Assembly (NCBI GenBank): GCA_019637955.1
Contig: JAHBUS010000007.1
Span: 124,001-188,000, forward strand
DNA length: 64,000 nt
Reading direction: 5' to 3'
Origin: Pseudobdellovibrionaceae bacterium
GTDB taxonomy: Bacteria > Bdellovibrionota > Bdellovibrionia > Bdellovibrionales > Bdellovibrionaceae
Part shown: positions 1 to 64,000 of the stretch, piece by piece
Position numbering within the stretch: position 1 is the first letter of the stretch
How the letters are laid out: each line of letters starts with the position of its first letter
The notes under the pieces: generated by a model
What the model saw: only the letters and a program-made list of their open reading frames with translations
What the model was told of the DNA's origin: nothing
Database searches by the model: none
Program-made: the position numbers and the translations under genes

Positions 1-1080
1 CAAAAACGTTGGGATCAAATCGCGGCCTTCGATGCCGATTGCCCGCGACTTTTGAAGCTCGTCCCTCCTGGCCAACATCAAAATCCGCGCGCGGGTGAAG
101 CGCTCGCGCAAGCGGGACGGCAATCTCTGCAGGTGTCGCGGGCGATGGGCACCGCCATTCAAAAATGGTTTCAAGATTTGGGGATCGCCTACGAATGCTA
201 TGACGGCCGCACGCGCGCAGAACTCTTATGTCACGCCATCGGCGGCGTGGTTTTGGATCCACTCGCGGTGGGTGGAGGCGGCGTCTTCGCCGCCAAGGCG
301 CTGGCCCGCGCCGGAACCGGCGCGCTCCCGCGGATCGGCGCGCGCTTCTCACGCCTGCCGATGACCGCCGAGAACATTGCCCGCGTTGAGCCGCTCGCGC
401 TTCGCAAGGCGGGGCAAACCGAATCTTTCGTGGTGAAATTTCAAGACGAGAGCCGCGCGATTTTCAAACCCTGCAATGCTCGCGATGCTCTCTCCAACTG
501 CCGCGGCGAAGTTTTGGCCTACCAAATGGATCAGCGGTTGGGACTGAATTTGGTCCCGGAAACCATCGAACGCAACGTCGTCATCAATGGTGAAACCCGG
601 CGAGGCTCGATGCAGCGCTGGGCCGAAGACGTCCGGCCGGGCGCCAGCATCCGCGCCAACCCCAAGCCCGGCGAGATGGACAAACAATCCTTTTTTGATT
701 ACGTGATCCGCAACATCGACCGCCATCAAAACAATTATCTCGTTGCCGGCAATGGCCAAGTGGTTTCGATTGACCATGGCGTCGCCTTCCGCGATGTCTC
801 CGTGACCAACGCCCGCCGTGGCGGCGCCTTTGATGAGGCCGCGCAGAATTACCTGAAGACCGAGGACGGACGAAAAACTTTACAGACAATGCGCGCTTGG
901 AATTTGAAAGAAACCCGTGCGTGGCTGAATCAGTACCTCAACCCCTCGCAGACCGAAAACACGATGAGACGCATCGAGTTCTTGCGACGGTACGATCCCG
1001 ACAAGCCGAATCCTGGCGCCGCCCCGACGGGAGCCGTGCGGGAGCGGACGCTCAAAGAGATTTTACGCGATCACGATTAG
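1..1080 (+). CDS. Protein with PI3K/HipA-like kinase domain (5' end outside window)
   Basis: The frame is open to base 1, so the start lies upstream and at least 359 residues are visible. The N-terminal part (about nt 140-325) has Trp-Phe, Cys-Tyr, ELLC and a Gly-rich GGVV...VGGGGV stretch that also occurs in the exported protein at 4103-5644. The C-terminal half reads like a PI3K/FAM20/HipA-type kinase: AIFKP (candidate ATP lysine, near nt 466), RGEVLAYQMD (Glu, near nt 508), IDRHQNNYL (catalytic DRHxxN, near nt 718) and SIDHGVAF (metal Asp, near nt 772). Substrate is unknown; lipid or protein phosphorylation are both possible. Its stop shares bases with the stop of the convergent protease gene. 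The kinase assignment rests on motifs only. Confidence 0.7.
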   Translation, partial: QKRWDQIAAFDADCPRLLKLVPPGQHQNPRAGEALAQAGRQSLQVSRAMGTAIQKWFQDLGIAYECYDGRTRAELLCHAIGGVVLDPLAVGGGGVFAAKALARAGTGALPRIGARFSRLPMTAENIARVEPLALRKAGQTESFVVKFQDESRAIFKPCNARDALSNCRGEVLAYQMDQRLGLNLVPETIERNVVINGETRRGSMQRWAEDVRPGASIRANPKPGEMDKQSFFDYVIRNIDRHQNNYLVAGNGQVVSIDHGVAFRDVSVTNARRGGAFDEAAQNYLKTEDGRKTLQTMRAWNLKETRAWLNQYLNPSQTENTMRRIEFLRRYDPDKPNPGAAPTGAVRERTLKEILRDHD

Positions 1081-1946
1081 GGCGCGATCAATTTTTGAAT
1101 GTACGAAATCGCGGTCACGTCTTCGCCGCGGCAGGAGCCGTCCGCGCAAGTGTTCGAACGCGAGCAGCCGCCGCTCGAAACCATGTCGCGCTCTCCGCGC
1201 ACCAAGATGCCTTCGACTTCGAGGGTCTTTTCGTTGAAGACCGCCGAGCCTGAATTGCCGCCGTAGGTGTCGAGATTCGCCACGAAGAAGGACTTCGAGG
1301 TGTCCCAACGGCGAACCTTCGCGCCGCCCGCCACTTTGGTCGGCAGTCCCATCGGGTGGCCGATCACAAAGAGAGGCTCGCCCACAGGCAAGAGACCTTG
1401 TTTTCGCAAAGTCAAAGGCCGCGCGCCGCGAACGGGCCGGTCCAAACGGATCAGCGAGTAGTCTTGACCGCGTGAACTCTGCTCGGTCTTGATCACGGCT
1501 TTACAGCGGTAAACCTGATCCGCTTCAAAATCATCGGGAGCGTGCTTGGGGTCCTGCATGCGGTACCCGAAAACCCAGCTGTTGGCGCGGCAGTCCTGTT
1601 CGGAATCCACGCAGTGACCGGCGGTGGCGAGCAAGTCGTCGCCCACCAAGAAACCGGAGCACACGGCCGCGGCCGGCTGATCGCGGAAAGGCTCGTCATC
1701 GCAAGTGCCGTAGGATTGACCGAACGTTTCCTTGTCGTAGTCGTAGCGCCCTTGGGCGTTGAGCTTGAGCTTCGAAGCGGGGAACATCCCCGCCGTGGCG
1801 TCGGCCAGCGCGACGAGATTGGCGTTTTTCGTCTCGTAGACGTCCGAGCGGTCGTCGTTGCCGTAGATCACCTTGGGAGTGAAAACCCCCGCAAGCGCCG
1901 TTGTTGAAAGAACAAGCCCCAGAAACAGGAATAAAAAAAGCCGCAC
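1077..1946 (-). CDS. Secreted trypsin-like serine protease (S1 family)
   Basis: The protein has a signal peptide of the type RLFLFLFLGLVLSTTALA and then a trypsin-like fold. The catalytic triad is visible: His in ATAGHCVD, Asp in DYSLIRLDRP and Ser in GGNSGSAVF. Extra cysteines near the C-terminus (SGGCSRSNTCADGSC) suggest disulfides, fitting export to the periplasm or outside. I chose the GTG at 1946 because an AAGGAGG motif lies 4 bases upstream and it places the signal peptide at the start. A longer in-frame start at 1982 exists but lacks such a site. It is monocistronic between convergent and co-oriented neighbours. Substrates cannot be told from sequence; in a predatory bacterium it could act on prey protein, which is inference. 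Confidence 0.85.
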   Translation of the reverse strand: MRLFLFLFLGLVLSTTALAGVFTPKVIYGNDDRSDVYETKNANLVALADATAGMFPASKLKLNAQGRYDYDKETFGQSYGTCDDEPFRDQPAAAVCSGFLVGDDLLATAGHCVDSEQDCRANSWVFGYRMQDPKHAPDDFEADQVYRCKAVIKTEQSSRGQDYSLIRLDRPVRGARPLTLRKQGLLPVGEPLFVIGHPMGLPTKVAGGAKVRRWDTSKSFFVANLDTYGGNSGSAVFNEKTLEVEGILVRGERDMVSSGGCSRSNTCADGSCRGEDVTAISYIQKLIAP

Positions 1947-2034
1947 AACCCCTCCTTGGTGTTTGACTCTGGACGATCTCATCCTCGCGAGGTTTCTCGA
2001 CGTCCGTCAAGGAGCGGCTGCGGTCTTTTTTATT

Positions 2035-2472
2035 TTATTTGCGAAGCGAAAGTTGAACTTGAAAAGCGAAGGCGAAGTGGCGGATTTGCTTGAGCATCGC
2101 GAAGAGTCCGTTCGCTCGCGAGGGCGACAGATTCGCCTCGAATCCCAATTTTTTGAGAAAATCGGGCGAGGATTTCAGGATTTCGTCAGGAGCCGAACCC
2201 GAATAAACGCTCAAAAGAACGGCGACGAGACCTTTCACGAGAAGCGCGTCGCTGTCGCCTTGAAATTGGATGCGGCCTTGATCGTCGAGGTGCGCGTGCA
2301 GCCACACCTGCGATTGACAGCCTTTGACCTTCGCCTCTTCGGTTTTTTTGTCGTCCGGCAGATCGCCCCAGGTCTTTCCCAATTGGATGACCTTTTTGTA
2401 GCGGTCCTCCCAATCTTTGAGGCCTTCGAATTCTTGCACCATGCGCTCGATGCGGTCTTGCAGCGTTGTCAC
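2035..2472 (-). CDS. sufE: SufE family sulfur acceptor
   Basis: SufE takes persulfide sulfur from a cysteine desulfurase (SufS/CsdA) and passes it to Fe-S cluster assembly in the cytoplasm. The 145-residue length matches the family, and the active cysteine sits in VKGCQSQVWL, the hallmark motif. The start ATG overlaps the stop of the upstream cysteine-rich gene by 4 bp (ATGA), so both are on one mRNA and likely translationally coupled. No sufS/sufBCD lies nearby; the desulfurase at 33459-34661 belongs to another operon with a tRNA-thiolation gene. CsdE is the alternative family name; sequence alone does not separate it from SufE. Confidence 0.88.
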   Translation of the reverse strand: MTTLQDRIERMVQEFEGLKDWEDRYKKVIQLGKTWGDLPDDKKTEEAKVKGCQSQVWLHAHLDDQGRIQFQGDSDALLVKGLVAVLLSVYSGSAPDEILKSSPDFLKKLGFEANLSPSRANGLFAMLKQIRHFAFAFQVQLSLRK

Positions 2473-3314
2473 TTGCGGGTGTTCTCCAGCGCCTTCAGGC
2501 GTCTGAGCATTTTACTTTCGAGAGTGCGGCCAAAGTCGCCGATCATCTCTTCAAACCGGGAGCGCTCGAACTCCCCGGCTTTCTCATAACACTTTTTATA
2601 GAAACCCTCTATGTCCGAGTCGTAGCCGTTCCACAAACGTTTGAACAGAGCGGGCGCCATCTGGTGGCTGTTCTTCTCCTCGCCCGTGCCATCGTAGCGG
2701 TTCATGTAATCAAGAAGCTCCGAGACTTGACGCGGCGAAAAATCCAGCTCCGCGAGCACGTCCTCCATGATCGCCATTTCGGAATAGCTCAGATAATTCG
2801 ACAAAGATTCCCAAAAACGCTCGCCCGCCGCTCCCGCATCGAAGCGGCAAAAGTAGGTCGAGCACACGGTTCCGCGAAATTTCCAGATGCCGCAGCCCTG
2901 GGTTTTCTTTTGGTAATAGGGACAGAGCCACTCCTCGCGGTTGCCGAAATCTTTGGGCCCACGGTTGTTGAACTGCACTTGAAACTTCACCGAAGGGACC
3001 AATCCGATCGGAAGCGCGTACTCACGTCGCTCGATCTTGCGACGGATGTGCGCGGCTCCCTCGGGAAAGCGCGACTCATTCACCAGCAGCGCGCCGACGA
3101 TGAAGTTGGGCAAATAGGGTTCAAACGTGCAGCACTTGAGATGCTTGCGGTACGTGACTTTGGCCGACGCCGGTTGATTTTCGGGGGCCATGGCGCAGTT
3201 GTCACAGGTGGCCTTGGTCTCCTCAAGACGCTCCTCTTGATCCAGCAAAAGGGCCGGAAAAAGTGGATGGTAGATCTCGGGGATTTTGTGTTTGAATTTC
3301 ACCGGGCGTAACAT
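2469..3314 (-). CDS. Cysteine-cluster protein of unknown function, coupled to sufE
   Basis: The protein has 281 residues. I cannot assign a function. Cysteines are grouped as CDNC, KCCTF, CPYY, QGCGIWK, TVCSTYFC, an arrangement like the YkgJ-type zinc/iron-binding cysteine cluster proteins. There is no signal peptide. The ATG at 3314 is preferred over the longer frame to 3428 because AAAGG stands 6 bases upstream. It is the first gene of a two-gene unit with sufE (ATGA overlap), which suggests a metal or Fe-S role, but that is inference from context. A GC-rich stem (about 3354-3370) lies in its leader. Confidence 0.7.
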   Translation of the reverse strand: MLRPVKFKHKIPEIYHPLFPALLLDQEERLEETKATCDNCAMAPENQPASAKVTYRKHLKCCTFEPYLPNFIVGALLVNESRFPEGAAHIRRKIERREYALPIGLVPSVKFQVQFNNRGPKDFGNREEWLCPYYQKKTQGCGIWKFRGTVCSTYFCRFDAGAAGERFWESLSNYLSYSEMAIMEDVLAELDFSPRQVSELLDYMNRYDGTGEEKNSHQMAPALFKRLWNGYDSDIEGFYKKCYEKAGEFERSRFEEMIGDFGRTLESKMLRRLKALENTRK

Positions 3315-3498
3315 GCAAAACCTTTGTTCAGCTGTCCAGCCTGGCGTGACAAAACCCCGCCTCCGGGGCGGTCCTTTCAATGTCCCATCCTGAGACGTTT
3401 TTTCATAAATAATATCAAGCACTTGCACGCCTTTTCGGAGGCTTTTTGGCGCCGTCCTTGGCCCCGCCCTTGCTCTTCTCCAGGGCAGGAGGCCGTTG

Positions 3499-3786
3499 AT
3501 GAAAACCGCTCTGTTCCTTTTGATCGCTCTGGTGTCCTTTCAGGCGAGCGCCTGGGTGTCCACACCCACGATTGAGAAGCAGCACAAATTCGTCTACCGC
3601 ATGAAGAGCGAGGTTTTTGAGTTCGCCTCCACCTCACCCTCTTACGAAGAGGCTTTCGACAAGGCGGCTTCGGCCTGCTACCGCCACTTCCGCGACAACA
3701 CCAAAGCCCGCTCCGGACAAGCCAAACTCTCCGAAGATCAGGGCCTGGATATCATTGACGTGTGCGCCAATCCGCGTAGCATTTGA
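3499..3786 (+). CDS. Small exported protein, function unknown
   Basis: The protein has 95 residues with a clear signal peptide ending ...SFQASA before WVSTP. The mature part is hydrophilic and has two cysteines (SACYRHF and DVCANPR) that could pair in the periplasm. The ATG at 3499 is used because AGGAGG lies 6 bases upstream; the TTG just before it is not needed. The next gene on the same strand begins 44 bp later, and the two may share a transcript. I do not recognise the family. Confidence 0.7.
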   Translation: MKTALFLLIALVSFQASAWVSTPTIEKQHKFVYRMKSEVFEFASTSPSYEEAFDKAASACYRHFRDNTKARSGQAKLSEDQGLDIIDVCANPRSI

Positions 3787-3830
3787 TCCTGAAGGCCCCC
3801 TTTGCTAAGGTGGTCTTTTAGGGAGACATC

Positions 3831-4052
3831 ATGGGACTGCTCAAATCCATCGGCGATTTTTTGTTCGGGAAAGACCCGGATATTTTTGACGACAACGGCA
3901 ACGTGGTTCATCGCCATCCCAAAAAGAAATGGGAAGCCTGGCAGAACAAGATGAAAACCAACCCCCAGTTCAACTGGCGCAACCATACCGGAACCCGCGC
4001 CGGTGGATCCACGTCGGGCCGCAGCCCGACCAACGCCCCGAACAAAAATTAA
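3831..4052 (+). CDS. Small basic hypothetical protein (73 aa)
   Basis: A short soluble protein begins MGLLKSIGDFLFGKDPDIF and continues with a Lys/Trp-rich middle (PKKKWEAWQNK) and a low-complexity Gly/Ser/Asn tail. AGGGAG lies 5 bases before the ATG. The N-terminal amphipathic stretch could touch a membrane. It follows a small exported protein and precedes another exported protein on the same strand. I know of no function for it. Confidence 0.65.
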   Translation: MGLLKSIGDFLFGKDPDIFDDNGNVVHRHPKKKWEAWQNKMKTNPQFNWRNHTGTRAGGSTSGRSPTNAPNKN

Positions 4053-4102
4053 GAATCCACTCCGGTCTTCTAGGCGTTTCGCTTTTATGAAACCATAGAT
4101 CC

Positions 4103-5644
4103 ATGAGTTCATTCTGTTTACCTTTATCCGTCATCGTCGCGGCCTTGTTCAGCTTTTCGGCTCACGCCGAATTGGCCGGGGCCCGCGCAGGCGGCGAGAG
4201 CGGCTCCACGGGCCGCGGTGTTTTTTCGATGAGCACGGCCGTGAACAAAGCGTTTGCCACATGCTCGGACGAGCAAAAGCAAACTCTCGCGAAGCAAGGC
4301 TGCTTTGAACATTTTGAACGCAACCCCGAAGCCCTCCAGTACGCCCGCCCCTGCCAGCAAGGTGCGCTCGAATACACCGTCACGCGCGCTCTCACGATCA
4401 TCCCCAAGTGCAGCCTCGGCGTCGGCAAGGCTTGGATCGATCACGGCAAAGATCTCTTAAGCCTGCTCCAGGGCGTGGGCGGCTCGGTCAGCGCCCGCCT
4501 GAGCGCCGATTCGGAAATGCAGCAACAGCTCAAACGGTGCAATGCGGACCCCGACATGCAGAGCAAACGTCAGATGCTCACCCAGTACAACTTGAACGGC
4601 TGGGAGGACGATCGCATCCACCGGACCTCGTGCGAGGATATCATCAGTCAGGGCGTGCGCCGCCAGCGCGCCACGATTCGCAACAATGCCATCCGCGAAG
4701 CCGCCGCTTACAGCGCCCGTCCCACCGAAGAGAAGCAAGCCGAGTTCGACGAGGCGATGAAAAAGAACGCCGAGCGCGGACGCGAGGCCTGGAATTCGGC
4801 CTACAACACCATTCAAGTCTGGATGAAAGAAAAGGTCGGCATCCCGCTGTCGTGTTACAACTCTCAAAAAAATGACGAGCTCCTTTGCTACGGCGTCGCG
4901 CGGATCGTGACGCCCGATGCGGTGGCTGGTGGTGCCGTGCTCGGTCGCATGCGCGCCCTGGCGGGTGTCAGTAAAATTGAAGAGGGCACGGCGGCAGGAA
5001 CGGCCGCCACGCGCGCGCAGGTGAATGGCGTGCGCGCCATGAGCGATGAAAACCGCGCGGCGATGCTGTCGCGCAGCTCCTCCTTGGACAACACGGGGCG
5101 CTTAAATCAGGCCGAGACCTTACTTAAAGACTCACGGCCCAACGGGCTTTCGCTCGAGCAGCGCGAGGCCATCACGCGCGCGCACGAAGTGGGCGGCGAG
5201 AGGGGCTTTGGCACTTACACCCGCGCGGACTTGGATGAGAAAGCGCGCATTTTGCGTGAAGCCGGTTTTGACGCCAACGAGCGTCAGCTCCTGATGCGCA
5301 CGGGAACGGCCGGGCAAGAGGGGCACTCGACCACCGTGAGCGGGGCCAGCATCCACTCCGGAGACACGGCCGAGGGTCTCATGCGCGTGCCCGATGGGAT
5401 TGCGCGCGAAAAGCAAGTGGAGATGGGCGCCCGCCTCAAGGACCTGCAGCGCTCCGCCGACGCCGAAAACTACAAAAAGACTTACCAGCAGTGGCAATCG
5501 ATCGACCGGGATTACTCGAACCGTATTCTTGAATTGCAAGACATGCGGCCGCGACCGCCCGAGTACGACCGTCACATCTTGGAACTTAAAAAAAGACAGC
5601 AAGAGTTGAAAGAAACCTACGAGTATTACAAAGACTATTTTTGA
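4103..5644 (+). CDS. Large exported protein sharing a module with the 1-1080 kinase
   Basis: The 513-residue protein has a signal peptide (MSSFCLPLSVIVAALFSFSAHA) and a long helical, charged body with paired cysteines. Around residues 230-290 it contains VWMKEKVGIPLSCY, DELLCYGVAR and VAGGAVLGRMRALAG. These align by eye with the N-terminal half of the protein at 1-1080. A later block (SLEQREAITRAHEVGGERG...KARILREAGFDANERQLLM) is, from memory, a recurrent module of Bdellovibrio exported proteins. The C-terminus is a Lys/Glu/Tyr-rich helix. The stop overlaps the convergent glnD stop by 10 bp. Function is unknown; a surface or predation-related role is speculation. Confidence 0.75.
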   Translation: MSSFCLPLSVIVAALFSFSAHAELAGARAGGESGSTGRGVFSMSTAVNKAFATCSDEQKQTLAKQGCFEHFERNPEALQYARPCQQGALEYTVTRALTIIPKCSLGVGKAWIDHGKDLLSLLQGVGGSVSARLSADSEMQQQLKRCNADPDMQSKRQMLTQYNLNGWEDDRIHRTSCEDIISQGVRRQRATIRNNAIREAAAYSARPTEEKQAEFDEAMKKNAERGREAWNSAYNTIQVWMKEKVGIPLSCYNSQKNDELLCYGVARIVTPDAVAGGAVLGRMRALAGVSKIEEGTAAGTAATRAQVNGVRAMSDENRAAMLSRSSSLDNTGRLNQAETLLKDSRPNGLSLEQREAITRAHEVGGERGFGTYTRADLDEKARILREAGFDANERQLLMRTGTAGQEGHSTTVSGASIHSGDTAEGLMRVPDGIAREKQVEMGARLKDLQRSADAENYKKTYQQWQSIDRDYSNRILELQDMRPRPPEYDRHILELKKRQQELKETYEYYKDYF

Positions 5645-7905
5645 CCTGACGAACGCTCAAGCCTCGCGAACCAATCCGGATCGCCCTTGGGCGCTTTGAC
5701 GACAAACAGATCCTCGGCCTTTTGACCCCAGGTCTGCACGACGGCGGAACGGATCTCAAGACCCGCTTCCGACAAACTCTCGGCCGCGCTCCACAAAAGA
5801 CCGCGCTGATCCAGTCCCTTAAAAAGCACGGTCGGAGACTCGCCTTCGATCTTTTGCACGCTCTCCCATTTCACCGGGGGCGCTTTCTTTGCGGGCTGCT
5901 TGGCGAACAGCTCAAGCCGCTTGAGCAAAGACTCGGGACTTCCCGAAAAATCGAGGCAGAACCAATCGTAAATGCCAAACCGCGGAAGCGTCAGCACGTG
6001 GGCCTGCAGAACCGAGGCCCCAGCTTGAAAGAGCAGCCCCAACACTTCGGCGAGCGCGCCGTGACGATCGCGCGAACGCGAGTAGCGCAGCCACACGCGC
6101 TTTTTCACCTTGAAGACTTCGAACGCACGCGCGCGGCCCACCTGAATCACCGTCAAATCCATTTGCAGCTTCTTCAAACCGATTTCACGGCTGATCAAAA
6201 ATAGAGATTGGCGCTGGTCGTCCTGCAAAAACGAAAACTTCCTGGCGAAGGCCGTCTCGAGTTTTTGGTCCTCCGACAACAACCGCTCGCCCAGACTGGC
6301 GAGAAGTTTGGCTTTCCACTCGTTCCACGCCTGCGGATTGGTCCCCAAGATATCGATCGCGGTGAACAGGAGCAAGCGCCGCACGCGGTCTTCGGTGAGA
6401 TGCAACTGCTCCAGGCCGCGCAAAATGGCGGGATCATTAGGATCGCGGCGCAAGGCCGCCTGCGAGAACGCCAAGTGGTTTTGCACGAGCCACCGGACTT
6501 CACGGGTGTCCGAAGCACTGAGTCCGAAAGCGGTGAGGTCCCGCTGCACCCATTTTGCTCCCAAATCCTCATGATCCTCGGGGCGGCCCTTCGCGAGGTC
6601 GTGATAAAGCGCGGTCCAAAGCAAGAGCTGCCAATCTTTGTCTTTGAATCCCCGCGCAAACTTGGCGAGCGGCCCGAGATGCCGGACGGACTTGCGCGCC
6701 CGCAGCGTTTCGCGGATCACTTGCAGCAGATGCGCGTCGGCGGCAAATCGATGGTACTGGTCGTGTTGAACCAAACCCACCAAAGGCTTAACCTCGGGCA
6801 CGAGACGGTCCATCAAGCGCGAGCGAAAGAGCGCGCGCCAAGCGGCGTCTTTCACTTTTGGCGAAAAAAACTTTCGCAGCTCCCGGCCGCGCTCGGCGCG
6901 CCGTCGCTCGAGCGACTTGACCGGCCAAAACTCATCCAGCGCCCGCCTCACCCAAAACTGCGTGCGGACGCTGGGATCCTCTAAAAGCGCCTTGGTCAGA
7001 TCGCCCGTCTTCTTCAAGACCGGCGGTTTCTGCCTCGCCTTGGGCCCCGCGATCTCCAGAATCCAGTCGCTGTAGAACGACACGCGCGAAAGCCCGCGCT
7101 GCACGAAGAACATGAAGTCACGGTAGTGACCGAAACCAAAAAAATCGGCCAGCCCCGGCTGACTTTGATTCGAGATGAGATCCCGCTCGCCCTCGAGGTG
7201 CAGGCGCTGGCGGATCCAGAGAAAAGACTTCAGGTGGTAGTCGAGCAGCTGCAAGACGTGAGAGTCCGGAACTTCAATTTCAGGAAAGGCCTTGAGAATT
7301 AAGCGCGCCTGATCCAAGTCGCGCAGGCCCCCCAGACCCATTTTGATCGAAGGTTCCAGCATGTTCTGGATCGAATCGTACCGTTCATGGCGCTTCTCGC
7401 GCTCGTCCCGAAGCTGACGGAGCCACTTGTTTTTTTGCGCCCGTCCGGCCTGGACGATGCGCTGACGTTCGCGTGCCAGCACGTCCTCGCCCTTCGCCGT
7501 CAGCGCTTCGCCATCGAGCAGGCTCAAGTGGTCCCAAAGCTCCACGCCTTGCGCGAGGTCCTCGTGATTCTCCGGGACGCGCGAACGCAGCTTTAAACCT
7601 TTTTGCTGAGCCCAACCGACAAACTCCTGGACGCGCTCTTCAGGTCCCAAAAAAACGAAATCCAAATCCGACCCGGGACAAAGCTCGCCGCGTGCCAGCG
7701 AGCCCACCATCAGAGGTTCGCTCGCCAAAAAAGAGGGCGCTTGAGTATTGAAGATTTTCAAAATCTCGGTCTTGAGGCGCGCGGACCACAGCAAGGCTCC
7801 GTCCTCGATGCCCTGTTCGACACGGCCCCACGCCCTCGTCGGGCGCGGGAAGTCGTCTCTTAGTGACTCGAGCCCGAGGATGTGGAGGATATCATGTCTT
7901 GCCAT
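5635..7905 (-). CDS. glnD: PII uridylyltransferase / uridylyl-removing enzyme
   Basis: GlnD senses glutamine and adds or removes UMP on PII proteins, controlling nitrogen assimilation. Domains in order are a nucleotidyltransferase (GSLARGELCPGSDLD at residues 68-82, with both catalytic Asp; GLGGLRD near 191), an HD hydrolase domain (LYHDLAKG, His435-Asp436) and two C-terminal ACT domains (from about 620). At 756 residues it is shorter than the roughly 890 of E. coli. The start overlaps the mutS 3' end by 46 bp and lacks a strong ribosome-binding site, so translation may be coupled to mutS. No glnB or glnK is in the window. Confidence 0.9.
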   Translation of the reverse strand: MARHDILHILGLESLRDDFPRPTRAWGRVEQGIEDGALLWSARLKTEILKIFNTQAPSFLASEPLMVGSLARGELCPGSDLDFVFLGPEERVQEFVGWAQQKGLKLRSRVPENHEDLAQGVELWDHLSLLDGEALTAKGEDVLARERQRIVQAGRAQKNKWLRQLRDEREKRHERYDSIQNMLEPSIKMGLGGLRDLDQARLILKAFPEIEVPDSHVLQLLDYHLKSFLWIRQRLHLEGERDLISNQSQPGLADFFGFGHYRDFMFFVQRGLSRVSFYSDWILEIAGPKARQKPPVLKKTGDLTKALLEDPSVRTQFWVRRALDEFWPVKSLERRRAERGRELRKFFSPKVKDAAWRALFRSRLMDRLVPEVKPLVGLVQHDQYHRFAADAHLLQVIRETLRARKSVRHLGPLAKFARGFKDKDWQLLLWTALYHDLAKGRPEDHEDLGAKWVQRDLTAFGLSASDTREVRWLVQNHLAFSQAALRRDPNDPAILRGLEQLHLTEDRVRRLLLFTAIDILGTNPQAWNEWKAKLLASLGERLLSEDQKLETAFARKFSFLQDDQRQSLFLISREIGLKKLQMDLTVIQVGRARAFEVFKVKKRVWLRYSRSRDRHGALAEVLGLLFQAGASVLQAHVLTLPRFGIYDWFCLDFSGSPESLLKRLELFAKQPAKKAPPVKWESVQKIEGESPTVLFKGLDQRGLLWSAAESLSEAGLEIRSAVVQTWGQKAEDLFVVKAPKGDPDWFARLERSSGQK

Positions 7906-10397
7906 TTCGCGATCTGATTCATGGCCTCAAGAGGAGTTTTCCCTTGCAGCGGGAAGTCGCGGATCACCGCGGCCAGCTCTTGCAGCTTCGAATCGAGCTC
8001 CTGATTCTTGGGCTCTATGGTCTCAGACTCGGCCGGAACTTGAAACAAAGAAAGCTGGGAGTCGTCTTTTTTCGTCTCGATGCCTTTCAGAACCTCACTT
8101 GCGCGCTTGGTGACTTCGAGAGGGAGTCCCGCGAGCTTGGCGACCTGAATTCCGTAGGACTTGAGCGCGGGCCCCTTGGTGAGCGTGTGCAGAAAACGGA
8201 TCTCGCCGCCCCGGTCCGTCACGGTCATGTGAGCGTTCATGAGCTGCGGGTACTTGCCCTCCAGGCGCGTGAGCTCATGGTAGTGGGTCGCAAAGAGCGT
8301 CAGCGCCTTTTGTTTTTCGAGCAGGTGCTCCAAGATCGCCTGCGCGAGGCTCATGCCATCAAACGTGCTCGTGCCGCGCCCGATCTCGTCGAAAATCACC
8401 AAACTTTGCGGGGTCATTTTCTTCAGGATCTCGGCCGTCTCGGTCATCTCGACCATGAAGGTCGAAAGGCCTTCGCTGAGCTGATCGCTCGCGCCGATGC
8501 GCGTGAAGATTTGATCAAAGAGCGGCAGCGTCGCGTGGCTTGCCGGAACGAAGCTTCCCATTTGCGCCATGAGTGCGATCAGGGCCACTTGGCGCATGAT
8601 CGTACTTTTACCGGCCATGTTGGGCCCGGTCAGAAGCAAACACCCGCCGGGGTGCATTTCGATGTCGTTGGCCACGAACTCTTTGACGTTCTGTTCAACA
8701 ACCAAGTGCCGGCTGCCATTGAGTTTGAGCCGACTTTGATTCACAAAATGCGGGCGCGTAAGCTTGCGCTCGAGTGCGAGCCACGAGAGCGCGGTGATCA
8801 CGTCGAGCTCGGCGGCCATCGCCGCCAGCTTTAACAGATCTGGCGCCAGACTGAGCACCTGTTTGCGCAGACGCTCGAAAATTTCGTACTCCAAATCATT
8901 GCGGCGCGACTGGGCCGAGAGAACCTTCTTTTCAAGTTCGACCAATTCGTCGGTGGCGTAGCGCTCGGCATTGGCAAGGGTCTGTTTGCGCAGGTAGTGC
9001 GTGGGCACCTTGTCTTTGTGCGTGTTGGTGATTTCGATGTAGTACCCGAACACCTGATTGTAGCGCACCTTCAGCGAAGGGATGCCGCTCGCTTCACGCT
9101 CGCGCGCCTCGAGCTTTTCGAGCAAAGCGTTCGAATCGGTCGAGAGCGAGATCAATTCGTCGAGCTCCGGCATGTAGCCCTGCCGGATCAGGTAACCCTG
9201 ACGGATCTGCAGCGGCGGATCGTCGATCAAAGTGCGGTCGATCTCATCGCAAACTTGGTGCATTTTTGAGAACCAAGGCTCGTTGATCTTGGCGAGTTCA
9301 AGGGCTCCCAATCCCGCCCGGGCGGAATCGCGAATCGACTGCAAGTCGCGCGCGTTGGCCGAGGGCTGCCCGACTTTACTCAGGCGCCGTTCGAGATCGC
9401 CCATCCCGCGGAGAACCTCGCGAATTTTCTGCAAGGGCGCGGGGTTCTGCGTCCAGTGCGCGACTTTGTCGTGCCGCTCGCGAACCTCATCGGCATCGAG
9501 CAGCGGAAACGAAATCCATTGGCGCAAGAGGCGCGCGCCGATGGAGGTCTGCGTGCGGTCGATGGCTTGATAAAAACTGCCGTTCAAATCGCCCTTGTAA
9601 GTCTGAAAGATTTCAAGATGCCTCAGTGTTGTCGTCGAGAGGCTCATGCGCCCCTTGAGCGTGCGGCGTTCAAAGGGCTTAATGACAAGCTTGGAGGTCT
9701 CGCCCGCCAAGCCGCGCACGTAGCACAACAGCAAGCGAAGCGCGGTTTTGTTTTGCGCGTTCAGCAGAGGATCATTCTCCTCCGCGAGCTGCTCGCAGGT
9801 GCTTAAAACGGCGCCCTCGGGCTTCAGACGCTCCGAAGGCGAGCCGGGTCGAATCACCCACTCGGCGATGGGCAAAAGACCGATGAGCCGCGAGGCCTCT
9901 TCGGGAGACAATTGGTCGAAGAAAAAGGACTCGCCCGTCGTGACATCCAAACCTGCAAAAACGCCGTCTTCAAACGCCGCCAGGTAGTGCGAGCGCGAAG
10001 TTTCGAGCGTTTCGGGATCCAGAACCATGCCGGGCGTGAGAATGCGCGTGACCGCGCGTTTGACAATGCCTTTGGCGAGCTTGGGATCCTCGATCTGATC
10101 GCACATTGCGACCTTGAGGCCGCGCGCGAGGAGCTTGTTGATCTGACCGGCGATCGAGTGATGAGGAACTCCGCACATCGGGGTTTCGTCGGCCGACTTC
10201 TTGTTGCGCGAGGTGAGCGCGATGCCCAGGATCGGCGCCGCCGTCACGGCGTCGTCGAAAAACATCTCGTAAAAATCCCCCATCCGGAACAAGAGAACCT
10301 TGTCCATGTGGAGGGATTTCATCTCCCAATACTGGCGCATCAAAGGCGTGAGTTCTTTCATCCTTTCAGGAGTAGAAAGGCGGGGGTGCGAAGTCAC
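7860..10397 (-). CDS. mutS: DNA mismatch repair protein MutS
   Basis: MutS binds mismatches and recruits MutL. The N-terminal mismatch-binding motif is present (LLFRMGDFYEMFFDDA, with the Phe-x-Glu pair), followed by the connector, core/clamp region and the ABC-type ATPase: Walker A GPNMAGKST, Walker B region LVIFDEIGRGTSTFDG and ATHYHELT. The 845-residue length fits MutS1. I use the GTG at 10397 with GGAGAG 9 bases upstream; an ATG 12 codons later abuts AAAGG without spacing. A 112-bp gap with a palindrome separates it from mpl, so it may have its own promoter. Confidence 0.95.
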   Translation of the reverse strand: MTSHPRLSTPERMKELTPLMRQYWEMKSLHMDKVLLFRMGDFYEMFFDDAVTAAPILGIALTSRNKKSADETPMCGVPHHSIAGQINKLLARGLKVAMCDQIEDPKLAKGIVKRAVTRILTPGMVLDPETLETSRSHYLAAFEDGVFAGLDVTTGESFFFDQLSPEEASRLIGLLPIAEWVIRPGSPSERLKPEGAVLSTCEQLAEENDPLLNAQNKTALRLLLCYVRGLAGETSKLVIKPFERRTLKGRMSLSTTTLRHLEIFQTYKGDLNGSFYQAIDRTQTSIGARLLRQWISFPLLDADEVRERHDKVAHWTQNPAPLQKIREVLRGMGDLERRLSKVGQPSANARDLQSIRDSARAGLGALELAKINEPWFSKMHQVCDEIDRTLIDDPPLQIRQGYLIRQGYMPELDELISLSTDSNALLEKLEAREREASGIPSLKVRYNQVFGYYIEITNTHKDKVPTHYLRKQTLANAERYATDELVELEKKVLSAQSRRNDLEYEIFERLRKQVLSLAPDLLKLAAMAAELDVITALSWLALERKLTRPHFVNQSRLKLNGSRHLVVEQNVKEFVANDIEMHPGGCLLLTGPNMAGKSTIMRQVALIALMAQMGSFVPASHATLPLFDQIFTRIGASDQLSEGLSTFMVEMTETAEILKKMTPQSLVIFDEIGRGTSTFDGMSLAQAILEHLLEKQKALTLFATHYHELTRLEGKYPQLMNAHMTVTDRGGEIRFLHTLTKGPALKSYGIQVAKLAGLPLEVTKRASEVLKGIETKKDDSQLSLFQVPAESETIEPKNQELDSKLQELAAVIRDFPLQGKTPLEAMNQIAKWQDMISSTSSGSSH

Positions 10398-10437
10398 TTC
10401 GTGACACTCTCCATCATCATGGCGGCGGAAATAGTGC

Positions 10438-10452
10438 GCCTAATTATTAGGC
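10438..10452. promoter_or_regulatory. Perfect inverted repeat upstream of mutS
   Basis: GCCTAAT-T-ATTAGGC is a perfect 7+1+7 inverted repeat in the only sizeable gap (112 bp) of the long minus-strand run, 41 bp upstream of the mutS start. Its AT-rich core contrasts with the GC-rich surroundings. It could be an operator for a dimeric regulator or part of a promoter. No regulator is identifiable. Confidence 0.35.
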
Positions 10453-10509
10453 AAAACCCCACCACCGCTAACGCAGACTGTCTCCGATTCGGAAATGAAA
10501 AGCCGGTCC

Positions 10510-11934
10510 TCAGCGGCTCGCGAGGCCGGTCAACAGCTTCTGGTAAATGCCGTCAAAGCCGCCATTGCTCATGATCAAGACCCCATCACCCGCCTTGGCG
10601 TTTTTCACGAGGTATTCGACGATCGCGTCCGCCGAACCGAACACGTTGGCGGTGCGGCCGCGGCCGCGCAGATCGCCCACCAACTCGTCGCTCGAGAAGC
10701 GGTTACCCTCGTCGATTTTGCCTTGATCGAACGCCTGCGCGATCAACACCTCGTGTGCGGGCGTGAGCGCGTTCACGTAGTCTTGCTGAAACACTTTTCG
10801 GCGCGAGGTCGCTGAGCGCGGTTCAAAGACGCTGAAGATTTTTTTCTTCGGGTACTTGGCTTGAATCCCCGCCACCGTTTCGCGCACGGCGGTCGGATGG
10901 TGCGCGAAATCTTCGATCACGAGCACACCGCCGGGCTCGCCCAAAATTTCTTGGCGGCGTTTGACGCCCTCGAAGCTTTGCAGCGCCTCGCGAACCTTGC
11001 GCGCATCAAACTCGAGTGACTCGGTCATCGCCAAGCACGCCAGCGCGTTCAAAACATTGTAACGGCCACCCATTTTGGTCTGGTAAATTTCGCCCGTGGC
11101 CTTGCCTGAGCGGATCAACTCAAACTCGGTTCCGCTATCGTCCATCTTGATCACGCGGGCTTGATAATCCCCCGTCTCGATCCCGTAAGACAGCCGGCGC
11201 TTGCAGGAGGTCTGCGGCAAAATATCGAGGATGTTCCTTTCCTCGGCGCAGTAAACGAGCGTGCCGTCCGTGGGGATCAGCTTGAGCAGCGAGATGAACG
11301 CCGCCTTCACCGCATCGAGATCCGCGTAGATGTCGGCATGATCGAATTCGATCGACGTCAAAATCACGTGGCGTGGACGGTAATGCACGAACTTGGGAAC
11401 CTTGTCGAAATAAGCCGTGTCGTACTCATCCCCTTCGATGACAAAGTACTTGCCTTCGGGATTCTGAAAACTCTTCGAGAAATTCTTCGGGATGCCGCCG
11501 ATCAAAAAGCCGGGCTTCACGCCCTGAACTTGGCAGATCCAGCTCATCATGCTGGTGGTCGTCGTTTTGCCGTGCGTGCCCGACACCACGATCGACTCGC
11601 GGCCCGCGATGATGAACTCACCCATCGCTTTGGGAAGGCTCGTGTACGGAATTCCTAAACGCACAAGTTCCTGCGCCTCTTCGTTGCTCGCCGAGATCAC
11701 GTTGCCGACGATGACAAAATCAGGACGGGGCTGAAGATTTTTAGCGGCGTAGCCTTTGACGACCGGGATCCCGAGCTTCTCGAGCTGGGTGGACATCGGC
11801 GGGTACGGCGCCGAATCCGACCCCGTGACTTTGAAACCGCGGTCCTGAAGCAAACCCGCCAAAGACGCCATCGCGGTTCCGCAGATGCCCATGAGATGAA
11901 TGTGATGTCCCGGTTTCAAGTCGGAGATTTGCAT
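10510..11934 (-). CDS. mpl: UDP-MurNAc:L-Ala-gamma-D-Glu-meso-DAP ligase (murein tripeptide recycling)
   Basis: Mpl joins recycled murein tripeptide to UDP-MurNAc in the cytoplasm. The sequence has the Mur-ligase N-terminal nucleotide fold (HLMGICGTAMASLAGLL), the ATP loop VSGTHGKTTTTS, the central domain with IEGDEYDTAYFD, and the C-terminal domain with DFAHHPTAV and FEPRSATSRRKVF. IEGDEYDTAYFDK distinguishes Mpl from MurC. Length (474) is normal. It lies 5 bp after the serine hydrolase gene and closes the run that begins at purM. Together with LdcA it suggests reuse of peptidoglycan peptides. Confidence 0.92.
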   Translation of the reverse strand: MQISDLKPGHHIHLMGICGTAMASLAGLLQDRGFKVTGSDSAPYPPMSTQLEKLGIPVVKGYAAKNLQPRPDFVIVGNVISASNEEAQELVRLGIPYTSLPKAMGEFIIAGRESIVVSGTHGKTTTTSMMSWICQVQGVKPGFLIGGIPKNFSKSFQNPEGKYFVIEGDEYDTAYFDKVPKFVHYRPRHVILTSIEFDHADIYADLDAVKAAFISLLKLIPTDGTLVYCAEERNILDILPQTSCKRRLSYGIETGDYQARVIKMDDSGTEFELIRSGKATGEIYQTKMGGRYNVLNALACLAMTESLEFDARKVREALQSFEGVKRRQEILGEPGGVLVIEDFAHHPTAVRETVAGIQAKYPKKKIFSVFEPRSATSRRKVFQQDYVNALTPAHEVLIAQAFDQGKIDEGNRFSSDELVGDLRGRGRTANVFGSADAIVEYLVKNAKAGDGVLIMSNGGFDGIYQKLLTGLASR

Positions 11935-11939
11935 ATCGT

Positions 11940-12998
11940 TCAGGCCCTTCTCAGTCCTTCAATGACCCAGTTGTGAATTTGCGGCCGCAGCTTGGCGAAA
12001 TCTTTGAGATCTTTTCCGAGAAACACGCGGTTGCTCAAGATCACGACCAGCAAATCGCTGGCGGGATCGAACCAAAACGAGGTCCCGGTAAAGCCGGTGT
12101 GACCGATGGAATACGGCGAGAAATAATCGCCCGACGTCGAACTTCCGGGCGTCGGCATCGAGTACCCCATCGCCCAGTCGCCGCGCCCGAGTGGCAGCGC
12201 ACGGCTCATAAAGAGCTTGGCAGTTTTTAAGCGCACCTGGATGCGCGAGATGCCCATCAATTGGCTGCGCAAGAACAAACCCGTCCACGACACGTCGTCG
12301 ATACTGCCAAAGAGCCCCGCGTGCGTCGTAACGCCGCCCAGAGCCCAGCAGTTTTGATCGTAAACTTCACCTTGAATCAACTTTCCGCGCCACGCATCCC
12401 GGTCGGTCGGAGCATAAAAGCGCACCGGATTCGGCGGCTCGTTGTTCGGGTGAAAATCCAGCGTGCTCACGCCGGGATAGAACGAATCCTTGAGGCTTTT
12501 CCAAACATCGAGCAAAGATTTTTGCTCGATCACTTCCAAACAAAAGCCCAGCACCAAGAACCCAACGTCCGAGTAAACGGCCGAGGTCGGTTTTTCACGC
12601 GGAAGTTCACGGATCATGTTTTTGAGCTGATCAAACCGCTTCTCCAGCGGGAGCGTGAGATCGATGTGGTTGTAAAAATCGTACCACCACGGAAGACCGC
12701 TCGTGTGCGTGAGGCAGTTCACGATCAAGACGTCTTTGTGAGGAAACCAAGGCAAGAGATCCGACACCTTCGTGGTGAGCTCCCACTTGCCTTCATCATA
12801 CGCCTTCATAAACGCGGTCGCGGTGAAGAAGGCCTTGGTGACGCTGGCCAAATCATAATACGCGAACGTGTCGCCGACCGCGATGTCGCAGATTTTTCGG
12901 CCCTGCTGATGCACCTGCACCTGCACGCCGGGAGCGGCGCCGGGCAAACGCTCTTCGATTTTTTTCACCAATTTTTCTTCGAAAGCCGAAAATCTCAT
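11940..12998 (-). CDS. Serine hydrolase, beta-lactamase/class C PBP fold, no signal peptide
   Basis: The 352-residue protein has the three class C-type motifs: SVTK (nucleophile Ser and Lys) in DLASVTKAFFT, YSD in TSAVYSDVGFLV, and HTG in SIGHTGFTGTSF. No signal peptide or lipobox is visible, so it is probably cytoplasmic. Its ATG overlaps the ldcA stop by 4 bp and mpl follows 5 bp later. That placement between two murein-recycling enzymes suggests it acts on muropeptides, for example as a DD-peptidase or esterase; this is inference. True beta-lactamase activity is unlikely without export. Confidence 0.82.
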   Translation of the reverse strand: MRFSAFEEKLVKKIEERLPGAAPGVQVQVHQQGRKICDIAVGDTFAYYDLASVTKAFFTATAFMKAYDEGKWELTTKVSDLLPWFPHKDVLIVNCLTHTSGLPWWYDFYNHIDLTLPLEKRFDQLKNMIRELPREKPTSAVYSDVGFLVLGFCLEVIEQKSLLDVWKSLKDSFYPGVSTLDFHPNNEPPNPVRFYAPTDRDAWRGKLIQGEVYDQNCWALGGVTTHAGLFGSIDDVSWTGLFLRSQLMGISRIQVRLKTAKLFMSRALPLGRGDWAMGYSMPTPGSSTSGDYFSPYSIGHTGFTGTSFWFDPASDLLVVILSNRVFLGKDLKDFAKLRPQIHNWVIEGLRRA

Positions 12999-13930
12999 GC
13001 GTGACCTGCATTCACTAAAAGTTCATTTTTAAACAACGTGGCGTTTGTGCCGAACGGCAGCGTGCGCTGACGCTCGCCGTGCCCCACTTCAAGACCTTGA
13101 TAGACCGGAATCTTCATCCCTTGAGCGAAACGCCGAAGGGCGAAATCAACATAACTCACGTCCGCTTTGCCGGGTTCATTGCCGCCAATGAAATGACCCA
13201 AGACCACCGCTTTGCAACCCGCGAACACACCCGCCTGCGCGAAGTGCTCAAGCATCCGGTCCAAACGGTAGCCGCGCTCCCCGATGTCTTCGAGAAATAG
13301 AATGCGGTCTTTGAGCCGAGGGTGCACCGCCGTGCCGATCAAACTTTGCATGGTCGTGAGATTTCCACCCACCACCATTGCCTGGATCTTGGATTTTTTT
13401 TCGGCCGCCTTGTTCATCGGCTGCAAATCCGCAAAACGCACCTCGGGCTGCTCACCAAAAACGAGCGCGCGAAGCTCTTCGACGAAATCCGCGGGCAAAG
13501 TGCCGGTCCCCAATCTTTCGACGATCGGGCCGTGCAGCGAGGCCCACTTCCATTTTTGATTCAGCAAAAAGTGCAGCGTGGTGTTGTCCGAGATGCCGAT
13601 AAACATCTTGGCCTGAGCCGGGGCTTTCTTTTTTAGAAGCGCCGGCATTAATCGGTTCGCCCCGTACCCTCCACGCACGCACCACACGGCCTTCGAATCG
13701 CGGGCGCGGAGCGCGCGGTCCAAAAACGCGAAACGCTTGTCATCGGTGTGCGCATGAAACTCGAACGGCTGGATCAGATCTTCAGGTAAACGCACACGCA
13801 GGCCCCAGGACTCCAGAACCTGGATGCCTTGGCGCAGATGATCTTCGTGGGCGGCGTAACCCGGCGCGACCAAGTCGACCAGGTCGCCTTTTTCAAGGGG
13901 TTGCCACTTTTGCGTGAGCGAGCGAGTCAT
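12995..13930 (-). CDS. ldcA: LD-carboxypeptidase (S66 family)
   Basis: LdcA removes the terminal D-Ala from murein tetrapeptides in the cytoplasm, producing the tripeptide used by Mpl. Family motifs are visible: VRGGYGANRLM, GISDNTTLHF (nucleophile Ser), FLEDIGERGYRLDRML (Glu) and EVGHGERQRTLPFG (His). The 311-residue length is typical. The ATG overlaps the purF 3' end by 38 bp and the stop overlaps the next start by 4 bp, so it is locked into the purine operon. It and mpl, two genes downstream, form a recycling pathway. Confidence 0.92.
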   Translation of the reverse strand: MTRSLTQKWQPLEKGDLVDLVAPGYAAHEDHLRQGIQVLESWGLRVRLPEDLIQPFEFHAHTDDKRFAFLDRALRARDSKAVWCVRGGYGANRLMPALLKKKAPAQAKMFIGISDNTTLHFLLNQKWKWASLHGPIVERLGTGTLPADFVEELRALVFGEQPEVRFADLQPMNKAAEKKSKIQAMVVGGNLTTMQSLIGTAVHPRLKDRILFLEDIGERGYRLDRMLEHFAQAGVFAGCKAVVLGHFIGGNEPGKADVSYVDFALRRFAQGMKIPVYQGLEVGHGERQRTLPFGTNATLFKNELLVNAGHA

Positions 13931-15314
13931 TCTCTAAGGGTGTCGGATATTTCGAATCAAAGCAAGCGGCACAGAACTGCGTGGGCGCGCTTTGCAGAGC
14001 TTGAAACATCCCCTCGAGCGACAAGTACGACAAACTATCGGCCTCGATGAACTGCCGGATCTCATCAAGACTTTGGTTGGCGGCGATCAAGTGACTTTTT
14101 TGGGGCGTGTCCACGCCGTAGTAGCAAGGCCCGATCGTGGGGGGACTGGCGATGCGCATGTGCACCTCTTTGGCCCCCGCCTGGCGGATCAACCTCACGA
14201 TTTTCTGACTCGTCGTTCCGCGAACTAGACTGTCATCGACGACGATCACGCGTTTCCCCGCCAAAACGGCACTTTGCGGGTTGAGCTTAATCTTGACCCC
14301 GAAGCTGCGAATGCTTTGCGCCGGCTGAATGAACGTGCGGCCGACGTAGTGATTTCGGATGATCCCAAACTCGAACGGAATTCCCGACTCCACGGAGTAC
14401 CCGAGCGCGCTCGGCACCCCGGAATCCGGAACGGGAATCACGACATCCGCCTCGGTGGGATTTTCTTTGGAGAGCCATCGGCCAAACTGCTTGCGCGACT
14501 CGTAGACGGAGCGGCCAAAAACCACCGAATCCGGGCGCGCGAAATACACGTGCTCAAAAACACAGCGCGAGAGGCGCGGCGCCTTGGCGAAGATTTCGGA
14601 GTGGGTGCCATTCTCGTCGATCCAGAAAATTTCGCCGGGTTCGATTTCACGGATGTACTTGGCTCCGATCAAATCAAAGGCGCAGGTTTCACTGGCAACC
14701 ATGTAGGATGTCTGGCCTTTTTCATTGGCCTTGGTGCCCAGGACCAGCGGCCGAAACCCGTTGGGATCGCGGATCGCGACCAAGCGGTCATGAGTCATGA
14801 CCACCAGCGAGTAAGCGCCGACGACTTCGGAAAGGCTCATTTTGAGCGCTTCCACGATTTCATTGGTGGGCGTGCGCGAAATCAGATGCAGCAGACATTC
14901 GGTGTCCGTGGTGCCTTGAAAGATCGCGCCTTTTTCCTGGAGGCGTTTGCGGATGCCATCGGTGTTGACGATGTTGCCATTGTGCGCGAGCGCGACCGGG
15001 CCGTTGAGCAGGTTGGCCGCGAGCGGCTGCGCGTTGGCGAGCAGATTTTGACCCGTGGTCGAGTAGCGCACGTGCCCGATGGCCGCATCTCCAACGAGAC
15101 GCGCGAGATCGGGCTCTTTGAACACATCGCCGACCAGACCTAGACCTTTATGAAGAACGTGCTCTCCCGAGCGCATCGACACGATCCCGGCGGACTCTTG
15201 TCCGCGGTGTTGCATCGCATAGAGTCCGAGGTAGGCGAGCCGTGCCGCCTCCTCATGATTCCAAACGCCCATGACCGCGCATTCTTCACGAAATCCCGTC
15301 AAGCAGTCCTCCAA
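13893..15314 (-). CDS. purF: Amidophosphoribosyltransferase
   Basis: PurF makes 5-phosphoribosylamine from PRPP and glutamine, the first step of purine synthesis. The N-terminal 11 residues (MEDCLTGFREE) precede Cys12 in ECAVMGVWNHEEA, matching the cleaved propeptide and nucleophile of the Bacillus-type enzyme. Cysteines in SRCVFEHVYF, GPCYYGV and FCAACFDSKYP match the four [4Fe-4S] ligands of that class, so an oxygen-sensitive cluster is likely. The PRPP loop VIVVDDSLVRGTTS is present. The start overlaps purL by 29 bp and the end overlaps ldcA. Confidence 0.95.
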   Translation of the reverse strand: MEDCLTGFREECAVMGVWNHEEAARLAYLGLYAMQHRGQESAGIVSMRSGEHVLHKGLGLVGDVFKEPDLARLVGDAAIGHVRYSTTGQNLLANAQPLAANLLNGPVALAHNGNIVNTDGIRKRLQEKGAIFQGTTDTECLLHLISRTPTNEIVEALKMSLSEVVGAYSLVVMTHDRLVAIRDPNGFRPLVLGTKANEKGQTSYMVASETCAFDLIGAKYIREIEPGEIFWIDENGTHSEIFAKAPRLSRCVFEHVYFARPDSVVFGRSVYESRKQFGRWLSKENPTEADVVIPVPDSGVPSALGYSVESGIPFEFGIIRNHYVGRTFIQPAQSIRSFGVKIKLNPQSAVLAGKRVIVVDDSLVRGTTSQKIVRLIRQAGAKEVHMRIASPPTIGPCYYGVDTPQKSHLIAANQSLDEIRQFIEADSLSYLSLEGMFQALQSAPTQFCAACFDSKYPTPLENDSLAHAKVATP

Positions 15315-17457
15315 AACCTTCGCGAGCGGAGGTTTTCATTTCGTCAATCGACCAACCATGATTTTTCCACGAAATGCGCTGACCTTGGGTCACGCCCAAC
15401 TTCTGCACGTCGAACCCGAGCTTTTTCAAGCCTGCCTGCACTTTGGCTTCAGCGGCGGGTGAAACTTCGAACACCATTTGGTACAGCACTTCATCACTCA
15501 AATCCTCGAGTGTAAAGCCCGCTTCGATCGCCAGACCCACCCCGTCCATCGACATCTTGGCAACTGACAACAAAAGTCCACCGCGGCCCGACATCTGGGT
15601 GCTCAAAATCTCGCTCGCCTTAAAAGACTGCACGAGCTCCGAAAGACCTTTGATTTTCGCCGCGACCCCAACGCCGTCGAGCTCCCCCGTAAAATCAGTG
15701 AGACCCGCGCGCGTGCGCACTTGCGCCAGGCTCACGAGCAGAGCGGTGCTGCCTTGTTCTTGGAAGCGGTCGTGCGGAATGTCTTCGACGTCGCCGCGCA
15801 AACCCACCGCGCCCACGGCGGGCGTCGAGATGATGTTTTGACCGAGAGTTTCATTGTAGAAGCTGACGTTTCCGCTGATGACCGGCGCTCCCAGCGCGAT
15901 GCTCACGTCCGCGATCGCCTCCACCGAAGCGACGAACTCGCTCATGATCTCGGGACGCTCGGGATTTCCAAAATTCAAACAGTCGGTCAGACCTTGAACC
16001 TCGGCGCCCTTGATCGCCATTTGCAGGCTCGGGTACAAAACCGCATCAAACGCGCCGATGCGCGCGTCGCGCTTCATCCAAGCCGGACGGCAACCCACGG
16101 TGACCGCCAGCCCGCGGCCGGAAGGCAAGCGGTGAAATGCCACATCGTGATCCGCGCCGCGCACCGTGCGCGCCTGTACGCGCTGATCGTACTGACGGTA
16201 AATCCAAGTGCGGTCGCAGTGCTCGCTCGTGCCGAGCTGACCTTTAAGATCCCACGTCTTCGCGTCGGTGCTCATCGCGGGCAGCGAGGCCTTTTGATGT
16301 TTCGGCGCCCACGCCGAATATGGACGCTCGTACATGGGAGCATTCTCGACCAAGAGGTCCGGGTCGATTTCGGTGAGACACTCCCCGCGCCACCACAGGC
16401 TGACCTTGCGGCCGCTGGTGATTTCACCCACGACCGAAGCGTCCAGACCCCAGATGTCGAATTCTTTTTGAATGTCGGCGAGCTTCCCGGGTTCGCACAC
16501 GAGCAGCATGCGCTCCTGCGACTCGGACAAGAGAATCTCCTCCGGACCCATCTGCGCATCGCGAAGCGGAACCTTGGAGAGATCCAGCTTCATCCCGACC
16601 TGACCTTTGGAGGCCATCTCGAAACTCGAGCTGGTCAGACCGGCCGCGCCCATATCCTGAATCGCGACGACCAGTTTTTTCTGAATCACCGAAAGGCAAG
16701 ACTCGATCAGAAGTTTTTCAAAGTAAGGATCGCCGATTTGCACGTTCGGTTTTTTCGCATCCGAGTTCTCATCAAAACTCTCGGAGGCCATCGCCGCCCC
16801 GTGCACGCCATCGCGTCCGGTTTTCGCGCCCACATAAACGACGAGGTTCCCGGCACCTTTGGCTTTCGACAGCGCGAGCTCTTCACCCGGAAGCAAAAGA
16901 CCCACGGCCATGGCGTTGACCAGAATGTTGTTGTTGTAAGCCGCATCGAAATTGGTCTGACCCGTGAGCGTCGGAACGCCCACGCAATTGCCGTAACCGC
17001 TGATCCCGCGAACCACGCCGTCGATCAACGTCGGCATGCGCTTGGCCGTCGGTTCACCGAAGCAGAGATAATCGGCCAGCACCACGGGACGCGCGCCCAT
17101 GGTGAAGATGTCGCGCAAAATCCCGCCGACGCCCGTCGCCGCTCCTTGGTAAGGCTCGATGAAGCTTGGGTGGTTGTGCGATTCCATCTTGAAGACGACC
17201 TTTTCATCAAAGCCCAGATCCAGAACGCCGGCGTTCTCACCTTGAGCCGTGACCACCTTGTCGGTGATGGTCTTGCCGAATTTCTTCAGGTGCACGCGCG
17301 AGCTTTTGTAGCTGCAGTGCTCACTCCAGAGCGCCGAGAACAGCGCCCACTCCACGCCTTGCGGCGGGCGTCCCAAAAGCGAAGTGATGTGTTTGTACTC
17401 GCTCTCGTTGATGCGATAAGTTTTAAACTTGGCTTTCAAATCCGCATCTTGACTCAC
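15286..17457 (-). CDS. purL: FGAM synthase, large subunit PurL
   Basis: PurL is the ATP-dependent synthetase part of formylglycinamidine ribonucleotide synthase and works with PurQ (glutaminase) and PurS. At 723 residues it is the small, Bacillus-type form rather than the large fused one. Recognisable motifs include SALWSEHCSYKSSR, FKMESHNHPSFIEPYQGAAT and a second AIRS-like half with LNFGNPERPEIM. The GTG at 17457 is chosen because it overlaps the purQ stop (GTGA) and restores the normal N-terminus; the open frame extends further up only by overlapping purQ. Confidence 0.95.
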   Translation of the reverse strand: MSQDADLKAKFKTYRINESEYKHITSLLGRPPQGVEWALFSALWSEHCSYKSSRVHLKKFGKTITDKVVTAQGENAGVLDLGFDEKVVFKMESHNHPSFIEPYQGAATGVGGILRDIFTMGARPVVLADYLCFGEPTAKRMPTLIDGVVRGISGYGNCVGVPTLTGQTNFDAAYNNNILVNAMAVGLLLPGEELALSKAKGAGNLVVYVGAKTGRDGVHGAAMASESFDENSDAKKPNVQIGDPYFEKLLIESCLSVIQKKLVVAIQDMGAAGLTSSSFEMASKGQVGMKLDLSKVPLRDAQMGPEEILLSESQERMLLVCEPGKLADIQKEFDIWGLDASVVGEITSGRKVSLWWRGECLTEIDPDLLVENAPMYERPYSAWAPKHQKASLPAMSTDAKTWDLKGQLGTSEHCDRTWIYRQYDQRVQARTVRGADHDVAFHRLPSGRGLAVTVGCRPAWMKRDARIGAFDAVLYPSLQMAIKGAEVQGLTDCLNFGNPERPEIMSEFVASVEAIADVSIALGAPVISGNVSFYNETLGQNIISTPAVGAVGLRGDVEDIPHDRFQEQGSTALLVSLAQVRTRAGLTDFTGELDGVGVAAKIKGLSELVQSFKASEILSTQMSGRGGLLLSVAKMSMDGVGLAIEAGFTLEDLSDEVLYQMVFEVSPAAEAKVQAGLKKLGFDVQKLGVTQGQRISWKNHGWSIDEMKTSAREGFGGLLDGIS

Positions 17458-18092
17458 AAGAACCCCCAACCATCCGTGCCGCCCATCCAGGAGTACAGCG
17501 CCCGTTCCGGGTGCGGCATCAAACCGGCGACATTTTTCTTTTGATTCATCACGCCCGCGATTCCGCGCATGGAGCCGTTGGGCGTGCTTTGATAGCGCAG
17601 CCACACCTGCCCGTTGCTTTCGATGGCATCCAGATCACGCTCGGAAGCGTAGAAACGCCCCTCACCGTGCGCGATCGGCAATCGGATTTTTTTGCTGACG
17701 CCGCTTTTCCCGAAGTACGGGTGGCTGTTGACGAGCTCGAGCTCGGCCCAATCATCGATAAAGCGGCGCGAGGTGTTCTGCACCAGCGCTCCGGGCAAAA
17801 GACCGCTCTCAACCAGCACTTGAAAACCGTTGCAGATTCCCAAGACCGGTCCGCCCTTTTCGGCGAACTCGCGCACCGACTTCATGACCGGACTCTTGGC
17901 CGAGAGCGCGCCGGCGCGAAGATAATCGCCGTAACTAAAACCGCCAGGCAGAATCAGCGCTTCGAAAGCGCCGGTGTCGAATTGATCCAAATGCCAGAGG
18001 TACTGAGCGCGAAAGCCTTTGGCCTCGGCCATCTCGAGCACGTCACGATCACAATTGGTTCCGGGAAAACGGACGACGCCGATGCTCTTCAT
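17454..18092 (-). CDS. purQ: FGAM synthase, glutaminase subunit PurQ
   Basis: PurQ is a class I glutamine amidotransferase that feeds ammonia to PurL. The nucleophile elbow GICNGFQVL and the His/Glu pair in LMPHPERALY are present, as is the N-terminal FPGTNCDRDV. The 212-residue length is normal. Its ATG overlaps the purS stop (ATGA) and its stop overlaps the purL GTG start. This separate subunit confirms the three-component enzyme. Confidence 0.95.
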   Translation of the reverse strand: MKSIGVVRFPGTNCDRDVLEMAEAKGFRAQYLWHLDQFDTGAFEALILPGGFSYGDYLRAGALSAKSPVMKSVREFAEKGGPVLGICNGFQVLVESGLLPGALVQNTSRRFIDDWAELELVNSHPYFGKSGVSKKIRLPIAHGEGRFYASERDLDAIESNGQVWLRYQSTPNGSMRGIAGVMNQKKNVAGLMPHPERALYSWMGGTDGWGFL

Positions 18093-18328
18093 AGTTTTTG
18101 AATCTCAAAGGTTTCGATCAAAGGATTATGTAAAACAAACTTCGCGATCTCTTCAGCTTTTTTGCGGGCCTCGGCTTCGGTCCCCGCGACCTCGAGCTCG
18201 ACAAAACGGCCCACGCGCACGCTTTCGGCCGCGAGTTTGTTCAGGCGCAGGGTCTGTTCAACCGCGCGCCCTTGGGTGTCCAGAATCACTTCACGGGGCA
18301 TGATCTTCACGCCGAATTTTTGTTTCAT
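18089..18328 (-). CDS. purS: FGAM synthase, PurS subunit
   Basis: PurS is a small (79-residue) bridging subunit that dimerises and couples PurQ to PurL. The sequence starts MKQKFGVKIMPREVILDTQG and carries the PurS pattern (VEQTLRLNKL, VRVGRFVELEV, LHNPLIETFEI). The ATG at 18328 overlaps the purC stop by 4 bp and has GGAGG 7 bases upstream, inside the purC 3' end. The longer open frame to 18439 is antisense-like and has no support. Confidence 0.93.
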   Translation of the reverse strand: MKQKFGVKIMPREVILDTQGRAVEQTLRLNKLAAESVRVGRFVELEVAGTEAEARKKAEEIAKFVLHNPLIETFEIQKL

Positions 18329-19035
18329 TTCAAAACCTCCGTCAGTCGTTTGCACACTTCTTGATAAGTCTCGGCCACGTTGCCGAGATCGCGGCGGAAC
18401 CGGTCCTTGTCCATTTTTTCGCCGGTCTTTTTGTCCCACAGGCGGCAGCAGTCGGGGCTGATTTCATCCGCGAGCACGAGCTTGCCGTCCAGACGGCCGA
18501 TTTCAATTTTGAAATCCACCAACGTCAGACCCGCTTTGCCCATCACCTGACCCATGATCTCGTTCACCTTCAGCGCCATGGTTTTGAGCTGCGGAATCTC
18601 GCTCTCTTTCACCACGCCAAGCATCAGCGCCTGGTCATCCGACAAGAACGGATCCGCCAAGGCATCGTCTTTGTAATAGAACTCCACCAAAGGACGGTCC
18701 AAGACGCGCCCCTCTTCGATCCCGAATTTTTTTGCGGTCGAGCCCGCCAGCACGTTGCGCACGACCACCTCGAGAGGAATGATCTCGACTTTTTTCACGA
18801 GAAGCTCGGTCGCGCTTAAAGTTTTGATCAAGTGGGTCGGAACGCCATTCTTTGCCAGGTGCTCAAACAGCAGCGACGTGATTTGCAAATTGAGCGCGCC
18901 CTTGCCGTCGAACGAGCCTTTCTTCAACGCATTGAAAGCGGTGAGGCTGTCTTTGTACTCCACCACGACCTCTTCGGGCTTCTCGGTGGCGTAAATCCGT
19001 TTGGCTTTGCCTTCGTACATCAGGTCTTTTTTCAT
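18325..19035 (-). CDS. purC: SAICAR synthetase
   Basis: PurC condenses CAIR with aspartate using ATP. The 236-residue protein begins MKKDLMYEGKAKRIYAT, the usual phosphate-binding start, and carries PLEVVVRNVLAGS, LTLVDFKIEIGR and ADEISPDCCRLWD, all family signatures. GAGGAG lies before the ATG. It follows purB after 25 bp, the largest gap in the pur segment, and overlaps purS by 4 bp. Confidence 0.95.
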   Translation of the reverse strand: MKKDLMYEGKAKRIYATEKPEEVVVEYKDSLTAFNALKKGSFDGKGALNLQITSLLFEHLAKNGVPTHLIKTLSATELLVKKVEIIPLEVVVRNVLAGSTAKKFGIEEGRVLDRPLVEFYYKDDALADPFLSDDQALMLGVVKESEIPQLKTMALKVNEIMGQVMGKAGLTLVDFKIEIGRLDGKLVLADEISPDCCRLWDKKTGEKMDKDRFRRDLGNVAETYQEVCKRLTEVLK

Positions 19036-19060
19036 TCGAGAGGACTCCTCCGTCAGAGTT

Positions 19061-20347
19061 CTAAAGCACGCGTTTCAAAATCGTCTTGACGTTTTTCTTA
19101 TTGCGTTCGCCTTTGAAGATCTGTTCGACCTCCTTGGCCTTCAGCAACCGGCCAAGCTCGGGATCCGACAAGATTTTATGTTTCAAGTGGTCGCCACGTC
19201 CCATGCCGTGACAAAGACGCTGCACATGGTAGTAGGCGAGTTCGCGGTCGAGACCTTTCTCAACCAAAGCCAAGAGCACCTGCGAACTGAAAAGCTGACC
19301 TTGCGAGAGGTCGATATTTTCTTGCATGCGTTTTTTGTTCACGTCCAGGCCTTCGATGAGCACGCCCATGCGGTGAACCGCGTAGTCGGCCAAAATAAAC
19401 GCATCCGGAAAGATCACGCGCTCCACCGAAGAGTGCGAGATGTCGCGCTCGTGCCAGAGCGCGACGTTTTCGAGCGCCGCTTGCAAGTTGCTTCGAAGGA
19501 GCCGGGCCGCGCCCGTCAGATTTTCGGCGCTGATCGGGTTCTTTTTGTGCGGCATCGCCGAAGATCCCTTTTGTCCCTTGGTGAAACCCTCGATCACTTC
19601 CGAGACTTCACTGCGCTGCAAGTGCCGCAGCTCAATCGCCAAACGTTCAAGCCCCGTGCCGATCATTGCCAGGGCGAAGAAGACTTCGGCATGGCGGTCG
19701 CGCGGCACCACTTGAGTCGCGACGGTTTCGGTTTTTAATTTCAGCAAACGCCCGACGCGCGCTTCAACCTCGGGCGGCTGACCCGAATACGTGCCCACGG
19801 CGCCCGACATTTTGACGACGGCCATCTGCTCGAGCGCGCGGTCCAGGCGCACGCGGTTGCGCGCGAGCTCGGCCACGAAGCCCGACATTTTCAAGCCGAA
19901 CGTGGTCGGCTCGGCAAACATGCCGTGAGTGCGGCCCGCGCAGAGCGTGTCGCCATGCTTGCGCGCCAGATTTTTGAGCGCTCGCTCCAGAAAATCCAAC
20001 GACCGACCCAGCACGGCGCCCGCTTCACGGATTTGCAAACTCAGCGCGGTGTCCAAGACGTCGGAACTGGTCATACCAAAGTGAATGAAGCGGCCCCACT
20101 CCCCGACATTCTCGGCCATGTTTGAGACGAAGGCGATCACGTCGTGTTTGGTTTGGCGTTCGATTTCTAAAATCCGCTTGGTTGAAAATTTGGCTTTCGA
20201 AGCAATGGCTTTGGCGGCCGCGCGCGGAATGATACCGAGCCCGGCTTGCGCCTGCGCCACGGCGATTTCGACTTCCATCATTTTTGAAAACCGGGCATCG
20301 CTCGTCCATAAAACGCCCATCTCGGGGCGTGTGTAGCGCTCAATCAC
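19061..20347 (-). CDS. purB: Adenylosuccinate lyase
   Basis: PurB cleaves SAICAR and adenylosuccinate, so it serves both the de novo pathway and AMP formation. The fumarase-superfamily signature SSAMPHKKNPISAEN is intact, as are TSSDVLDTALSLQ and GRTHGMFAEPTTFG. The 428-residue length fits. The start is a GTG with AAAGGA 8 bases upstream and overlaps the stop of the unknown upstream gene (GTGA), so it is probably translationally coupled to it. Confidence 0.95.
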   Translation of the reverse strand: MIERYTRPEMGVLWTSDARFSKMMEVEIAVAQAQAGLGIIPRAAAKAIASKAKFSTKRILEIERQTKHDVIAFVSNMAENVGEWGRFIHFGMTSSDVLDTALSLQIREAGAVLGRSLDFLERALKNLARKHGDTLCAGRTHGMFAEPTTFGLKMSGFVAELARNRVRLDRALEQMAVVKMSGAVGTYSGQPPEVEARVGRLLKLKTETVATQVVPRDRHAEVFFALAMIGTGLERLAIELRHLQRSEVSEVIEGFTKGQKGSSAMPHKKNPISAENLTGAARLLRSNLQAALENVALWHERDISHSSVERVIFPDAFILADYAVHRMGVLIEGLDVNKKRMQENIDLSQGQLFSSQVLLALVEKGLDRELAYYHVQRLCHGMGRGDHLKHKILSDPELGRLLKAKEVEQIFKGERNKKNVKTILKRVL

Positions 20348-21645
20348 GTCGTGAGTCCTTTCTGTTCTCTTTTAAGACGAAGCTCTTCGCGTTTCTTCCA
20401 CCAAGCCGTCAGCTGACTCAGCACCTTCTCTTCGGCCTTGAAGAGCGCGTTGAATCCCAGGCCGTTCCAAGTCTCGGCCGAATGCAGAGTCAAATTGTAC
20501 TCATGGCCCGACCTGAAACTGAGAAGCTCGCGCGCATCGAAAAGCGGCCAGCGTGGCGGCCCCAGCTCGCGGTACGTGCGTTCGCCCGAGAGCGGCTCCT
20601 CGGCCTTGACCGGCCGCGCGGTCACAAAACGTTCGCTGAACAACTCCAGCACCCGGTCCAACTGCTCGGACAGATAGGCCTTTTGTAGACGCTGGTCGGC
20701 GGGAATGCGAATCCAGGCATCGAGCAAATCGGGACTGGGGCACTTTTGCAAAATCAAAAGATTTTCGTGCGTCCAGGGCAAATCCAAATCGCGAATCCAA
20801 ACGGAATGGAACGGCAAGATGTCCCGCTCCGGGCAGGCCGCGAGCCGCAGTCGGAAACGCGTCCAGACCCATGACGGCTTCAAAATCCCTTCGGGAAAAA
20901 GTTTCTCCTGAAGATTCGGCGCCAAGAAGGCGGTCTCCTCACCCGTCAGGCACCAGACCAACTGCTCAAATCCCAGGATCTCGGTGGTTTGCGAAGACTT
21001 CAAACGGAACTGCAACCCTTTGAGTTGACGGCGGCCTTCGGTGGCCACATCCAAGAGGGTCATATCCCGGCGCACCTGCACGCCCTTGCGCTCGCACCAG
21101 TCCAGTGACTGCTGCAGGCCGGGGCGCGTGACCGGGCGGATCCAAAAATCGCCATCGAGCGCGAGCAAAAATCCCGAAGCCAAACCTTCGGGATACGGTC
21201 GGTACGAATTCGCCGCGAGTCCCGCGGCCAGATGAATCAGCCACGCTTCGCGCAGATCGCGGTTCATCCACTCCCCGAAGCTTTTCACCTTGCCATCGCG
21301 AAGATCGCGAAAAGTCTCTAAAGTGTGAAGCGGGACGCCGAGCTTTTCGAGACGGTTTTTCGTCAACGGGCTCTTCATTTCGAGCGGCCCCGAAGCCAGC
21401 ACGAAGGCGGCCCCCTCCTCTTGGTTGTGAGGCGGATCGTCCTGATGAACGCGGTCCTGATCGGCCGGCGCCAACCCCGACAAAAAGACGCCGAACGGCC
21501 CCTCTTCGTCTTCGGGTCCCGAGGCGCCCAGATCTTCGCTCACGTCGATCAGCACCACGGGAACTTCGGCATCGCGCAGGCGCGACGCCAAACTCTGTCC
21601 GCGGCCAAAGGCCGATACGATCACAACGGGCGAGGAACGACTCAT
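20344..21645 (-). CDS. Unknown protein embedded in the purine operon, Rossmann-like N-terminus
   Basis: The protein has 433 residues. I do not recognise a family with known function. The N-terminus SSPVVIVSAFGRGQSLASRL followed by PVVLIDVSEDLG resembles a beta-alpha-beta dinucleotide-binding start with an acidic residue at the end of strand 2, as in FAD/NAD-binding oxidoreductases. The rest is rich in Trp, Arg and Leu with no membrane segment. The ATG at 21645 has AAGGAG 5 bases upstream and overlaps the purN stop by one base; its own stop overlaps the purB start. Such tight coupling on both sides argues for a role linked to purine synthesis, which remains unproven. Confidence 0.7.
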   Translation of the reverse strand: MSRSSPVVIVSAFGRGQSLASRLRDAEVPVVLIDVSEDLGASGPEDEEGPFGVFLSGLAPADQDRVHQDDPPHNQEEGAAFVLASGPLEMKSPLTKNRLEKLGVPLHTLETFRDLRDGKVKSFGEWMNRDLREAWLIHLAAGLAANSYRPYPEGLASGFLLALDGDFWIRPVTRPGLQQSLDWCERKGVQVRRDMTLLDVATEGRRQLKGLQFRLKSSQTTEILGFEQLVWCLTGEETAFLAPNLQEKLFPEGILKPSWVWTRFRLRLAACPERDILPFHSVWIRDLDLPWTHENLLILQKCPSPDLLDAWIRIPADQRLQKAYLSEQLDRVLELFSERFVTARPVKAEEPLSGERTYRELGPPRWPLFDARELLSFRSGHEYNLTLHSAETWNGLGFNALFKAEEKVLSQLTAWWKKREELRLKREQKGLTT

Positions 21646-22202
21646 CAAAACTCCTTCAATCGCAAAGTCGAGAAGCGCCAATCTTGGCGCCGGGCATTTT
21701 CGCGCAAGAGCCGGTGCTCGAGCCGCGCGGTCTGAAGCTGCGCTTCGCTCCAGTCGGTGAGCCGGCCAAGGGAGGCGCGCAGCACCTGCCGGCCCGCATC
21801 CATCTCGGCGTTCACCTCATGAATAGTCACGCCCAGCTCCGCCTTTTCGGCAAACCCGCGCTCCAAAGCTTGGGCGCCAGCAAACGCGGGCAAAAGACTG
21901 GGATGGACATTCCACATCCGCCCCTGCCATTCGCGGACAAACTCGGGCGGCAGGATCTTCATAAAGCCCACGAGCGCGAGGCGTTCAATGCCGCGACTTT
22001 TCAACTCGCGGCTGAGCGCGGCCCAATTCACGTCTTTCGATAAAACAAGTGTCGCAAGACCCTGGCGGCGCGCGCGCACGAGGCCGAGAGCCTTGGCCCT
22101 GGAACTGACCACCAAGCGAAGATCAAGGTCGCCAAGAAGATCCATCAAAGCCTGCGCGGTGGACCCTTTTCCGGAGAGAAACAAGGCCCAGCGGCAACTC
22201 AC
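21645..22202 (-). CDS. purN: Phosphoribosylglycinamide formyltransferase
   Basis: PurN transfers a formyl group from 10-formyl-THF to GAR. The catalytic triad is recognisable: Asn and His in MWNVHPSLLPAF and Asp in HEVNAEMDAGR. FLSGKGSTAQALM is the phosphate-binding N-terminal loop (usually SGxGSN), here with Thr-Ala in place of Asn. I set the GTG at 22202, which overlaps the purM stop (GTGA); the longer frame to 22271 is antisense noise within purM. The 185-residue length is close to family size. The divergent loop lowers certainty slightly. Confidence 0.87.
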   Translation of the reverse strand: MSCRWALFLSGKGSTAQALMDLLGDLDLRLVVSSRAKALGLVRARRQGLATLVLSKDVNWAALSRELKSRGIERLALVGFMKILPPEFVREWQGRMWNVHPSLLPAFAGAQALERGFAEKAELGVTIHEVNAEMDAGRQVLRASLGRLTDWSEAQLQTARLEHRLLRENARRQDWRFSTLRLKEF

Positions 22203-23170
22203 GGGTTCACCCCGCCCAAGTCGTAGGTTCGAAACCCTTGGCGCTCGGCCTCGGCTTTCGCCGGCGCCCACGAACTCTCGGGGACGATCAAAACAAAACC
22301 GACGCCGCAGTTCAAAGTGGTGCGCATCTCTTCGTCACTCATGCCAGTCCGGCGCTGCACTTCTTTGTAGGGCTCGGGAAACTCCCAAAACCGCGGAGTC
22401 CACGTCAAGTTCTCTGGCAAGACCCGAGGGATGTTCTCGGTTCCGCCGCCCGTGATGTGCGCGGCCGCATGGACTTCGATCTTCGCGGCCTTCACGGCCT
22501 GAACGAGCTTGACGTAAAGCGCGGTCGGCTTTAGCAGCTCGTCTTTCCACTGATCGAGATCTTTTTCGAAGACCTTGCGCAAGAGACTGTAGCCGTTCGA
22601 ATGAAAGCCGGAACTCGAAATTCCCAAAAGCCGGTCCCCGGCTTTGACTTTGGCCGCCCCCCACGCTTCGGGCTCATCCACGACGCCCACCGCGAAACCG
22701 GCACAGTCAAAATCACCCGGCTTGTAAACGCCGGGCATCTCGGCCGTCTCGCCGCCCACCAAGGCGCAGTTCGATTCGGCGCAGGCCGCCCGCACGCTCG
22801 TCAGAAAATGTTTCGCATCGTCGAGGTCGAGCTTTCCGACCGCGTAGTAATCCAAGAAAAGAAGCGGATCGCCGCCCGTGCAAATCAAATCGTTCACGCA
22901 CATGGCGACCAAATCTTGGCCCACCCCACGAAACTCTTTGTAGTGCGCCGCCAAAAGCACCTTGGTCCCGACACCATCCGTGCAGGTCACCAGGCAGGGC
23001 TTTTTCATGTGTGAGAAGGGAAATCGAAACAAAGAGGCGAAACCGCCAATTCCGTCCACGATCTTGTCGGCATGCGCGGACTTCGGGGAGACCCCGCCAG
23101 CAAGCCAATCGACGAGGGCATCACCCGTGTCAACGTCGACTCCCGCGGCCTTGTACTGAGTCCGGTTCAT
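22199..23170 (-). CDS. purM: AIR synthetase (phosphoribosylformylglycinamidine cyclo-ligase)
   Basis: PurM closes the imidazole ring using ATP. The start MNRTQYKAAGVDVDTGDALV is typical, and TCTDGVGTKVLLA, LVGGETAEMPGVY and HITGGGTENIPRVL are family signatures. The ATG at 23170 is used (GGGGGA a few bases before); an upstream in-frame ATG at 23194 is less supported. It is the first gene of the pur run, so the operon promoter should lie in 23171-23578. Confidence 0.95.
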   Translation of the reverse strand: MNRTQYKAAGVDVDTGDALVDWLAGGVSPKSAHADKIVDGIGGFASLFRFPFSHMKKPCLVTCTDGVGTKVLLAAHYKEFRGVGQDLVAMCVNDLICTGGDPLLFLDYYAVGKLDLDDAKHFLTSVRAACAESNCALVGGETAEMPGVYKPGDFDCAGFAVGVVDEPEAWGAAKVKAGDRLLGISSSGFHSNGYSLLRKVFEKDLDQWKDELLKPTALYVKLVQAVKAAKIEVHAAAHITGGGTENIPRVLPENLTWTPRFWEFPEPYKEVQRRTGMSDEEMRTTLNCGVGFVLIVPESSWAPAKAEAERQGFRTYDLGGVNP

Positions 23171-23578
23171 CAATCCCCCTGGAAGAGTGGCCAAAATGTA
23201 GCGGCAAAACGCCCCTGGTGTCGATGCGAAAGAGCCACTTGACGAGATCCGTCAAAGCCTAAAAACGCAGGCAGACCGACCACTTGCCTAAAAGTCGCTC
23301 ATCACCGCGAGAGAGCCACCGAGGGCGCCCCCGAACCGAACGGCCCCGATCGAATTTCAAGACTCACCCGAAACCGCCCACCGTTTGGTAACGGCAGTCT
23401 ACCGACGTGTTTCTAAACAATTCCACTGTGAAAGAAAAAACACGGGGTTTCTTGATCGCGTGCGGCTCCGCGTTTTTGAAGGTGCACGGGATTCAAACAG
23501 TTTTTAGTGAGTCTCTAAGTTGTTTCTAAATTATAAGTCCATTTTGCATGAAATGCCATTCTCACAGGGTGTTTTCTT
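23171..23578. other. Divergent intergenic region between purM and an XRE gene
   Basis: About 400 bp without a convincing gene. It must hold the purM operon promoter. I looked for a guanine-type purine riboswitch fold and for a PurBox-like palindrome and did not find a convincing one. On the minus strand TTGACG occurs about 90 bp before purM but without a good -10 at the right distance. The half near the XRE gene is AT-richer. Confidence 0.5.
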
Positions 23579-23607
23579 TTGACTTGCACAGCGCTCTCGA
23601 GAATAGT
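23579..23607 (+). promoter_or_regulatory. Sigma70-like promoter of the XRE gene
   Basis: TTGACT (23579-23584), 17-bp spacer, AATAGT (23602-23607). The predicted start of transcription lies about 20 bp before the ATG at 23635, leaving room for the GGGAG ribosome-binding site. The -35 is good and the -10 moderate. Confidence 0.5.
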
Positions 23608-23634
23608 CCCGGGTCCTGACGGGAGATGTTCGAC

Positions 23635-23925
23635 ATGAAAAAACGCTCGCAAAAGCAGTCGTTGAAACCTCACAACTGGGGCGAAATGCTTCGCAAGAAA
23701 CGCGTTGAGAAAGGCATGACCCAAGCCGAACTTTCGGAAAAGCTGAACTACCCGAATCCCCAATTCATCTCGCTCATGGAGCGCGGCCTGTCCAAAGTTC
23801 CGCTCGGCACCATGGGACGCCTGATCGAGATTCTCGACCTCGATGAAGAGACCGTGATTCAACACCTGGTCCGCGACTACGAAGTTTGCGTGCGCCAAGA
23901 TCTGCGCAAAGGCCGCCGCGGCTAA
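23635..23925 (+). CDS. Small XRE-family HTH regulator
   Basis: The protein has 96 residues. After a basic start (KKRSQKQSLK) it has a Cro/C1-type helix-turn-helix: WGEMLRKKRVEKGMTQAELSEKL, NPQFISLMERGLSKVP, then MGRLIEILDLDEETV. The ATG at 23635 is preferred (GGGAG 9 bases upstream) over the ATG three codons earlier. It has its own promoter and terminator, so it is a stand-alone transcription unit divergent from the purine operon. Whether it regulates purM is unknown. It belongs compositionally to the core genome, unlike the XRE genes near the window end. Confidence 0.85.
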   Translation: MKKRSQKQSLKPHNWGEMLRKKRVEKGMTQAELSEKLNYPNPQFISLMERGLSKVPLGTMGRLIEILDLDEETVIQHLVRDYEVCVRQDLRKGRRG

Positions 23926-23939
23926 GCCGCGGCCTTTTC
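23908..23939 (+). terminator. Rho-independent terminator overlapping the XRE stop codon
   Basis: GCCGCGGC-TAA-GCCGCGGC followed by CTTTTCT. The stop codon TAA forms the three-base loop, so coding and termination signals are fused. The run of A before the stem also gives a weaker T tract on the minus strand, so it may serve the convergent S9 peptidase gene, whose stop lies at 23939. Confidence 0.85.
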
Positions 23940-25882
23940 TATTTCAGATTGTTCTTAAAGAAATCGATTGTATGACCCAGCTCCAAAACCTGATTGGAGC
24001 GCTTTTTCGATCCGTGACCTTCGTCCGCGAAGATAATCAGGCCGCCCGGGATCTCTTTGGATTCCATCTCTTGGTAGAATGAAATGGCCTCGCCCACCGG
24101 CACACGAGGATCCTCGGCGCCCTGGATGATCAGGAGCGGGCTTTTCAACAAAGCCAAATGGGTCACCGGCGAGAGCTCCAGCAGGGCGTCGCGATCTTTT
24201 TCGGGATCGCCATATTCCGGAATGCGCAAAGCGCGGCGGTAAGGCGCGGTGTTCTGCAGGAAGGTGAGCAGATTTCCCATGCCCACGAGCGAAACACCCG
24301 CATCAAAGGTCCCCGAAAACTTGGTCATGGCATAGAGAGTGGAGTAGCCGCCGTACGACCAACCCATCACGCCCACTTTGGGGACCTGACCGCGAACCGT
24401 GAACAGACGCTTCAGGGCCTCACCGGCATCTTGAATGTCCGTGATCACCTTCAGGCGTTTGGGACCGTTGTCGCTGTGAAGCCACATCTGCCCGTAGCCC
24501 TCGCTGCCGCGCACATTGGGCTCCACAAAGATAAAACCTTCATCAATGAACATTTGCGCGAAAACCGAAAAACCCGGAAGACTTTGGCCTTCGGGCCCTC
24601 CGTGAAAGTGCACGACCACGGGACACAGACGGCGGTCACAATCGGCGGGCTTACGAACGAACATCGGAATTTTGGTGCCATCGCGAGCCGTGTACTCCAT
24701 CGGTTCCGCACGCACGAACCGCGCGGTGTCCACCTCCGGCACGCTCGGAATCACCCAGCGGGTGATTTTTTTGGTTTGAAAGTCGTAGCTGAAACTGGCG
24801 CGCGGCGCCTTGGCGGTTTCGACCGCCACCATCAGGGATCGCCCATCGCGGCTCATGAAACCCGAATACGTATGGTCCGCCTCTTCAGGCACGGGCACCG
24901 AAATTTTTTGCAAGGTCTTCGCGTCCAAAACGTGGAGTTTCATGTACGAGTTCTGATTTGCAACAAACGCCAGGTGCTTGCGCGATTGATCAATCCCGAG
25001 TGAGATCACGTCGCCCTTCATGCCCGGGACCAGCGGTTTTTCCACACCTTGATACCAGTGGTAGATCGCGCGAAACTCCCCGCGCGGCGTGATCAGGAAG
25101 TACTCCTTCTCACGGGGTCCATACACGACCTGATACTCCTGCTGCTCGCCCTGGCCGAAAAGGGGTTTGAGCAGGCGGTTTTCGGGTTGCCACTCGTAAA
25201 CCTCATTGGCGGTGTTGGTGATCTGCAAGTTCATCAACAAGCGGCCGTCCGGCTTGAAATCGAGCACGGTCCAGAAACCTTTTTTGGAGAAGACGAGTTC
25301 CTTCGCTTGTGTTTTGAGATTGAAGCGGTAGATCGCGTAAGAGTCGGGCTCGAGATCGTTCGCGCGAAAATAAACCCACTGAGAATCGGGACTGGTGAAT
25401 TCAAAAATCGTCTGCACTTTTTTGACGTGCTGAATGGGACGCAAAACCCCGCCCGCCACCGACTGGTAGTACAGGCCCGGGTGCTCTTCACCATTGCGGT
25501 CCCGCGAAATGATCAGGTACTTTCCGTCCGGCGTGATGTCTTGCAATTGCGCCGCATCTTCGCCGCCCGTCATCTGCACCGGGAAACCTTCGGGCTGGTC
25601 CAAACGCCAGATTTGCGAGACCCCGGTCACGCGCCACGAGAAAAACAGCCGCTTGCCATCCGGATGGATCATCCCCATCCCGGGCGCACGGATATCGAGG
25701 AGCGATTGAATTTTTCGACTGAGCTCAGGTTCAAGAGGCTTGGGCGCAAATTTCTGCAGCGTTTGCCGGCTCACGGACTCGGCACCGAACCCCTTGTAAG
25801 ACTCTTCTTTTTTGGATCCGGTCCCGGCGCAACCGAAACATAAAAAAGCGGCCAAAACCAGAGTCGTGTGCATCCTTGCCAT
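23939..25882 (-). CDS. Exported S9-family prolyl oligopeptidase/acylaminoacyl peptidase
   Basis: The 647-residue protein has a hydrophobic signal segment (TTLVLAAFLCFGCAG) with a cysteine that may be a lipoprotein site, although Cys-Phe-Gly before it is an unusual lipobox. A beta-propeller region with repeated PDGK/PDSQ/PDGR turns (residues ~60-380) is followed by an alpha/beta hydrolase: nucleophile GWSYGGYS, Asp in GAEDPRVP, His in ADEGHGSKK, and the oxyanion region HFHGGPEGQS. I use the ATG at 25882 with GGAGG upstream. It probably degrades peptides in the periplasm. Confidence 0.88.
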   Translation of the reverse strand: MARMHTTLVLAAFLCFGCAGTGSKKEESYKGFGAESVSRQTLQKFAPKPLEPELSRKIQSLLDIRAPGMGMIHPDGKRLFFSWRVTGVSQIWRLDQPEGFPVQMTGGEDAAQLQDITPDGKYLIISRDRNGEEHPGLYYQSVAGGVLRPIQHVKKVQTIFEFTSPDSQWVYFRANDLEPDSYAIYRFNLKTQAKELVFSKKGFWTVLDFKPDGRLLMNLQITNTANEVYEWQPENRLLKPLFGQGEQQEYQVVYGPREKEYFLITPRGEFRAIYHWYQGVEKPLVPGMKGDVISLGIDQSRKHLAFVANQNSYMKLHVLDAKTLQKISVPVPEEADHTYSGFMSRDGRSLMVAVETAKAPRASFSYDFQTKKITRWVIPSVPEVDTARFVRAEPMEYTARDGTKIPMFVRKPADCDRRLCPVVVHFHGGPEGQSLPGFSVFAQMFIDEGFIFVEPNVRGSEGYGQMWLHSDNGPKRLKVITDIQDAGEALKRLFTVRGQVPKVGVMGWSYGGYSTLYAMTKFSGTFDAGVSLVGMGNLLTFLQNTAPYRRALRIPEYGDPEKDRDALLELSPVTHLALLKSPLLIIQGAEDPRVPVGEAISFYQEMESKEIPGGLIIFADEGHGSKKRSNQVLELGHTIDFFKNNLK

Positions 25883-25962
25883 AAGTCCTCCCGGAATCTT
25901 GAGCGTAAACACGAATGACCTCCTCGCCAAAGCTTTTTACTCGTGCTGAGCGTCGACACCCT

Positions 25963-25977
25963 GTCTCAATCTGAGAC
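25963..25977. promoter_or_regulatory. Inverted repeat between divergent peptidase and barrel genes
   Basis: GTCTCA-ATC-TGAGAC is a perfect 6+3+6 inverted repeat about midway in the 148-bp divergent region. The position suits an operator controlling one or both genes. No regulator is linked. Confidence 0.35.
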
Positions 25978-26030
25978 GAACGGCAAAATCCCGCCTCATC
26001 CACCAGGCGCAATCTGCCGATGCGAACCGT

Positions 26031-26798
26031 ATGAAACCACTTTTGACTCTTCTTGCTTTGCTCGTGATGTCTCGCGTTTCGCTCGCCGCGGACGGTCTCG
26101 CCTGGGCGCCTCGCGAACTGCACAAGCCCGTTTTACTCGCGCAGGCCGATGGCGACGACGCCTATGATCCCTTCTCGGACTACAGCGAATTCGACGAAGC
26201 GAGCGATGAAGAGGCCGACATCAATTTTTTTCGCAACGGTCGTTTCTTCGTGTTGGGTTTCACCGGCGGGATGCGCGCGTTCACCGATGTCTTGGCTAAA
26301 CTTTACGGGACCGGTCCCACCTACGGTCTTTTCATGAGCTATTTCTTCGATTTGCGCTTCGCCTTGCAAGCGGGCTTCGTCACGGGCGACTACGCGTTTG
26401 AACTGGCCACCGCGAACGGCAAAGTCACCGGAAACGTGTCAATGACCTTTATGGACATCTCGCTCAAGTATTACCTGAACACGCAAAACGTGACTCGCGG
26501 ACTGGCCGACTTGAACCCTTACGTGATCGGCGGCTTGTCGCAAACTTACCGCACGCTCACCATCTCGGGCACTTCGGACAATTCGCGCGATGCGACCATG
26601 GGTCTGCACGTTGGCGCGGGGATCGAACTCCCGCTGATGCGCAAGAAGGCCTTCTTCGGCATTCAGGGCCTGTACCGCTACTTCAACTTTAAAGACGAGA
26701 ACCAAGCCCTGGTCGACCCGGTGACCAATCTTCCCACGAACATCAAGCCCACGGGCGACTCCTACGACATCATGGGAAGCATCGGTTTGAATTTCTAA
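26031..26798 (+). CDS. Outer-membrane beta-barrel protein
   Basis: The 255-residue protein has a signal peptide (PLLTLLALLVMSRVSLA), then an acidic stretch (DGDDAYDPFSDYSEFDEASDEE) and alternating hydrophobic/aromatic strands such as FFVLGFTGGMRAF, MSYFFDLRFALQAGF, VSMTFMDISLKYYL and MGSIGLNF. It ends in Phe, as BAM-inserted barrels do. Repeats of aromatic girdle residues suggest an 8-10-stranded barrel. The start lacks an obvious ribosome-binding site. Cargo or function is unknown. Confidence 0.75.
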   Translation: MKPLLTLLALLVMSRVSLAADGLAWAPRELHKPVLLAQADGDDAYDPFSDYSEFDEASDEEADINFFRNGRFFVLGFTGGMRAFTDVLAKLYGTGPTYGLFMSYFFDLRFALQAGFVTGDYAFELATANGKVTGNVSMTFMDISLKYYLNTQNVTRGLADLNPYVIGGLSQTYRTLTISGTSDNSRDATMGLHVGAGIELPLMRKKAFFGIQGLYRYFNFKDENQALVDPVTNLPTNIKPTGDSYDIMGSIGLNF

Positions 26799-28145
26799 TT
26801 AGAACCAGGACGCCACCTGCAGCAGCAGCGCGAATCCCACCGTCAAGGGCACGACCCATTTCATCGCGCCCACCCAGTACGGGTACATCGACACGCTCTC
26901 CACGAGGTCTTGATCCACGAAACCCCGTTCGCGCTCGCTCTTCGGCAGACCATGCATCACCGCATAGGCCAGGGCGGCCGCGATCAACGGCAGGCACAGG
27001 TTGATCAACACGAAGTCCAGCGTCTCCAGCACGCGCGAGCCGCGCGAGGCCTGGGCCAAGTGGCTCGAGAACGAGGGGATCATGGCCAGCCCGAGCACCA
27101 ACGCACCCGACGTCCACGTCGCGCGCGTGCGCGGGACTTTCTTCCAATCCATCGTGTTGGACACGATCACTTCCAAAAGCCCAATGCTCGCGCTGAGCGA
27201 CGCCAAGTAAAGGCACAAGAAGAACATGGCGCCAAACCACGGACCGCCCGGCAGCGAGAGCAAAAAACTCGGCAGCGACTCGAACAACAGTCCGGGGTCT
27301 TGCAAGGTTTGGTGACTGGCCGAGAGGGCCACCGGAAAGATCACCAATCCCGCGACGAGCGACAAAACGGTGTCGAGGATCGTGATCCGAAACGCCGCGG
27401 TCGGCACGTGCTCTTTGTCCGACAGGTACGAGCCGAAGGTCACCATCGTGCCAAAGCCCACGCTCAGCGTGAAGCAGACGTGCCCGATCGCGAACAGCAA
27501 AGATTGAAGCGTGAGCTTCGAAAAATCGGGGTAGAATAAGAAGCGGATCGCGTCGCCCGCCGACGGCAGCGAAAGCGTTTTGACCACCAACACGGCCATC
27601 AGAATGGCAAACGCCGGCATCAGGGCGCCCACCCATTTTTCGAGCCCCTCTTGCACGCCTTTTAAGACGATCACGATGGACACGATCAAGTGCACGCTCG
27701 CCAGTCCCATTTGCAGCAAACCGTTCGAGGTGAGTGCCCCCAACGTGATCTGCGATTCAAAACCAAAACGCGATAGGCCCTCGATCATGAACTGAACCAA
27801 GAAGTGAAGAACCCAGCCGCTGATGACGGCATAGTAGGACAGCACGACCAGACTGAGAAGCACCGACAAGCGCCCGACCCAGCGGTACGGCGAGCGCGGC
27901 GCCGCGGGCTCCAAGAGACTCGTGGCCATCATCACCGAACGGCGCTTGATCTTTCCGAGCATCAGCTCGCCGATCAAGAGCGGAAGCCCCATCACGAGCG
28001 CCAGAAAAACGTAGAGGAGAACGAAGGCCCCGCCCCCGTTCTCGCCCACCACGTACGGAAAACGCCACAGGTTGCCAAGACCGAACGCCGAGCCGACGGC
28101 GGCCATGTAGAACCCGAATCGCGTTTTCCATCCGGCGCGGGTCAT
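26799..28145 (-). CDS. Sodium-dependent transporter, NSS/SNF family
   Basis: The protein is 448 residues long, with 11-12 membrane segments. The N-terminal sodium and substrate signature AVGSAFGLGNLWRFPYVVGE and NGGGAFVLLY are those of LeuT-type amino-acid symporters. Substrate is not predictable. The ATG at 28145 overlaps the der stop by 4 bp, making it the last gene of the desulfurase-to-der operon. The longer frame to 28199 only adds residues antisense-like to der and is rejected. Confidence 0.9.
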   Translation of the reverse strand: MTRAGWKTRFGFYMAAVGSAFGLGNLWRFPYVVGENGGGAFVLLYVFLALVMGLPLLIGELMLGKIKRRSVMMATSLLEPAAPRSPYRWVGRLSVLLSLVVLSYYAVISGWVLHFLVQFMIEGLSRFGFESQITLGALTSNGLLQMGLASVHLIVSIVIVLKGVQEGLEKWVGALMPAFAILMAVLVVKTLSLPSAGDAIRFLFYPDFSKLTLQSLLFAIGHVCFTLSVGFGTMVTFGSYLSDKEHVPTAAFRITILDTVLSLVAGLVIFPVALSASHQTLQDPGLLFESLPSFLLSLPGGPWFGAMFFLCLYLASLSASIGLLEVIVSNTMDWKKVPRTRATWTSGALVLGLAMIPSFSSHLAQASRGSRVLETLDFVLINLCLPLIAAALAYAVMHGLPKSERERGFVDQDLVESVSMYPYWVGAMKWVVPLTVGFALLLQVASWF

Positions 28146-29485
28146 TTCTCTGAGCCCCCACGGTTTCTCATCACGAAAATGCGAATCGGCAGACCCCAAA
28201 GATCAAACTTCTCTTTCATGTTTTTGATGATAAAGCGCCGGTAGGAGTTGTCCACCCCGTCGGGGCTATTGGCAAACGCGATGAAAGACGGCGGCGTCTG
28301 ATTGGTTTGCGTGAGGTAGTAGAACTTCACGTCTTTCACGCCGTACACGGGAGCCGGCGCTTTGCGGATGGTCTCAAAGAAAAAGTCGTTGAGCTGCGAG
28401 GTCGGGATGCGGGTTTCAAACTTCTCACGAACCCACTCCACTTTTTTCAAGAGATCCAAGAGACCGGTGCCGGTGGTGGCGCTGGTGAACACCACGGGGA
28501 CATCCGTAAAGAAGTGGAACGTGCGCTCCACCTGCTCTTGGAAGGTCTTGCGGTAATCCGACACCTCTTTGCGGCCCAAGTCCGATTTATTGGCGACGAG
28601 GATCACGGTTTTGTGGTCCTCCAGAATCGTCTGCATGATGCGCGCATCTTGGTCCGTCGGGCCGACGGTGCCGTCGACCACCAAAAGAATCAAGTCAGCC
28701 TTGCGGATGGACTCGTGCGATTTGAAGGCCGAGATGATCTCCAGTCCGTCCTCGCGGCGCGCGCTCTTGCGCAGACCCGCGGTGTCGACCAAAAGATACT
28801 GACGCTCGTTGTACAAGAAGGGCGTGTCAACGGCATCGATGGTGGTGCCGGCGATGTCCGAAACGAGCATGCGGTCTTCACCCAAAAGCGCGTTCACGAG
28901 CGAGGATTTGCCGACGTTGGGCTTACCGACGATCGCGATGCTGAGACCTTCCAAACGGCCACTGGTCTGCTCCGGAAGATTCTTGTGAATCCACTCCATG
29001 ATTTCGGCCAGGCCCCGACGCTGCTCAAACGAGGCGCCGATGACATCCTCGCCGAACTCGTAGAACTCGGCCGTGCGCATGTCTTCTTCGTGTTGACGGT
29101 CGATCTTGTTGGCCACGAGCAAGAACGGTTTGCCGCTGGACTTGGCGATCTTCAAAATTTCGCGGTCCTCGGGGACCAAACCGTCACGGCCATCCACGAC
29201 CGCGATCAAAAGATCCACGGTCTCCAGAAACTCGGTCACCTGCTCACGAATCAGTTTGGAGAACGTGTCGTGCGCCTCGGTGATCCCGCCGGTGTCGATC
29301 AAGTCGTAGTTCTTACCCCAGACGCTCGCCGTCTCGACGATGATGTCACGGGTCACGCCGCGCTCATTTTTGACGACGCTCTTGCGCGAATCCGTCAGGA
29401 TATTAAAAAGGGTCGACTTTCCGACGTTGGGCCGGCCAATGACGGCGACCTTTGACAGATGCACATCACTCTTCGACAACAACAT
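28142..29485 (-). CDS. der: Ribosome-biogenesis GTPase Der (EngA)
   Basis: Der carries two tandem GTPase domains and matures the 50S subunit. P-loops GRPNVGKSTLF (about residue 17) and GKPNVGKSSL (about 186) are present, each with NKxD motifs (VANKIDR, VANKSDL), followed by the C-terminal KH-like domain. The ATG at 29485 has AAGGAG 7 bases upstream and overlaps era by 20 bp; a GTG just after the era stop is the alternative. Length (447) is typical. Confidence 0.95.
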   Translation of the reverse strand: MLLSKSDVHLSKVAVIGRPNVGKSTLFNILTDSRKSVVKNERGVTRDIIVETASVWGKNYDLIDTGGITEAHDTFSKLIREQVTEFLETVDLLIAVVDGRDGLVPEDREILKIAKSSGKPFLLVANKIDRQHEEDMRTAEFYEFGEDVIGASFEQRRGLAEIMEWIHKNLPEQTSGRLEGLSIAIVGKPNVGKSSLVNALLGEDRMLVSDIAGTTIDAVDTPFLYNERQYLLVDTAGLRKSARREDGLEIISAFKSHESIRKADLILLVVDGTVGPTDQDARIMQTILEDHKTVILVANKSDLGRKEVSDYRKTFQEQVERTFHFFTDVPVVFTSATTGTGLLDLLKKVEWVREKFETRIPTSQLNDFFFETIRKAPAPVYGVKDVKFYYLTQTNQTPPSFIAFANSPDGVDNSYRRFIIKNMKEKFDLWGLPIRIFVMRNRGGSEK

Positions 29486-30380
29486 AACCGAGCTCCTTCA
29501 TCAGACGTCCATTTTCAAACCAGTCTTCCCGAACGATCACGTCCAGATTGAGAAAGACTTGATGGCCCACGAGTTTTTCGAGGTCTTTGCGTGCGGCCAT
29601 CCCAATTTTTTTGATCATCGAGCCGGCTTTGCCGATAATGATCGGCTTGTGGCTCTCTTTCGACACCACGATGTCCGCGAAGATGCGCGTGATCGTGGGG
29701 TCGGTCTCTTCAAAGTTTTTAATTCGCACGGCGAGCTGATACGGCAGCTCCTGCGACAACGACTCGAAGCACTTCTCGCGGATCACTTCGGCCGAGAGCT
29801 CACGCACCGTGTGCGGCGTGAAGAGCTCGGGGTCGTAAAGCGGCGCCGGGCTCTCTGGAACCAAACCAGAAGCGATGCGCAAGAATTCGTTGCGGAACGT
29901 TTTCATGTCGCCCGTCCAGGTGTTCGAAAATTCGAGCACGGTGATCTGCGGGTACTTTTCGCGCAGCTCGTTGCGAAGGCGTTCGCGGCGGTGAACCTTG
30001 TCGATCAAATCCACTTTGGTCATGATCACGAACCAAGGCTTCTTGCTCTGGACCACCATTTCAAGAATGCGGTCCAGGTGCGACTTGTTGTCTTCGTCCA
30101 AATTTAAAACCGCGCAGAGGGCGTCGCTCTGCTGGATGACATCCTCGGCCTCTTTTTGCAGGAAGGCGTTAAGACCTTTGCCGGCTTTCAAAACGCCGGG
30201 TGCGTCCACCAAAACGATCTGGGCATTTTCGCCCTGAACAAACCCGATCACGCGCCGGCGCGTGGTCTGGGGTTTGTCGGTCACGATCGAGACCTTCTCT
30301 TCAACCAGGGTGTTGAGCAGCGTGCTCTTGCCGGCATTGGGCTGCCCGATAAATCCTAAAAATCCCGCGCGGTAATTCAT
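29466..30380 (-). CDS. era: GTPase Era
   Basis: Era binds 16S rRNA 3' end and helps 30S assembly. GQPNAGKSTLLN (G1), DAPGV (G3 region), TKVDLID (G4) and the C-terminal KH domain with IIGKAGSMIKKIG are present. The 304-residue length is normal. The ATG overlaps the rnc stop by 4 bp, reproducing the common rnc-era order, and its end overlaps der. Confidence 0.95.
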   Translation of the reverse strand: MNYRAGFLGFIGQPNAGKSTLLNTLVEEKVSIVTDKPQTTRRRVIGFVQGENAQIVLVDAPGVLKAGKGLNAFLQKEAEDVIQQSDALCAVLNLDEDNKSHLDRILEMVVQSKKPWFVIMTKVDLIDKVHRRERLRNELREKYPQITVLEFSNTWTGDMKTFRNEFLRIASGLVPESPAPLYDPELFTPHTVRELSAEVIREKCFESLSQELPYQLAVRIKNFEETDPTITRIFADIVVSKESHKPIIIGKAGSMIKKIGMAARKDLEKLVGHQVFLNLDVIVREDWFENGRLMKELGYVVVEE

Positions 30381-31078
30381 GCGAGGCTTCCTTTCGCGGT
30401 TTTCCAGATATCGAGGGCGAGACGGGCCGCCTCCTGCTCCGCGGTTTTCTTCGATTTGCCGACGGCCTTGGCGACCGTGCGGTTCTTGATTTTGACTTCC
30501 ACTTCAAACGTGCGGTCATGCGCGGGGCCGGTCTCGGCCATGAGCGTGTACGAGGGGGCTTCTTTGAGCATCCCCTGCACCTCTTCCTGAAGCTTGGTTT
30601 TGTAGTCGTGACTGAAATCGTCCATCGGGTTCATGTCCTGAATGAGCGGGCGGAACTGCTCGCGCAAGAAAGCGCGCGCGGGCTCAAATCCCGAATCCAA
30701 AAACATGGCTCCGACCAAGGCTTCAAAGACCGAGGCCAGGAGGCGGGGTTTTTGATCGCCCCCGGTTTGTATTTCGCCTTTGCCGAGGCGCAGGTCTTTG
30801 TCCAGCCCCATCGACTTGGCGAGCTTCGAAAGCACGGTCTCATTGACCAAGCTCGCGCGCTTTTTCGAGAGGTTGCCCTCCCCGTCGACCGGAAACATCT
30901 CCATCAAGAGCTCGCTCAAAACCAAATCCAGAACGGCGTCGCCCAAAAACTCGAGCTTCTCGTTGTGGCCCTTCGACGTCGATTTCGACTCGAAGTAATA
31001 GGATTTGTGCGTCAGCGCTTGCTGCAGAAGGTCCGGTTTTTGAAACTGAAAATTCAGCTTCGTTTGAATCTCAGACAT
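30377..31078 (-). CDS. rnc: Ribonuclease III
   Basis: RNase III processes rRNA and double-stranded RNA. The catalytic signature NEKLEFLGDAVLDLVL (with Glu/Asp metal ligands), a second acidic site ASVFEALVGAMFLDSG and a C-terminal dsRNA-binding domain (DYKTKLQEEVQG ... KKTAEQEAARLAL) are visible. The protein has 233 residues. The ATG at 31078 is used because GAGGA lies 4 bases upstream; it overlaps mtaB by 8 bp. Confidence 0.95.
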   Translation of the reverse strand: MSEIQTKLNFQFQKPDLLQQALTHKSYYFESKSTSKGHNEKLEFLGDAVLDLVLSELLMEMFPVDGEGNLSKKRASLVNETVLSKLAKSMGLDKDLRLGKGEIQTGGDQKPRLLASVFEALVGAMFLDSGFEPARAFLREQFRPLIQDMNPMDDFSHDYKTKLQEEVQGMLKEAPSYTLMAETGPAHDRTFEVEVKIKNRTVAKAVGKSKKTAEQEAARLALDIWKTAKGSLA

Positions 31079-32381
31079 AACGTCCTCGCAAAACCCCTTC
31101 CATTCGGGGGCTGTTTTTCGTGACCACTTCTTCAATACGAACTTTAAATTCGCCGCGCGCAGGCGGCGTCTCGCTCAAGAGAACCGTCCAGTAATCGCGG
31201 GTCACCCCTTGCGGATTCTTGGAGTCCTTGAGGCCCAGCGCCCATTTCTCAAGACCGATCTGTTTGAGCGCCTCGCTTTGGTAGCGGTGCAAACTCAGCT
31301 CGCGCAGGCGCTGCGCGCGCTCTTTGCGCACGTGCGGATAAATCTGCGGCAAGATGGCGGCCTTGGTGCCTTTGCGCTCGCTGTACGGAAACACGTGCAG
31401 CCGCGTCCAGGGCGTCTCGGCCAGGGTCTTGTAGGTGTCTTCGAACTGCTCTTCGGTTTCGGTCGGAAAGCCGGTGATCACGTCCATGCCGACGAAGGCG
31501 CCGGGAACGCGGACCTGAATTTTTTCGAGCGACTCGATGACCTCTTTTTGCGTGTAGTTGCGCTTCATGCCCTTGAGCACTTCGGTGTTCGCACTCTGGA
31601 TGCTCATGTGAAAGTGCGCGCACATCCGCGGGTCTCGATAGATTTCAAGAAGGCGCTCGCTCACCTCGACGGGCTCTAGGCTCGTGAGCCGAAAACGCGG
31701 CACTTTGGTGAGCCGCAGAAGCGCTTCGATCAAATCCTCAAGGCGGCCTCGGCCCGCAGGGCGCTCGCTGTCCTCGTAGTCGCCAACGTGAACGCCGGTG
31801 AGGACGACCTCTTCAAAGCCCTGCGCCGTGAGTTCATTAATCCGGCGAACCAGGTCCATGATCGGGATGCTGCGACTCTTACCGCGCGCGTAAGGAATGA
31901 TGCAATACGAGCAGAACGAGTTGCACCCGTCTTGGATTTTGACGAACGCGCGGGTGTGCGACTCTTCCAAGCCGCCGCCCTCTTCGAGATCGTCTTTGCG
32001 GAAGATGTTGGATTTAAACACCTTCTCTTTGAGTTCGCCTTTGAAGTATTGGTCCAGGTAAAAAGGCAAAAGGCCTTTGTGCGAATTGGCGATCACCAGG
32101 TCCGCGCCGGGCAGGTTTTCAAACGCCCCCGTGTCGACCTGGGCCGCGCAGCCGGTGACGACCACGGTGCTCAAGGGTGAATGCGCTTTGATCTTACGGA
32201 TCGTGCGCACGGCCTCTTTCGTCGCCTCGGCGGTGACCGCGCAGGTGTTCAAGACGTGAATCGCCGGGTCTTTGGAATCCAGACGCAAACCCGAGCGCTC
32301 CAGGTTCTTTTGCAAGAGCCCGGTGTCGTACGTGTTCACTTTGCAGCCAAAGGTGTGGACCTGGAACTTCAGAGGATCCAT
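31071..32381 (-). CDS. mtaB: tRNA t6A37 methylthiotransferase, MtaB type
   Basis: This is a radical-SAM enzyme that adds a methylthio group to t6A37 of tRNA. The N-terminal cluster cysteines lie in TFGCKVN, LNTCAVT and VTGCAAQ; the radical-SAM motif is [16 protein letters not shown]; a C-terminal TRAM-like region follows. TFGCKVN points to MtaB rather than MiaB (which has TFGCQMN). GGGAGG precedes the ATG. It overlaps mnmA by 13 bp, placing two tRNA sulfur-modification genes together behind a cysteine desulfurase. Confidence 0.92.
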
Positions 32382-33475
32382 CCGCCTCCCATCAACTGCT
32401 TCTCACGGTAAAACACGGCGGCCTGCCCTGGCGTGACCGCACGCTGGGGTTCCAAGAACTCCAAACGCAGGCGATCGCCCTCGCGGTAAATTTTGGCCGG
32501 GCTGCCTTTGTGGGTGTAACGGATCTTCACGCTCAAGGTTTCGCCGTCCTTGATCTCGTGCAAGAAATGCGGATTCTCCACTTGGAGCTCGCTCGAAAAC
32601 AGGTACTGTTCATCACCCACCCAGACCGTGTTGGTCTCGGCGTCGATTTTCAAAACAAAAAGCTTCTCGTGATGATCCATCCCGAGACCTTTGCTCTGGC
32701 CATAGGTGTAATGATGAATGCCTTCGTGCTGGGCCATGACCACGCCCGAGGGGTAACGCTTGATCGGGCCGCGGCGTTTGCGCAGGACTTCGGCAGGAAC
32801 CTGCTCCTCGAGAAATTTGCCATAACCCTTGTCGCCCACGAAGCAGATGCCGACCGAATCTTTTTTGCGCGCATTCAAAAGGCCAAAGCGTTCAGCCTCG
32901 AGGCGGACGTCGGGCTTCTTGAGGTGCCCGATGGGGAACAATAATTTCGGCAGCAGCTCTTTGTTCATGGTGAACAAGAAGTAGGTCTGATCTTTCCACG
33001 AGTCTTCGCTGGTCTGGATGCTGGCTTCGCCATTGGCGTCCTGCACCACCTGCGCATAGTGACCGGTGGCCAAGTAATCGCACTCCAGCTCGTTCATTTT
33101 TTGGATCAAGTGATCGAACTTGAGAAACGTATTGCAATCCACGCATGGAAGCGGCGTTTTGCCTTGAAGGTAATTGTTGATGAACGGATCGATTACCGCC
33201 GCGCGGAACTTGGCTTCGCAGTTGAGCACGTAAAACGGAATGCCGATCTTATCGGCCACCGCGCGCGCATCGTCCACGTCGATCGACGAGCAGCAGGTGC
33301 CGCTCCCCTCGGTGATGTCACACGAGGTGTAATCCCACACCTGCATGGTCGCGCCGATGACGTCGTAACCTTGCTCCACGAGCAGGGCCGCCGCCACCGA
33401 GCTGTCCACGCCGCCACTCATGGCGACAAGCACGCGGCCTTTTTTGGGTTGGGTCTGATCAAGGGCTGAGGTCAT
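32369..33475 (-). CDS. mnmA: tRNA 2-thiouridylase MnmA
   Basis: MnmA adds sulfur to U34 of Lys, Glu and Gln tRNAs using persulfide delivered from a cysteine desulfurase. The PP-loop [16 protein letters not shown] is intact, and the catalytic cysteines lie in [11 protein letters not shown] and [12 protein letters not shown]. The ATG at 33475 has GGAG 6 bases upstream; an ATG four codons earlier overlaps more of the desulfurase. The direct desulfurase neighbour suggests a dedicated sulfur donor, as with YrvO-MnmA in Bacillus. Confidence 0.94.
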
Positions 33476-34661
33476 GAGAAGCTCCATGTGTTTGCAGCGC
33501 TCGGAGATGTTCCACGGTTTTTTTCAAGGTCAGGAGAAAGGCGTCGATCTCTTCGACGGTGGTCTCCCAACCCAAGGACACTCTCAAAGAGCTCTGGGCC
33601 TCTTCGCGTGAAAGCCCCATCGCGAGGAGCACGGGGCTCGGCTCAGGGTTTCCACTCGAACAAGCGGCTCCAGTGGAGACGGCATAACCTTTGAGATCAA
33701 GACTCATCAACAGGGTTTCGCCATCGACACCCGGAATCACGAGGCTCGACGTGTTCGGAAGCCTCGGTCCATTCTTGGCGGTCACTTTCACGCCCGAAAT
33801 GTCGCGGGCGAGTTTCATTTCAAAATAATCGCGCAGGTCTTTCATCTGCTCGGCGTGCTCGGCCGTCTCGCCCAAACGGCGGGCTTGAAGACCCAAGGCA
33901 AAAATGCCGAGCGTATTTTCGGTGCCGCCGCGGCGGTGACGTTCTTGCCCGCCACCGTGAATCATCGACACGTAAGGCGCGCCGCGCTTGGCGTACAAGA
34001 GGCCCGAGCCTTTGAGCGCGTAGAACTTGTGGGCCGAGAAACTGGCGTAGTCGACGCCAAGGTCTTGCAAATTGAGCGGAATTTTTCCGAGCGCCTGGAC
34101 GCAGTCTGAATGAAACAAGGCGCCCACCGCGTGCGCTTTTTCGGCCAAGGCTTGGACTGGAAAAATGGTCCCTGTTTCATTGTTGGCGAGCATGATCGAT
34201 ACGAGCGCCGTGCGCTCGGACAACTGCGAATTGAAAAACTCAAGATCCAACTGGCCGTCGAGATTCACCGGCACGTAGTGTACGACGGCGCCCAAGGTCT
34301 CGAGATTTTGAAACGCTTTGATCACGCTGGGATGCTCGACTTGACTCGTGATGAACTCGCACCGCTCGGTGTGCGCGAACGTTTCGAACGCCATGCGAAT
34401 CACGGTGTTGTTCGATTCGCTGCCGCCGCTGGTGAAAACAAGTTCCAGTGGATGGCAGCCGAGTTGCTTGGCCAACTCTTGACGGGTTTCGCGCAAAACT
34501 GTTTTCGGTCCCCGGCTCGCCCAGTGGATCGAACTGGGATTGCCAAATTCACGCAAAAAGGCCGGCAGCTGAGATTGCAGCTCAGCCGAAAGTCCAGTGG
34601 TGGCATTGGAGTCGAGATAAACCCTTGATTTGATTTCCATTTCGCGGATGACATCTAGCAC
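33459..34661 (-). CDS. Cysteine desulfurase (IscS/NifS class)
   Basis: This PLP enzyme liberates sulfur from cysteine as an enzyme persulfide. [11 protein letters not shown] is the usual start; [18 protein letters not shown] contains the PLP lysine; the active cysteine is in [17 protein letters not shown], a class I loop. The GTG at 34661 with GGGGGGA before it is preferred; the ATG at 34640 is possible. The frame stays open far upstream to 35351, but that part is antisense to the divergent gene and is not coding. Overlap with mnmA (17 bp) suggests it feeds tRNA thiolation. Confidence 0.92.
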
Positions 34662-34727
34662 AACTGATCCCCCCAAACAAGGGGCAAAACCCCCAAAGTT
34701 TTTCGCAGGAAAAACCGATAGATAAGT

Positions 34728-35849
34728 ATGGGATATCCCGTCCTCAATGACCGTTTCTTTCAAGAAAAGCGACCCACCCGTGAGTTTTTTGCACGCGTGA
34801 AGGACCGTGGGCCGTGGAGCCCCTCGCTTTTGCCGGTTTACGAGTGGCAGGGCGTGCTTTATGTGGCGTTTAGCAATTTGGACGACGCGCCGATTGCCGC
34901 CGACTGGTGCCCGATTCAGGCAAGCCCCAGCTTGATGATGGAACTCTATTTCGAACTCACCGCGAGCGAAGAGAACTCGGCCGCGCAAACGATCACCGGT
35001 AGCGAACCCGCACTGGAGCTTGTCGACGATTCGGCACCCGAAGCACCGGCGCCGCCGCCGGAAGATGATCTCGGAACGCTTGATTTTGCCTCTGAAGACG
35101 AACAGCGCACCGTTCTCGTTCAAAACCCCAGCGACACGGTTGATTTGAGCGCGCTCACCGTGACCGCCGCGCCGGTCGCGGTGCAGACTCCCGCGCCCTC
35201 TTTGGCAACCCCTCCGCCGCCGCCTATTCCGGAGTTCTCTGACGACATCACGCCTGCGGCGGCCGCCGCACCGACGCCGCCTCCGCCGCCCGTCAAGACG
35301 GTGGCGGCCGAAGTGGTCTCGCCCCTTCCGGCCAGTCCTGCGGCTCAACACCGCAAGGTCCCGGCCGCGGCGGCCACGCCCGCGCCCCCCACAAAGCCGA
35401 CCGACTCACCCGTCGAAATCGAGCTGTGGAAAAAAATGTCGCAGCACTTCGAGTCTTCAATGATCTGTCTCTTCCAAAAAGGGCAGGTTCTTCCCGTGAA
35501 GTGGTCGCCCAACTTGAGCGCTTCGATCCCCTCGCCCTCGTCAAAGGCGTTTTCGACGCTCAAAGCCTCGCCATTTCGAATCGTGGCGCGCACGCAGAAG
35601 TCCTACCACGGCTTTTTGGTGCCCAACGAAATCAGCGACAGCTTCTTTCGCGAGTGGACCTCAGGGCAATACCCCGAGCATCTCACGATGTCGCCCATCA
35701 TGGCCGGCGAGCTTGTCGTCGGATTTTTAATGGGATGGGGACAAAAAACCGCGGGCACGAAAGACTCTCTCGCCTTGTGCGAAAGCACCGCGAAAGACCT
35801 GGGTCCCCTGGTGATCAAGTACGCCGAAACGAACCGGATCGCCGCCTAA
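34728..35849 (+). CDS. Hypothetical protein with long Pro/Ala-rich linker
   Basis: The 373-residue protein is divergent from the desulfurase operon. It has three parts: an N-terminal domain of about 80 residues (VLNDRFFQEKRPTREFF, LLPVYEWQGVLYVAFSNL), a disordered Pro/Ala/Asp-rich linker (residues ~95-235, many runs of PPPPP and AAAA), and a C-terminal domain of about 130 residues (WKKMSQHFESSMICLFQKG ... GELVVGFLMGWGQK) that could be GAF-like. There is no signal peptide. The architecture suits a cytoplasmic scaffold or regulatory protein. I do not recognise it. Confidence 0.7.
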   Translation: MGYPVLNDRFFQEKRPTREFFARVKDRGPWSPSLLPVYEWQGVLYVAFSNLDDAPIAADWCPIQASPSLMMELYFELTASEENSAAQTITGSEPALELVDDSAPEAPAPPPEDDLGTLDFASEDEQRTVLVQNPSDTVDLSALTVTAAPVAVQTPAPSLATPPPPPIPEFSDDITPAAAAAPTPPPPPVKTVAAEVVSPLPASPAAQHRKVPAAAATPAPPTKPTDSPVEIELWKKMSQHFESSMICLFQKGQVLPVKWSPNLSASIPSPSSKAFSTLKASPFRIVARTQKSYHGFLVPNEISDSFFREWTSGQYPEHLTMSPIMAGELVVGFLMGWGQKTAGTKDSLALCESTAKDLGPLVIKYAETNRIAA

Positions 35850-35859
35850 TGTTCTCGTT

Positions 35860-36294
35860 TTAAAATCGACGCCAAGACAAGTGCCGGGCCGTCCCACCCC
35901 GCAGCACCAGCCGGAGCTGAATTTTCGTTCGGTTTAACGGCCAGTACTCTTCGGGCACGCGCTCGGGCCACTCGATCAGCGCCAGCGCGCGGTCCTCGAG
36001 AATCTCCCAGAGACCCACGGTCTCCAGTTCATCGACACTCTCCAAACGGTAAAGATCGAAGTGGTCAATCCGGACTTGCGAGGACGCCATCGCGTGGTGA
36101 AGCGCAAAGGTGGGCGAAGCCGTTTCGGGAATCCCGTACAGACGGCTCAGCCGCTTGACGAACTCGGTTTTTCCGGCGCCCATCTCTCCGGAGAGCAGAA
36201 TCAACTCGTCGCCCTTCAAAGTTTTTTGAAAACGCTCGATCCACGCCTGAAACTCATCCAGATTCGCGATCTCTTGCGAGCCGCTGGCCTCCAT
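35860..36294 (-). CDS. tsaE: tRNA t6A biosynthesis ATPase TsaE
   Basis: TsaE supports TsaB/TsaD in making t6A37 of tRNA. Walker A LSGEMGAGKTEFVKRL, the ETASPTFALHH segment and HFDLYRLES match the family; the 144-residue length is typical. The ATG at 36294 has GAGG 5 bases upstream and shares one base with the pdxJ stop (TGATG). MtaB, encoded in the operon downstream, uses t6A as its substrate, so the two pathways are linked functionally. Confidence 0.9.
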   Translation of the reverse strand: MEASGSQEIANLDEFQAWIERFQKTLKGDELILLSGEMGAGKTEFVKRLSRLYGIPETASPTFALHHAMASSQVRIDHFDLYRLESVDELETVGLWEILEDRALALIEWPERVPEEYWPLNRTKIQLRLVLRGGTARHLSWRRF

Positions 36295-37040
36295 CAAGAC
36301 CTCAGAACGCGCGCCATTTTGGCGACGGATTCTTGCAAGCCCCATTCGAGCGCATAACAAATCAGCGAGTGGCCGATGTTCACCTCTTCGAGGAAGGGTA
36401 ATTTCTTGATGTCGCGCGTGGTTTTCAGATCCAGTCCGTGACCGGCATGGACACGAAGACCCAGGTCATGCGCTGCGCTTGCCGCCGCGACAAGACGTTT
36501 CCATTCGCGCTCGCGGGCCGCGCCCTTGAGAAGGACCCAGTGGCCGGTGTGAAACTCGACCGCCTCGGCGCCCAATTCATACGAGGCCTCGACCTGTTCG
36601 ATCGAAGGCTCGATGAACATCGAAATTTCGATGCCGATCCGCTGCAGACGCTCCACCATCGGCGCCAGCACCGCGCGCATTTTGTGCACATTGAGACCGC
36701 CCTCGGTGGTCAATTCGGCCCGCTTCTCGGGAACGAAACAAACCCAGTCAGGCTTGTACTTCAGCGCCTTACGCACCATTTCGGGCGTGGCGGCCATTTC
36801 GAGATTGATCAGAGCCGGACGCTCGCGCGTGAGCAGCTTGACGTCGGCATCTTGGATGTGGCGGCGGTCTTCGCGAAGATGAATCGTGATTTGCTCGGCG
36901 CCGCCCTTCACCGACAACTTCGCCATCGCGAGCAGATCGGGATAAGCGGTGGTCCCGCCGCGCACTTGGCGCAGAGTCGCCGCATGGTCAATGTTCACGC
37001 CGAGCCGGATTTTGGTTTTGGTTTTTTTGCCTCGTGACAT
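36294..37040 (-). CDS. pdxJ: Pyridoxine 5'-phosphate synthase
   Basis: PdxJ makes pyridoxine phosphate from DXP and aminoacetone phosphate. The start of the barrel RLGVNIDHAATLRQVRGG, TIHLREDRRHIQDAD, EFHTGHWVLL and VHAGHGLD are diagnostic. The 248-residue length fits. The ATG at 37040 follows the glmM stop by one base, with GGGAG upstream. The tsaE start shares a base with its stop. Confidence 0.95.
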   Translation of the reverse strand: MSRGKKTKTKIRLGVNIDHAATLRQVRGGTTAYPDLLAMAKLSVKGGAEQITIHLREDRRHIQDADVKLLTRERPALINLEMAATPEMVRKALKYKPDWVCFVPEKRAELTTEGGLNVHKMRAVLAPMVERLQRIGIEISMFIEPSIEQVEASYELGAEAVEFHTGHWVLLKGAAREREWKRLVAAASAAHDLGLRVHAGHGLDLKTTRDIKKLPFLEEVNIGHSLICYALEWGLQESVAKMARVLRS

Positions 37041-37041
37041 G

Positions 37042-38445
37042 TCACTCCCCCGAAAGATGTTTCTCAAGGAAGTCCGCGATCGTTTCGGCATGACTGGCGA
37101 TTTCGCGTTTATCAGGACCTTCCACCAAGACGCGGATGACCGGCTCGGTGCCCGAGAACCGCACGAACACGCGGCCCGAATCGCCCAACTTTTTCTCGAT
37201 GCCTTTGATCAAGTCGCGGTATCCGGGCAGCAAGTCCAGCTCCTGACGGCGCTTCACGCGCAGATTGATCAGAACTTGCGGCACATCCTCGATGATCTTA
37301 TTGAGTTCGCTGAGCTTGACGCCCGTTTGGCGCATGACCGCCAGCACGCTCAAGGCCGCAACGCAGCCGTCACCCGTGGTCGTGTGATCTAAAAAGATGA
37401 TGTGGCCCGACTGCTCGCCGCCCAGATTAAAACCATTCTTGCGCATCTCTTCGACGACGTACTTATCGCCCACACCGGTCTTCACGAGATTGATGCCGGC
37501 TTCCTTCATGCGTTTCTCAAGGCCGTAGTTGCTCATCTGGGTCACGACCAGCGTGTTGTTCTTCAGCAGCCCGCGTTTTTTGAGATGAAGGGCACAGACC
37601 CCGAGAATATGGTCCCCGTTCATGATCTGACCTTTTTCGTCGACCATGATCACGCGGTCCGCATCGCCGTCCAGACTGATGCCCACATCGGCGCGGTACT
37701 GCACCACCGCTTCGGCGAGCTTGGCCGGATAGAGCGCTCCGACCTTGTCATTGATATTCGTGCCATTCGGGGCATTGCCGAGGTGCACGACTTCGGCTCC
37801 GAGCTCCTCGAACACCTGAGGCGCCACCTTGTAAGCCGCGCCGTGGGCCGTATCGAGAACGATGCGCAGGCCATCCAGCGTGTACTCGAGCGGAAACGTG
37901 GATTTGGCGTAAACGATGTAGCGCCCTTGCGCATCGTCGATCCGCTTGGTGCGGCCGACTTGCGGCGACGGCGGGAGCAGCTTGGTCAGGTCTTCGGTCA
38001 GAACGAGGCGTTCGATTTCGCGCTCCATGAGATCCGAAATTTTAAAACCATCGTGTCCGAAGACTTTAATGCCGTTGTCTTGGTAAGCATTGTGGGACGC
38101 CGAAATCACGATCCCGGCGGTCGCGCGCATATTGCGCGTGAGATAACCGATCCCGGGCGTGGGCAAAGGACCCACGAGCTGCACGTGAACGCCCATCGAA
38201 TTCAGACCTGAGGAGAGCGCCTGCTCGATCATGTAACCCGAAAGACGCGTGTCTTTGCCGATCACCACTTTGGGGACCTGTTGTTTCCAGGGCATTTCTT
38301 GTTTTTGCAGAAGGTAGCCAATGGCCTGCCCGATCTTGATCACCATGTCGGGAGTCATCGGGTACTGATTGGCGGTTCCGCGAATGCCGTCCGTGCCGAA
38401 CAGCCGCGCTCTTTTTTCAGATGTTTTTTCGGGAGCCTTTTCCAT
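37042..38445 (-). CDS. glmM: Phosphoglucosamine mutase
   Basis: GlmM converts glucosamine-6-P to glucosamine-1-P for UDP-GlcNAc and cell wall synthesis. The active serine is in ISASHNAYQDNGIKVFG, the metal loop is SLDGDADRVIMVDE, and GEQSGHII and RFSGTEPVIRVLVEG bind the sugar and phosphate. The 467-residue length is slightly above the usual 445-450. It lies 44 bp downstream of cdaR; in Firmicutes CdaA activity is controlled through CdaR and GlmM. Confidence 0.95.
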   Translation of the reverse strand: MEKAPEKTSEKRARLFGTDGIRGTANQYPMTPDMVIKIGQAIGYLLQKQEMPWKQQVPKVVIGKDTRLSGYMIEQALSSGLNSMGVHVQLVGPLPTPGIGYLTRNMRATAGIVISASHNAYQDNGIKVFGHDGFKISDLMEREIERLVLTEDLTKLLPPSPQVGRTKRIDDAQGRYIVYAKSTFPLEYTLDGLRIVLDTAHGAAYKVAPQVFEELGAEVVHLGNAPNGTNINDKVGALYPAKLAEAVVQYRADVGISLDGDADRVIMVDEKGQIMNGDHILGVCALHLKKRGLLKNNTLVVTQMSNYGLEKRMKEAGINLVKTGVGDKYVVEEMRKNGFNLGGEQSGHIIFLDHTTTGDGCVAALSVLAVMRQTGVKLSELNKIIEDVPQVLINLRVKRRQELDLLPGYRDLIKGIEKKLGDSGRVFVRFSGTEPVIRVLVEGPDKREIASHAETIADFLEKHLSGE

Positions 38446-38489
38446 GGCTCATTTGTACCGCTGCCGTCCGGGAATCTCAACTGTCCCGT

Positions 38490-38873
38490 TTACCGAAGGT
38501 GAATCTCAATCTCCGCCGGTTTCACGGAGAGAATTTTCACGCCAAAGGGAAGATCCAGCTTTTGTGTCGGAATAGTCACACGGTAGGTGCCCGGCTTGTA
38601 GCCCGAGACGTCGACGTTCAGCACCTGGGTTGCCCCGGTCTCGAGGAACTTGCGCAGGGCCGTTCGCGGTCCCGCGACTCGCACCTTCACGTGGTCCACC
38701 GACTGCGACTCGAGCACCACGCCCGTCGCGACGGCCAGATCAAGTTCGACATTTTTGGTCACCTGAAAATCGCGGCGACCCAGAATCGTGACCCAAAGAA
38801 TCAGCGAAATGAACAGCGCGACCACTTTATAGCTGAAATTTTCAAAAAACACGGCTTTCCAGGAGATCCTCAT
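38490..38873 (-). CDS. cdaR: YbbR/CdaR-like membrane-anchored protein with one YbbR domain
   Basis: The 127-residue protein has one N-terminal membrane segment (YKVVALFISLILWVTILG) and a single extracytoplasmic YbbR-type domain (VTKNVELDLAV, VKVRVAGPRTALRKF, TYRVTIPTQKLDLPFGV, KPAEIEIHL). Firmicute CdaR proteins carry several such repeats, so this is a minimal form. The ATG overlaps the cdaA stop by 4 bp, and glmM follows. The gene order cdaA-cdaR-glmM supports a role in tuning the cyclase. Confidence 0.85.
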   Translation of the reverse strand: MRISWKAVFFENFSYKVVALFISLILWVTILGRRDFQVTKNVELDLAVATGVVLESQSVDHVKVRVAGPRTALRKFLETGATQVLNVDVSGYKPGTYRVTIPTQKLDLPFGVKILSVKPAEIEIHLR

Positions 38874-39670
38874 GACTCAACCCCCTTGTACTTCAGACCG
38901 AAGAAGCCATAGAGGTATTTGCGCAAATTGCTCATTTCGTTTTGCACATTGAGGTGGCCCCCTTGAACGATGGCGACCGAGCGGTTCTCTTCGGAAACGA
39001 TCACGACGATGGCGTCGGTCTCTTCGGTCAATCCGATCGCGGCCCGGTGGCGGGTGCCCAAGTTCTTATCCAAAACGGGGTTCTTCGACAGCGGCAGGAA
39101 GTTGCCCGCCGAATGCACCTTTCCGGCGCGGATCAAAACGGCGCCGTCATGAATCGGGCTCGTCGGGTGAAAGATCGACGTCAAAAGCTCCGAAGACACC
39201 TTGGCATCGACATCAGTTCCAAACTCGATATGGTAGTCGATCATGATCTCTTTTTCGATCACGATGAGCGCCCCGTATCCACGCTGCGCGAGCGCGAAGG
39301 CCGCTTTGACGATCTCTTCGATCACGTGAGTTTCTTGCACGCTGGAAACGTCGCTCAAGAAGGGATTGCTGCCGATTTGCGCCAGCGCACGGCGGATCTC
39401 GGCCTGAAACAGGATGACCACAATCACGAAGAGGTTGGAGAAGAATTTCTCCAAAATCCAGTTGAAGGTGAACAGCTCGCCCCAGATCGAGAGGATGTAG
39501 GCGATCGCGAGCACGCCCAAGCCCGAGAGCATTTGGATGGTGCCGGTTTTTTTAATCAAAATGAGGATGCGGTAGACGACGATCCAGACCAGGATCATGT
39601 CGAGAGCATCTTGCCAACGCAGATGCCCCACGATGAAAAACAAATTGTCGAGTCCTTGCTGCCAATTCAA
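38870..39670 (-). CDS. cdaA: Diadenylate cyclase CdaA (c-di-AMP synthase)
   Basis: CdaA joins two ATP into c-di-AMP at the membrane. Three N-terminal membrane segments (residues ~25-40, 48-64, 78-90) precede the DAC domain with its DGA motif (IHDGAVLI, 175-177) and RHR motif (GTRHRAAIG, 207-209). The 266-residue length is standard. The start is TTG at 39670, giving the normal CdaA N-terminus. GAGGGG lies 9 bases upstream, within a stem-loop (see 39672-39710), so translation may be modest or regulated. Confidence 0.93.
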   Translation of the reverse strand: MNWQQGLDNLFFIVGHLRWQDALDMILVWIVVYRILILIKKTGTIQMLSGLGVLAIAYILSIWGELFTFNWILEKFFSNLFVIVVILFQAEIRRALAQIGSNPFLSDVSSVQETHVIEEIVKAAFALAQRGYGALIVIEKEIMIDYHIEFGTDVDAKVSSELLTSIFHPTSPIHDGAVLIRAGKVHSAGNFLPLSKNPVLDKNLGTRHRAAIGLTEETDAIVVIVSEENRSVAIVQGGHLNVQNEMSNLRKYLYGFFGLKYKGVES

Positions 39671-39671
39671 A

Positions 39672-39710
39672 CGGACGGTCCCCTCTGATCGCTCTTAGGT
39701 TCACCGTCCG
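39672..39710 (-). promoter_or_regulatory. Stem-loop around the cdaA ribosome-binding region
   Basis: CGGACGGT and ACCGTCCG form a perfect 8-bp stem separated by 23 bases in the short ftsH-cdaA gap. On the transcribed strand the GAGGGG site is in the loop and the second arm lies between it and the TTG start. It may slow cdaA translation or mark ftsH mRNA ends; there is no U tract for a true terminator. Confidence 0.45.
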
Positions 39711-39717
39711 CGAAAAT

Positions 39718-41676
39718 TTAAGTGGCTGCGGTCCCAGGGTTGCCCACGGGATCGGAGCCGCCCACTTTTTTGCTCGCCTCTTCAGGGGCGAGGGTCGTGA
39801 CGGCGCTGCCGCCATCGGAGGCGTTGTTTTGGCGGATCTTGCGGATCTCCGAAACAGCGGCGCCGTTGACGAGCATATCCACTTCATAACCGTCAATCGT
39901 CTCAAACTCAAGCAAAGCTGCGGTTAAGCGCTCCAGAGCATCGCGATTTTCGGTCAAGATGCGAACCGCGGTCTTGTAACCGCCGTCGATGATCTGGAAC
40001 ACCTCGTGATCAATCTCCTCCGCCTTGGCGTCTGAGTACTCACGGGTTTTGTTGCCGCCGTTCATGCCGAGGAACACGGGGCCTTCCGATTTCTCGTAAG
40101 AGAGAGGCCCCAGCTTCGCGCTCATGCCCCACTCACAGACCATCTTGCGGGCGATATCACTGGCCCGCTCAATGTCGTTGCCCGCGCCGGTCGTGATGTC
40201 GTTAAAAACGACTTCCTCAGCCGCGCGGCCACCAAACAAGAACGCAATCATGTTCAGCGCCTTGCTCTTGCTCAAATTGAGCGAATCGCGCTCGGGCAGA
40301 GTCTGCGTGACTCCCAAGGCCATCCCGCGAGGGATGATGGTGACTTTATGAATCGGGTCGAGTCCGCTCAGTTTTTTACCGACGAGAGTGTGTCCCGCTT
40401 CGTGATAAGCCGTGACCTTTTTGTCCTCTTCGCTGATCACCATCGACTTGCGCTCGGCGCCCATGAGGACTTTATCTTTGGCGTTCTCGAAATCGCTGTT
40501 TTCCAAAACGTTCTTGCCGGCACGGGCCGCACAGAGAGCCGCTTCGTTCACGAGATTTTCAAGGTCGGCACCCGAGAAGCCGGGCGTGCCGCGCGCGATG
40601 CGCTCCAGATCCACGTTGGGACCGATCGGCGTTTTGCGGGTGTGCACTTCCAAGATCTGTTTGCGACCTTTGACGTCGGGCTTCGACACAACGACGCGGC
40701 GGTCGAAACGGCCCGGGCGCAAGAGGGCGGGGTCCAAAACATCAGGGCGGTTGGTCGCGGCAATCAGGATCACGCCGTCATTGGCTTCAAAACCATCCAT
40801 TTCAACCAGCAGCTGATTGAGCGTTTGCTCGCGCTCATCGTGCCCACCGCCCATGCCCGCACCACGGTGACGGCCGACGGCATCGATCTCATCAATGAAG
40901 ATCAAGCAAGGGGAGTGCTTTTTTCCTTGTTCGAACAAGTCGCGAACGCGCGAGGCGCCCACGCCGACGAACATCTCAACGAAGTCCGAACCCGAAATGG
41001 TGAAGAACGGAACGCCCGCCTCGCCCGCAACCGCGCGCGCAAGCAGGGTCTTCCCGGTTCCGGGAGGACCGACGAGCAGCACCCCTTTGGGAATGCGGCC
41101 CCCAAGCTTGGTGAATTTTTTGGGGTCTTTCAAGAACTGCACGATCTCGGCGAGTTCATCTTTGGCTTCATCCGCGCCGGCCACCTCTTTGAAGGTGACG
41201 CGGTTTTTGCTTTCGTTCAGAAGGCGAGCCTTGGACTTGCCGAAGCTCATCGCCTTGCCGCCCGCGCCCTGCATTTGGCGCATCAGCAAAATAAACATCC
41301 CGATGATGAGGATCGCCGGCAGCCAATTGAGCAGGAACGACGTCAGCATGCCGCCATTTTCGCCGCGCTCGTAGTTGGGCGTGATGCCATTTTTCACCAG
41401 GGTCTCGTAAGCCTTGTCGCCGGTGTTGCCGGTGATGACGAAATGTTTGCCTTCGTATTTCTTTTCAAACTCAGGTTTGACGTCGCCGACGATCTCGGCC
41501 GTATCGGGCCGGAAGGTTACGTTGGCGATTTCGCCATTTTCAACGGCGGTGATAAACTTCGAGTAGTTGAATCCCGTCACCATTTTTTCGTGGCGCACTT
41601 CCCATGCCTGGAAAATGAACACCGCCACGATGACCAGAAACAGCCACAACGCGAGAGTTTTTTGAGTTTGCTTCAT
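39718..41676 (-). CDS. ftsH: ATP-dependent membrane zinc protease FtsH
   Basis: FtsH extracts and degrades membrane and regulatory proteins. Two membrane segments (residues ~9-24 and ~112-132) flank a periplasmic domain; the AAA domain has Walker A GPPGTGKT (203-210), Walker [15 protein letters not shown] and the SRH region; the zinc site is in [11 protein letters not shown]. The ATG at 41676 has AAGGAG 5 bases upstream and is preferred to the TTG before it. A good promoter stands upstream (41726-41754). The tail is low-complexity ([14 protein letters not shown]). Confidence 0.96.
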
Positions 41677-41725
41677 CAATGCTCCTTCTCAGCACCCGTC
41701 CTGAGTGTGCTTGGGCGATCCCCTT

Positions 41726-41754
41726 ATTTTAGGACCCGTTTACGGGAATCACAA
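41726..41754 (-). promoter_or_regulatory. Sigma70-like promoter for ftsH with palindrome in the spacer
   Basis: Read on the minus strand: TTGTGA (41754-41749), 17-bp spacer, TAAAAT (41731-41726), about 50 bp before the ftsH ATG. The spacer contains CCCGT-TT-ACGGG as read on the plus strand (41734-41745), which could be a repressor site. It gives ftsH and the cdaA-glmM genes a start independent of tilS. Confidence 0.6.
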
Positions 41755-41779
41755 GAGATGCGGGAGAAAACAGACCCTT

Positions 41780-42748
41780 TTAAGCTTTCTCCTGCGGAAC
41801 CGCATAAATCGTGTCTTGATTCAGGAACCAATCACACCCCGCAGTCCTCAATGTGTGGACGATTTTGGGATTGTCCAGTTGCTTTCTGACTTCATCGATC
41901 TGAGTGTGCGCGTAATTTTGAACTCCCAACTCGAATAGGTAAGAGGCCAGCGCACGTTTTTGCTCAGACGCGGACTGCTGTAAAAACCAGGACCTCGGAA
42001 TCCCCGACTGGACCCACTGCTCAGAAGCGGGAAAGCTCTCGCTTGAAGCATCGACCACTTGCGATAGAAACCGCGCGAGGTGCGCGACGGACCCCGGCAT
42101 TTGCGCCTCCATTTGCGGCAGAAGTCCCTGGCGGATCCAGTTGCGACGGTACCGCAGGTCGCCATTGGAGGGGTCCTCCAGAGGCGATTCTCCCCGCCAT
42201 GCGAGATCTTCGAGCAGCTCGCGGCGGGTCCGACTCAACAGCGGCTTCCACCAAGGAGCGGCCCACGAGCGCATCGCACGCAGACCTTGAACACCGGTTC
42301 CGCGCATCACGCGAAAAAGGCGCGTCTCCAGGACGTCATCCGCCTGGTGCGCGGTCACGAGCCGGTCAAAGTGGAACTCGCGCTGAAGCCGCAGAGCCCC
42401 CTCACGGCGAAAGTCGCGCATCTGCTCTTCGCTCTGAAGCACGGACTCGGCGCGGACTTGATGAAGCCGCAGGCCCGCGCGCTCACAGTGCCGCTGGCAA
42501 AAGGCGGCCGCCTCCTCGCGGTAACGGCCGGCCTCAAGTGAAAAAGGTTCGGACCCTGAGGGCTGGGCTCCATGATGAAAATGCGCCACCTCAAATTCGT
42601 ACTTCAGTGCCCGGGAGAGCTCTTGGAGCTGAAAAAACAAAGCCAAGGAGTCGGCACCACCGCTGAAAAGCAGCAGCAGGCGCTGGCCCGCCAGCCCCTG
42701 AGGGGCCCAGTCTTGATGGAGCTGATGCGTGAGACGGGACCAAGCCAT
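41780..42748 (-). CDS. tilS: tRNA(Ile)-lysidine synthase TilS
   Basis: TilS modifies C34 of tRNA-Ile(CAU) to lysidine. The PP-loop LLFSGGADSLALF is the catalytic P-loop (usually SGGxDS), and AHQADDVLETRLFRVMRGTG and SPLEDPSN(GD)LRYRRNWIR match the family. I set the ATG at 42748, which leaves about 25 residues before the P-loop, as usual; a GTG at 42805 is possible. The 322-residue length is at the short end, lacking part of the C-terminal domain seen in E. coli. tilS next to ftsH is a common arrangement. Confidence 0.9.
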   Translation of the reverse strand: MAWSRLTHQLHQDWAPQGLAGQRLLLLFSGGADSLALFFQLQELSRALKYEFEVAHFHHGAQPSGSEPFSLEAGRYREEAAAFCQRHCERAGLRLHQVRAESVLQSEEQMRDFRREGALRLQREFHFDRLVTAHQADDVLETRLFRVMRGTGVQGLRAMRSWAAPWWKPLLSRTRRELLEDLAWRGESPLEDPSNGDLRYRRNWIRQGLLPQMEAQMPGSVAHLARFLSQVVDASSESFPASEQWVQSGIPRSWFLQQSASEQKRALASYLFELGVQNYAHTQIDEVRKQLDNPKIVHTLRTAGCDWFLNQDTIYAVPQEKA

Positions 42749-42835
42749 GCGTTCACTTTCTCTCGAGAAAAAAACTCCTGTCAAAACTTTAGCCATCCTG
42801 CGCACCGCTCGAACCGTGTTATTTTACCGGGTCGT

Positions 42836-43519
42836 ATGCGGATTCTTTTGAGTTTTCTTTTTTCAATGACTTGCGTGATGGCCCCGGCCTGGGGACAGGC
42901 GCGAAGCGCGCCGTCCAAGGCCGTGCTGCTGACAAATATTGAGTCTTGGACCCGAAGCGTGCGCCTGTGGAATCCCGACCGGGTCGAGGCCCTCGAAAAA
43001 GACATCTGGCTCTCGTTCTTGTACCGGCTGCGCTCGCACGTTTCGCACTCGTATCGAGATAGCGATGCGAGCCTGATCCGGATCCTCAACGACATCAACG
43101 ATGTCGAGCTCTCGAGCGAAAACAAAGCCACGAGCCGCCTGGCGCCTTTTTTAACTCTGCTGCTGCAGGCGGTGCGGGAAGACCGCGAGCCCACCGAAGA
43201 TCTGTTTTCATTTCTCAAAGAGTTCGCCGAGTACGGTGGGATCTTGGATCCGCCGACCCCGGAAGAGTTCATGGAAACCCGCGAATACCGTGGCGGCGGG
43301 CTGTCGGAAGCCGCCCAGCCGATGGATCTAGAGGCCGCGGCTGAGAGTTTTGAGATTCAAGAACTCGCGAAATCCATGGGTCCCGAGCTCGCGCCCGAAC
43401 CCGCTGTCCTTGACGCCCCCGAAGGGAGCGACGGGGTTGGAGCGGACGAAGTCGTTCCAAGCCACGAACCCCGTCTCGAGCCGCCCCGCAACTCGGGCGA
43501 GTCGACCTTGATCCTTTGA
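42836..43519 (+). CDS. Exported protein of unknown function overlapping an aldehyde dehydrogenase gene
   Basis: The 227-residue protein has a signal peptide (RILLSFLFSMTCVMAPAWG), a helical middle rich in Arg/Leu (SVRLWNPDRVEALEKDIWLS, FLTLLLQAVREDREP) and an acidic, Pro-rich tail. It is divergent from tilS. Its last 192 bp run antisense through the 3' end of the aldehyde dehydrogenase gene, which is clearly coding there, so the tail of this protein is shaped by the opposite strand. The first 130 residues look like a normal gene; the tail may be tolerated read-through. Confidence 0.6.
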   Translation: MRILLSFLFSMTCVMAPAWGQARSAPSKAVLLTNIESWTRSVRLWNPDRVEALEKDIWLSFLYRLRSHVSHSYRDSDASLIRILNDINDVELSSENKATSRLAPFLTLLLQAVREDREPTEDLFSFLKEFAEYGGILDPPTPEEFMETREYRGGGLSEAAQPMDLEAAAESFEIQELAKSMGPELAPEPAVLDAPEGSDGVGADEVVPSHEPRLEPPRNSGESTLIL

Positions 43520-44701
43520 GAACACGCCGCCGCCCAGGCCGTAAAGGCTGGCATTGGCAAGCTCCACCGCTTGGTCTTCGCTCTTGAATTTCATCACCAG
43601 CGCCACCGGACCGAAAAACTCCTCGTTCACCACCGTGGGCTCGTGACCTTTCACCTCGTACACGCAAGGGGCGAAGAACGCCCCCTCGCTCAGGCCCGTG
43701 GAGAGCTGCAGGGGCGCTTCAAAGAGCTTGCGGCCGCCCTCTTTCTCGAGCCGCGCGACTTGCTCTTGCAAAGACGTCTTAAATTTGGCGTGCGCGAGCG
43801 GTCCAAGTTTGGTGCTGGTTTGAGCGGGGTCTCCGATTTTGGCCTTGGCAAGCTCCTCGGTGAATCCTTTGATGAAATCCTCAAAGATCGATTCGTGAAC
43901 CAGAAATCTCTTTCCCGAAATGCAGCTCTGTCCGTTGTTGATCAAGCGCGTTTGCGCGCACAGCGTGGCCGCCTTGGTGACCTCGGCGTCTTCAAAAACC
44001 AGGTACGGATCGCTCCCCCCGAGTTCCAGGACGACTTTTTTCAAGTGGCGTCCCGCCTGCGCGGCGATCTCTCGTCCGCCCTTGGCGGAGCCGGTCATCG
44101 TCACCGCCCGCACGCGCGCATCCGCGATCACCTCGGCGGCTTGATCGTGATTGAGATACAGGTTTTGAAAGAAGTCCGGTCCCAGCGTCTGGACCGCGAT
44201 CTCGTGCAGAAGACCGGCCGTACCGGCGACCAGATCCGAGTGCTTCAGCAGCACGGGATTGCCGACCGCGTAGTTCATCGGCAGAACGCGCAGAATTTGC
44301 CAGATCGGAAAGTTCCACGGCATCACCGCGAACAAAATCCCCAAACGCTCTTTGCGAACATCGTAGCGCATATCCTTGGTCTTCACCGACTCGTCACTCA
44401 GCTCTTTTTCGAAGTGATCGCGGGCGAACTCGACCGCCGTGATCGACTTTTCGACTTCGGCGATGGCGTCGCCCGTGGGCTTTCCCATTTCGAGCGTCAT
44501 GAGATGCGCGAGCGGCGCCTTGTGGGCCGCGAGCGCCTCGGCAAACCGGATGAGGGCTTCGCGCTTTTCGCTGGCTGGCTTCGGGTGCCGGGCGCCGCGC
44601 GAAAGGAGCTCGAGGGCCTTCTCGATCTGGTGCTCCGAGGCGTAGGTGTACGTTTTTAAAGGCTGGGACGTCGTCGGATTGTGGGTCGAAAATTCGGTCA
44701 T
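43328..44701 (-). CDS. NAD(P)-dependent aldehyde dehydrogenase (succinate-semialdehyde type)
   Basis: The 457-residue protein has the ALDH catalytic cysteine in INNGQSCISGKRFLV, glutamate in VLELGGSDPYLVF, MPWNFPIWQILRVLP and the cofactor loop MTGSAKGGREIA. The pattern is closest by eye to bacterial succinate-semialdehyde dehydrogenases of the Sad/YneI type, but substrate is not fixed by sequence. Its ATG overlaps the stop of a small membrane protein gene by 4 bp. The 3' end overlaps an opposite-strand gene by 192 bp. Confidence 0.88.
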   Translation of the reverse strand: MTEFSTHNPTTSQPLKTYTYASEHQIEKALELLSRGARHPKPASEKREALIRFAEALAAHKAPLAHLMTLEMGKPTGDAIAEVEKSITAVEFARDHFEKELSDESVKTKDMRYDVRKERLGILFAVMPWNFPIWQILRVLPMNYAVGNPVLLKHSDLVAGTAGLLHEIAVQTLGPDFFQNLYLNHDQAAEVIADARVRAVTMTGSAKGGREIAAQAGRHLKKVVLELGGSDPYLVFEDAEVTKAATLCAQTRLINNGQSCISGKRFLVHESIFEDFIKGFTEELAKAKIGDPAQTSTKLGPLAHAKFKTSLQEQVARLEKEGGRKLFEAPLQLSTGLSEGAFFAPCVYEVKGHEPTVVNEEFFGPVALVMKFKSEDQAVELANASLYGLGGGVFSKDQGRLARVAGRLETGFVAWNDFVRSNPVAPFGGVKDSGFGRELGTHGFREFLNLKTLSRGL

Positions 44702-44925
44702 AGAGTCGTATAGACTTGAACGAACGAAACGACAAGAGTGAACAGGAAGGCGCTGGTCATGACGGACCAGGCAAAAACGGAATACGCTTTTTGAACGCGC
44801 AAGGCGCTGCGCTTATAGGTTCCGTTTGTGATTTGCGGCACAGGTTTCAGAATTGTCTTGATCAGAAAACGGCAGCAAACACAGAACGCGAGCACCGAAA
44901 TGAGAGAGACGATCATGACCACCAT
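44698..44925 (-). CDS. Small two-helix membrane protein
   Basis: The 75-residue protein has two membrane segments (MVVMIVSLISVLAFCVCC and VFAWSVMTSAFLFTLVVSFV) joined by a basic loop. The ATG at 44925 has AAAGG 5 bases upstream; the open frame reaches a TTG at 44955 with no clear site. It sits between a 109-aa helical protein and the aldehyde dehydrogenase, overlapping the latter by 4 bp. Function is unknown. Confidence 0.6.
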   Translation of the reverse strand: MVVMIVSLISVLAFCVCCRFLIKTILKPVPQITNGTYKRSALRVQKAYSVFAWSVMTSAFLFTLVVSFVQVYTTL

Positions 44926-44973
44926 AAACACCTTTTCGGCGAAGGCCCGTCTCAACTTGAGAGGGCCTAACGT

Positions 44974-45303
44974 CTAGGTTTTGGGCTTGTCATCCTTCTT
45001 GATGATCTCGATCTCGGCGTTGATCTTGAACTTGTGAGTCTCGGCGAATTTCGACACCTCTTTGACGATGTCGATCTTGTCGATGAGCCCCACGATCTCC
45101 TTGCTCACCCGGCCCGTGATTTCATCTTTCGATTTTTGCGCGCCCTGGATCACCAACTGAAGCATCTCTTTCGGAAGCTTCACATCGGCGAGGTACGTGC
45201 GAATCACCTCTTCGCTCATCAGCGCGCCGGACACGCCGGCCGCGAACAGCTTTTTGAGCGCCTCGGAAATTTTGGGTTCTTTGGATTCGTCATCAGCGGC
45301 CAT
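44974..45303 (-). CDS. Small helical hypothetical protein (109 aa)
   Basis: A soluble, strongly alpha-helical and charged protein: SEALKKLFAAGVSGALMSEE, LPKEMLQLVIQGAQKSKDEI, VGLIDKIDIVKEVSKF, ending with a basic tail. It has no cysteine and no signal. The size and helical amphipathic pattern recall phasin-like or scaffold proteins, but I cannot assign a family. GGAG lies 4 bases before the ATG, and the gene overlaps the SRPBCC gene by 11 bp. Confidence 0.65.
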   Translation of the reverse strand: MAADDESKEPKISEALKKLFAAGVSGALMSEEVIRTYLADVKLPKEMLQLVIQGAQKSKDEITGRVSKEIVGLIDKIDIVKEVSKFAETHKFKINAEIEIIKKDDKPKT

Positions 45304-45724
45304 AAAGCTCCGCCACGCGTTTGTGGTAGCTGCTGACCATGTTCGGCAAATTCACGCTCACCAAGGCTTTGGCGATCGGCCCCGGGACAAACATATTGAA
45401 CGTCGCCTCGACCGAGTAGCTCGCGCGGCACTTGCCTTTTTCGTCTTCCATTTTCCAGTAACCGGTCGAGGTCTTAAAGATATCGCCCGAGGCGAACTCC
45501 CAGCGGACCAAACCGGGCCGCTCTTCGGTCATCCAAAGTGCGTACTTGAAATTTTTAACGACCGAGACGGTGTACTCAACGAGCTTGCGAGATCCTTCGG
45601 TCTTCAAAACTTTGCATTCTTTCACTTCTTGAAGAAACTCGGGGTATTTCTCGTAATCGGTGACGATATCGAAAAATTGTTCCGGCGTGCAGTTGAACAC
45701 TTCTGTGGTTTGGGCTCCGGCCAT
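45293..45724 (-). CDS. SRPBCC (START/polyketide cyclase-like, RatA/COQ10 type) protein
   Basis: The 143-residue protein has the pattern of a lipid-binding START-like fold: TTEVFNCTPEQFFDIVTDYE, KYPEFLQEVKECKVL, VRWEFASGDIFKTSTGYW, and a C-terminal helix LVSVNLPNMVSSYHKRVAEL. RatA/COQ10-type proteins share the YPxF motif. The ATG at 45724 has GGAGG 4 bases upstream. It begins the four-gene unit ending in the aldehyde dehydrogenase. The ligand is unknown. Confidence 0.8.
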   Translation of the reverse strand: MAGAQTTEVFNCTPEQFFDIVTDYEKYPEFLQEVKECKVLKTEGSRKLVEYTVSVVKNFKYALWMTEERPGLVRWEFASGDIFKTSTGYWKMEDEKGKCRASYSVEATFNMFVPGPIAKALVSVNLPNMVSSYHKRVAELYGR

Positions 45725-45766
45725 GGGACCTCCAACCAAAATCATGAGAGGCGTTCGGCCCGCCGT

Positions 45767-47965
45767 CTATGAGCGGCGTGTCGAAGCGTGCTGTTCGAGC
45801 GATTCGGACAGGGACTTCTCTTCGATCGGCTTGGTGAGATAGCCATCGAACCCCGCTTCGAGGCAGCGTTCGCGGTCGCCTTTCATCGCGTGCGCGGTCA
45901 AGGCGACGATGGGGCTTTGAACCCGCCCGTCCTTCTTGGCCCGTTCCAAAACTTGAAAGCCGTCCATGCCGGGCATTTGAATGTCGAGAAGAACCACGTC
46001 GTAGCGACCGGCGCGCATTTTCTCGAGCCCCTCCGGCCCGTTTTCGGCCATCTCGCAGCTAAAACCCAGCTTCTTCAAGTACCAACCCACCAAGAAGCGG
46101 TTGTCCTCGGAATCGTCGACCACCAGCACGTGCCCTCGCAGGACAGCGACCGAAGGCGCCGGCGCGCCCGCGCTGGGCACGGTGGGCTTTGCTTTTTCCA
46201 TCGAGCGTCGCACATCCGAAGTGACGAGCGAAAAGACGAAGGAACTTCCTTTTTGCGGCTCGCTCTTTTCGAGAATCAAATCGCCGCCCAGCATGCGCGC
46301 CAGTTTTCGCGACAAGAAAAGACCGAGCCCCGTTCCGCCAAATTTACGGGTCATTGAGGAGTCGGCCTGCGCGAACGGCTGGAACAAGGATTTGGCCTGC
46401 TCCTCACTCAGCCCGATCCCGGTGTCACGAATGGTGAAGAGAATGCGGGTGGACCCCGGCACTTCGATCGCCGGAACGGCGTCCAGATGCAAGGTCACCG
46501 AGCCCTCGATGGTGAACTTGAGAGCATTCCCCAGCACATTGATCAAAACCTGGCGAAGGCGCGTGGGGTCCGAACGGATCCCCTCCGGCACCGAAGGGTC
46601 GATATCCACCCTCAGTTCCAGATTTTTCTCGCGGGCCTTGCCGCTCAGGAGCGCCATCACATCGTTCACCAGATCGCGAAGGTTGAAGAAAATCTCTTCC
46701 AAGTCCATGCGCTCGGACTCGATTTTCGAAATGTCGAGAATCTCATCCACGATTCGCAAAAGCTGCTGCCCGTTGCGCGTGATCAAGCTCATGTTGCGCC
46801 GGTGCTCCTCGGGAAGTGCGTGGTCTTCACCGACGATCTGCGCGAACCCCAAAACCGCCGCGAGCGGCGTGCGCACTTCATGGCTCATGTTCGCTAAAAA
46901 CGCGGTCTTCGCCTGATTCGCCTGCTGCGCGCGCTGGTACAAACGCGCGTTCTCGATCGCGAACGAGGCGCGCGACGCCAGTTCTTGCGCGATCGACAAA
47001 TCAAGATCGGTGTAACGCCGGCCCGAGACGCTCGACACGAACGAAATGGCGCCCAGGGAGCGCGAACCAAACCGCAGCGGAACGATCATGGCCGACTTGA
47101 AACCCAGGCTTTGAATGGTGCGGTAGTCCTCGTTTTCGCCCGTGCGTTCACGGATAAAGCTCATCTCAACGACCGGGTACAGTTCGGGCTCGCCGGTTTT
47201 CATGACATGCCCGGCGCCGCGAGCCGCCCCAAAATCGACGGGGTACCTCTCGCGCCACTCGCGCGCCAGCTTCGCTTTTTCGGCATCGATGGCGGCCGTG
47301 GTGGTCTCCATCGCTCCGGTCTCGTCATCGGCCAGATCCACCGTGCACCAATCGGCGAGTTTTGAGCGGATCACCGTGTCGGCGAAGGCCTGCATCGTTT
47401 CGTGAATATCGAGCGATTGATTGAGCACCTGTCCCGCATCGGAGAGAATTTTGAGCCGTTCATTGACTTTTTCGGCCTCGGTCCGAGCGAACTGCTCTTG
47501 CATCAAAAGCAGGTGCTGCTTTTCGGCCGCACGTTTGTCGGTGATGTCTTCCGAAATTCCCAAAAGATAAATGGGCTGGCCTTGCGCATTCATCCAGGGG
47601 ATTTTTTTGGTGTGCAGGTACCGCACCCCGCCTTGGGTTTGAATCGGCTCTTCCGGGATGTCCACCACCTTGGCGCCCGCCAAGACCGCGCGGTCCGCCT
47701 CGGTGAAGGCATCGGCCTGTTCTTTCGGAAAAAAATCGTAATCGTTTTTGCCCAAGAGTTGGTCGCGCTGGTACCCCAAGAGCTCTTCACCCGCCTTGTT
47801 GAAGCGAACAAAGCGCAGCTCCTTGGCGTCTTTGATAAAAATCATGTTCGGGATGTTTTCGATGACCTCATCGAGGAACTCGAGCGTCGGGTTCGTCAAG
47901 GCCTTCGGCTCTTCGCCGCCCCAGACGCGTCTCCAAGATTTGAGAAAACCCTTCGAAATCAACAC
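45767..47965 (-). CDS. Hybrid sensor histidine kinase (PAS-GAF-HisKA-HATPase-REC)
   Basis: The 732-residue protein is cytoplasmic, with no membrane segment. Order: PAS (about 28-145, with IFIKDAKELRFVRFNKAGEE), coiled linker, GAF (about 175-345), HisKA with His362 in ANMSHEVRTPLAAVLGF, HATPase with N box NVLGNALKF and G boxes DTGIGLS and GGTGLGL, then a receiver with Asp661 in VVLLDIQMPGMDG. The start appears to be GTG at 47965 with only a weak ribosome-binding site. No separate response regulator lies beside it, so output probably passes through a phosphotransfer protein encoded elsewhere. Confidence 0.93.
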   Translation of the reverse strand: MLISKGFLKSWRRVWGGEEPKALTNPTLEFLDEVIENIPNMIFIKDAKELRFVRFNKAGEELLGYQRDQLLGKNDYDFFPKEQADAFTEADRAVLAGAKVVDIPEEPIQTQGGVRYLHTKKIPWMNAQGQPIYLLGISEDITDKRAAEKQHLLLMQEQFARTEAEKVNERLKILSDAGQVLNQSLDIHETMQAFADTVIRSKLADWCTVDLADDETGAMETTTAAIDAEKAKLAREWRERYPVDFGAARGAGHVMKTGEPELYPVVEMSFIRERTGENEDYRTIQSLGFKSAMIVPLRFGSRSLGAISFVSSVSGRRYTDLDLSIAQELASRASFAIENARLYQRAQQANQAKTAFLANMSHEVRTPLAAVLGFAQIVGEDHALPEEHRRNMSLITRNGQQLLRIVDEILDISKIESERMDLEEIFFNLRDLVNDVMALLSGKAREKNLELRVDIDPSVPEGIRSDPTRLRQVLINVLGNALKFTIEGSVTLHLDAVPAIEVPGSTRILFTIRDTGIGLSEEQAKSLFQPFAQADSSMTRKFGGTGLGLFLSRKLARMLGGDLILEKSEPQKGSSFVFSLVTSDVRRSMEKAKPTVPSAGAPAPSVAVLRGHVLVVDDSEDNRFLVGWYLKKLGFSCEMAENGPEGLEKMRAGRYDVVLLDIQMPGMDGFQVLERAKKDGRVQSPIVALTAHAMKGDRERCLEAGFDGYLTKPIEEKSLSESLEQHASTRRS

Positions 47966-48003
47966 GCTGACATCTCAACCTAAGGTTTTGCTGGGAGCAA
48001 CCG

Positions 48004-48318
48004 TCAACTCTCGTTATTGCTTGAAGATTTCTTAAAGAGAGCCTCCGCCGCCGCGAGCAGATCGTTTTTGGCGGGGCCCGTGGAGCCAAGACCGGCACCG
48101 GGCGCGAAATGGTCGCAGAAATTCGCCCGTTCTTTGTCTTTCACCACATCCGCCGTGGGCTCTTTGCATTCGTTGTAGGCGCGTGGATCGTAATGGAGGC
48201 AGTTTTTGCACACGTGCAAGTCGGAGCGGCACTGCGGACACTCCTCGCGCCGCCCCGGCACGCGGCCGAGCAGCGGGATGGATTTTCCGCACTTGAAGCA
48301 GACGACCTGATTAGACAT
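48004..48318 (-). CDS. Zinc-ribbon-like Cys-rich protein
   Basis: The protein has 104 residues with cysteine pairs CFKCGKS, CPQCRSD, CKNCLHYD and further Cys at NECKEP and FCDHF, a plausible two-zinc arrangement. The C-terminus is a short helix with a Ser/Asn tail. Similar small proteins occur, from memory, in many delta-proteobacteria, without known function. Its start overlaps the glpX stop by 8 bp, so it is the last gene of the pilZ-thioesterase-glpX unit. Confidence 0.75.
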   Translation of the reverse strand: MSNQVVCFKCGKSIPLLGRVPGRREECPQCRSDLHVCKNCLHYDPRAYNECKEPTADVVKDKERANFCDHFAPGAGLGSTGPAKNDLLAAAEALFKKSSSNNES

Positions 48319-49273
48319 TCGCCTTCTTCGTAAAGTTGTGTTGCGTGTCGATCGTGCGGATGGTGCCTGTTTCCGAACGCATCACCACCGAGTGCGTCGT
48401 TGCGCGCCGGCCTGGCAGCGCTTTGACGCCTTTCAAGAACGGACCGTCGGTCACGCCGGTGGCGCAGAACATGACTTTGCCGCGTGCGAGTTCGTCGATG
48501 GTAAACTTTTTGTCGAGGTCTTTGATTCCCATTTTGGTGGCGCGGGCGCGCTCTTCGTCGTTACGGAATTTGAGCCGTCCCTGAAAGTCACCGCCCAAAC
48601 ACTGCATCGCCGCCGCCGAGATCACGCCCTCAGGCGCGCCGCCGATGCCGATCAAGAGATCGATGCCCGAGCCGGGCCAAGCGGCCGCCACGGCCGCCGA
48701 AACGTCGCCATCACCGATGAGTTGAATCCGCGAGCCGAGTTTTCGCACCTCCGCGATCAGCGCTTCGTGCCGGGGACGGTCCAAGATGACGACGGTCACG
48801 TCCTCGACGGGCTTGCCGAGCTTTTCGGCCACGCGGCGGATGTTCTCGGTGGGCGAAAGATCCAGATCGATCGCGCCTTTGGCTTCGGGGCCGCAGGCGA
48901 TTTTATCCATGTAGGTGTCCGGAGCGTGCAAGAAGTTCCCTCGCTCGGCGACGGCGATCACCGCAATGGCCCCGACGCCGCCCTTGGCGCAAATCGTGGT
49001 GCCCTCCAGCGGATCCAGCGCGATGTCGATGGGGGGCGCGTCGTCGGACTTGCGGCCCACCTTTTCGCCAATAAAGAGCATGGGAGCTTCGTCACGCTCG
49101 CCTTCACCGATCACGACGGTGCCATCAATCCGGACCGAGTCAAACGCGCGTCTCATCGCATCGACCGCCGCCTGATCGGCCTCTTTTTCTTTTCCGAGAC
49201 CCATCCAACGGGCCGACGCCAGGGCGGCCGCTTCGGTGATCCTTACAAACTCGAGAGCCAGGTTTCTTTCCAT
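48311..49273 (-). CDS. glpX: Fructose-1,6-bisphosphatase class II (GlpX)
   Basis: GlpX removes the 1-phosphate of fructose-1,6-bisphosphate in gluconeogenesis. Signatures: GTVVIGEGERDEAPMLFIGE, DIALDPLEGTT (metal site), VILDRPRHEALI, and GIGGAPEGVISAAA. The 320-residue length is normal. The ATG at 49273 has GGAG 8 bases upstream; the gene overlaps the thioesterase by 31 bp. It fits growth on amino acids or other non-sugar carbon. Confidence 0.95.
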   Translation of the reverse strand: MERNLALEFVRITEAAALASARWMGLGKEKEADQAAVDAMRRAFDSVRIDGTVVIGEGERDEAPMLFIGEKVGRKSDDAPPIDIALDPLEGTTICAKGGVGAIAVIAVAERGNFLHAPDTYMDKIACGPEAKGAIDLDLSPTENIRRVAEKLGKPVEDVTVVILDRPRHEALIAEVRKLGSRIQLIGDGDVSAAVAAAWPGSGIDLLIGIGGAPEGVISAAAMQCLGGDFQGRLKFRNDEERARATKMGIKDLDKKFTIDELARGKVMFCATGVTDGPFLKGVKALPGRRATTHSVVMRSETGTIRTIDTQHNFTKKANV

Positions 49274-49674
49274 GTTTCTTTCTCCATGCACGCCTTGAGC
49301 TCCGGCAACGGACGCTGCGGCCTGAGGTCAGGTCCCAGGTTGACGTGCTCCGTGCGGGCTTCCGATGCGAGAACACCGTCATTCCACATTTTATACTCAA
49401 ACACAACGCGCACCCCATTCAGGCGCACTTGCACTTCGATTTTGAGCTGATCGCCAAACCGGCAAGGCGCCAGGTGCCGGACCTGCGTGCCAAGAACCGC
49501 GAAGGCCGCGGCCGACTGCGGATCTTTCCAATCGATCACGCCCCGCTCGGCGGCCCACGCCACGCGCGCCTCTTCATAAAAGCGCAGGTAATTGGAGTGG
49601 TGAACAATGCGCATGAGATCCGTTTCGTAAAACTGGACGCGGCGGTGAAAAGCGAAAGGGGCCGTCTCAGACAT
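49243..49674 (-). CDS. Acyl-CoA thioesterase, YbgC/4HBT hotdog family
   Basis: The 143-residue hotdog-fold protein has the family motif YETDLMRIVHHSNYLRFYEE with the catalytic Asp and the following His. YbgC relatives hydrolyse short acyl-CoA or acyl-ACP and associate with phospholipid synthesis. pgsA, a phospholipid gene, lies just upstream on the other strand. It overlaps the pilZ gene by 8 bp and glpX by 31 bp. Confidence 0.88.
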   Translation of the reverse strand: MSETAPFAFHRRVQFYETDLMRIVHHSNYLRFYEEARVAWAAERGVIDWKDPQSAAAFAVLGTQVRHLAPCRFGDQLKIEVQVRLNGVRVVFEYKMWNDGVLASEARTEHVNLGPDLRPQRPLPELKACMEKETWKETWLSSL

Positions 49675-50428
49675 GGGGCATTTTATTGGTGAGCAGCGGC
49701 TGACCCGAACGCGGCAAGAGGCCGCGCACCTCGGCGACCAATTCGGCCGAGAGCTGAGATCCGGGGACCATGATCTTCAACAGGCGCTGGGTCCAATCGT
49801 GACCGGGCTCCACCTTGTTCGGAAGCGGTTCGGTGTAGGGACCCGCGTACCCCTTGGCTTCGTCAAAAGACGAGGGCGTTCGCAAAAAGCGCGAGCCGTT
49901 GGTGTCGTAGACGAACGCCACGGACTCAAACTCCACGATCAATTTTTGCAGAACACCCGCCGAGTCGCGCCAAACCCAGAGATTCGAGTCGAAGGCCGAG
50001 TGCCACCAGGTGGAACTGTGAAACTGCGGGTGCAAGTGCACGGTGGAAAGCTGACGCCACGACGCCGAGATCAGATTTTCGCGCGCGTCTTGCTCAAGTT
50101 TCAGCCTCCCCGCGATGTTCAAAGCATCCAGCGAGAGAAGCACGGCCCCCGCGGTGAGGCGCATCACTTTGACCTGCAGAGATTTCAGATCGCCGCCGCC
50201 GACGCGCAGCTTGACGTCGATATTTTGCCCGAGCTTGGTGTGACCGAGCACGCCCGAGGACGACACCAAAACGCCCGATTCGCTCAAATCAAGCACCGCA
50301 CTTTGGGTGCGGTCCGACCAAACCAGCGAAACATCGGGAAGCGGGACAAAATCGTTCTTCGTCGCCAAGAAAAGGCGCGGAAACTTGCGTTTTGAGTGGT
50401 CGGCGCGAACTTCGAACTGGGTGCTCAT
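49667..50428 (-). CDS. PilZ-domain protein
   Basis: The 253-residue protein has an N-terminal PilZ-type signature: a basic RKFPR segment (RxxxR) and AVLDLSESGVLVSSSG (D/NxSxxG), the c-di-GMP contacts in this family. The C-terminal half (WWHSAFDSNLWVWRDSAGVL, FVYDTNGSRFLRTP) is a distinct domain I do not recognise. GAGGAG lies before the ATG at 50428. The frame stays open to 51184 but that part is antisense to pgsA. Bdellovibrios carry many PilZ proteins, consistent with c-di-GMP control. Confidence 0.8.
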   Translation of the reverse strand: MSTQFEVRADHSKRKFPRLFLATKNDFVPLPDVSLVWSDRTQSAVLDLSESGVLVSSSGVLGHTKLGQNIDVKLRVGGGDLKSLQVKVMRLTAGAVLLSLDALNIAGRLKLEQDARENLISASWRQLSTVHLHPQFHSSTWWHSAFDSNLWVWRDSAGVLQKLIVEFESVAFVYDTNGSRFLRTPSSFDEAKGYAGPYTEPLPNKVEPGHDWTQRLLKIMVPGSQLSAELVAEVRGLLPRSGQPLLTNKMPHV

Positions 50429-50521
50429 CCTGAGACTCCTCGTGGGTTGGAAACCTTGAGTTTGCCATAGACACCTCAAGCCTCTCAAAGACTCCGGCTC
50501 TTGACGCCTACGGTCTAGCGT

Positions 50522-50550
50522 TTGACAGATTTGCCGCAAGGTTTCATTGT
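50522..50550 (+). promoter_or_regulatory. Promoter of pgsA, suggesting a leaderless mRNA
   Basis: TTGACA (50522-50527), 17-bp spacer, CATTGT (50545-50550). Only seven bases separate the -10 from the ATG at 50558, so transcription would begin at or next to the start codon. This fits the lack of a ribosome-binding site before that ATG. Confidence 0.5.
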
Positions 50551-50557
50551 CGGTCCC

Positions 50558-51124
50558 ATGGCAAAATGGCAGCAAAAACTTCCGATGTGGATCACAACCT
50601 CCCGCATGCTCATGGTCCCGATCGTTTTGCTCGGCATGAGCATGGATGGCCTGGGTCCCCGCATTTTCGCCGCCTTGATGTTCATCATCGCTTCGATTTC
50701 GGACTACTTCGACGGTTATTTCGCGCGCAAGTACAACGCGGTTTCGAACATGGGAAAATTCATGGACCCGATCGCCGACAAGATTCTGGTGACCAGCATT
50801 CTTGTCGCGCTCATCCCCTATTCCGTGATTGACCCCTGGATGGTGATCATCATTCTCGCGCGCGACACGCTGATCGGCGGCCTGCGTTCGGTGGCGGCGG
50901 CCGACCAAGTGATCATCGCCGCCAAACCCGCGGGCAAATGGAAAACGGCGCTGCAGATGGTGGCGATTCCGGCCATGATTATCGGCGAAGATTTCGCGGG
51001 CATCCCCGTGGTGAAGATCGGTTTCTGGGTGCTGTGGCTCAGCGTGATTCTGTCGCTGACGTCGGGCTTGGAGTATGTGTGGGGCTACTTGAAGGCGCGG
51101 CCGAAGCCGGCACCGCTGTCTTGA
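50558..51124 (+). CDS. pgsA: CDP-diacylglycerol-glycerol-3-phosphate 3-phosphatidyltransferase
   Basis: PgsA makes phosphatidylglycerol phosphate at the inner membrane. The CDP-alcohol phosphotransferase signature is complete: DYFDGYFARKYN...GKFMDPIADK, with all Asp and the Gly. Several membrane segments follow (MVIIILARDTLIGGL, WLSVILSLTSGLEYVWGYL). The 188-residue length is typical. I chose the ATG at 50558; the TTG at 50522 lies in the promoter -35. The tail (ARPKPAPLS) is antisense to a possible small ORF. Confidence 0.93.
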   Translation: MAKWQQKLPMWITTSRMLMVPIVLLGMSMDGLGPRIFAALMFIIASISDYFDGYFARKYNAVSNMGKFMDPIADKILVTSILVALIPYSVIDPWMVIIILARDTLIGGLRSVAAADQVIIAAKPAGKWKTALQMVAIPAMIIGEDFAGIPVVKIGFWVLWLSVILSLTSGLEYVWGYLKARPKPAPLS

Positions 51125-51254
51125 TTCTCGAGGCGCGGTGACTCTCGCCCCAGAGCAAACCCACCGCGAAGCACCCAATTGCACACAAAATCAGCAAACC
51201 CCATCCCCGGCTTTTGCGTCGCAAGTGTTGGATGGAATTTCGATTTTTGCCCAT
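51039..51254 (-). CDS. Possible small single-pass membrane protein (weak)
   Basis: An open frame of 71 codons encodes a basic N-terminus, one hydrophobic stretch (GLLILCAIGCFAVGLLWG) and a Pro/Ser/Thr-rich tail. The hydrophobic part lies outside pgsA, but the tail runs antisense to its 3' end. No ribosome-binding site is convincing. It could be chance; I list it because the pattern basic-hydrophobic-tail is typical of real small membrane proteins. Confidence 0.25.
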   Translation of the reverse strand: MGKNRNSIQHLRRKSRGWGLLILCAIGCFAVGLLWGESHRASRIKTAVPASAAPSSSPTHTPSPTSATESR

Positions 51255-51291
51255 AACCCGTTTTATCTTCAATTCGACTCAAAAGGAAGCC

Positions 51292-51320
51292 TTGACAGAC
51301 AAACACCGGGCGTGATTATT
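51292..51320 (+). promoter_or_regulatory. Promoter of tRNA-Gly
   Basis: TTGACA (51292-51297), 17-bp spacer, ATTATT (51315-51320; TTATTT one base later is equivalent). The tRNA begins 21 bases after the -10, a normal distance for a short 5' leader removed by RNase P. Confidence 0.6.
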
Positions 51321-51341
51321 TCACTCCACTTCAAACGCGAC

Positions 51342-51417
51342 GCGGGAATAGCTCAGTTGATAGAGCGATGCCTTGCCAAGGCATAGGTCGCGGGTTTGAG
51401 TCCCGTTTCCCGCTCCA
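51342..51417 (+). tRNA. tRNA-Gly (anticodon GCC), CCA encoded
   Basis: A full cloverleaf is visible: acceptor GCGGGAA/TTCCCGC, D arm GCTC...GAGC, anticodon stem ATGCC/GGCAT with loop TTGCCAA (anticodon GCC at 51375-51377), T arm GCGGG/CCCGT with TTTGAGT loop, discriminator T and encoded CCA. An inverted repeat (51415-51439) follows. The gene marks the boundary between the dense core genome and the accessory region. Confidence 0.95.
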
Positions 51418-51797
51418 ATTTCCCCGCTGGGAAAATTGGTTGGCTCCGCATGAATGTGAAATGACTAAACTGTTAGAGGATTCGATAGCTTCGATCTGAG
51501 GCACAACGCCTTTCCTGATATTTCGCAAAATTTCCTTCGCTGGCTTGTCCGTGGCTTGTTTCCATTCACCTTGTTTTTGAGAATTTTCGGAGTGCAACAA
51601 GTGTCGCACCGGAATTGTAACATCTTGAAATTCAAAGGTGATTAGTCTTGAGCACACGCTTGCCCGCAAATGCTATCAAAAAACGTGAATTTCACGTTTC
51701 AATAGCAGTCCGACTCTGAATACTACCTTGCCGACATTTAGACCTTGCATCCGTATTGGGTTTTCCAAAGCGCACAACCCTAAAAGGAGGCACCCTT
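51418..51797. other. Non-coding stretch between tRNA-Gly and the tandem-HTH gene
   Basis: About 380 bp. It holds an imperfect hairpin right after the tRNA (51415-51439, CCAATTTCCC/GGGAAAATTGG), without a T tract, and a large palindrome at 51681-51699. A minus-strand open frame across it runs into the tRNA antisense and is not credible as a whole. The first 250 bp could include decayed sequence. Confidence 0.5.
51681..51699. promoter_or_regulatory. 19-bp perfect palindrome, likely operator of the tandem-HTH gene
   Basis: AAACGTGAA-T-TTCACGTTT is a perfect 9+1+9 repeat. Outer arms TGCTAT (51671-51676) and ATAGCA (51702-51707) extend the symmetry with small offsets. It stands about 100 bp before the HTH gene, as expected for autoregulation by a dimer. 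Confidence 0.55.
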
Positions 51798-52451
51798 ATG
51801 GATGCGCAAGAATTAAGTATAAAACATCGTGGAAAGACCAATACGAAGGTCGTCACAAAAGATGTGATTGTTCTTCGTCGAATGCGGATCGTTCGCAAAG
51901 TAAATCGCAACGATGCTGCGAAAGCGATTGAGCGTTCCGTAAAGTCGATTGAGAGATTCGAGAACGGAAGATCGAACCTCTCGACTGAGCAAAAGAAAAT
52001 ACTTGTCCGGCGCTACCGATTCACTTGGCAGGAATTTTTAGCCTATTTGGACGGTCAGTGTGATCTACCGGATTTGCCCTCACGTTCCACTTATCCGAGC
52101 AAGGAAAAGCCTCGTGAGGATGGCAGAAAGTATCAAAAGGTCATTTCAAAAGAAGCACGCGTTCTCAAAGTTATGCGTAAAATGGCGGGACTCACTCAGC
52201 CCGAAGCTGGCGCAAAATGCGATATGCACCGGAGCTGCATTGACCATCTTGAAAACGGACGCGTGGAGATTACGCGCGAGAAAATTGAACATGTCGTCCG
52301 ATCCTACGGCTTCAAAATGTATATCTTTGAAGAATTGCTGGAAGCGCCAATGTTGCGCGACGAAGTTCTACAAGAATGCCTCAAAATCTTAACGGTTTTG
52401 GACAACGAAAAGCTGCGCGCAGTGAAAGCACTGCTCGACAATTTTCGTTAA
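51798..52451 (+). CDS. Regulator with two tandem XRE-type HTH domains
   Basis: The 217-residue protein contains two similar HTH units. The first is about residues 25-90 (VLRRMRIVRKVNRNDAAKAI, SVKSIERFENGRSNLST) and the second about 115-180 (RVLKVMRKMAGLTQPEAGAK, HRSCIDHLENGRVEITREKI). Each ends in an ENGR turn. The ATG at 51798 has AAAGGAGG 7 bases upstream. The tandem layout lets one chain read two half-sites. A perfect palindrome upstream is the likely target. It is the first gene of the putative island. Confidence 0.82.
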   Translation: MDAQELSIKHRGKTNTKVVTKDVIVLRRMRIVRKVNRNDAAKAIERSVKSIERFENGRSNLSTEQKKILVRRYRFTWQEFLAYLDGQCDLPDLPSRSTYPSKEKPREDGRKYQKVISKEARVLKVMRKMAGLTQPEAGAKCDMHRSCIDHLENGRVEITREKIEHVVRSYGFKMYIFEELLEAPMLRDEVLQECLKILTVLDNEKLRAVKALLDNFR

Positions 52452-52501
52452 AAATCTCACACGCAAACAGCTTAACTCAATCAATAAAAGGATTAATAGA
52501 A

Positions 52502-52882
52502 ATGGAAAATAAAGTGCAAAAAACAGAAGTAAAAATCATCAAAAAATCAACTAAAACAGCAGCGTCTTATGCCTCGATACGTATTCCAATGGAGCTAAAA
52601 AAGAATGCAAAAAAATGGCGAGACATAGCAAATCGGAATAAGACTGGACGAAAAATAAAACTGCACGAAATTCTCACAATAGGCGTTGATCTGATTGCAG
52701 AAGAAAACATTAGAGAGCTGCAAGAAAAATCTCTAACTCATAAAGAACGGTTAGAGATTTTGCGTCAGAAATATATCACTCAGCATGGTCCTATTTCTGA
52801 AGACGATTTCATCGGATTTACCATGACAGCGGAGTATCAAGATTTCCTTAGTCAGCAGGGCTACCTAAAAACTGTAGCATAG
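52502..52882 (+). CDS. Small AT-rich accessory protein, unknown
   Basis: The protein has 126 residues, with a Lys-rich start (KVQKTEVKIIKKSTKTAASY), then SIRIPMELKKNAKKWRDIAN, which looks like a ribbon-helix-helix or basic DNA-binding start, and a helical C-terminal half (LIAEENIRELQEKSL). AAAGGA lies 9 bases before the ATG. Base composition is clearly more AT-rich than core genes. It may be a plasmid- or island-type regulator; I do not recognise it. Confidence 0.65.
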   Translation: MENKVQKTEVKIIKKSTKTAASYASIRIPMELKKNAKKWRDIANRNKTGRKIKLHEILTIGVDLIAEENIRELQEKSLTHKERLEILRQKYITQHGPISEDDFIGFTMTAEYQDFLSQQGYLKTVA

Positions 52883-52885
52883 TTG

Positions 52886-52939
52886 AAATAAAAAGCCGCC
52901 AATTCCGAATCAGCAAATGCAGAAGGGAACGAGGCGGCT
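52886..52939 (-). terminator. Probable terminator for the DUF3560 operon (minus strand)
   Basis: AGCCGCC (52895-52901) and GGCGGCT (52933-52939) pair, and read on the minus strand the stem is followed by TTTTATTTC. The loop is long (31 bases), so it is not ideal. It stands in the convergent gap between the 52502 gene and the 53032 gene. Confidence 0.5.
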
Positions 52940-52992
52940 GTTTCGTCGTAGCGTCGAGAAAGACGCAAAAGCATCCTTTCAAAAATGTTTTT

Positions 52993-53020
52993 ATATGGCC
53001 CACCCGAAGGTGAGCCATAT
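52993..53020. repeat. Strong hairpin in the convergent gap
   Basis: ATATGGC-C-CACC, loop CGAA, GGTG-A-GCCATAT: 11 paired bases with one mismatch. It lies 12 bp past the stop of the 53032 gene. It lacks a T tract on either strand. It could protect mRNA 3' ends or act with the neighbouring terminator. Confidence 0.6.
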
Positions 53021-53031
53021 ATCGAAGATGA

Positions 53032-53925
53032 CTATTTCTGTTCTGCGGAGCGGAACTTTTCGATTCGAGTATAAGCAATCTTGTATTGAAAAGTCGGAAC
53101 ATCCAGCCAGTGCGAAACTGTGACAGTTTTCTTGTTCACGCGCACGACAGGCATCCAGCTACCTTTGTAGTAAATGTGATCGCCCGATTTAATTGTTTCA
53201 GGTGAGGCCACTTTGCCGCCCTCTTCTTGGCGAGCTGCCTCGATCTCGGCAAGACGACCTTGCCAAAATGCGAGTTTTTCCTGCGCCTGAATGAGTCGCG
53301 GATTTGTCGGCTCCGCCCATTTGGAAAGTTGTCGCACAGCTTTTTCAGCTTCTTTGATACGGTTTCCGATATAGCGGCGATTTTCCATGCGCTCTTGCGA
53401 ACGATTGAGGTCGAACGCACGACCTCGGAGATACGCAGCCTTGTCGCTTTCCTCGATGGATTTTTCCACGTTACTGCGAATACGCTCAATATCTCTACGA
53501 TGGCGGCGTTCACTATGGTGGCCGACGAGAATCGGCTGTCCAAAGGGAATGAAGGAGCTTATTTTATCTGCCGCTTGGCTACGGCTTTTTGCACGGGCCT
53601 CGGCATTATCAGCGTAAGTTTCGTAGCGTTCAGCCTTATCTAAATCGCGCTGAATTTTACTTTCCACTTGTTCGGCATAGGATTCGCGTCCGTGCTTCTC
53701 AAGCTGAGTGAGAATTTCAGAACTTGGGTCTTCAAAAAAGGACCATTGGCCGCGAAATTTGCGGCCTTTGATCTCTCGAAAGAATGTTTCTAGTCCGTAG
53801 ATGTTGCCAGAGGCAACCCAAACGGGACGCGGTTTCTTTCCCGGCTTGGAGGGAGTGGTCATCGTTTCGATGATTTTCACACCGAAACTTTCAAGAGAAT
53901 TTGGAGTGATGTTTTGCTGATTCAT
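53032..53925 (-). CDS. DUF3560-type protein of plasmid/phage context
   Basis: The 297-residue protein contains a coiled, Arg/Glu-rich region typical of DUF3560 proteins: YETYADNAEARAKSRSQAAD, SSFIPFGQPILVGHHSERRH, KAAYLRGRAFDLNRS. These are found mainly on plasmids, phages and integrative elements with unknown biochemical role. N-terminal part WVASGNIYGLETFFREIKG and C-terminal part SGDHIYYKGSWMPVVRVN form separate domains. GAAAGGA precedes the ATG. It is the last gene of a three-gene minus-strand unit (54804 down to 53032). Confidence 0.75.
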   Translation of the reverse strand: MNQQNITPNSLESFGVKIIETMTTPSKPGKKPRPVWVASGNIYGLETFFREIKGRKFRGQWSFFEDPSSEILTQLEKHGRESYAEQVESKIQRDLDKAERYETYADNAEARAKSRSQAADKISSFIPFGQPILVGHHSERRHRRDIERIRSNVEKSIEESDKAAYLRGRAFDLNRSQERMENRRYIGNRIKEAEKAVRQLSKWAEPTNPRLIQAQEKLAFWQGRLAEIEAARQEEGGKVASPETIKSGDHIYYKGSWMPVVRVNKKTVTVSHWLDVPTFQYKIAYTRIEKFRSAEQK

Positions 53926-53939
53926 TATATGATCCTTTC

Positions 53940-54347
53940 TTAGTTGTTATTAAAGCGTTTGAGGAAAAGCGGAGTTGCTTTTACGGATGCAATGGCGTCA
54001 TCCATAAAGCGGCTATCACAAGCACTGTATTTCATGCTTCTGATGGTCATGATTCCTTGATCTTCGGGTGCGCTGAAGGGATCTGTGTCCACTTCGACCC
54101 AACCCTCGAAAAGAGCAACGTCTGTTTCTCTGGCAAATTTTAGACTGTGAAGATCGCGCTTCTTCTTTTTTGGAGTGAAGACGAGTTCTACACACTCCTC
54201 ATAGGAAGAATAACGACCGATTTTTGCTTCATGGAGCGTGAACTGAATTGCATTCACTCCCAATCCCATGCTGTTTTTGACAATGACGGTGTAGCGTTTG
54301 CCGCTTTCAAGTTTGAGTAGTTCACTAAAGTTATTGACTTGTTCCAT
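53940..54347 (-). CDS. Unknown accessory protein (135 aa)
   Basis: The protein is soluble and rich in beta strands and aromatic residues: KRYTVIVKNSMGLGVNAIQF, CVELVFTPKKKKRDLH, ALFEGWVEVDTDPF. GAAAGGA lies before the ATG. It is 14 bp upstream of the DUF3560 gene and follows a hairpin that separates it from the 54424 gene. No family recognised. Confidence 0.65.
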   Translation of the reverse strand: MEQVNNFSELLKLESGKRYTVIVKNSMGLGVNAIQFTLHEAKIGRYSSYEECVELVFTPKKKKRDLHSLKFARETDVALFEGWVEVDTDPFSAPEDQGIMTIRSMKYSACDSRFMDDAIASVKATPLFLKRFNNN

Positions 54348-54386
54348 AAGTAATTCCTTTCAAAATTTATTTTTGGTTGTGAGAAC

Positions 54387-54414
54387 GCCTCCCTTCCCTA
54401 AGAGGAAAGGAGGC
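54387..54414. repeat. Intercistronic hairpin in the accessory operon
   Basis: GCCTCC-C-TTCC, loop CTAAGA, GGAA-A-GGAGGC: ten paired bases plus one C-A mismatch, lying 9 bp past the stop of the 54424 gene and 40 bp before the next start. There is no T tract, so it is probably a processing or stabilising element rather than a terminator. Confidence 0.55.
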
Positions 54415-54423
54415 TGATTCGGT

Positions 54424-54804
54424 TTAGGCAGGAAGAGCCTCGCTGACGCTTTGAGCTTCTTCAGCCGCAGCAGACAGGATTTTCTTGTAGTAGTTGACGT
54501 GTTTGGAGACTCGCACTCCGAGAACACTGTGGATGAGGTAGTCGCCCTTCAGATAGACCACCGGGCGAGCGATGAGTCCAAAGACAGCGCGAGTCGCCGT
54601 TTGCTCTTCTGAACGCTCTTTCTTCTCGAAAGGGATTCCCAGAATGGATTTGTAGAGATTCACGGGCATCTCAATTCTGAGATCATTTCCCAGACGGTGC
54701 GTGATGGTTCCGCGTTCTTCGTTCAAGTACACTTGTGGATTTGCGTAGAAGCCTTGAAATTGTTTGTTTTGTTGAGCTTGGTTGTTTTGTTCTTTATTTT
54801 GCAT
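54424..54804 (-). CDS. Unknown accessory protein (126 aa), Gln/Asn-rich start
   Basis: Begins with a Gln/Asn-rich stretch (QNKEQNNQAQQNKQFQGFY), then a compact domain (VYLNEERGTITHRLGNDLRI, YKSILGIPFEKKERSEE, GDYLIHSVLGVRVSKHVNYY) and a helical tail. AAAGGAG lies 6 bases before the ATG. It is the first gene of the three-gene unit and follows the structured GC-rich block. Function unknown. Confidence 0.65.
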   Translation of the reverse strand: MQNKEQNNQAQQNKQFQGFYANPQVYLNEERGTITHRLGNDLRIEMPVNLYKSILGIPFEKKERSEEQTATRAVFGLIARPVVYLKGDYLIHSVLGVRVSKHVNYYKKILSAAAEEAQSVSEALPA

Positions 54805-54855
54805 GACTTTCTCCTTTGAAAGTTTGTTTTTGCGTTGGTTCCCATCAACATCGAA

Positions 54856-55011
54856 GGGGGCCTCGCCCAGAGGACGCCCCCTGAAGATGGAGGATTAAGG
54901 GAGAGGAACGAGCCTCCCCCGACCGTAAACGCGAGAGCATCCGAGAGATGCGGTAGCGGCAGGGACCGTGACACCGAGCGAAGCGAATGGCGCGGCTCCC
55001 TGCAAAGGGAG
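54856..55011. ncRNA. GC-rich structured block, candidate non-coding RNA, leader or oriT
   Basis: Three hairpins lie within 156 bp. First GGGGG-CCTC...GAGG...CCCCC (54856-54881), then GCATC-CGAGA-GATGC (54937-54951), then CTCCCT-GCAA-AGGGAG (54996-55011). The block is markedly GC-rich inside an AT-rich island and contains no credible gene on either strand. It lies just upstream of the minus-strand accessory operon, so it may be its leader, an independent RNA, or a transfer origin. Confidence 0.4.
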
Positions 55012-55222
55012 GATCAGGGAGGATCGTGGAGCGACCGTCTTGAGCAAAAATCAATTCAAAATGGGAGAAGGTTCCAAAATAAGTTCAAAGCAGCTTGTCT
55101 GAGCAACGAATGTGTTCTTCAAGGCAAGACCAGATTCTCAACGACTGAATATAGTCAGCGAAAAATCTGCTCCGTTGAAATGTCGATTAGAGATGAACCT
55201 GAATTTTTAATTGTCATTGGGA

Positions 55223-55402
55223 CTATTTTTGATTGGCGTTCAGAGAGAAAATGGTTTCGCCTTTTATGGACTGCACCTGGTGGTCGCTGAATAGCTCCTC
55301 AATCCAGGTTCTATGAGCGGAACCCAACCGAAACTCCAAGTGCTCCATGTCTGCGGTTGAAATGGCGTCCGGCGAGTTACTGTTCCCTAAACACTCCTTC
55401 AT
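55223..55402 (-). CDS. Possible 59-aa protein (weak)
   Basis: An open frame with GGAAG a few bases before the ATG encodes a soluble peptide (SNSPDAISTADMEHLEFRLG, HRTWIEELFSDHQVQS). It is in an otherwise gene-poor stretch and has no recognisable similarity. The start lies inside a larger inverted repeat. It may be chance. Confidence 0.25.
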   Translation of the reverse strand: MKECLGNSNSPDAISTADMEHLEFRLGSAHRTWIEELFSDHQVQSIKGETIFSLNANQK

Positions 55403-55432
55403 CAGCCTTCCGGCTTGGGAAAAAGGAGTGTT
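55390..55432 (+). promoter_or_regulatory. Hairpin sequestering the ribosome-binding site of the 55434 gene
   Basis: AACACTCCTT (55390-55399) is perfectly complementary to AAGGAGTGTT (55423-55432), whose AAGGAG is the ribosome-binding site of the ATG at 55434. The loop contains a small inner stem AGCC/GGCT. Folding would hide the site, so translation probably depends on temperature, a ligand, a protein or an RNA partner. Confidence 0.6.
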
Positions 55433-55433
55433 C

Positions 55434-55595
55434 ATGGAACAAAATCAAAATGACAATTATATTACGTTTGAACTGAACATGAAGTTGCAGATGCGCGACT
55501 ACAGGATTGTGCTTGGACTCAAGCGCACTTGGATTCTGGCGATAATTGTAGGAGTCATTCAGCTTAGTGTGTGGATTATTAAAAATCGGCCTTGA
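55434..55595 (+). CDS. 53-aa single-pass membrane peptide
   Basis: Hydrophilic, Asn/Gln-rich start (EQNQNDNYITFELNMKLQ), then a basic stretch and one membrane helix (WILAIIVGVIQLSVWIIK) ending in KNRP. The AAGGAG 5 bases before the ATG is strong but buried in a perfect 10-bp stem. Small size, single helix and controlled translation resemble toxic or regulatory small membrane peptides. No known family. Confidence 0.6.
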   Translation: MEQNQNDNYITFELNMKLQMRDYRIVLGLKRTWILAIIVGVIQLSVWIIKNRP

Positions 55596-55669
55596 GGTAA
55601 CTCATAGGCCGCAATGATTTGTCCGAAGAGTATTCGCTGATTTCATCGGTTGACACCACTTTTTTAAAT

Positions 55670-58180
55670 CTAAGATGCCCCTTTGAGAAAGCGTGATAGA
55701 TACTTTCCTGTCATGCTTTTTTGAGATTTGGCAACTTCACGAGGTCTGCCTTGTGCGACGATCTTCCCACCTTCTTCGCCAGCTCCTGGCCCCATATCAA
55801 TCACCCAATCGCTCTCGGAAACGACGCGCATATCGTGTTCAACGGCGATCACGGTGTTTCCGACATCCACCAGTTTTTGAAGCTGGGTCATAAGTCTTTC
55901 AACGTCCGAAGGGTGAAGACCCGTCGTAGGCTCATCAAGAATGTAAAGTGTATCGCCACGAGAAGGTCGTTGCAATTCAGTTGCGAGCTTAATTCTTTGA
56001 GCTTCGCCGCCAGAAAGTTCCGTCGCAGGTTGCCCAAGGCGAATATATCCAAGGCCTACATCTTGAAGAACTCGAAGCGATTTTAGGACTGTTTCATCCT
56101 CAGAGAAAAACTCGGCGGCCTCGTCAACGGTAAATTTTAAGACTTCGGCGATGTTTTTCCCCTTGTATGTTACTTCCAGGGTTTGTTCATTGAAGCGAGC
56201 CCCTTGGCAAACTGGGCAAGGAGCGTAAACGCTTGGAAGAAACAAAAGTTCTACCATGACGAAGCCTTCACCTTCGCAGTTCTCACATCTTCCTTTAGGG
56301 ACGTTAAAGGAAAATCTTCCGGCGTCATAACGACGGGATTTTGCCATTTTCGTTTGAGCGAAGAGTTTCCTTACATGATCGAAAAGACCTGTGTACGTCG
56401 CAAGATTGGACCGAGGTGTTCGACCGATTGATTTTTGATCCACCTGAATCACGCGGGTTACGCCCGGAGATCCAACGATCTGTCCCTTAGTGACAGCGAT
56501 GGCTTCGCTTTCAAGATCGACTGGAATTTCCTCGTTCACAACCGCTTGGCCTAGGCTTGCAGTCAGCAATTCAACGAGTGACTGCACGAGAGATGATTTT
56601 CCCGATCCCGAAATACCAGTGACACTGGTAAGCGCATGGAGAGGTAGATCGACGGCTAGATTTTCGAGGTTATGTCTCGTCACCCCTTTGAGTTTCAAGA
56701 AGTCTCGAATCTCACGTTCCTTTGAGGGGTGTTCGAGTTTTTGACTAAAAACAAAGTGGGCTGTCTGTGACTTATCCACTTTTTTAAGTCCTGCGAGTGG
56801 GCCGCTATAAAGAATCTCGCCACCTTTTTCGCCAGCCTTTGGTCCAACATCCACAACCCAATCGGCTTTCTGAATGACCTCAATCTCGTGCTCGACAATG
56901 AACAAAGAATTTCCTGAAGACTTCAACGTCTCAAAAGCACGAAGGAGGGCCTCGGTATCGGCTGGGTGAAGCCCTGCTGATGGTTCATCGAGGACGTAAA
57001 CGACGCCAAATAAATTGGATCTGACCTGTGTAGCAAGTCTCATACGTTGCAATTCGCCGGGAGATAGAGAGGGGGTCCTTCTTTCAAGTGAAAGATGTCC
57101 TAGTCCTAAGTCTAAAAGGACCTTCAAGCGAGCAACGATGTCTTCAGAGATCGTTTGCGCCACTAATACCTGTTCGGGATGCTTTTCTCGCATCTTTTTA
57201 AGCTGTGGTGCCGATCCTTTGGCATAAGGGGCAAAGACCTCGGCGAGCTTCTTCATTGGAAGTTCGGATATCTCACCAATATCAAGTCCTTCAAATTTTA
57301 CCGAGAGAGCTTCTTTTTTTAATCTCTTCCCGTGGCACTCAGGACAAAGAGAACTCACGATGTATTTTGAAACACGATTTTTCATCAGTGCACTTTGCGA
57401 AGTGCGGAAAGTCGAAAGTACGTACTCACGAGCTGAAGTGAAAGTTCCCATGTAGCTCGGAGATGCTTTTCTTTTTATGGCAGCTTTTACCTCTTTGATA
57501 TCCCAGCCCGCATAAACTGGTACGGTGGGTTTCTCTTTTGAGTAAAGGATAAAATCACGATCCTTCTTCGGAAGTTTCTTCCAAGGGACATCAATGTCGA
57601 TTTCCATTGTGGTGAGAATATCCCGCAAGTTCTGGCCTTGCCACGCTGAAGGCCATGCTGCCACAGCCTTTTCACGGATACTTAAATTGTGATCGAAAAC
57701 CATAGAATCCTCGGTCGCATCTAAAATGTGCCCAAGTCCCTGACAATGAGGGCAGGCCCCTTCGGGAGTATTCGGTGAAAATCCTTCCGCGTAAATAATG
57801 GGTTGCTTCGGTGGATAAACGCCTGCTCTTGAGTAAAGCATCCGTAAAAGGTTTGAGAGCGTAGTGACACTCCCAACGGACGAGCGCGTCGAGGGTGATC
57901 CTCGTTGTTGCTGAAGGGCCACTGCCGGAGGAAGTCCCTCGATTTCATCGACTTCAGGAACCGACATCTGATTGAACAAACGACGAGCGTAGGGAGAAAC
58001 AGATTCTAAATAGCGTCTTTGTGCTTCAGCATAAAGGGTTCCAAAGGCCAGAGAAGACTTTCCCGATCCCGAAACGCCCGTGAAGACCACCAGGGAGTCC
58101 CTGGGAATATCCACGTTAATATCCTTGAGGTTATTTTCCCTAGCCCCTTTGACTCTCACAAAATTGTTTTTTTCTTCCAT
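55670..58180 (-). CDS. UvrA2-like ATPase lacking the UvrB-binding region
   Basis: The 836-residue protein contains two ABC ATPase halves: Walker A GVSGSGKSSLAFG and GISGSGKSSLVQS, signature LSPGELQRMRL and LSGGEAQRIKL, Walker B YVLDEPSAGLHP and YILDEPTTGLHP. Zinc-type motifs CPHCQGLGH, CPECHGKRL and CENCEGEGF...CPVCQG are present. After LYSRAGVYP the sequence jumps almost at once to CPHC, so the roughly 130-residue UvrB-binding domain of canonical UvrA is missing, as in UvrA2/DrrC-type proteins tied to resistance to DNA-binding drugs. Start chosen at the ATG with AGAGG upstream. It is divergent from a MarR gene. Confidence 0.88.
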   Translation of the reverse strand: MEEKNNFVRVKGARENNLKDINVDIPRDSLVVFTGVSGSGKSSLAFGTLYAEAQRRYLESVSPYARRLFNQMSVPEVDEIEGLPPAVALQQQRGSPSTRSSVGSVTTLSNLLRMLYSRAGVYPPKQPIIYAEGFSPNTPEGACPHCQGLGHILDATEDSMVFDHNLSIREKAVAAWPSAWQGQNLRDILTTMEIDIDVPWKKLPKKDRDFILYSKEKPTVPVYAGWDIKEVKAAIKRKASPSYMGTFTSAREYVLSTFRTSQSALMKNRVSKYIVSSLCPECHGKRLKKEALSVKFEGLDIGEISELPMKKLAEVFAPYAKGSAPQLKKMREKHPEQVLVAQTISEDIVARLKVLLDLGLGHLSLERRTPSLSPGELQRMRLATQVRSNLFGVVYVLDEPSAGLHPADTEALLRAFETLKSSGNSLFIVEHEIEVIQKADWVVDVGPKAGEKGGEILYSGPLAGLKKVDKSQTAHFVFSQKLEHPSKEREIRDFLKLKGVTRHNLENLAVDLPLHALTSVTGISGSGKSSLVQSLVELLTASLGQAVVNEEIPVDLESEAIAVTKGQIVGSPGVTRVIQVDQKSIGRTPRSNLATYTGLFDHVRKLFAQTKMAKSRRYDAGRFSFNVPKGRCENCEGEGFVMVELLFLPSVYAPCPVCQGARFNEQTLEVTYKGKNIAEVLKFTVDEAAEFFSEDETVLKSLRVLQDVGLGYIRLGQPATELSGGEAQRIKLATELQRPSRGDTLYILDEPTTGLHPSDVERLMTQLQKLVDVGNTVIAVEHDMRVVSESDWVIDMGPGAGEEGGKIVAQGRPREVAKSQKSMTGKYLSRFLKGAS

Positions 58181-58233
58181 AAAACCTCTAGGTGTACAAG
58201 CTTGACAAGGCGTCGTACAATTCAAATCGGAAT

Positions 58234-58282
58234 CTGACCAAAGATCAACATACTGATATAACATCAGGGTGCTGATATTAGC
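58234..58282 (+). promoter_or_regulatory. marR promoter overlapped by two operator-like repeats
   Basis: CTGACC (58234-58239), 17 bp, TATAAC (58257-58262) form a promoter reading toward marR. The -10 lies inside CTGAT-ATAAC-ATCAG (58253-58267), and a second near-palindrome GCTGATATTAGC follows at 58271-58282. This placement predicts repression of marR, and perhaps of the divergent uvrA2-like gene, by MarR. Confidence 0.6.
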
Positions 58283-58311
58283 AAGATAAATCTGTTTGAT
58301 GGTGGTTTGAC

Positions 58312-58743
58312 ATGAGATTTAAGGACACCCTGGGAATTAGTCATAAGCTTAAGATAGTAGAGCATGAGCTATGCCAACGTATTGAGTTTGAGCTGGCAAA
58401 ATTGGGTCTGACCTTTCCCCAATACGCGGTGCTTTCGTACCTTGAAGAAAAAAACACAGCGACCAATGCCGAACTTGCTCGAAACTCCTCTGTGACCCCG
58501 CAAACGACGAATAAAATTATGCAAAATTTAGAGCGAGATGGCTTCGTTACAAAGGTGCAAAACTTGGAGCACGGTTTAAAGCAAGATTTTAAGATGAAAC
58601 CGAAGGCCGAAAAAATTCTTTGCGCGGCTCATGCCAGGGTCAATGAGATCGAATTAAAGATGGTAAAGGGTCTACCGAAAAAACAGGTTAAGGAACTCGA
58701 AGAGATTTTAAGCAAATGCCTTCGGAACTTGAACACCTTTTGA
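58312..58743 (+). CDS. MarR-family transcriptional regulator
   Basis: The 143-residue protein has the winged-helix order of MarR: LGLTFPQYAVLSYLEEKNTA, ATNAELARNSSVTPQTTNKIM, LERDGFVTKVQNLEHGLKQDF (wing) and C-terminal dimer helices. These repressors usually sense small phenolic or toxic compounds. The divergent uvrA2-like gene and the downstream uvrB are the likely targets. Two repeats upstream suit a dimer. Cysteines are few (Cys near residues 22, 102 and 137), so redox sensing is uncertain. Confidence 0.88.
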   Translation: MRFKDTLGISHKLKIVEHELCQRIEFELAKLGLTFPQYAVLSYLEEKNTATNAELARNSSVTPQTTNKIMQNLERDGFVTKVQNLEHGLKQDFKMKPKAEKILCAAHARVNEIELKMVKGLPKKQVKELEEILSKCLRNLNTF

Positions 58744-58799
58744 CCGCGATTTGCGTTAGGACAAAGTTGCCGCAAGGCCCGAACTTGACGCAGATTGGA

Positions 58800-58829
58800 G
58801 TGACCCATTGAAGCAATTTAGAATAAAAT
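58800..58829 (+). promoter_or_regulatory. Putative uvrB promoter
   Basis: GTGACC (58800-58805), 18 bp, TAAAAT (58824-58829). The -35 shares TGACC with the marR promoter. AGGAGG and the ATG of uvrB follow. No LexA-type site or copy of the marR operator was seen here. Confidence 0.45.
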
Positions 58830-58857
58830 AGGCCGTTTCAGGCAGGAGGATTTTTTC

Positions 58858-60834
58858 ATGTCAACTGAAGTCTTTGTTTTGCATTCCAAGTACATCCCAT
58901 CGGGCGATCAAACAGAGGCGATTGCTCGCCTTGTAGAAGGGATTGAATCCGGGGTCCACCACCAAACTTTAAAGGGAATCACTGGCTCCGGCAAAACCTT
59001 CACGATGGCGAATGTCATTCAGCGGATGAAAAGACCGACGCTCATTCTCGCCCCCAATAAGACACTGACAGCGCAGCTTTATGATGAGATGAGGCACTTC
59101 TTTCCAGAGAACGCGGTTGAGTATTTCGTTTCTTACTACGATTATTTTCAGCCAGAAGTTTATCTTCCAGGAGCTGATCGTTTCATTCAAAAAGATTCGG
59201 CGATCAATGCGCAGCTTGAGCGCCTGCGTCTTTCTACAACAAAATCCCTGATTGAGCGTTCCGATACAATCGTCGTGGCTTCGGTGTCTTCGATCTATGG
59301 CCTCGGAGATCCCAATGAATATCGCGCAATGCAGGTTCCGCTTTCGGTGGGAATGGAGCTAGAGCCATCGGCGCTCTTGAAACGATTGGATCGGCTGTCC
59401 TATGATCCGGCCAAACAAAAACTCAAGCGCGGAATGTATCGGGACAACGAAGACGCCATTGATATTTTCCCGGCTGATTCGGAATACAAGGCGATCCGGG
59501 TTCATTTCGTGGATGGTGTGATTGATGCTCTTGAATGGATTGATCCAGCTACGGGAAAACAACGTGGTCTTTTGGATAAATACCTCGTGTCTCCTAAGAC
59601 GCTTTTCTCTCCGTCATCAAAGCAGATCGAGAGTGCGGTCAAACAAATTTCAAAAGAGCTTGAAAAACGAGTCGATGAACTGAATGCCGAAAATCGCCTG
59701 ACGGAAGCGAATCGTCTGTATGAGAGAATTTCAAACGATATTGAAATGTTAAAAACAGTTGGCTACTGTTCTGGGGTTGAGAACTATGCGTGTTACCTCA
59801 ATGGGCGCGACCCAGAACTTCCTCCGATCACACTCCTTGATTACCTGCCGAAAGATGGACTTCTTTTCGTAGATGAATCTCATGTGATGATCCCGCAGAT
59901 TTCAGCGATGTATCGAGGCGATCAAAGTCGAAAGGACACGCTCATCGACTACGGATTTCGTCTGCCATCTTCAAAGAATAGTCATCCACTCAGATTCGAC
60001 GAATTTGAAAAGCTTAAGCCGCAAACAATTTTTGTATCGGCAACGCCGGGACATTACGAATTAGAAAAATCAAAGGATATGGTCGTTGAGCAAATTGTAA
60101 GGCCTACGGGACTTCTTGATCCAGAGGTTGAAGTTCGCCCCTCTCAGGGAGCCGTCGAAGACCTGCTCAAAGAAATCAAAAAACGCGTCAGCAACCATGA
60201 TCGAGTGTTGGTAACAACTCTCACGAAAGTTGCAGCCGAAAAGCTTCACGAATTCCTTGAGAGTAAAGGAGTCAAAGCCCGATACATGCACTCCGATATT
60301 AAGACCGAAGAACGAACTGAAATCTTAAATGGCTTACGTGCCGGAGAATTTGACGTTCTTATCGGCATTAGTCTTTTGCGTGAGGGGCTGGATATTCCAG
60401 AAGCTTCGCTCATTGCGATCCTCGATGCAGACCAAGCGGGTTTTTTGCGTTCAACCCACGCTCTTATTCAGATGATTGGCCGGGTTGCCCGGAACATACA
60501 TGGAAAGGCTATTTTGTATGCCGACCGGGTGACTCCGGCGATGAAAGCGGCAATCGAGGAAACGAACAACCGCCGAAGTCGGCAAATTGCGTTTAACGAA
60601 GAAAATGGCGTGAAGCCAGTCTCTTCCGTTCGCAAATTGCCATCTGATAAGAAACCCGATGAAAAACCCGTCGCACACACGGCTGCATTCTGTCGAAACT
60701 TGGAAGAGCTTTGTGATCGAATTACAGATAAGGAGCAGGAATTTTTGGAAGCGGTCGATCATGGGGACGAAAAACACCTTGAGGATCTTCGTCACGAGCT
60801 GGACGGATTGTATCGTCAATTTATTTATCTGTAG
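58858..60834 (+). CDS. uvrB: Excinuclease subunit UvrB (accessory copy?)
   Basis: The 658-residue protein is a full UvrB: Walker A LKGITGSGKTFTM, the damage-probing beta-hairpin region SYYDYFQPEVYLPGADRFIQ, VDESHVMIPQ, SATPGHYEL and the helicase motif IQMIGRVARN. The C-terminal UVR helix pair that binds UvrC appears divergent (DKEQEFLEAVDHGDEKHLED). AGGAGG lies before the ATG. It sits in the island after marR. Core genomes normally have one uvrB elsewhere, so this may be an extra copy; that cannot be checked here. Confidence 0.93.
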   Translation: MSTEVFVLHSKYIPSGDQTEAIARLVEGIESGVHHQTLKGITGSGKTFTMANVIQRMKRPTLILAPNKTLTAQLYDEMRHFFPENAVEYFVSYYDYFQPEVYLPGADRFIQKDSAINAQLERLRLSTTKSLIERSDTIVVASVSSIYGLGDPNEYRAMQVPLSVGMELEPSALLKRLDRLSYDPAKQKLKRGMYRDNEDAIDIFPADSEYKAIRVHFVDGVIDALEWIDPATGKQRGLLDKYLVSPKTLFSPSSKQIESAVKQISKELEKRVDELNAENRLTEANRLYERISNDIEMLKTVGYCSGVENYACYLNGRDPELPPITLLDYLPKDGLLFVDESHVMIPQISAMYRGDQSRKDTLIDYGFRLPSSKNSHPLRFDEFEKLKPQTIFVSATPGHYELEKSKDMVVEQIVRPTGLLDPEVEVRPSQGAVEDLLKEIKKRVSNHDRVLVTTLTKVAAEKLHEFLESKGVKARYMHSDIKTEERTEILNGLRAGEFDVLIGISLLREGLDIPEASLIAILDADQAGFLRSTHALIQMIGRVARNIHGKAILYADRVTPAMKAAIEETNNRRSRQIAFNEENGVKPVSSVRKLPSDKKPDEKPVAHTAAFCRNLEELCDRITDKEQEFLEAVDHGDEKHLEDLRHELDGLYRQFIYL

Positions 60835-60875
60835 TCCTGGTCAACGAAAGCTGCTCGATGAGAAAGGCCGGTCGC

Positions 60876-61334
60876 ATGCAAAAAATTAAAATCGACTACC
60901 TTTCAGCCCTGAGTCTCGATCAGCCTTTTGCGCACATGATTTGTCATCTCAAGATGAATGTCGAAAGCCGAAACTGGACGACGAAGAGGCGTGGAACGAT
61001 TGCGATCCACGCGACCGCCAAGACTTCCAAACAAGAATTTGAATGGGTGAACAGGCAATTCGGATTGAATCTCAAGCCCGCCGATGTCGATTTTGCTTCT
61101 GTCATCGGTATTGCGGACGTTGTTGATGTGATCACCGAAGATCAAGTCACCAAGAAAACGTCGAAGTGGTTCATCGGTCCTTACGGCTTTGTCCTTGAAA
61201 ACATTGTCTTGCTGCCGAGAGCTGTTCCGACAAAAGGAAACAGAAAGTTTTGGAGATTAAAAGGTAATGCGCTTGAACAGACGCTGAGTCAACTTACTCC
61301 AACTCAGCTTCAGCAAGTGCGTCCGTTTGTGTAG
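60876..61334 (+). CDS. ASCH-domain protein
   Basis: The 152-residue protein begins MQKIKIDYLSALSLDQPFAH and has VESRNWTTKRRGTIAIHATA, the ASCH/PUA-like core (ALSLxQPxA ... VExRxWxTxxRGxxxIHA). ASCH proteins are linked to RNA or modified-nucleotide binding; some are N4-acetylcytidine hydrolases. The ATG at 60876 has GAAAGG upstream; an ATG at 60858 is possible. It begins 41 bp after uvrB, so the two are probably co-transcribed. Confidence 0.78.
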   Translation: MQKIKIDYLSALSLDQPFAHMICHLKMNVESRNWTTKRRGTIAIHATAKTSKQEFEWVNRQFGLNLKPADVDFASVIGIADVVDVITEDQVTKKTSKWFIGPYGFVLENIVLLPRAVPTKGNRKFWRLKGNALEQTLSQLTPTQLQQVRPFV

Positions 61335-61423
61335 AGTAAGTGCCAGGTTTAATCAGCGCAATTATCATCTGCGAAAACACTCAGGCATCTCTCATGACCA
61401 ATCTGGTCTTCCGAGCGTCCAAG

Positions 61424-61457
61424 AAAAAAAGCTTAGGGGCAACAAAACCCCTAAGCT
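61424..61457 (-). terminator. Rho-independent terminator of the formaldehyde dehydrogenase gene
   Basis: AGCTTAGGGG (61430-61439) pairs with CCCCTAAGCT (61448-61457), an 8-base loop between. On the minus strand the stem is followed by a run of T. It lies 30 bp after the dehydrogenase stop. On the plus strand it lies 95 bp after the ASCH gene but without a T tract. Confidence 0.85.
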
Positions 61458-61487
61458 CTCTAGGTTGCGCAAGACGAGAAAGCGTGA

Positions 61488-62684
61488 TTACGCTTTTACG
61501 CTGCCGTGAGGATCAATCACGAATTTCTTCGGCGAACCATCACTGAAGGCCGCATACGCTTGCGGTGCATCTTCCAAACTGATGATCTCAGTATTCATCA
61601 TTGCGCCGAGATAAGGCATGCGGTCATAGAGAATCGCCATCATAAGGTCGCGATTGTAATGCATGATTGGCGCTTGTCCGGCGGTCAATTTTGGAGATTT
61701 AATCCAAGCTTTACCTAGATCAATCGGTAACTGACCTTTTTTAGTCAGAGGCGTACTTGCTCCTGGATCTGGATGAGTATAAATGCCCGGAACACCAATC
61801 GCTCCACCAGCGCGAACGACTTCGAGCAAAGTGTTGACCACTGCTTCAGAATGTTCTTCGTTTGCTTCAGGGCCGCTGCCGTGAGCTTCTAACCCAACGC
61901 AATCGACGCCGCAGTCAACTTCACGTTCGCCAAGAATTGCCTCGATCTGATCGGCAACGGGGGTCTTTTTGCTAAGATCAACAATTTCGCAACCGTTGTT
62001 CTTCACCAAGTCCAAGCGTGCCTTATTGGTATCGCCCACGATAATGCAGGATGCTCCAAGTAAGCGCGCGCAGGCTGCGGCAGATCTTCCCACTGGTCCA
62101 GCGCCAGCGATATAAACGGTCGAACCAACTTTTGCGCCAGCTTCCATCAAACCGTGAAAGGCAGTGGGCAACACGTCAGAGAGTAGAGTGAGGTCACGGA
62201 TCTTTTCCATCGCGTGGCTTGCATCAGGAAATGCTAGCAAGTTGAAATCAGCATAGGGAACCATGAGGTAGTCAGATTGACCTCCTTGCCAACCGCCGAG
62301 GTTGAATCCATACGCACCGCAGTCGTATTCGTCGTTCACGTTCTGGCAAATTTCAGTGTGTCGCTCTTTGCAGTTGCGGCAACGTCCACAGGCCACATTG
62401 AATGGCACCGAACAGATATCGCCCTTCTTAATAAATTCAACATCCGATCCAACCTCGATGACCTCGCCAGTCATTTCATGACCCATAACCATTCCCTTGG
62501 GAGCCCCGAAGCGTCCATGGTAAATATGTTGGTCACTACCACAAATGTTTGTCGTGATAAGTTTCATGATAACGCCATGAGGGGCTTTTTTCCCCTTCGG
62601 TGTAATCAATTTGGGATACTCGAATGTTTGAAGTTCCATTTTGCGTGGTCCCTGAAACGTGATCACGCGGTTGCCGCTGGCCAT
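61488..62684 (-). CDS. fdhA: Formaldehyde dehydrogenase, glutathione-independent type (zinc alcohol dehydrogenase family)
   Basis: The 398-residue protein matches Pseudomonas-type FdhA in length and landmarks: catalytic zinc in TNICGSDQHIYHGR and GHEMTGEV, structural zinc cysteines CGRCRNCKERHTEIC, NAD-binding GAGPVGRSAAACARLLGA, and LPTAFHGLMEAG. FdhA oxidises formaldehyde to formate with NAD and binds it tightly. The ATG at 62684 has AAAGGAG 6 bases upstream. It is its own transcription unit, ending in a strong terminator. Detoxification of formaldehyde, a DNA crosslinker, fits its repair-gene neighbours. Other aldehydes or alcohols are possible substrates. Confidence 0.87.
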   Translation of the reverse strand: MASGNRVITFQGPRKMELQTFEYPKLITPKGKKAPHGVIMKLITTNICGSDQHIYHGRFGAPKGMVMGHEMTGEVIEVGSDVEFIKKGDICSVPFNVACGRCRNCKERHTEICQNVNDEYDCGAYGFNLGGWQGGQSDYLMVPYADFNLLAFPDASHAMEKIRDLTLLSDVLPTAFHGLMEAGAKVGSTVYIAGAGPVGRSAAACARLLGASCIIVGDTNKARLDLVKNNGCEIVDLSKKTPVADQIEAILGEREVDCGVDCVGLEAHGSGPEANEEHSEAVVNTLLEVVRAGGAIGVPGIYTHPDPGASTPLTKKGQLPIDLGKAWIKSPKLTAGQAPIMHYNRDLMMAILYDRMPYLGAMMNTEIISLEDAPQAYAAFSDGSPKKFVIDPHGSVKA

Positions 62685-63255
62685 AATTCTCTCCTTTGTG
62701 AAGTTGGACATCGTTGTTCAAATTCTGTTGATGACAATGCAAAAACCGAACCCAGATAAAGCGAACATAAAAAATATTTTTATCCGCCCAACCAAGTACT
62801 AAACTCGTCAACTCCTCCCACTAAGCTCGCGCTCGTCGAAACTTATTGAGAGTTTTTTGACTCGTGGGCCATCTCGCTGTGCCAGAATGCCTCGGTCACT
62901 AATCCTCAAAGTTCTGCACTGCATTCGCACTTTGAAGTTAGGATCTAAACATTCAGCCCGCAATCGGCTGTTGAGTGATTTGATAAAATGCATTCAGTCT
63001 GGGCCTTACTCCGGGTTAAGATTTAATGTAATTGTACATCGTGGTTATTTGCCAATGTGTGAATGGCGTGTGGAGTGATCTAGTAGAAAAATTCACAGTG
63101 ACCAAACACTGAGCTAGTCAGAAAATTGATCTGTTATTTATCGGACACCAAAGACAATTATATTGAACCCAGGATGTTGAGGCATCGGTACAAAGCTAAA
63201 AACTCTGGGCATGATCTAATGGGAGAATTACAGAGAACTACCTTCTTAGGGTTTA
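62685..63255. other. Gene-poor region upstream of the formaldehyde dehydrogenase
   Basis: About 570 bp with no credible gene; short open frames on both strands have no ribosome-binding site and odd composition. On the minus strand TTGGGC, 16 bp and TATGTT about 80-120 bp before the dehydrogenase form a possible promoter, next to a short AT-rich palindrome (AAAAATATTTTT). The remainder shows nothing recognisable and may be remnant sequence. Confidence 0.4.
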
Positions 63256-63555
63256 TTAGAAATCTAGAAGTTCTGACGGAGAGATTTCTAGAAGGTCGGC
63301 TAAAAGAATCAGAGTTAAAAGTTTGGGCTCGCGCTTTCCCGCGATGAGGTAGTTGAGGCTTGCGCGAGCCATTTCGTCTCCGGCTTTTTGGACCCAAAAA
63401 TCGTATGGTGAGGAATACCCACTTTTGATAATTAAGACTTCTAAGTGTCGCCCGAATCTTCGTAACTCTTCTGAATTTTTGGGTTTTCCACGCTTTTTTG
63501 CCAATTTGTCCTCGTCCACAATAGTGTACGAGTCACAAAAAAGGGCCGCGTCCAC
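63256..63555 (-). CDS. XRE-family HTH regulator
   Basis: The protein has up to 99 residues; the C-terminal 65 form a Cro/C1-type domain (RRFGRHLEVLIIKSGYSSPY, GDEMARASLNYLIAGKREPK, LTLILLADLLEISPSELLDF). The start is uncertain: the open frame begins with GTG at 63555 without a clear ribosome-binding site, and internal GTG or TTG codons near 63519 and 63500 are alternatives. A short inverted repeat lies just upstream. It follows a second XRE gene in the same direction. Confidence 0.65.
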   Translation of the reverse strand: MDAALFCDSYTIVDEDKLAKKRGKPKNSEELRRFGRHLEVLIIKSGYSSPYDFWVQKAGDEMARASLNYLIAGKREPKLLTLILLADLLEISPSELLDF

Positions 63556-63566
63556 AGTTGTGGGCG

Positions 63567-63580
63567 AACTAAAAATAGTT
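63567..63580. promoter_or_regulatory. Inverted repeat upstream of the XRE gene
   Basis: AACTA-AAAA-TAGTT lies 12 bp before the open frame at 63555. It is AT-rich and could be an operator or -10 region. It is short, so chance is possible. Confidence 0.3.
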
Positions 63581-63656
63581 TAGAATCCGCCAAGAACGAG
63601 AGTGGACTGTAGGTTTTCGCCTGTGGGAAAGCAGAGCTGACCGAAGAGGCCAATCG

Positions 63657-63893
63657 TTAGTCGAGTCCTGCTTTGCGAAGAAGTTGCGTAACTTTCAGAC
63701 TATATAGTTTGCAGAGAATAAGTAGCTCGATCACATCAACGCGACGCTCGCCACTCTCAATCTTGGAGATAAAAGGTGGATGCTTTTCCAGGGCCGCAGC
63801 AGCTTCCTTCTGCGTGTAATCTGCGGCAAGCCTCGCCGCTTTAAGTTCCTGGATGAGCTTTTTATATTCCTTAGTGTGTTGCGATTTCTTCAG
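63657..63893 (-). CDS. XRE-family repressor, possible CTG start
   Basis: The protein is about 78 residues, mostly one HTH domain: YKKLIQELKAARLAADYTQK, EAAAALEKHPPFISKIESGE, RRVDVIELLILCKLYSLKVT. No ATG exists in the frame. The open frame reaches a TTG at 63947, but that codon abuts a palindrome that looks like the operator. A CTG at 63893 has AGGGGG 6 bases upstream and gives a normal repressor N-terminus, so I prefer it with caution. Typical of island or phage control modules. Confidence 0.6.
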   Translation of the reverse strand: MKKSQHTKEYKKLIQELKAARLAADYTQKEAAAALEKHPPFISKIESGERRVDVIELLILCKLYSLKVTQLLRKAGLD

Positions 63894-63947
63894 TAGCGAC
63901 CCCCTGGGCTTTGCTACAGCGTAGAGCGACGCATACAAATTTCCCAA

Positions 63948-63964
63948 AATCGGAAATTCCGATT
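63948..63964. promoter_or_regulatory. Operator-like palindrome before the XRE repressor
   Basis: AATCGGAA-A-TTCCGATT is a perfect 8+1+8 repeat, and a third half-site ATCGGAAA follows at 63965-63972. Three half-sites upstream of a small XRE repressor are characteristic of autoregulation. Confidence 0.6.
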
Positions 63965-64000
63965 ATCGGAAACAAAAGGAATCTTAAAGAGAGGTTTTCA

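Follow-up and report, generated by a model that had tools for sequence, protein, structure and literature searches.

A hairpin predicted to lock translation of a small membrane peptide often carried on tRNA-associated islands of Bdellovibrio-like bacteria

Insertion sequences of the IS10/IS50 type hide the start of their transposase gene from outside transcripts. Among type I toxins, as far as the available excerpts of the cited papers go, members of the membrane class generally have fewer than 60 aa, a single helix and cationic residues (PMC8309996), and the primary toxin mRNA of many Gram-negative systems is inert until it is processed (PMC11228461). In the Fst mRNA an intramolecular 5' stem-loop hides the Shine-Dalgarno sequence (SD) (PMC7472228), and for the AapA3 mRNA structures that sequester the SD are backed by compensatory mutations (PMC6733600). 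According to a 2025 abstract (PMC12390103), type I systems had been found only in Proteobacteria, Firmicutes and Tenericutes, and in the literature that we searched we found no type I toxin study in Bdellovibrio-like bacteria.

The locus compared here with these systems lies in a stretch of 64,000 nucleotides from a Pseudobdellovibrionaceae genome, which as a whole is called the window. An initial annotation had proposed that a 10-bp stem conceals the ribosome-binding site of a 53-aa membrane peptide, and the pairing is exactly as it claimed: the anti-Shine-Dalgarno arm AACACTCCTT (55390-55399, plus strand) and AAGGAGTGTT (55423-55432, plus strand) form a perfect 10-bp stem with a 23-base loop. 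The second arm, assigned from pairing, fold and SD comparison, contains the SD AAGGAG (55423-55428) and ends one base 5' of the ATG at 55434. The stem is retained when the RNA of 55380-55600 is folded (z = -3.43 versus shuffles), and the fold gives an apical stem-loop (55402-55420, plus strand), for which close homologs carry the related apical sequence GCC-UNNC-GGC, then GGG. It also adds an outer stem, whose 5' arm TGTTCC (55381-55386, plus strand; compensatory changes in homologs) pairs with GGAACA (55436-55441), so that the final base of the start codon is covered together with most of codons 2-3. In the predicted fold the SD and the first codons are enclosed in one hairpin of about 60 bases, and over 55381-55441 there was no Rfam match at E-values up to 5. 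By count alone a perfect 10-bp stem is unremarkable in the window, in which such hairpins start at 8 places (2-8 in Markov shuffles) and are expected a few times by chance; the case for this hairpin therefore rests on its position and conservation, which to judge from the homologs exceed chance.

The open reading frame (ATG 55434 to TGA 55595, plus strand) encodes the single-helix membrane peptide that had been claimed. It has one hydrophobic stretch (best 19-mer, residues 32-50) and a charge of +3, and the AlphaFold model, of moderate confidence, is one long helix from residue 3 to 50 (pLDDT 77, pTM 0.35). The N-terminal half is polar, which counts against the explanation favoured below. Searching with the 53-aa peptide and then with a profile yielded relatives in 20 of 140 genomes of the order (E 0.01), and in 23 of 368 genomes of the phylum with a total of 29 loci (E 0.001), so that the putatively hairpin-locked peptide appears to be more general than a single locus. 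One match at E 0.006 (G099) and the weak matches L010-L018 were left out of the family count. The named records among the relatives are assemblies of Bdellovibrio, Bdellovibrionales and Pseudobdellovibrionaceae, and the genome of the window itself carries two copies, the peptides of which are 81% identical. At 25 of the 29 loci the peptides comprise 47-57 aa, each with a hydrophobic 19-mer and a net charge of +1 to +7, and hence share with membrane-class toxins a length below 60 aa, hydrophobicity, one helix and cationic character. A hydrophobic 19-mer together with net positive charge is present in 28 of 29 peptides, one being truncated; in G052a a stop cuts the peptide to 18 aa. Three variants (G023 twice, G093) reach 67-77 aa, two of the three being cut by contig ends, and agree with the rest of the family in the hairpin and in residues 1-20, while their C-terminal half is different and longer. 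At L008, L039 and L038, from two families, the hairpin and the first 20 codons stand before a different C-terminal half, as if a locked N-terminal module had been swapped.

The peptide is a real protein under purifying selection, as shown by a dN/dS of 0.12 between the two copies in the window's genome and of 0.01-0.22 over the 17 of 36 pairs for which it was computable (dS was saturated in 19 pairs and very large in one more). It has no Pfam or PADLOC match, and the best hits to PHROG (E 0.068) and NCBIfam (E 0.09) are both meaningless. IMG/VR, phage and plasmid collections contained no relative and the PDB none that was convincing, and in the family libraries searched we met no sequence relation to Fst/Ldr or other named peptide toxins. 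Around Trp33 the run CTTGGATT (55525-55540 and homologs) is kept at the nucleotide level, and Thr/Ala codons before TGG end in T in 12 of 14 cases, compared with 43 of 96 in neighbouring genes (p 0.002).

The hairpin lies over the SD at 28 of the 29 homologous loci, and its two arms change sequence together. For the 29 loci the predicted mean pairing probability of the SD is 0.96, as opposed to 0.60 for 146 neighbouring gene starts with an SD, 14% of which exceed 0.9; pairing of the start codon is like that of the controls (0.63 vs 0.58). Two loci, G114 and G020c, which are different or degenerate, were left out of this comparison and of later tests. In a sequence-only MAFFT alignment of 11 close loci both sides have changed in 10 of 23 pairs, a number reached by 0 of 500 shuffles, with 1-5 in slid controls. 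In an alignment-free arm-swap test the outer 5' arm of each locus was paired in turn with the 3' arm of that locus and with those of all the others. Own arms gave -11.5 kcal/mol over 28 loci and swapped arms -5.9 (0 of 20000 permutations), and the own partner was among the first three of 28 at 21 loci. The window locus ranks only 6th, perhaps because its relatives have similar arms. Four of the 28 loci (G139a, G140, G160a, G160b) showed no clearly better own pairing, which counts against the favoured explanation, as does G122, which has lost the 5' arm and has a breakpoint inside the hairpin. G122 was excluded from the arm-swap statistics and from the promoter, leader-ORF, melting, long-range pairing and antisense tests. 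At this locus (L028, G122:C166:22606-22755) another sequence replaces the 5' arm up to AAAAGGAG, a natural unlocked or broken form.

Selection on pairing maintains the hairpin, and structure over the SD, as in inert toxin mRNAs, is indicated by both prediction and co-variation. The proposal of the initial annotation that a stem hides the ribosome-binding site as a means of control is thus strongly supported by comparison, with 28 of 29 loci and compensatory changes. If the inverted repeat were a matter of chance, or acted at the DNA level as a recombination or hairpin site with no role in translation, the number of 10-bp hairpins expected in the window would be accounted for, and the island context and the breakpoint in G122 would fit as well; arms that co-vary and stay on the SD at nearly all loci make this extremely improbable. 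In two loci behind the hairpin, from genomes of different families, ATC stands in place of the relatives' ATG start (L030 1501-1503; L071, G160:C11:56561-56563), perhaps as a deliberately weak start.

In the window the peptide gene closes an island whose left end is tRNA-Gly(GCC) (51342-51417, plus strand); in 8 relatives with the pgsA-tRNA-Gly pair the island genes are absent within the available 0.2-1.4 kb. The tRNA is followed by a double helix-turn-helix regulator (51756-52451, plus strand), with relatives upstream of the peptide in 11 of 31 contexts, and by a 126-aa protein of unassigned function (52502-52882, plus strand, start chosen by homology), with relatives in 14. Then come three cargo genes on the minus strand, encoding a DUF3560 protein (53032-53925; relatives in 4 contexts) and two unknown proteins of 135 aa (53940-54347; 3 contexts) and 126 aa (54424-54804; 7 contexts), next a GC-rich palindromic noncoding block (54805-55070), the hairpin with the peptide, and a UvrA-like gene. 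The block, flanked by two divergent genes, recurs with 78% identity in this genome's second island and has no Rfam match; it may represent a structured RNA or else an origin-like site. A related gene set is found at tRNA-Ala elsewhere in this genome, and in many genomes, twice in this one, a tRNA-associated island ends with the peptide gene. Integrase homologs occur in 7 of the 31 contexts (one was checked: PF00589, 4.6e-25), and none was seen in the window's own island. Besides that of the window, tRNA genes (Ala, Met, His, Ser, Asp) are present in 10 of 26 scanned contexts, and all tRNAs found in these lie upstream of the peptide and are co-oriented with it. Across contexts we thus find a tRNA at one end, an integrase and variable presence, as in tRNA-associated integrative islands. 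A search for att repeats gave no repeat of at least 11 bases near the peptide in the window and, at 10 other loci, merely two 10-base matches 2.5-3.5 kb away. Ten of the 31 contexts, some on short contigs, show no island marker, which means that the gene is not confined to islands. In G046 and G023 the peptide is adjoined by a two-gene cargo (L080 5825-7669; 256 and 357 aa) that looks, by eye, like a nucleotidyltransferase-type toxin-antitoxin pair; neither Pfam nor PADLOC gave a match to it.

The likeness to type I toxins put forward in the initial annotation holds for the small, positively charged peptide with its single helix, for the occluded SD and for the mobile context (PMC8309996, PMC7472228, both as excerpts). 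Of the two features that define type I systems, toxicity and an antisense RNA, the second was sought through antisense promoters, which did not rise above controls. Within the ORF a score of at least 9 was reached in 8 of 28 ORFs, against 10.75 expected from codon-shuffled controls. K-mer, dyad and hexamer scans for a conserved upstream promoter gave nothing above shuffles, and leader-like places in the window's genome are the two copies alone, as read from DNA, where transcripts are invisible. Even with a real lock, the product may be a small and harmless membrane protein encoded by the island, for example with an adaptor or transfer function, and made only in a special phase; the hairpin would block its synthesis from read-through or leaky transcription, much as insertion sequences do for their transposase. 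The hairpin and conservation data would fit such a protein too, as would the failure of the antitoxin searches and the position at the island end, where the next gene is convergent in 20 of 26 contexts. No promoter was seen inside the hairpin that would give an unlocked transcript, however, and size, charge and helix match membrane toxins; we consider a harmless product possible, if rather doubtful.

The temperature experiment suggested in the initial annotation hinted at heat sensing, which is unlikely: an RNA thermometer was rejected as modelled pairing of the SD in the window is 0.985 at 37 C and still 0.974 at 75 C. A sensor opened by a physical or chemical signal, be it a thermometer or a small riboswitch, could explain why close homologs keep apical and internal-loop sequence (GCC-UNNC-GGC ... 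GGGYRAAAGGAG) beyond the needs of pairing. Besides the modelled stability, the lack of an Rfam match to the hairpin speaks against it, and the element was not found before a second gene family in 140 genomes, a weak absence with 35 candidates scored per genome; we hold a sensor to be quite improbable. The search of these genomes with model R1 gave 22 matches at E 0.05, 15 of which are family loci. Among the 7 others, G114 has a hairpin in front of another hydrophobic peptide, of 36 aa; G020 and G009 hold degenerate copies, G127 a short ORF of unclear nature, the match in G093 is an echo on the reverse strand and that in G006 is unrelated. The seventh (L061, G022:C11:110783-110842) lies at a gene that by eye is nitroreductase-like, with a long palindrome across the ATG that leaves the SD in the loop.

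Translation-coupled attenuation, in which a leader peptide would be translated through the 5' arm and stalled ribosomes would open the hairpin, finds a possible leader in the window, where an in-frame ORF runs from ATG 55347 through the hairpin into the peptide. SD-bearing leader ORFs that end in the hairpin are present at just 4 of 28 loci, in differing places, and attenuation is accordingly rejected as very improbable. In the two copies of the window's genome we noted a candidate long-range pairing of CCAAGTGC (55336), upstream, with GCACTTGG (55525) in the ORF near Trp33; the swap test gave p 0.0018, with an ORF part that is not special and imperfect shuffles. Since the hairpin is too stable for a thermometer and there is no conserved leader ORF, no Rfam match and no second guarded family seen in 140 genomes, gene-specific silencing is what remains.

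We propose that the mRNA of this island gene immediately adopts a long hairpin in which the SD and the first codons are buried, which would leave the primary transcript translationally inert and permanently locked. Its product would be a cationic single-helix membrane peptide normally unwanted by the cell, most likely a toxin that acts on the membrane and serves island maintenance or abortive defence. A separate event would be needed to free the start site: either the leader is cleaved or another RNA pairs with the 5' arm. Comparison of the genomes supports the hairpin and its co-variation, selection on the peptide and the island setting; we infer that translation is shut off in vivo, that the peptide acts as a toxin and that some event opens the hairpin. 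The hairpin very probably acts as a translational lock and, given a lock, a toxin-like peptide is somewhat more probable than not; for the whole explanation, from locked mRNA to toxin-like membrane peptide and separate opening, we estimate a probability of roughly 0.55. The loci would provide a family of RNA-locked micro-proteins, borne on islands of Bdellovibrio-like bacteria, that lends itself to testing; should the peptide prove toxic, its naturally compensated hairpins offer a ready series on how a stable lock can open. A bolder version sees a new class of self-locked membrane toxins of mobile islands, in which the cis hairpin alone plays the antitoxin, no antisense RNA is needed and the start site opens upon an event in the cell, for instance phage attack or loss of the island; this is speculative and on present evidence unlikely.

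As in insertion sequences of the IS10/IS50 type, the start site here is concealed by an inverted repeat at a mobile element; the locus differs from them in that its gene is no transposase and no inside promoter was seen. The gene would work like a type I toxin mRNA, and we do not class it as a type I toxin-antitoxin system because its toxicity and an antitoxin RNA are hypothetical: antisense promoters are not enriched and the window's genome has no further leader copy. With Fst of par(pAD1) it shares, in the available text of PMC7472228, a short single-helix membrane peptide, a 5' stem-loop that hides the SD and a mobile setting, the Fst family being described on plasmids, phages and islands and as chromosomal copies. 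Fst is a 33-aa peptide of another sequence, in contrast to the 53 aa here, and in par an antisense RNA arises through convergent promoters, direct repeats and a bidirectional terminator, none of which were found at this locus; unlike in Fst, the stem here extends to the start codon and codons 2-3. ZorO, TisB, DinQ and TimP, as covered by the excerpt of PMC11228461, likewise have a structured 5' UTR that bars the ribosome, and are activated by processing or refolding. As described they involve stand-by sites, processing or pseudoknots and antitoxin sRNAs, unlike the present case, and in the family libraries searched they have no sequence relation to this peptide. In AapA/IsoA of Helicobacter pylori (PMC6733600, available part) the toxin mRNA is also rendered inert by a structure that sequesters the SD. 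There the hairpins are transient, the stable lock is a long-distance pairing of the 5' and 3' ends that is removed by 3' trimming, and IsoA is the antisense RNA, whereas at the locus described here the local hairpin is itself the stable predicted form.
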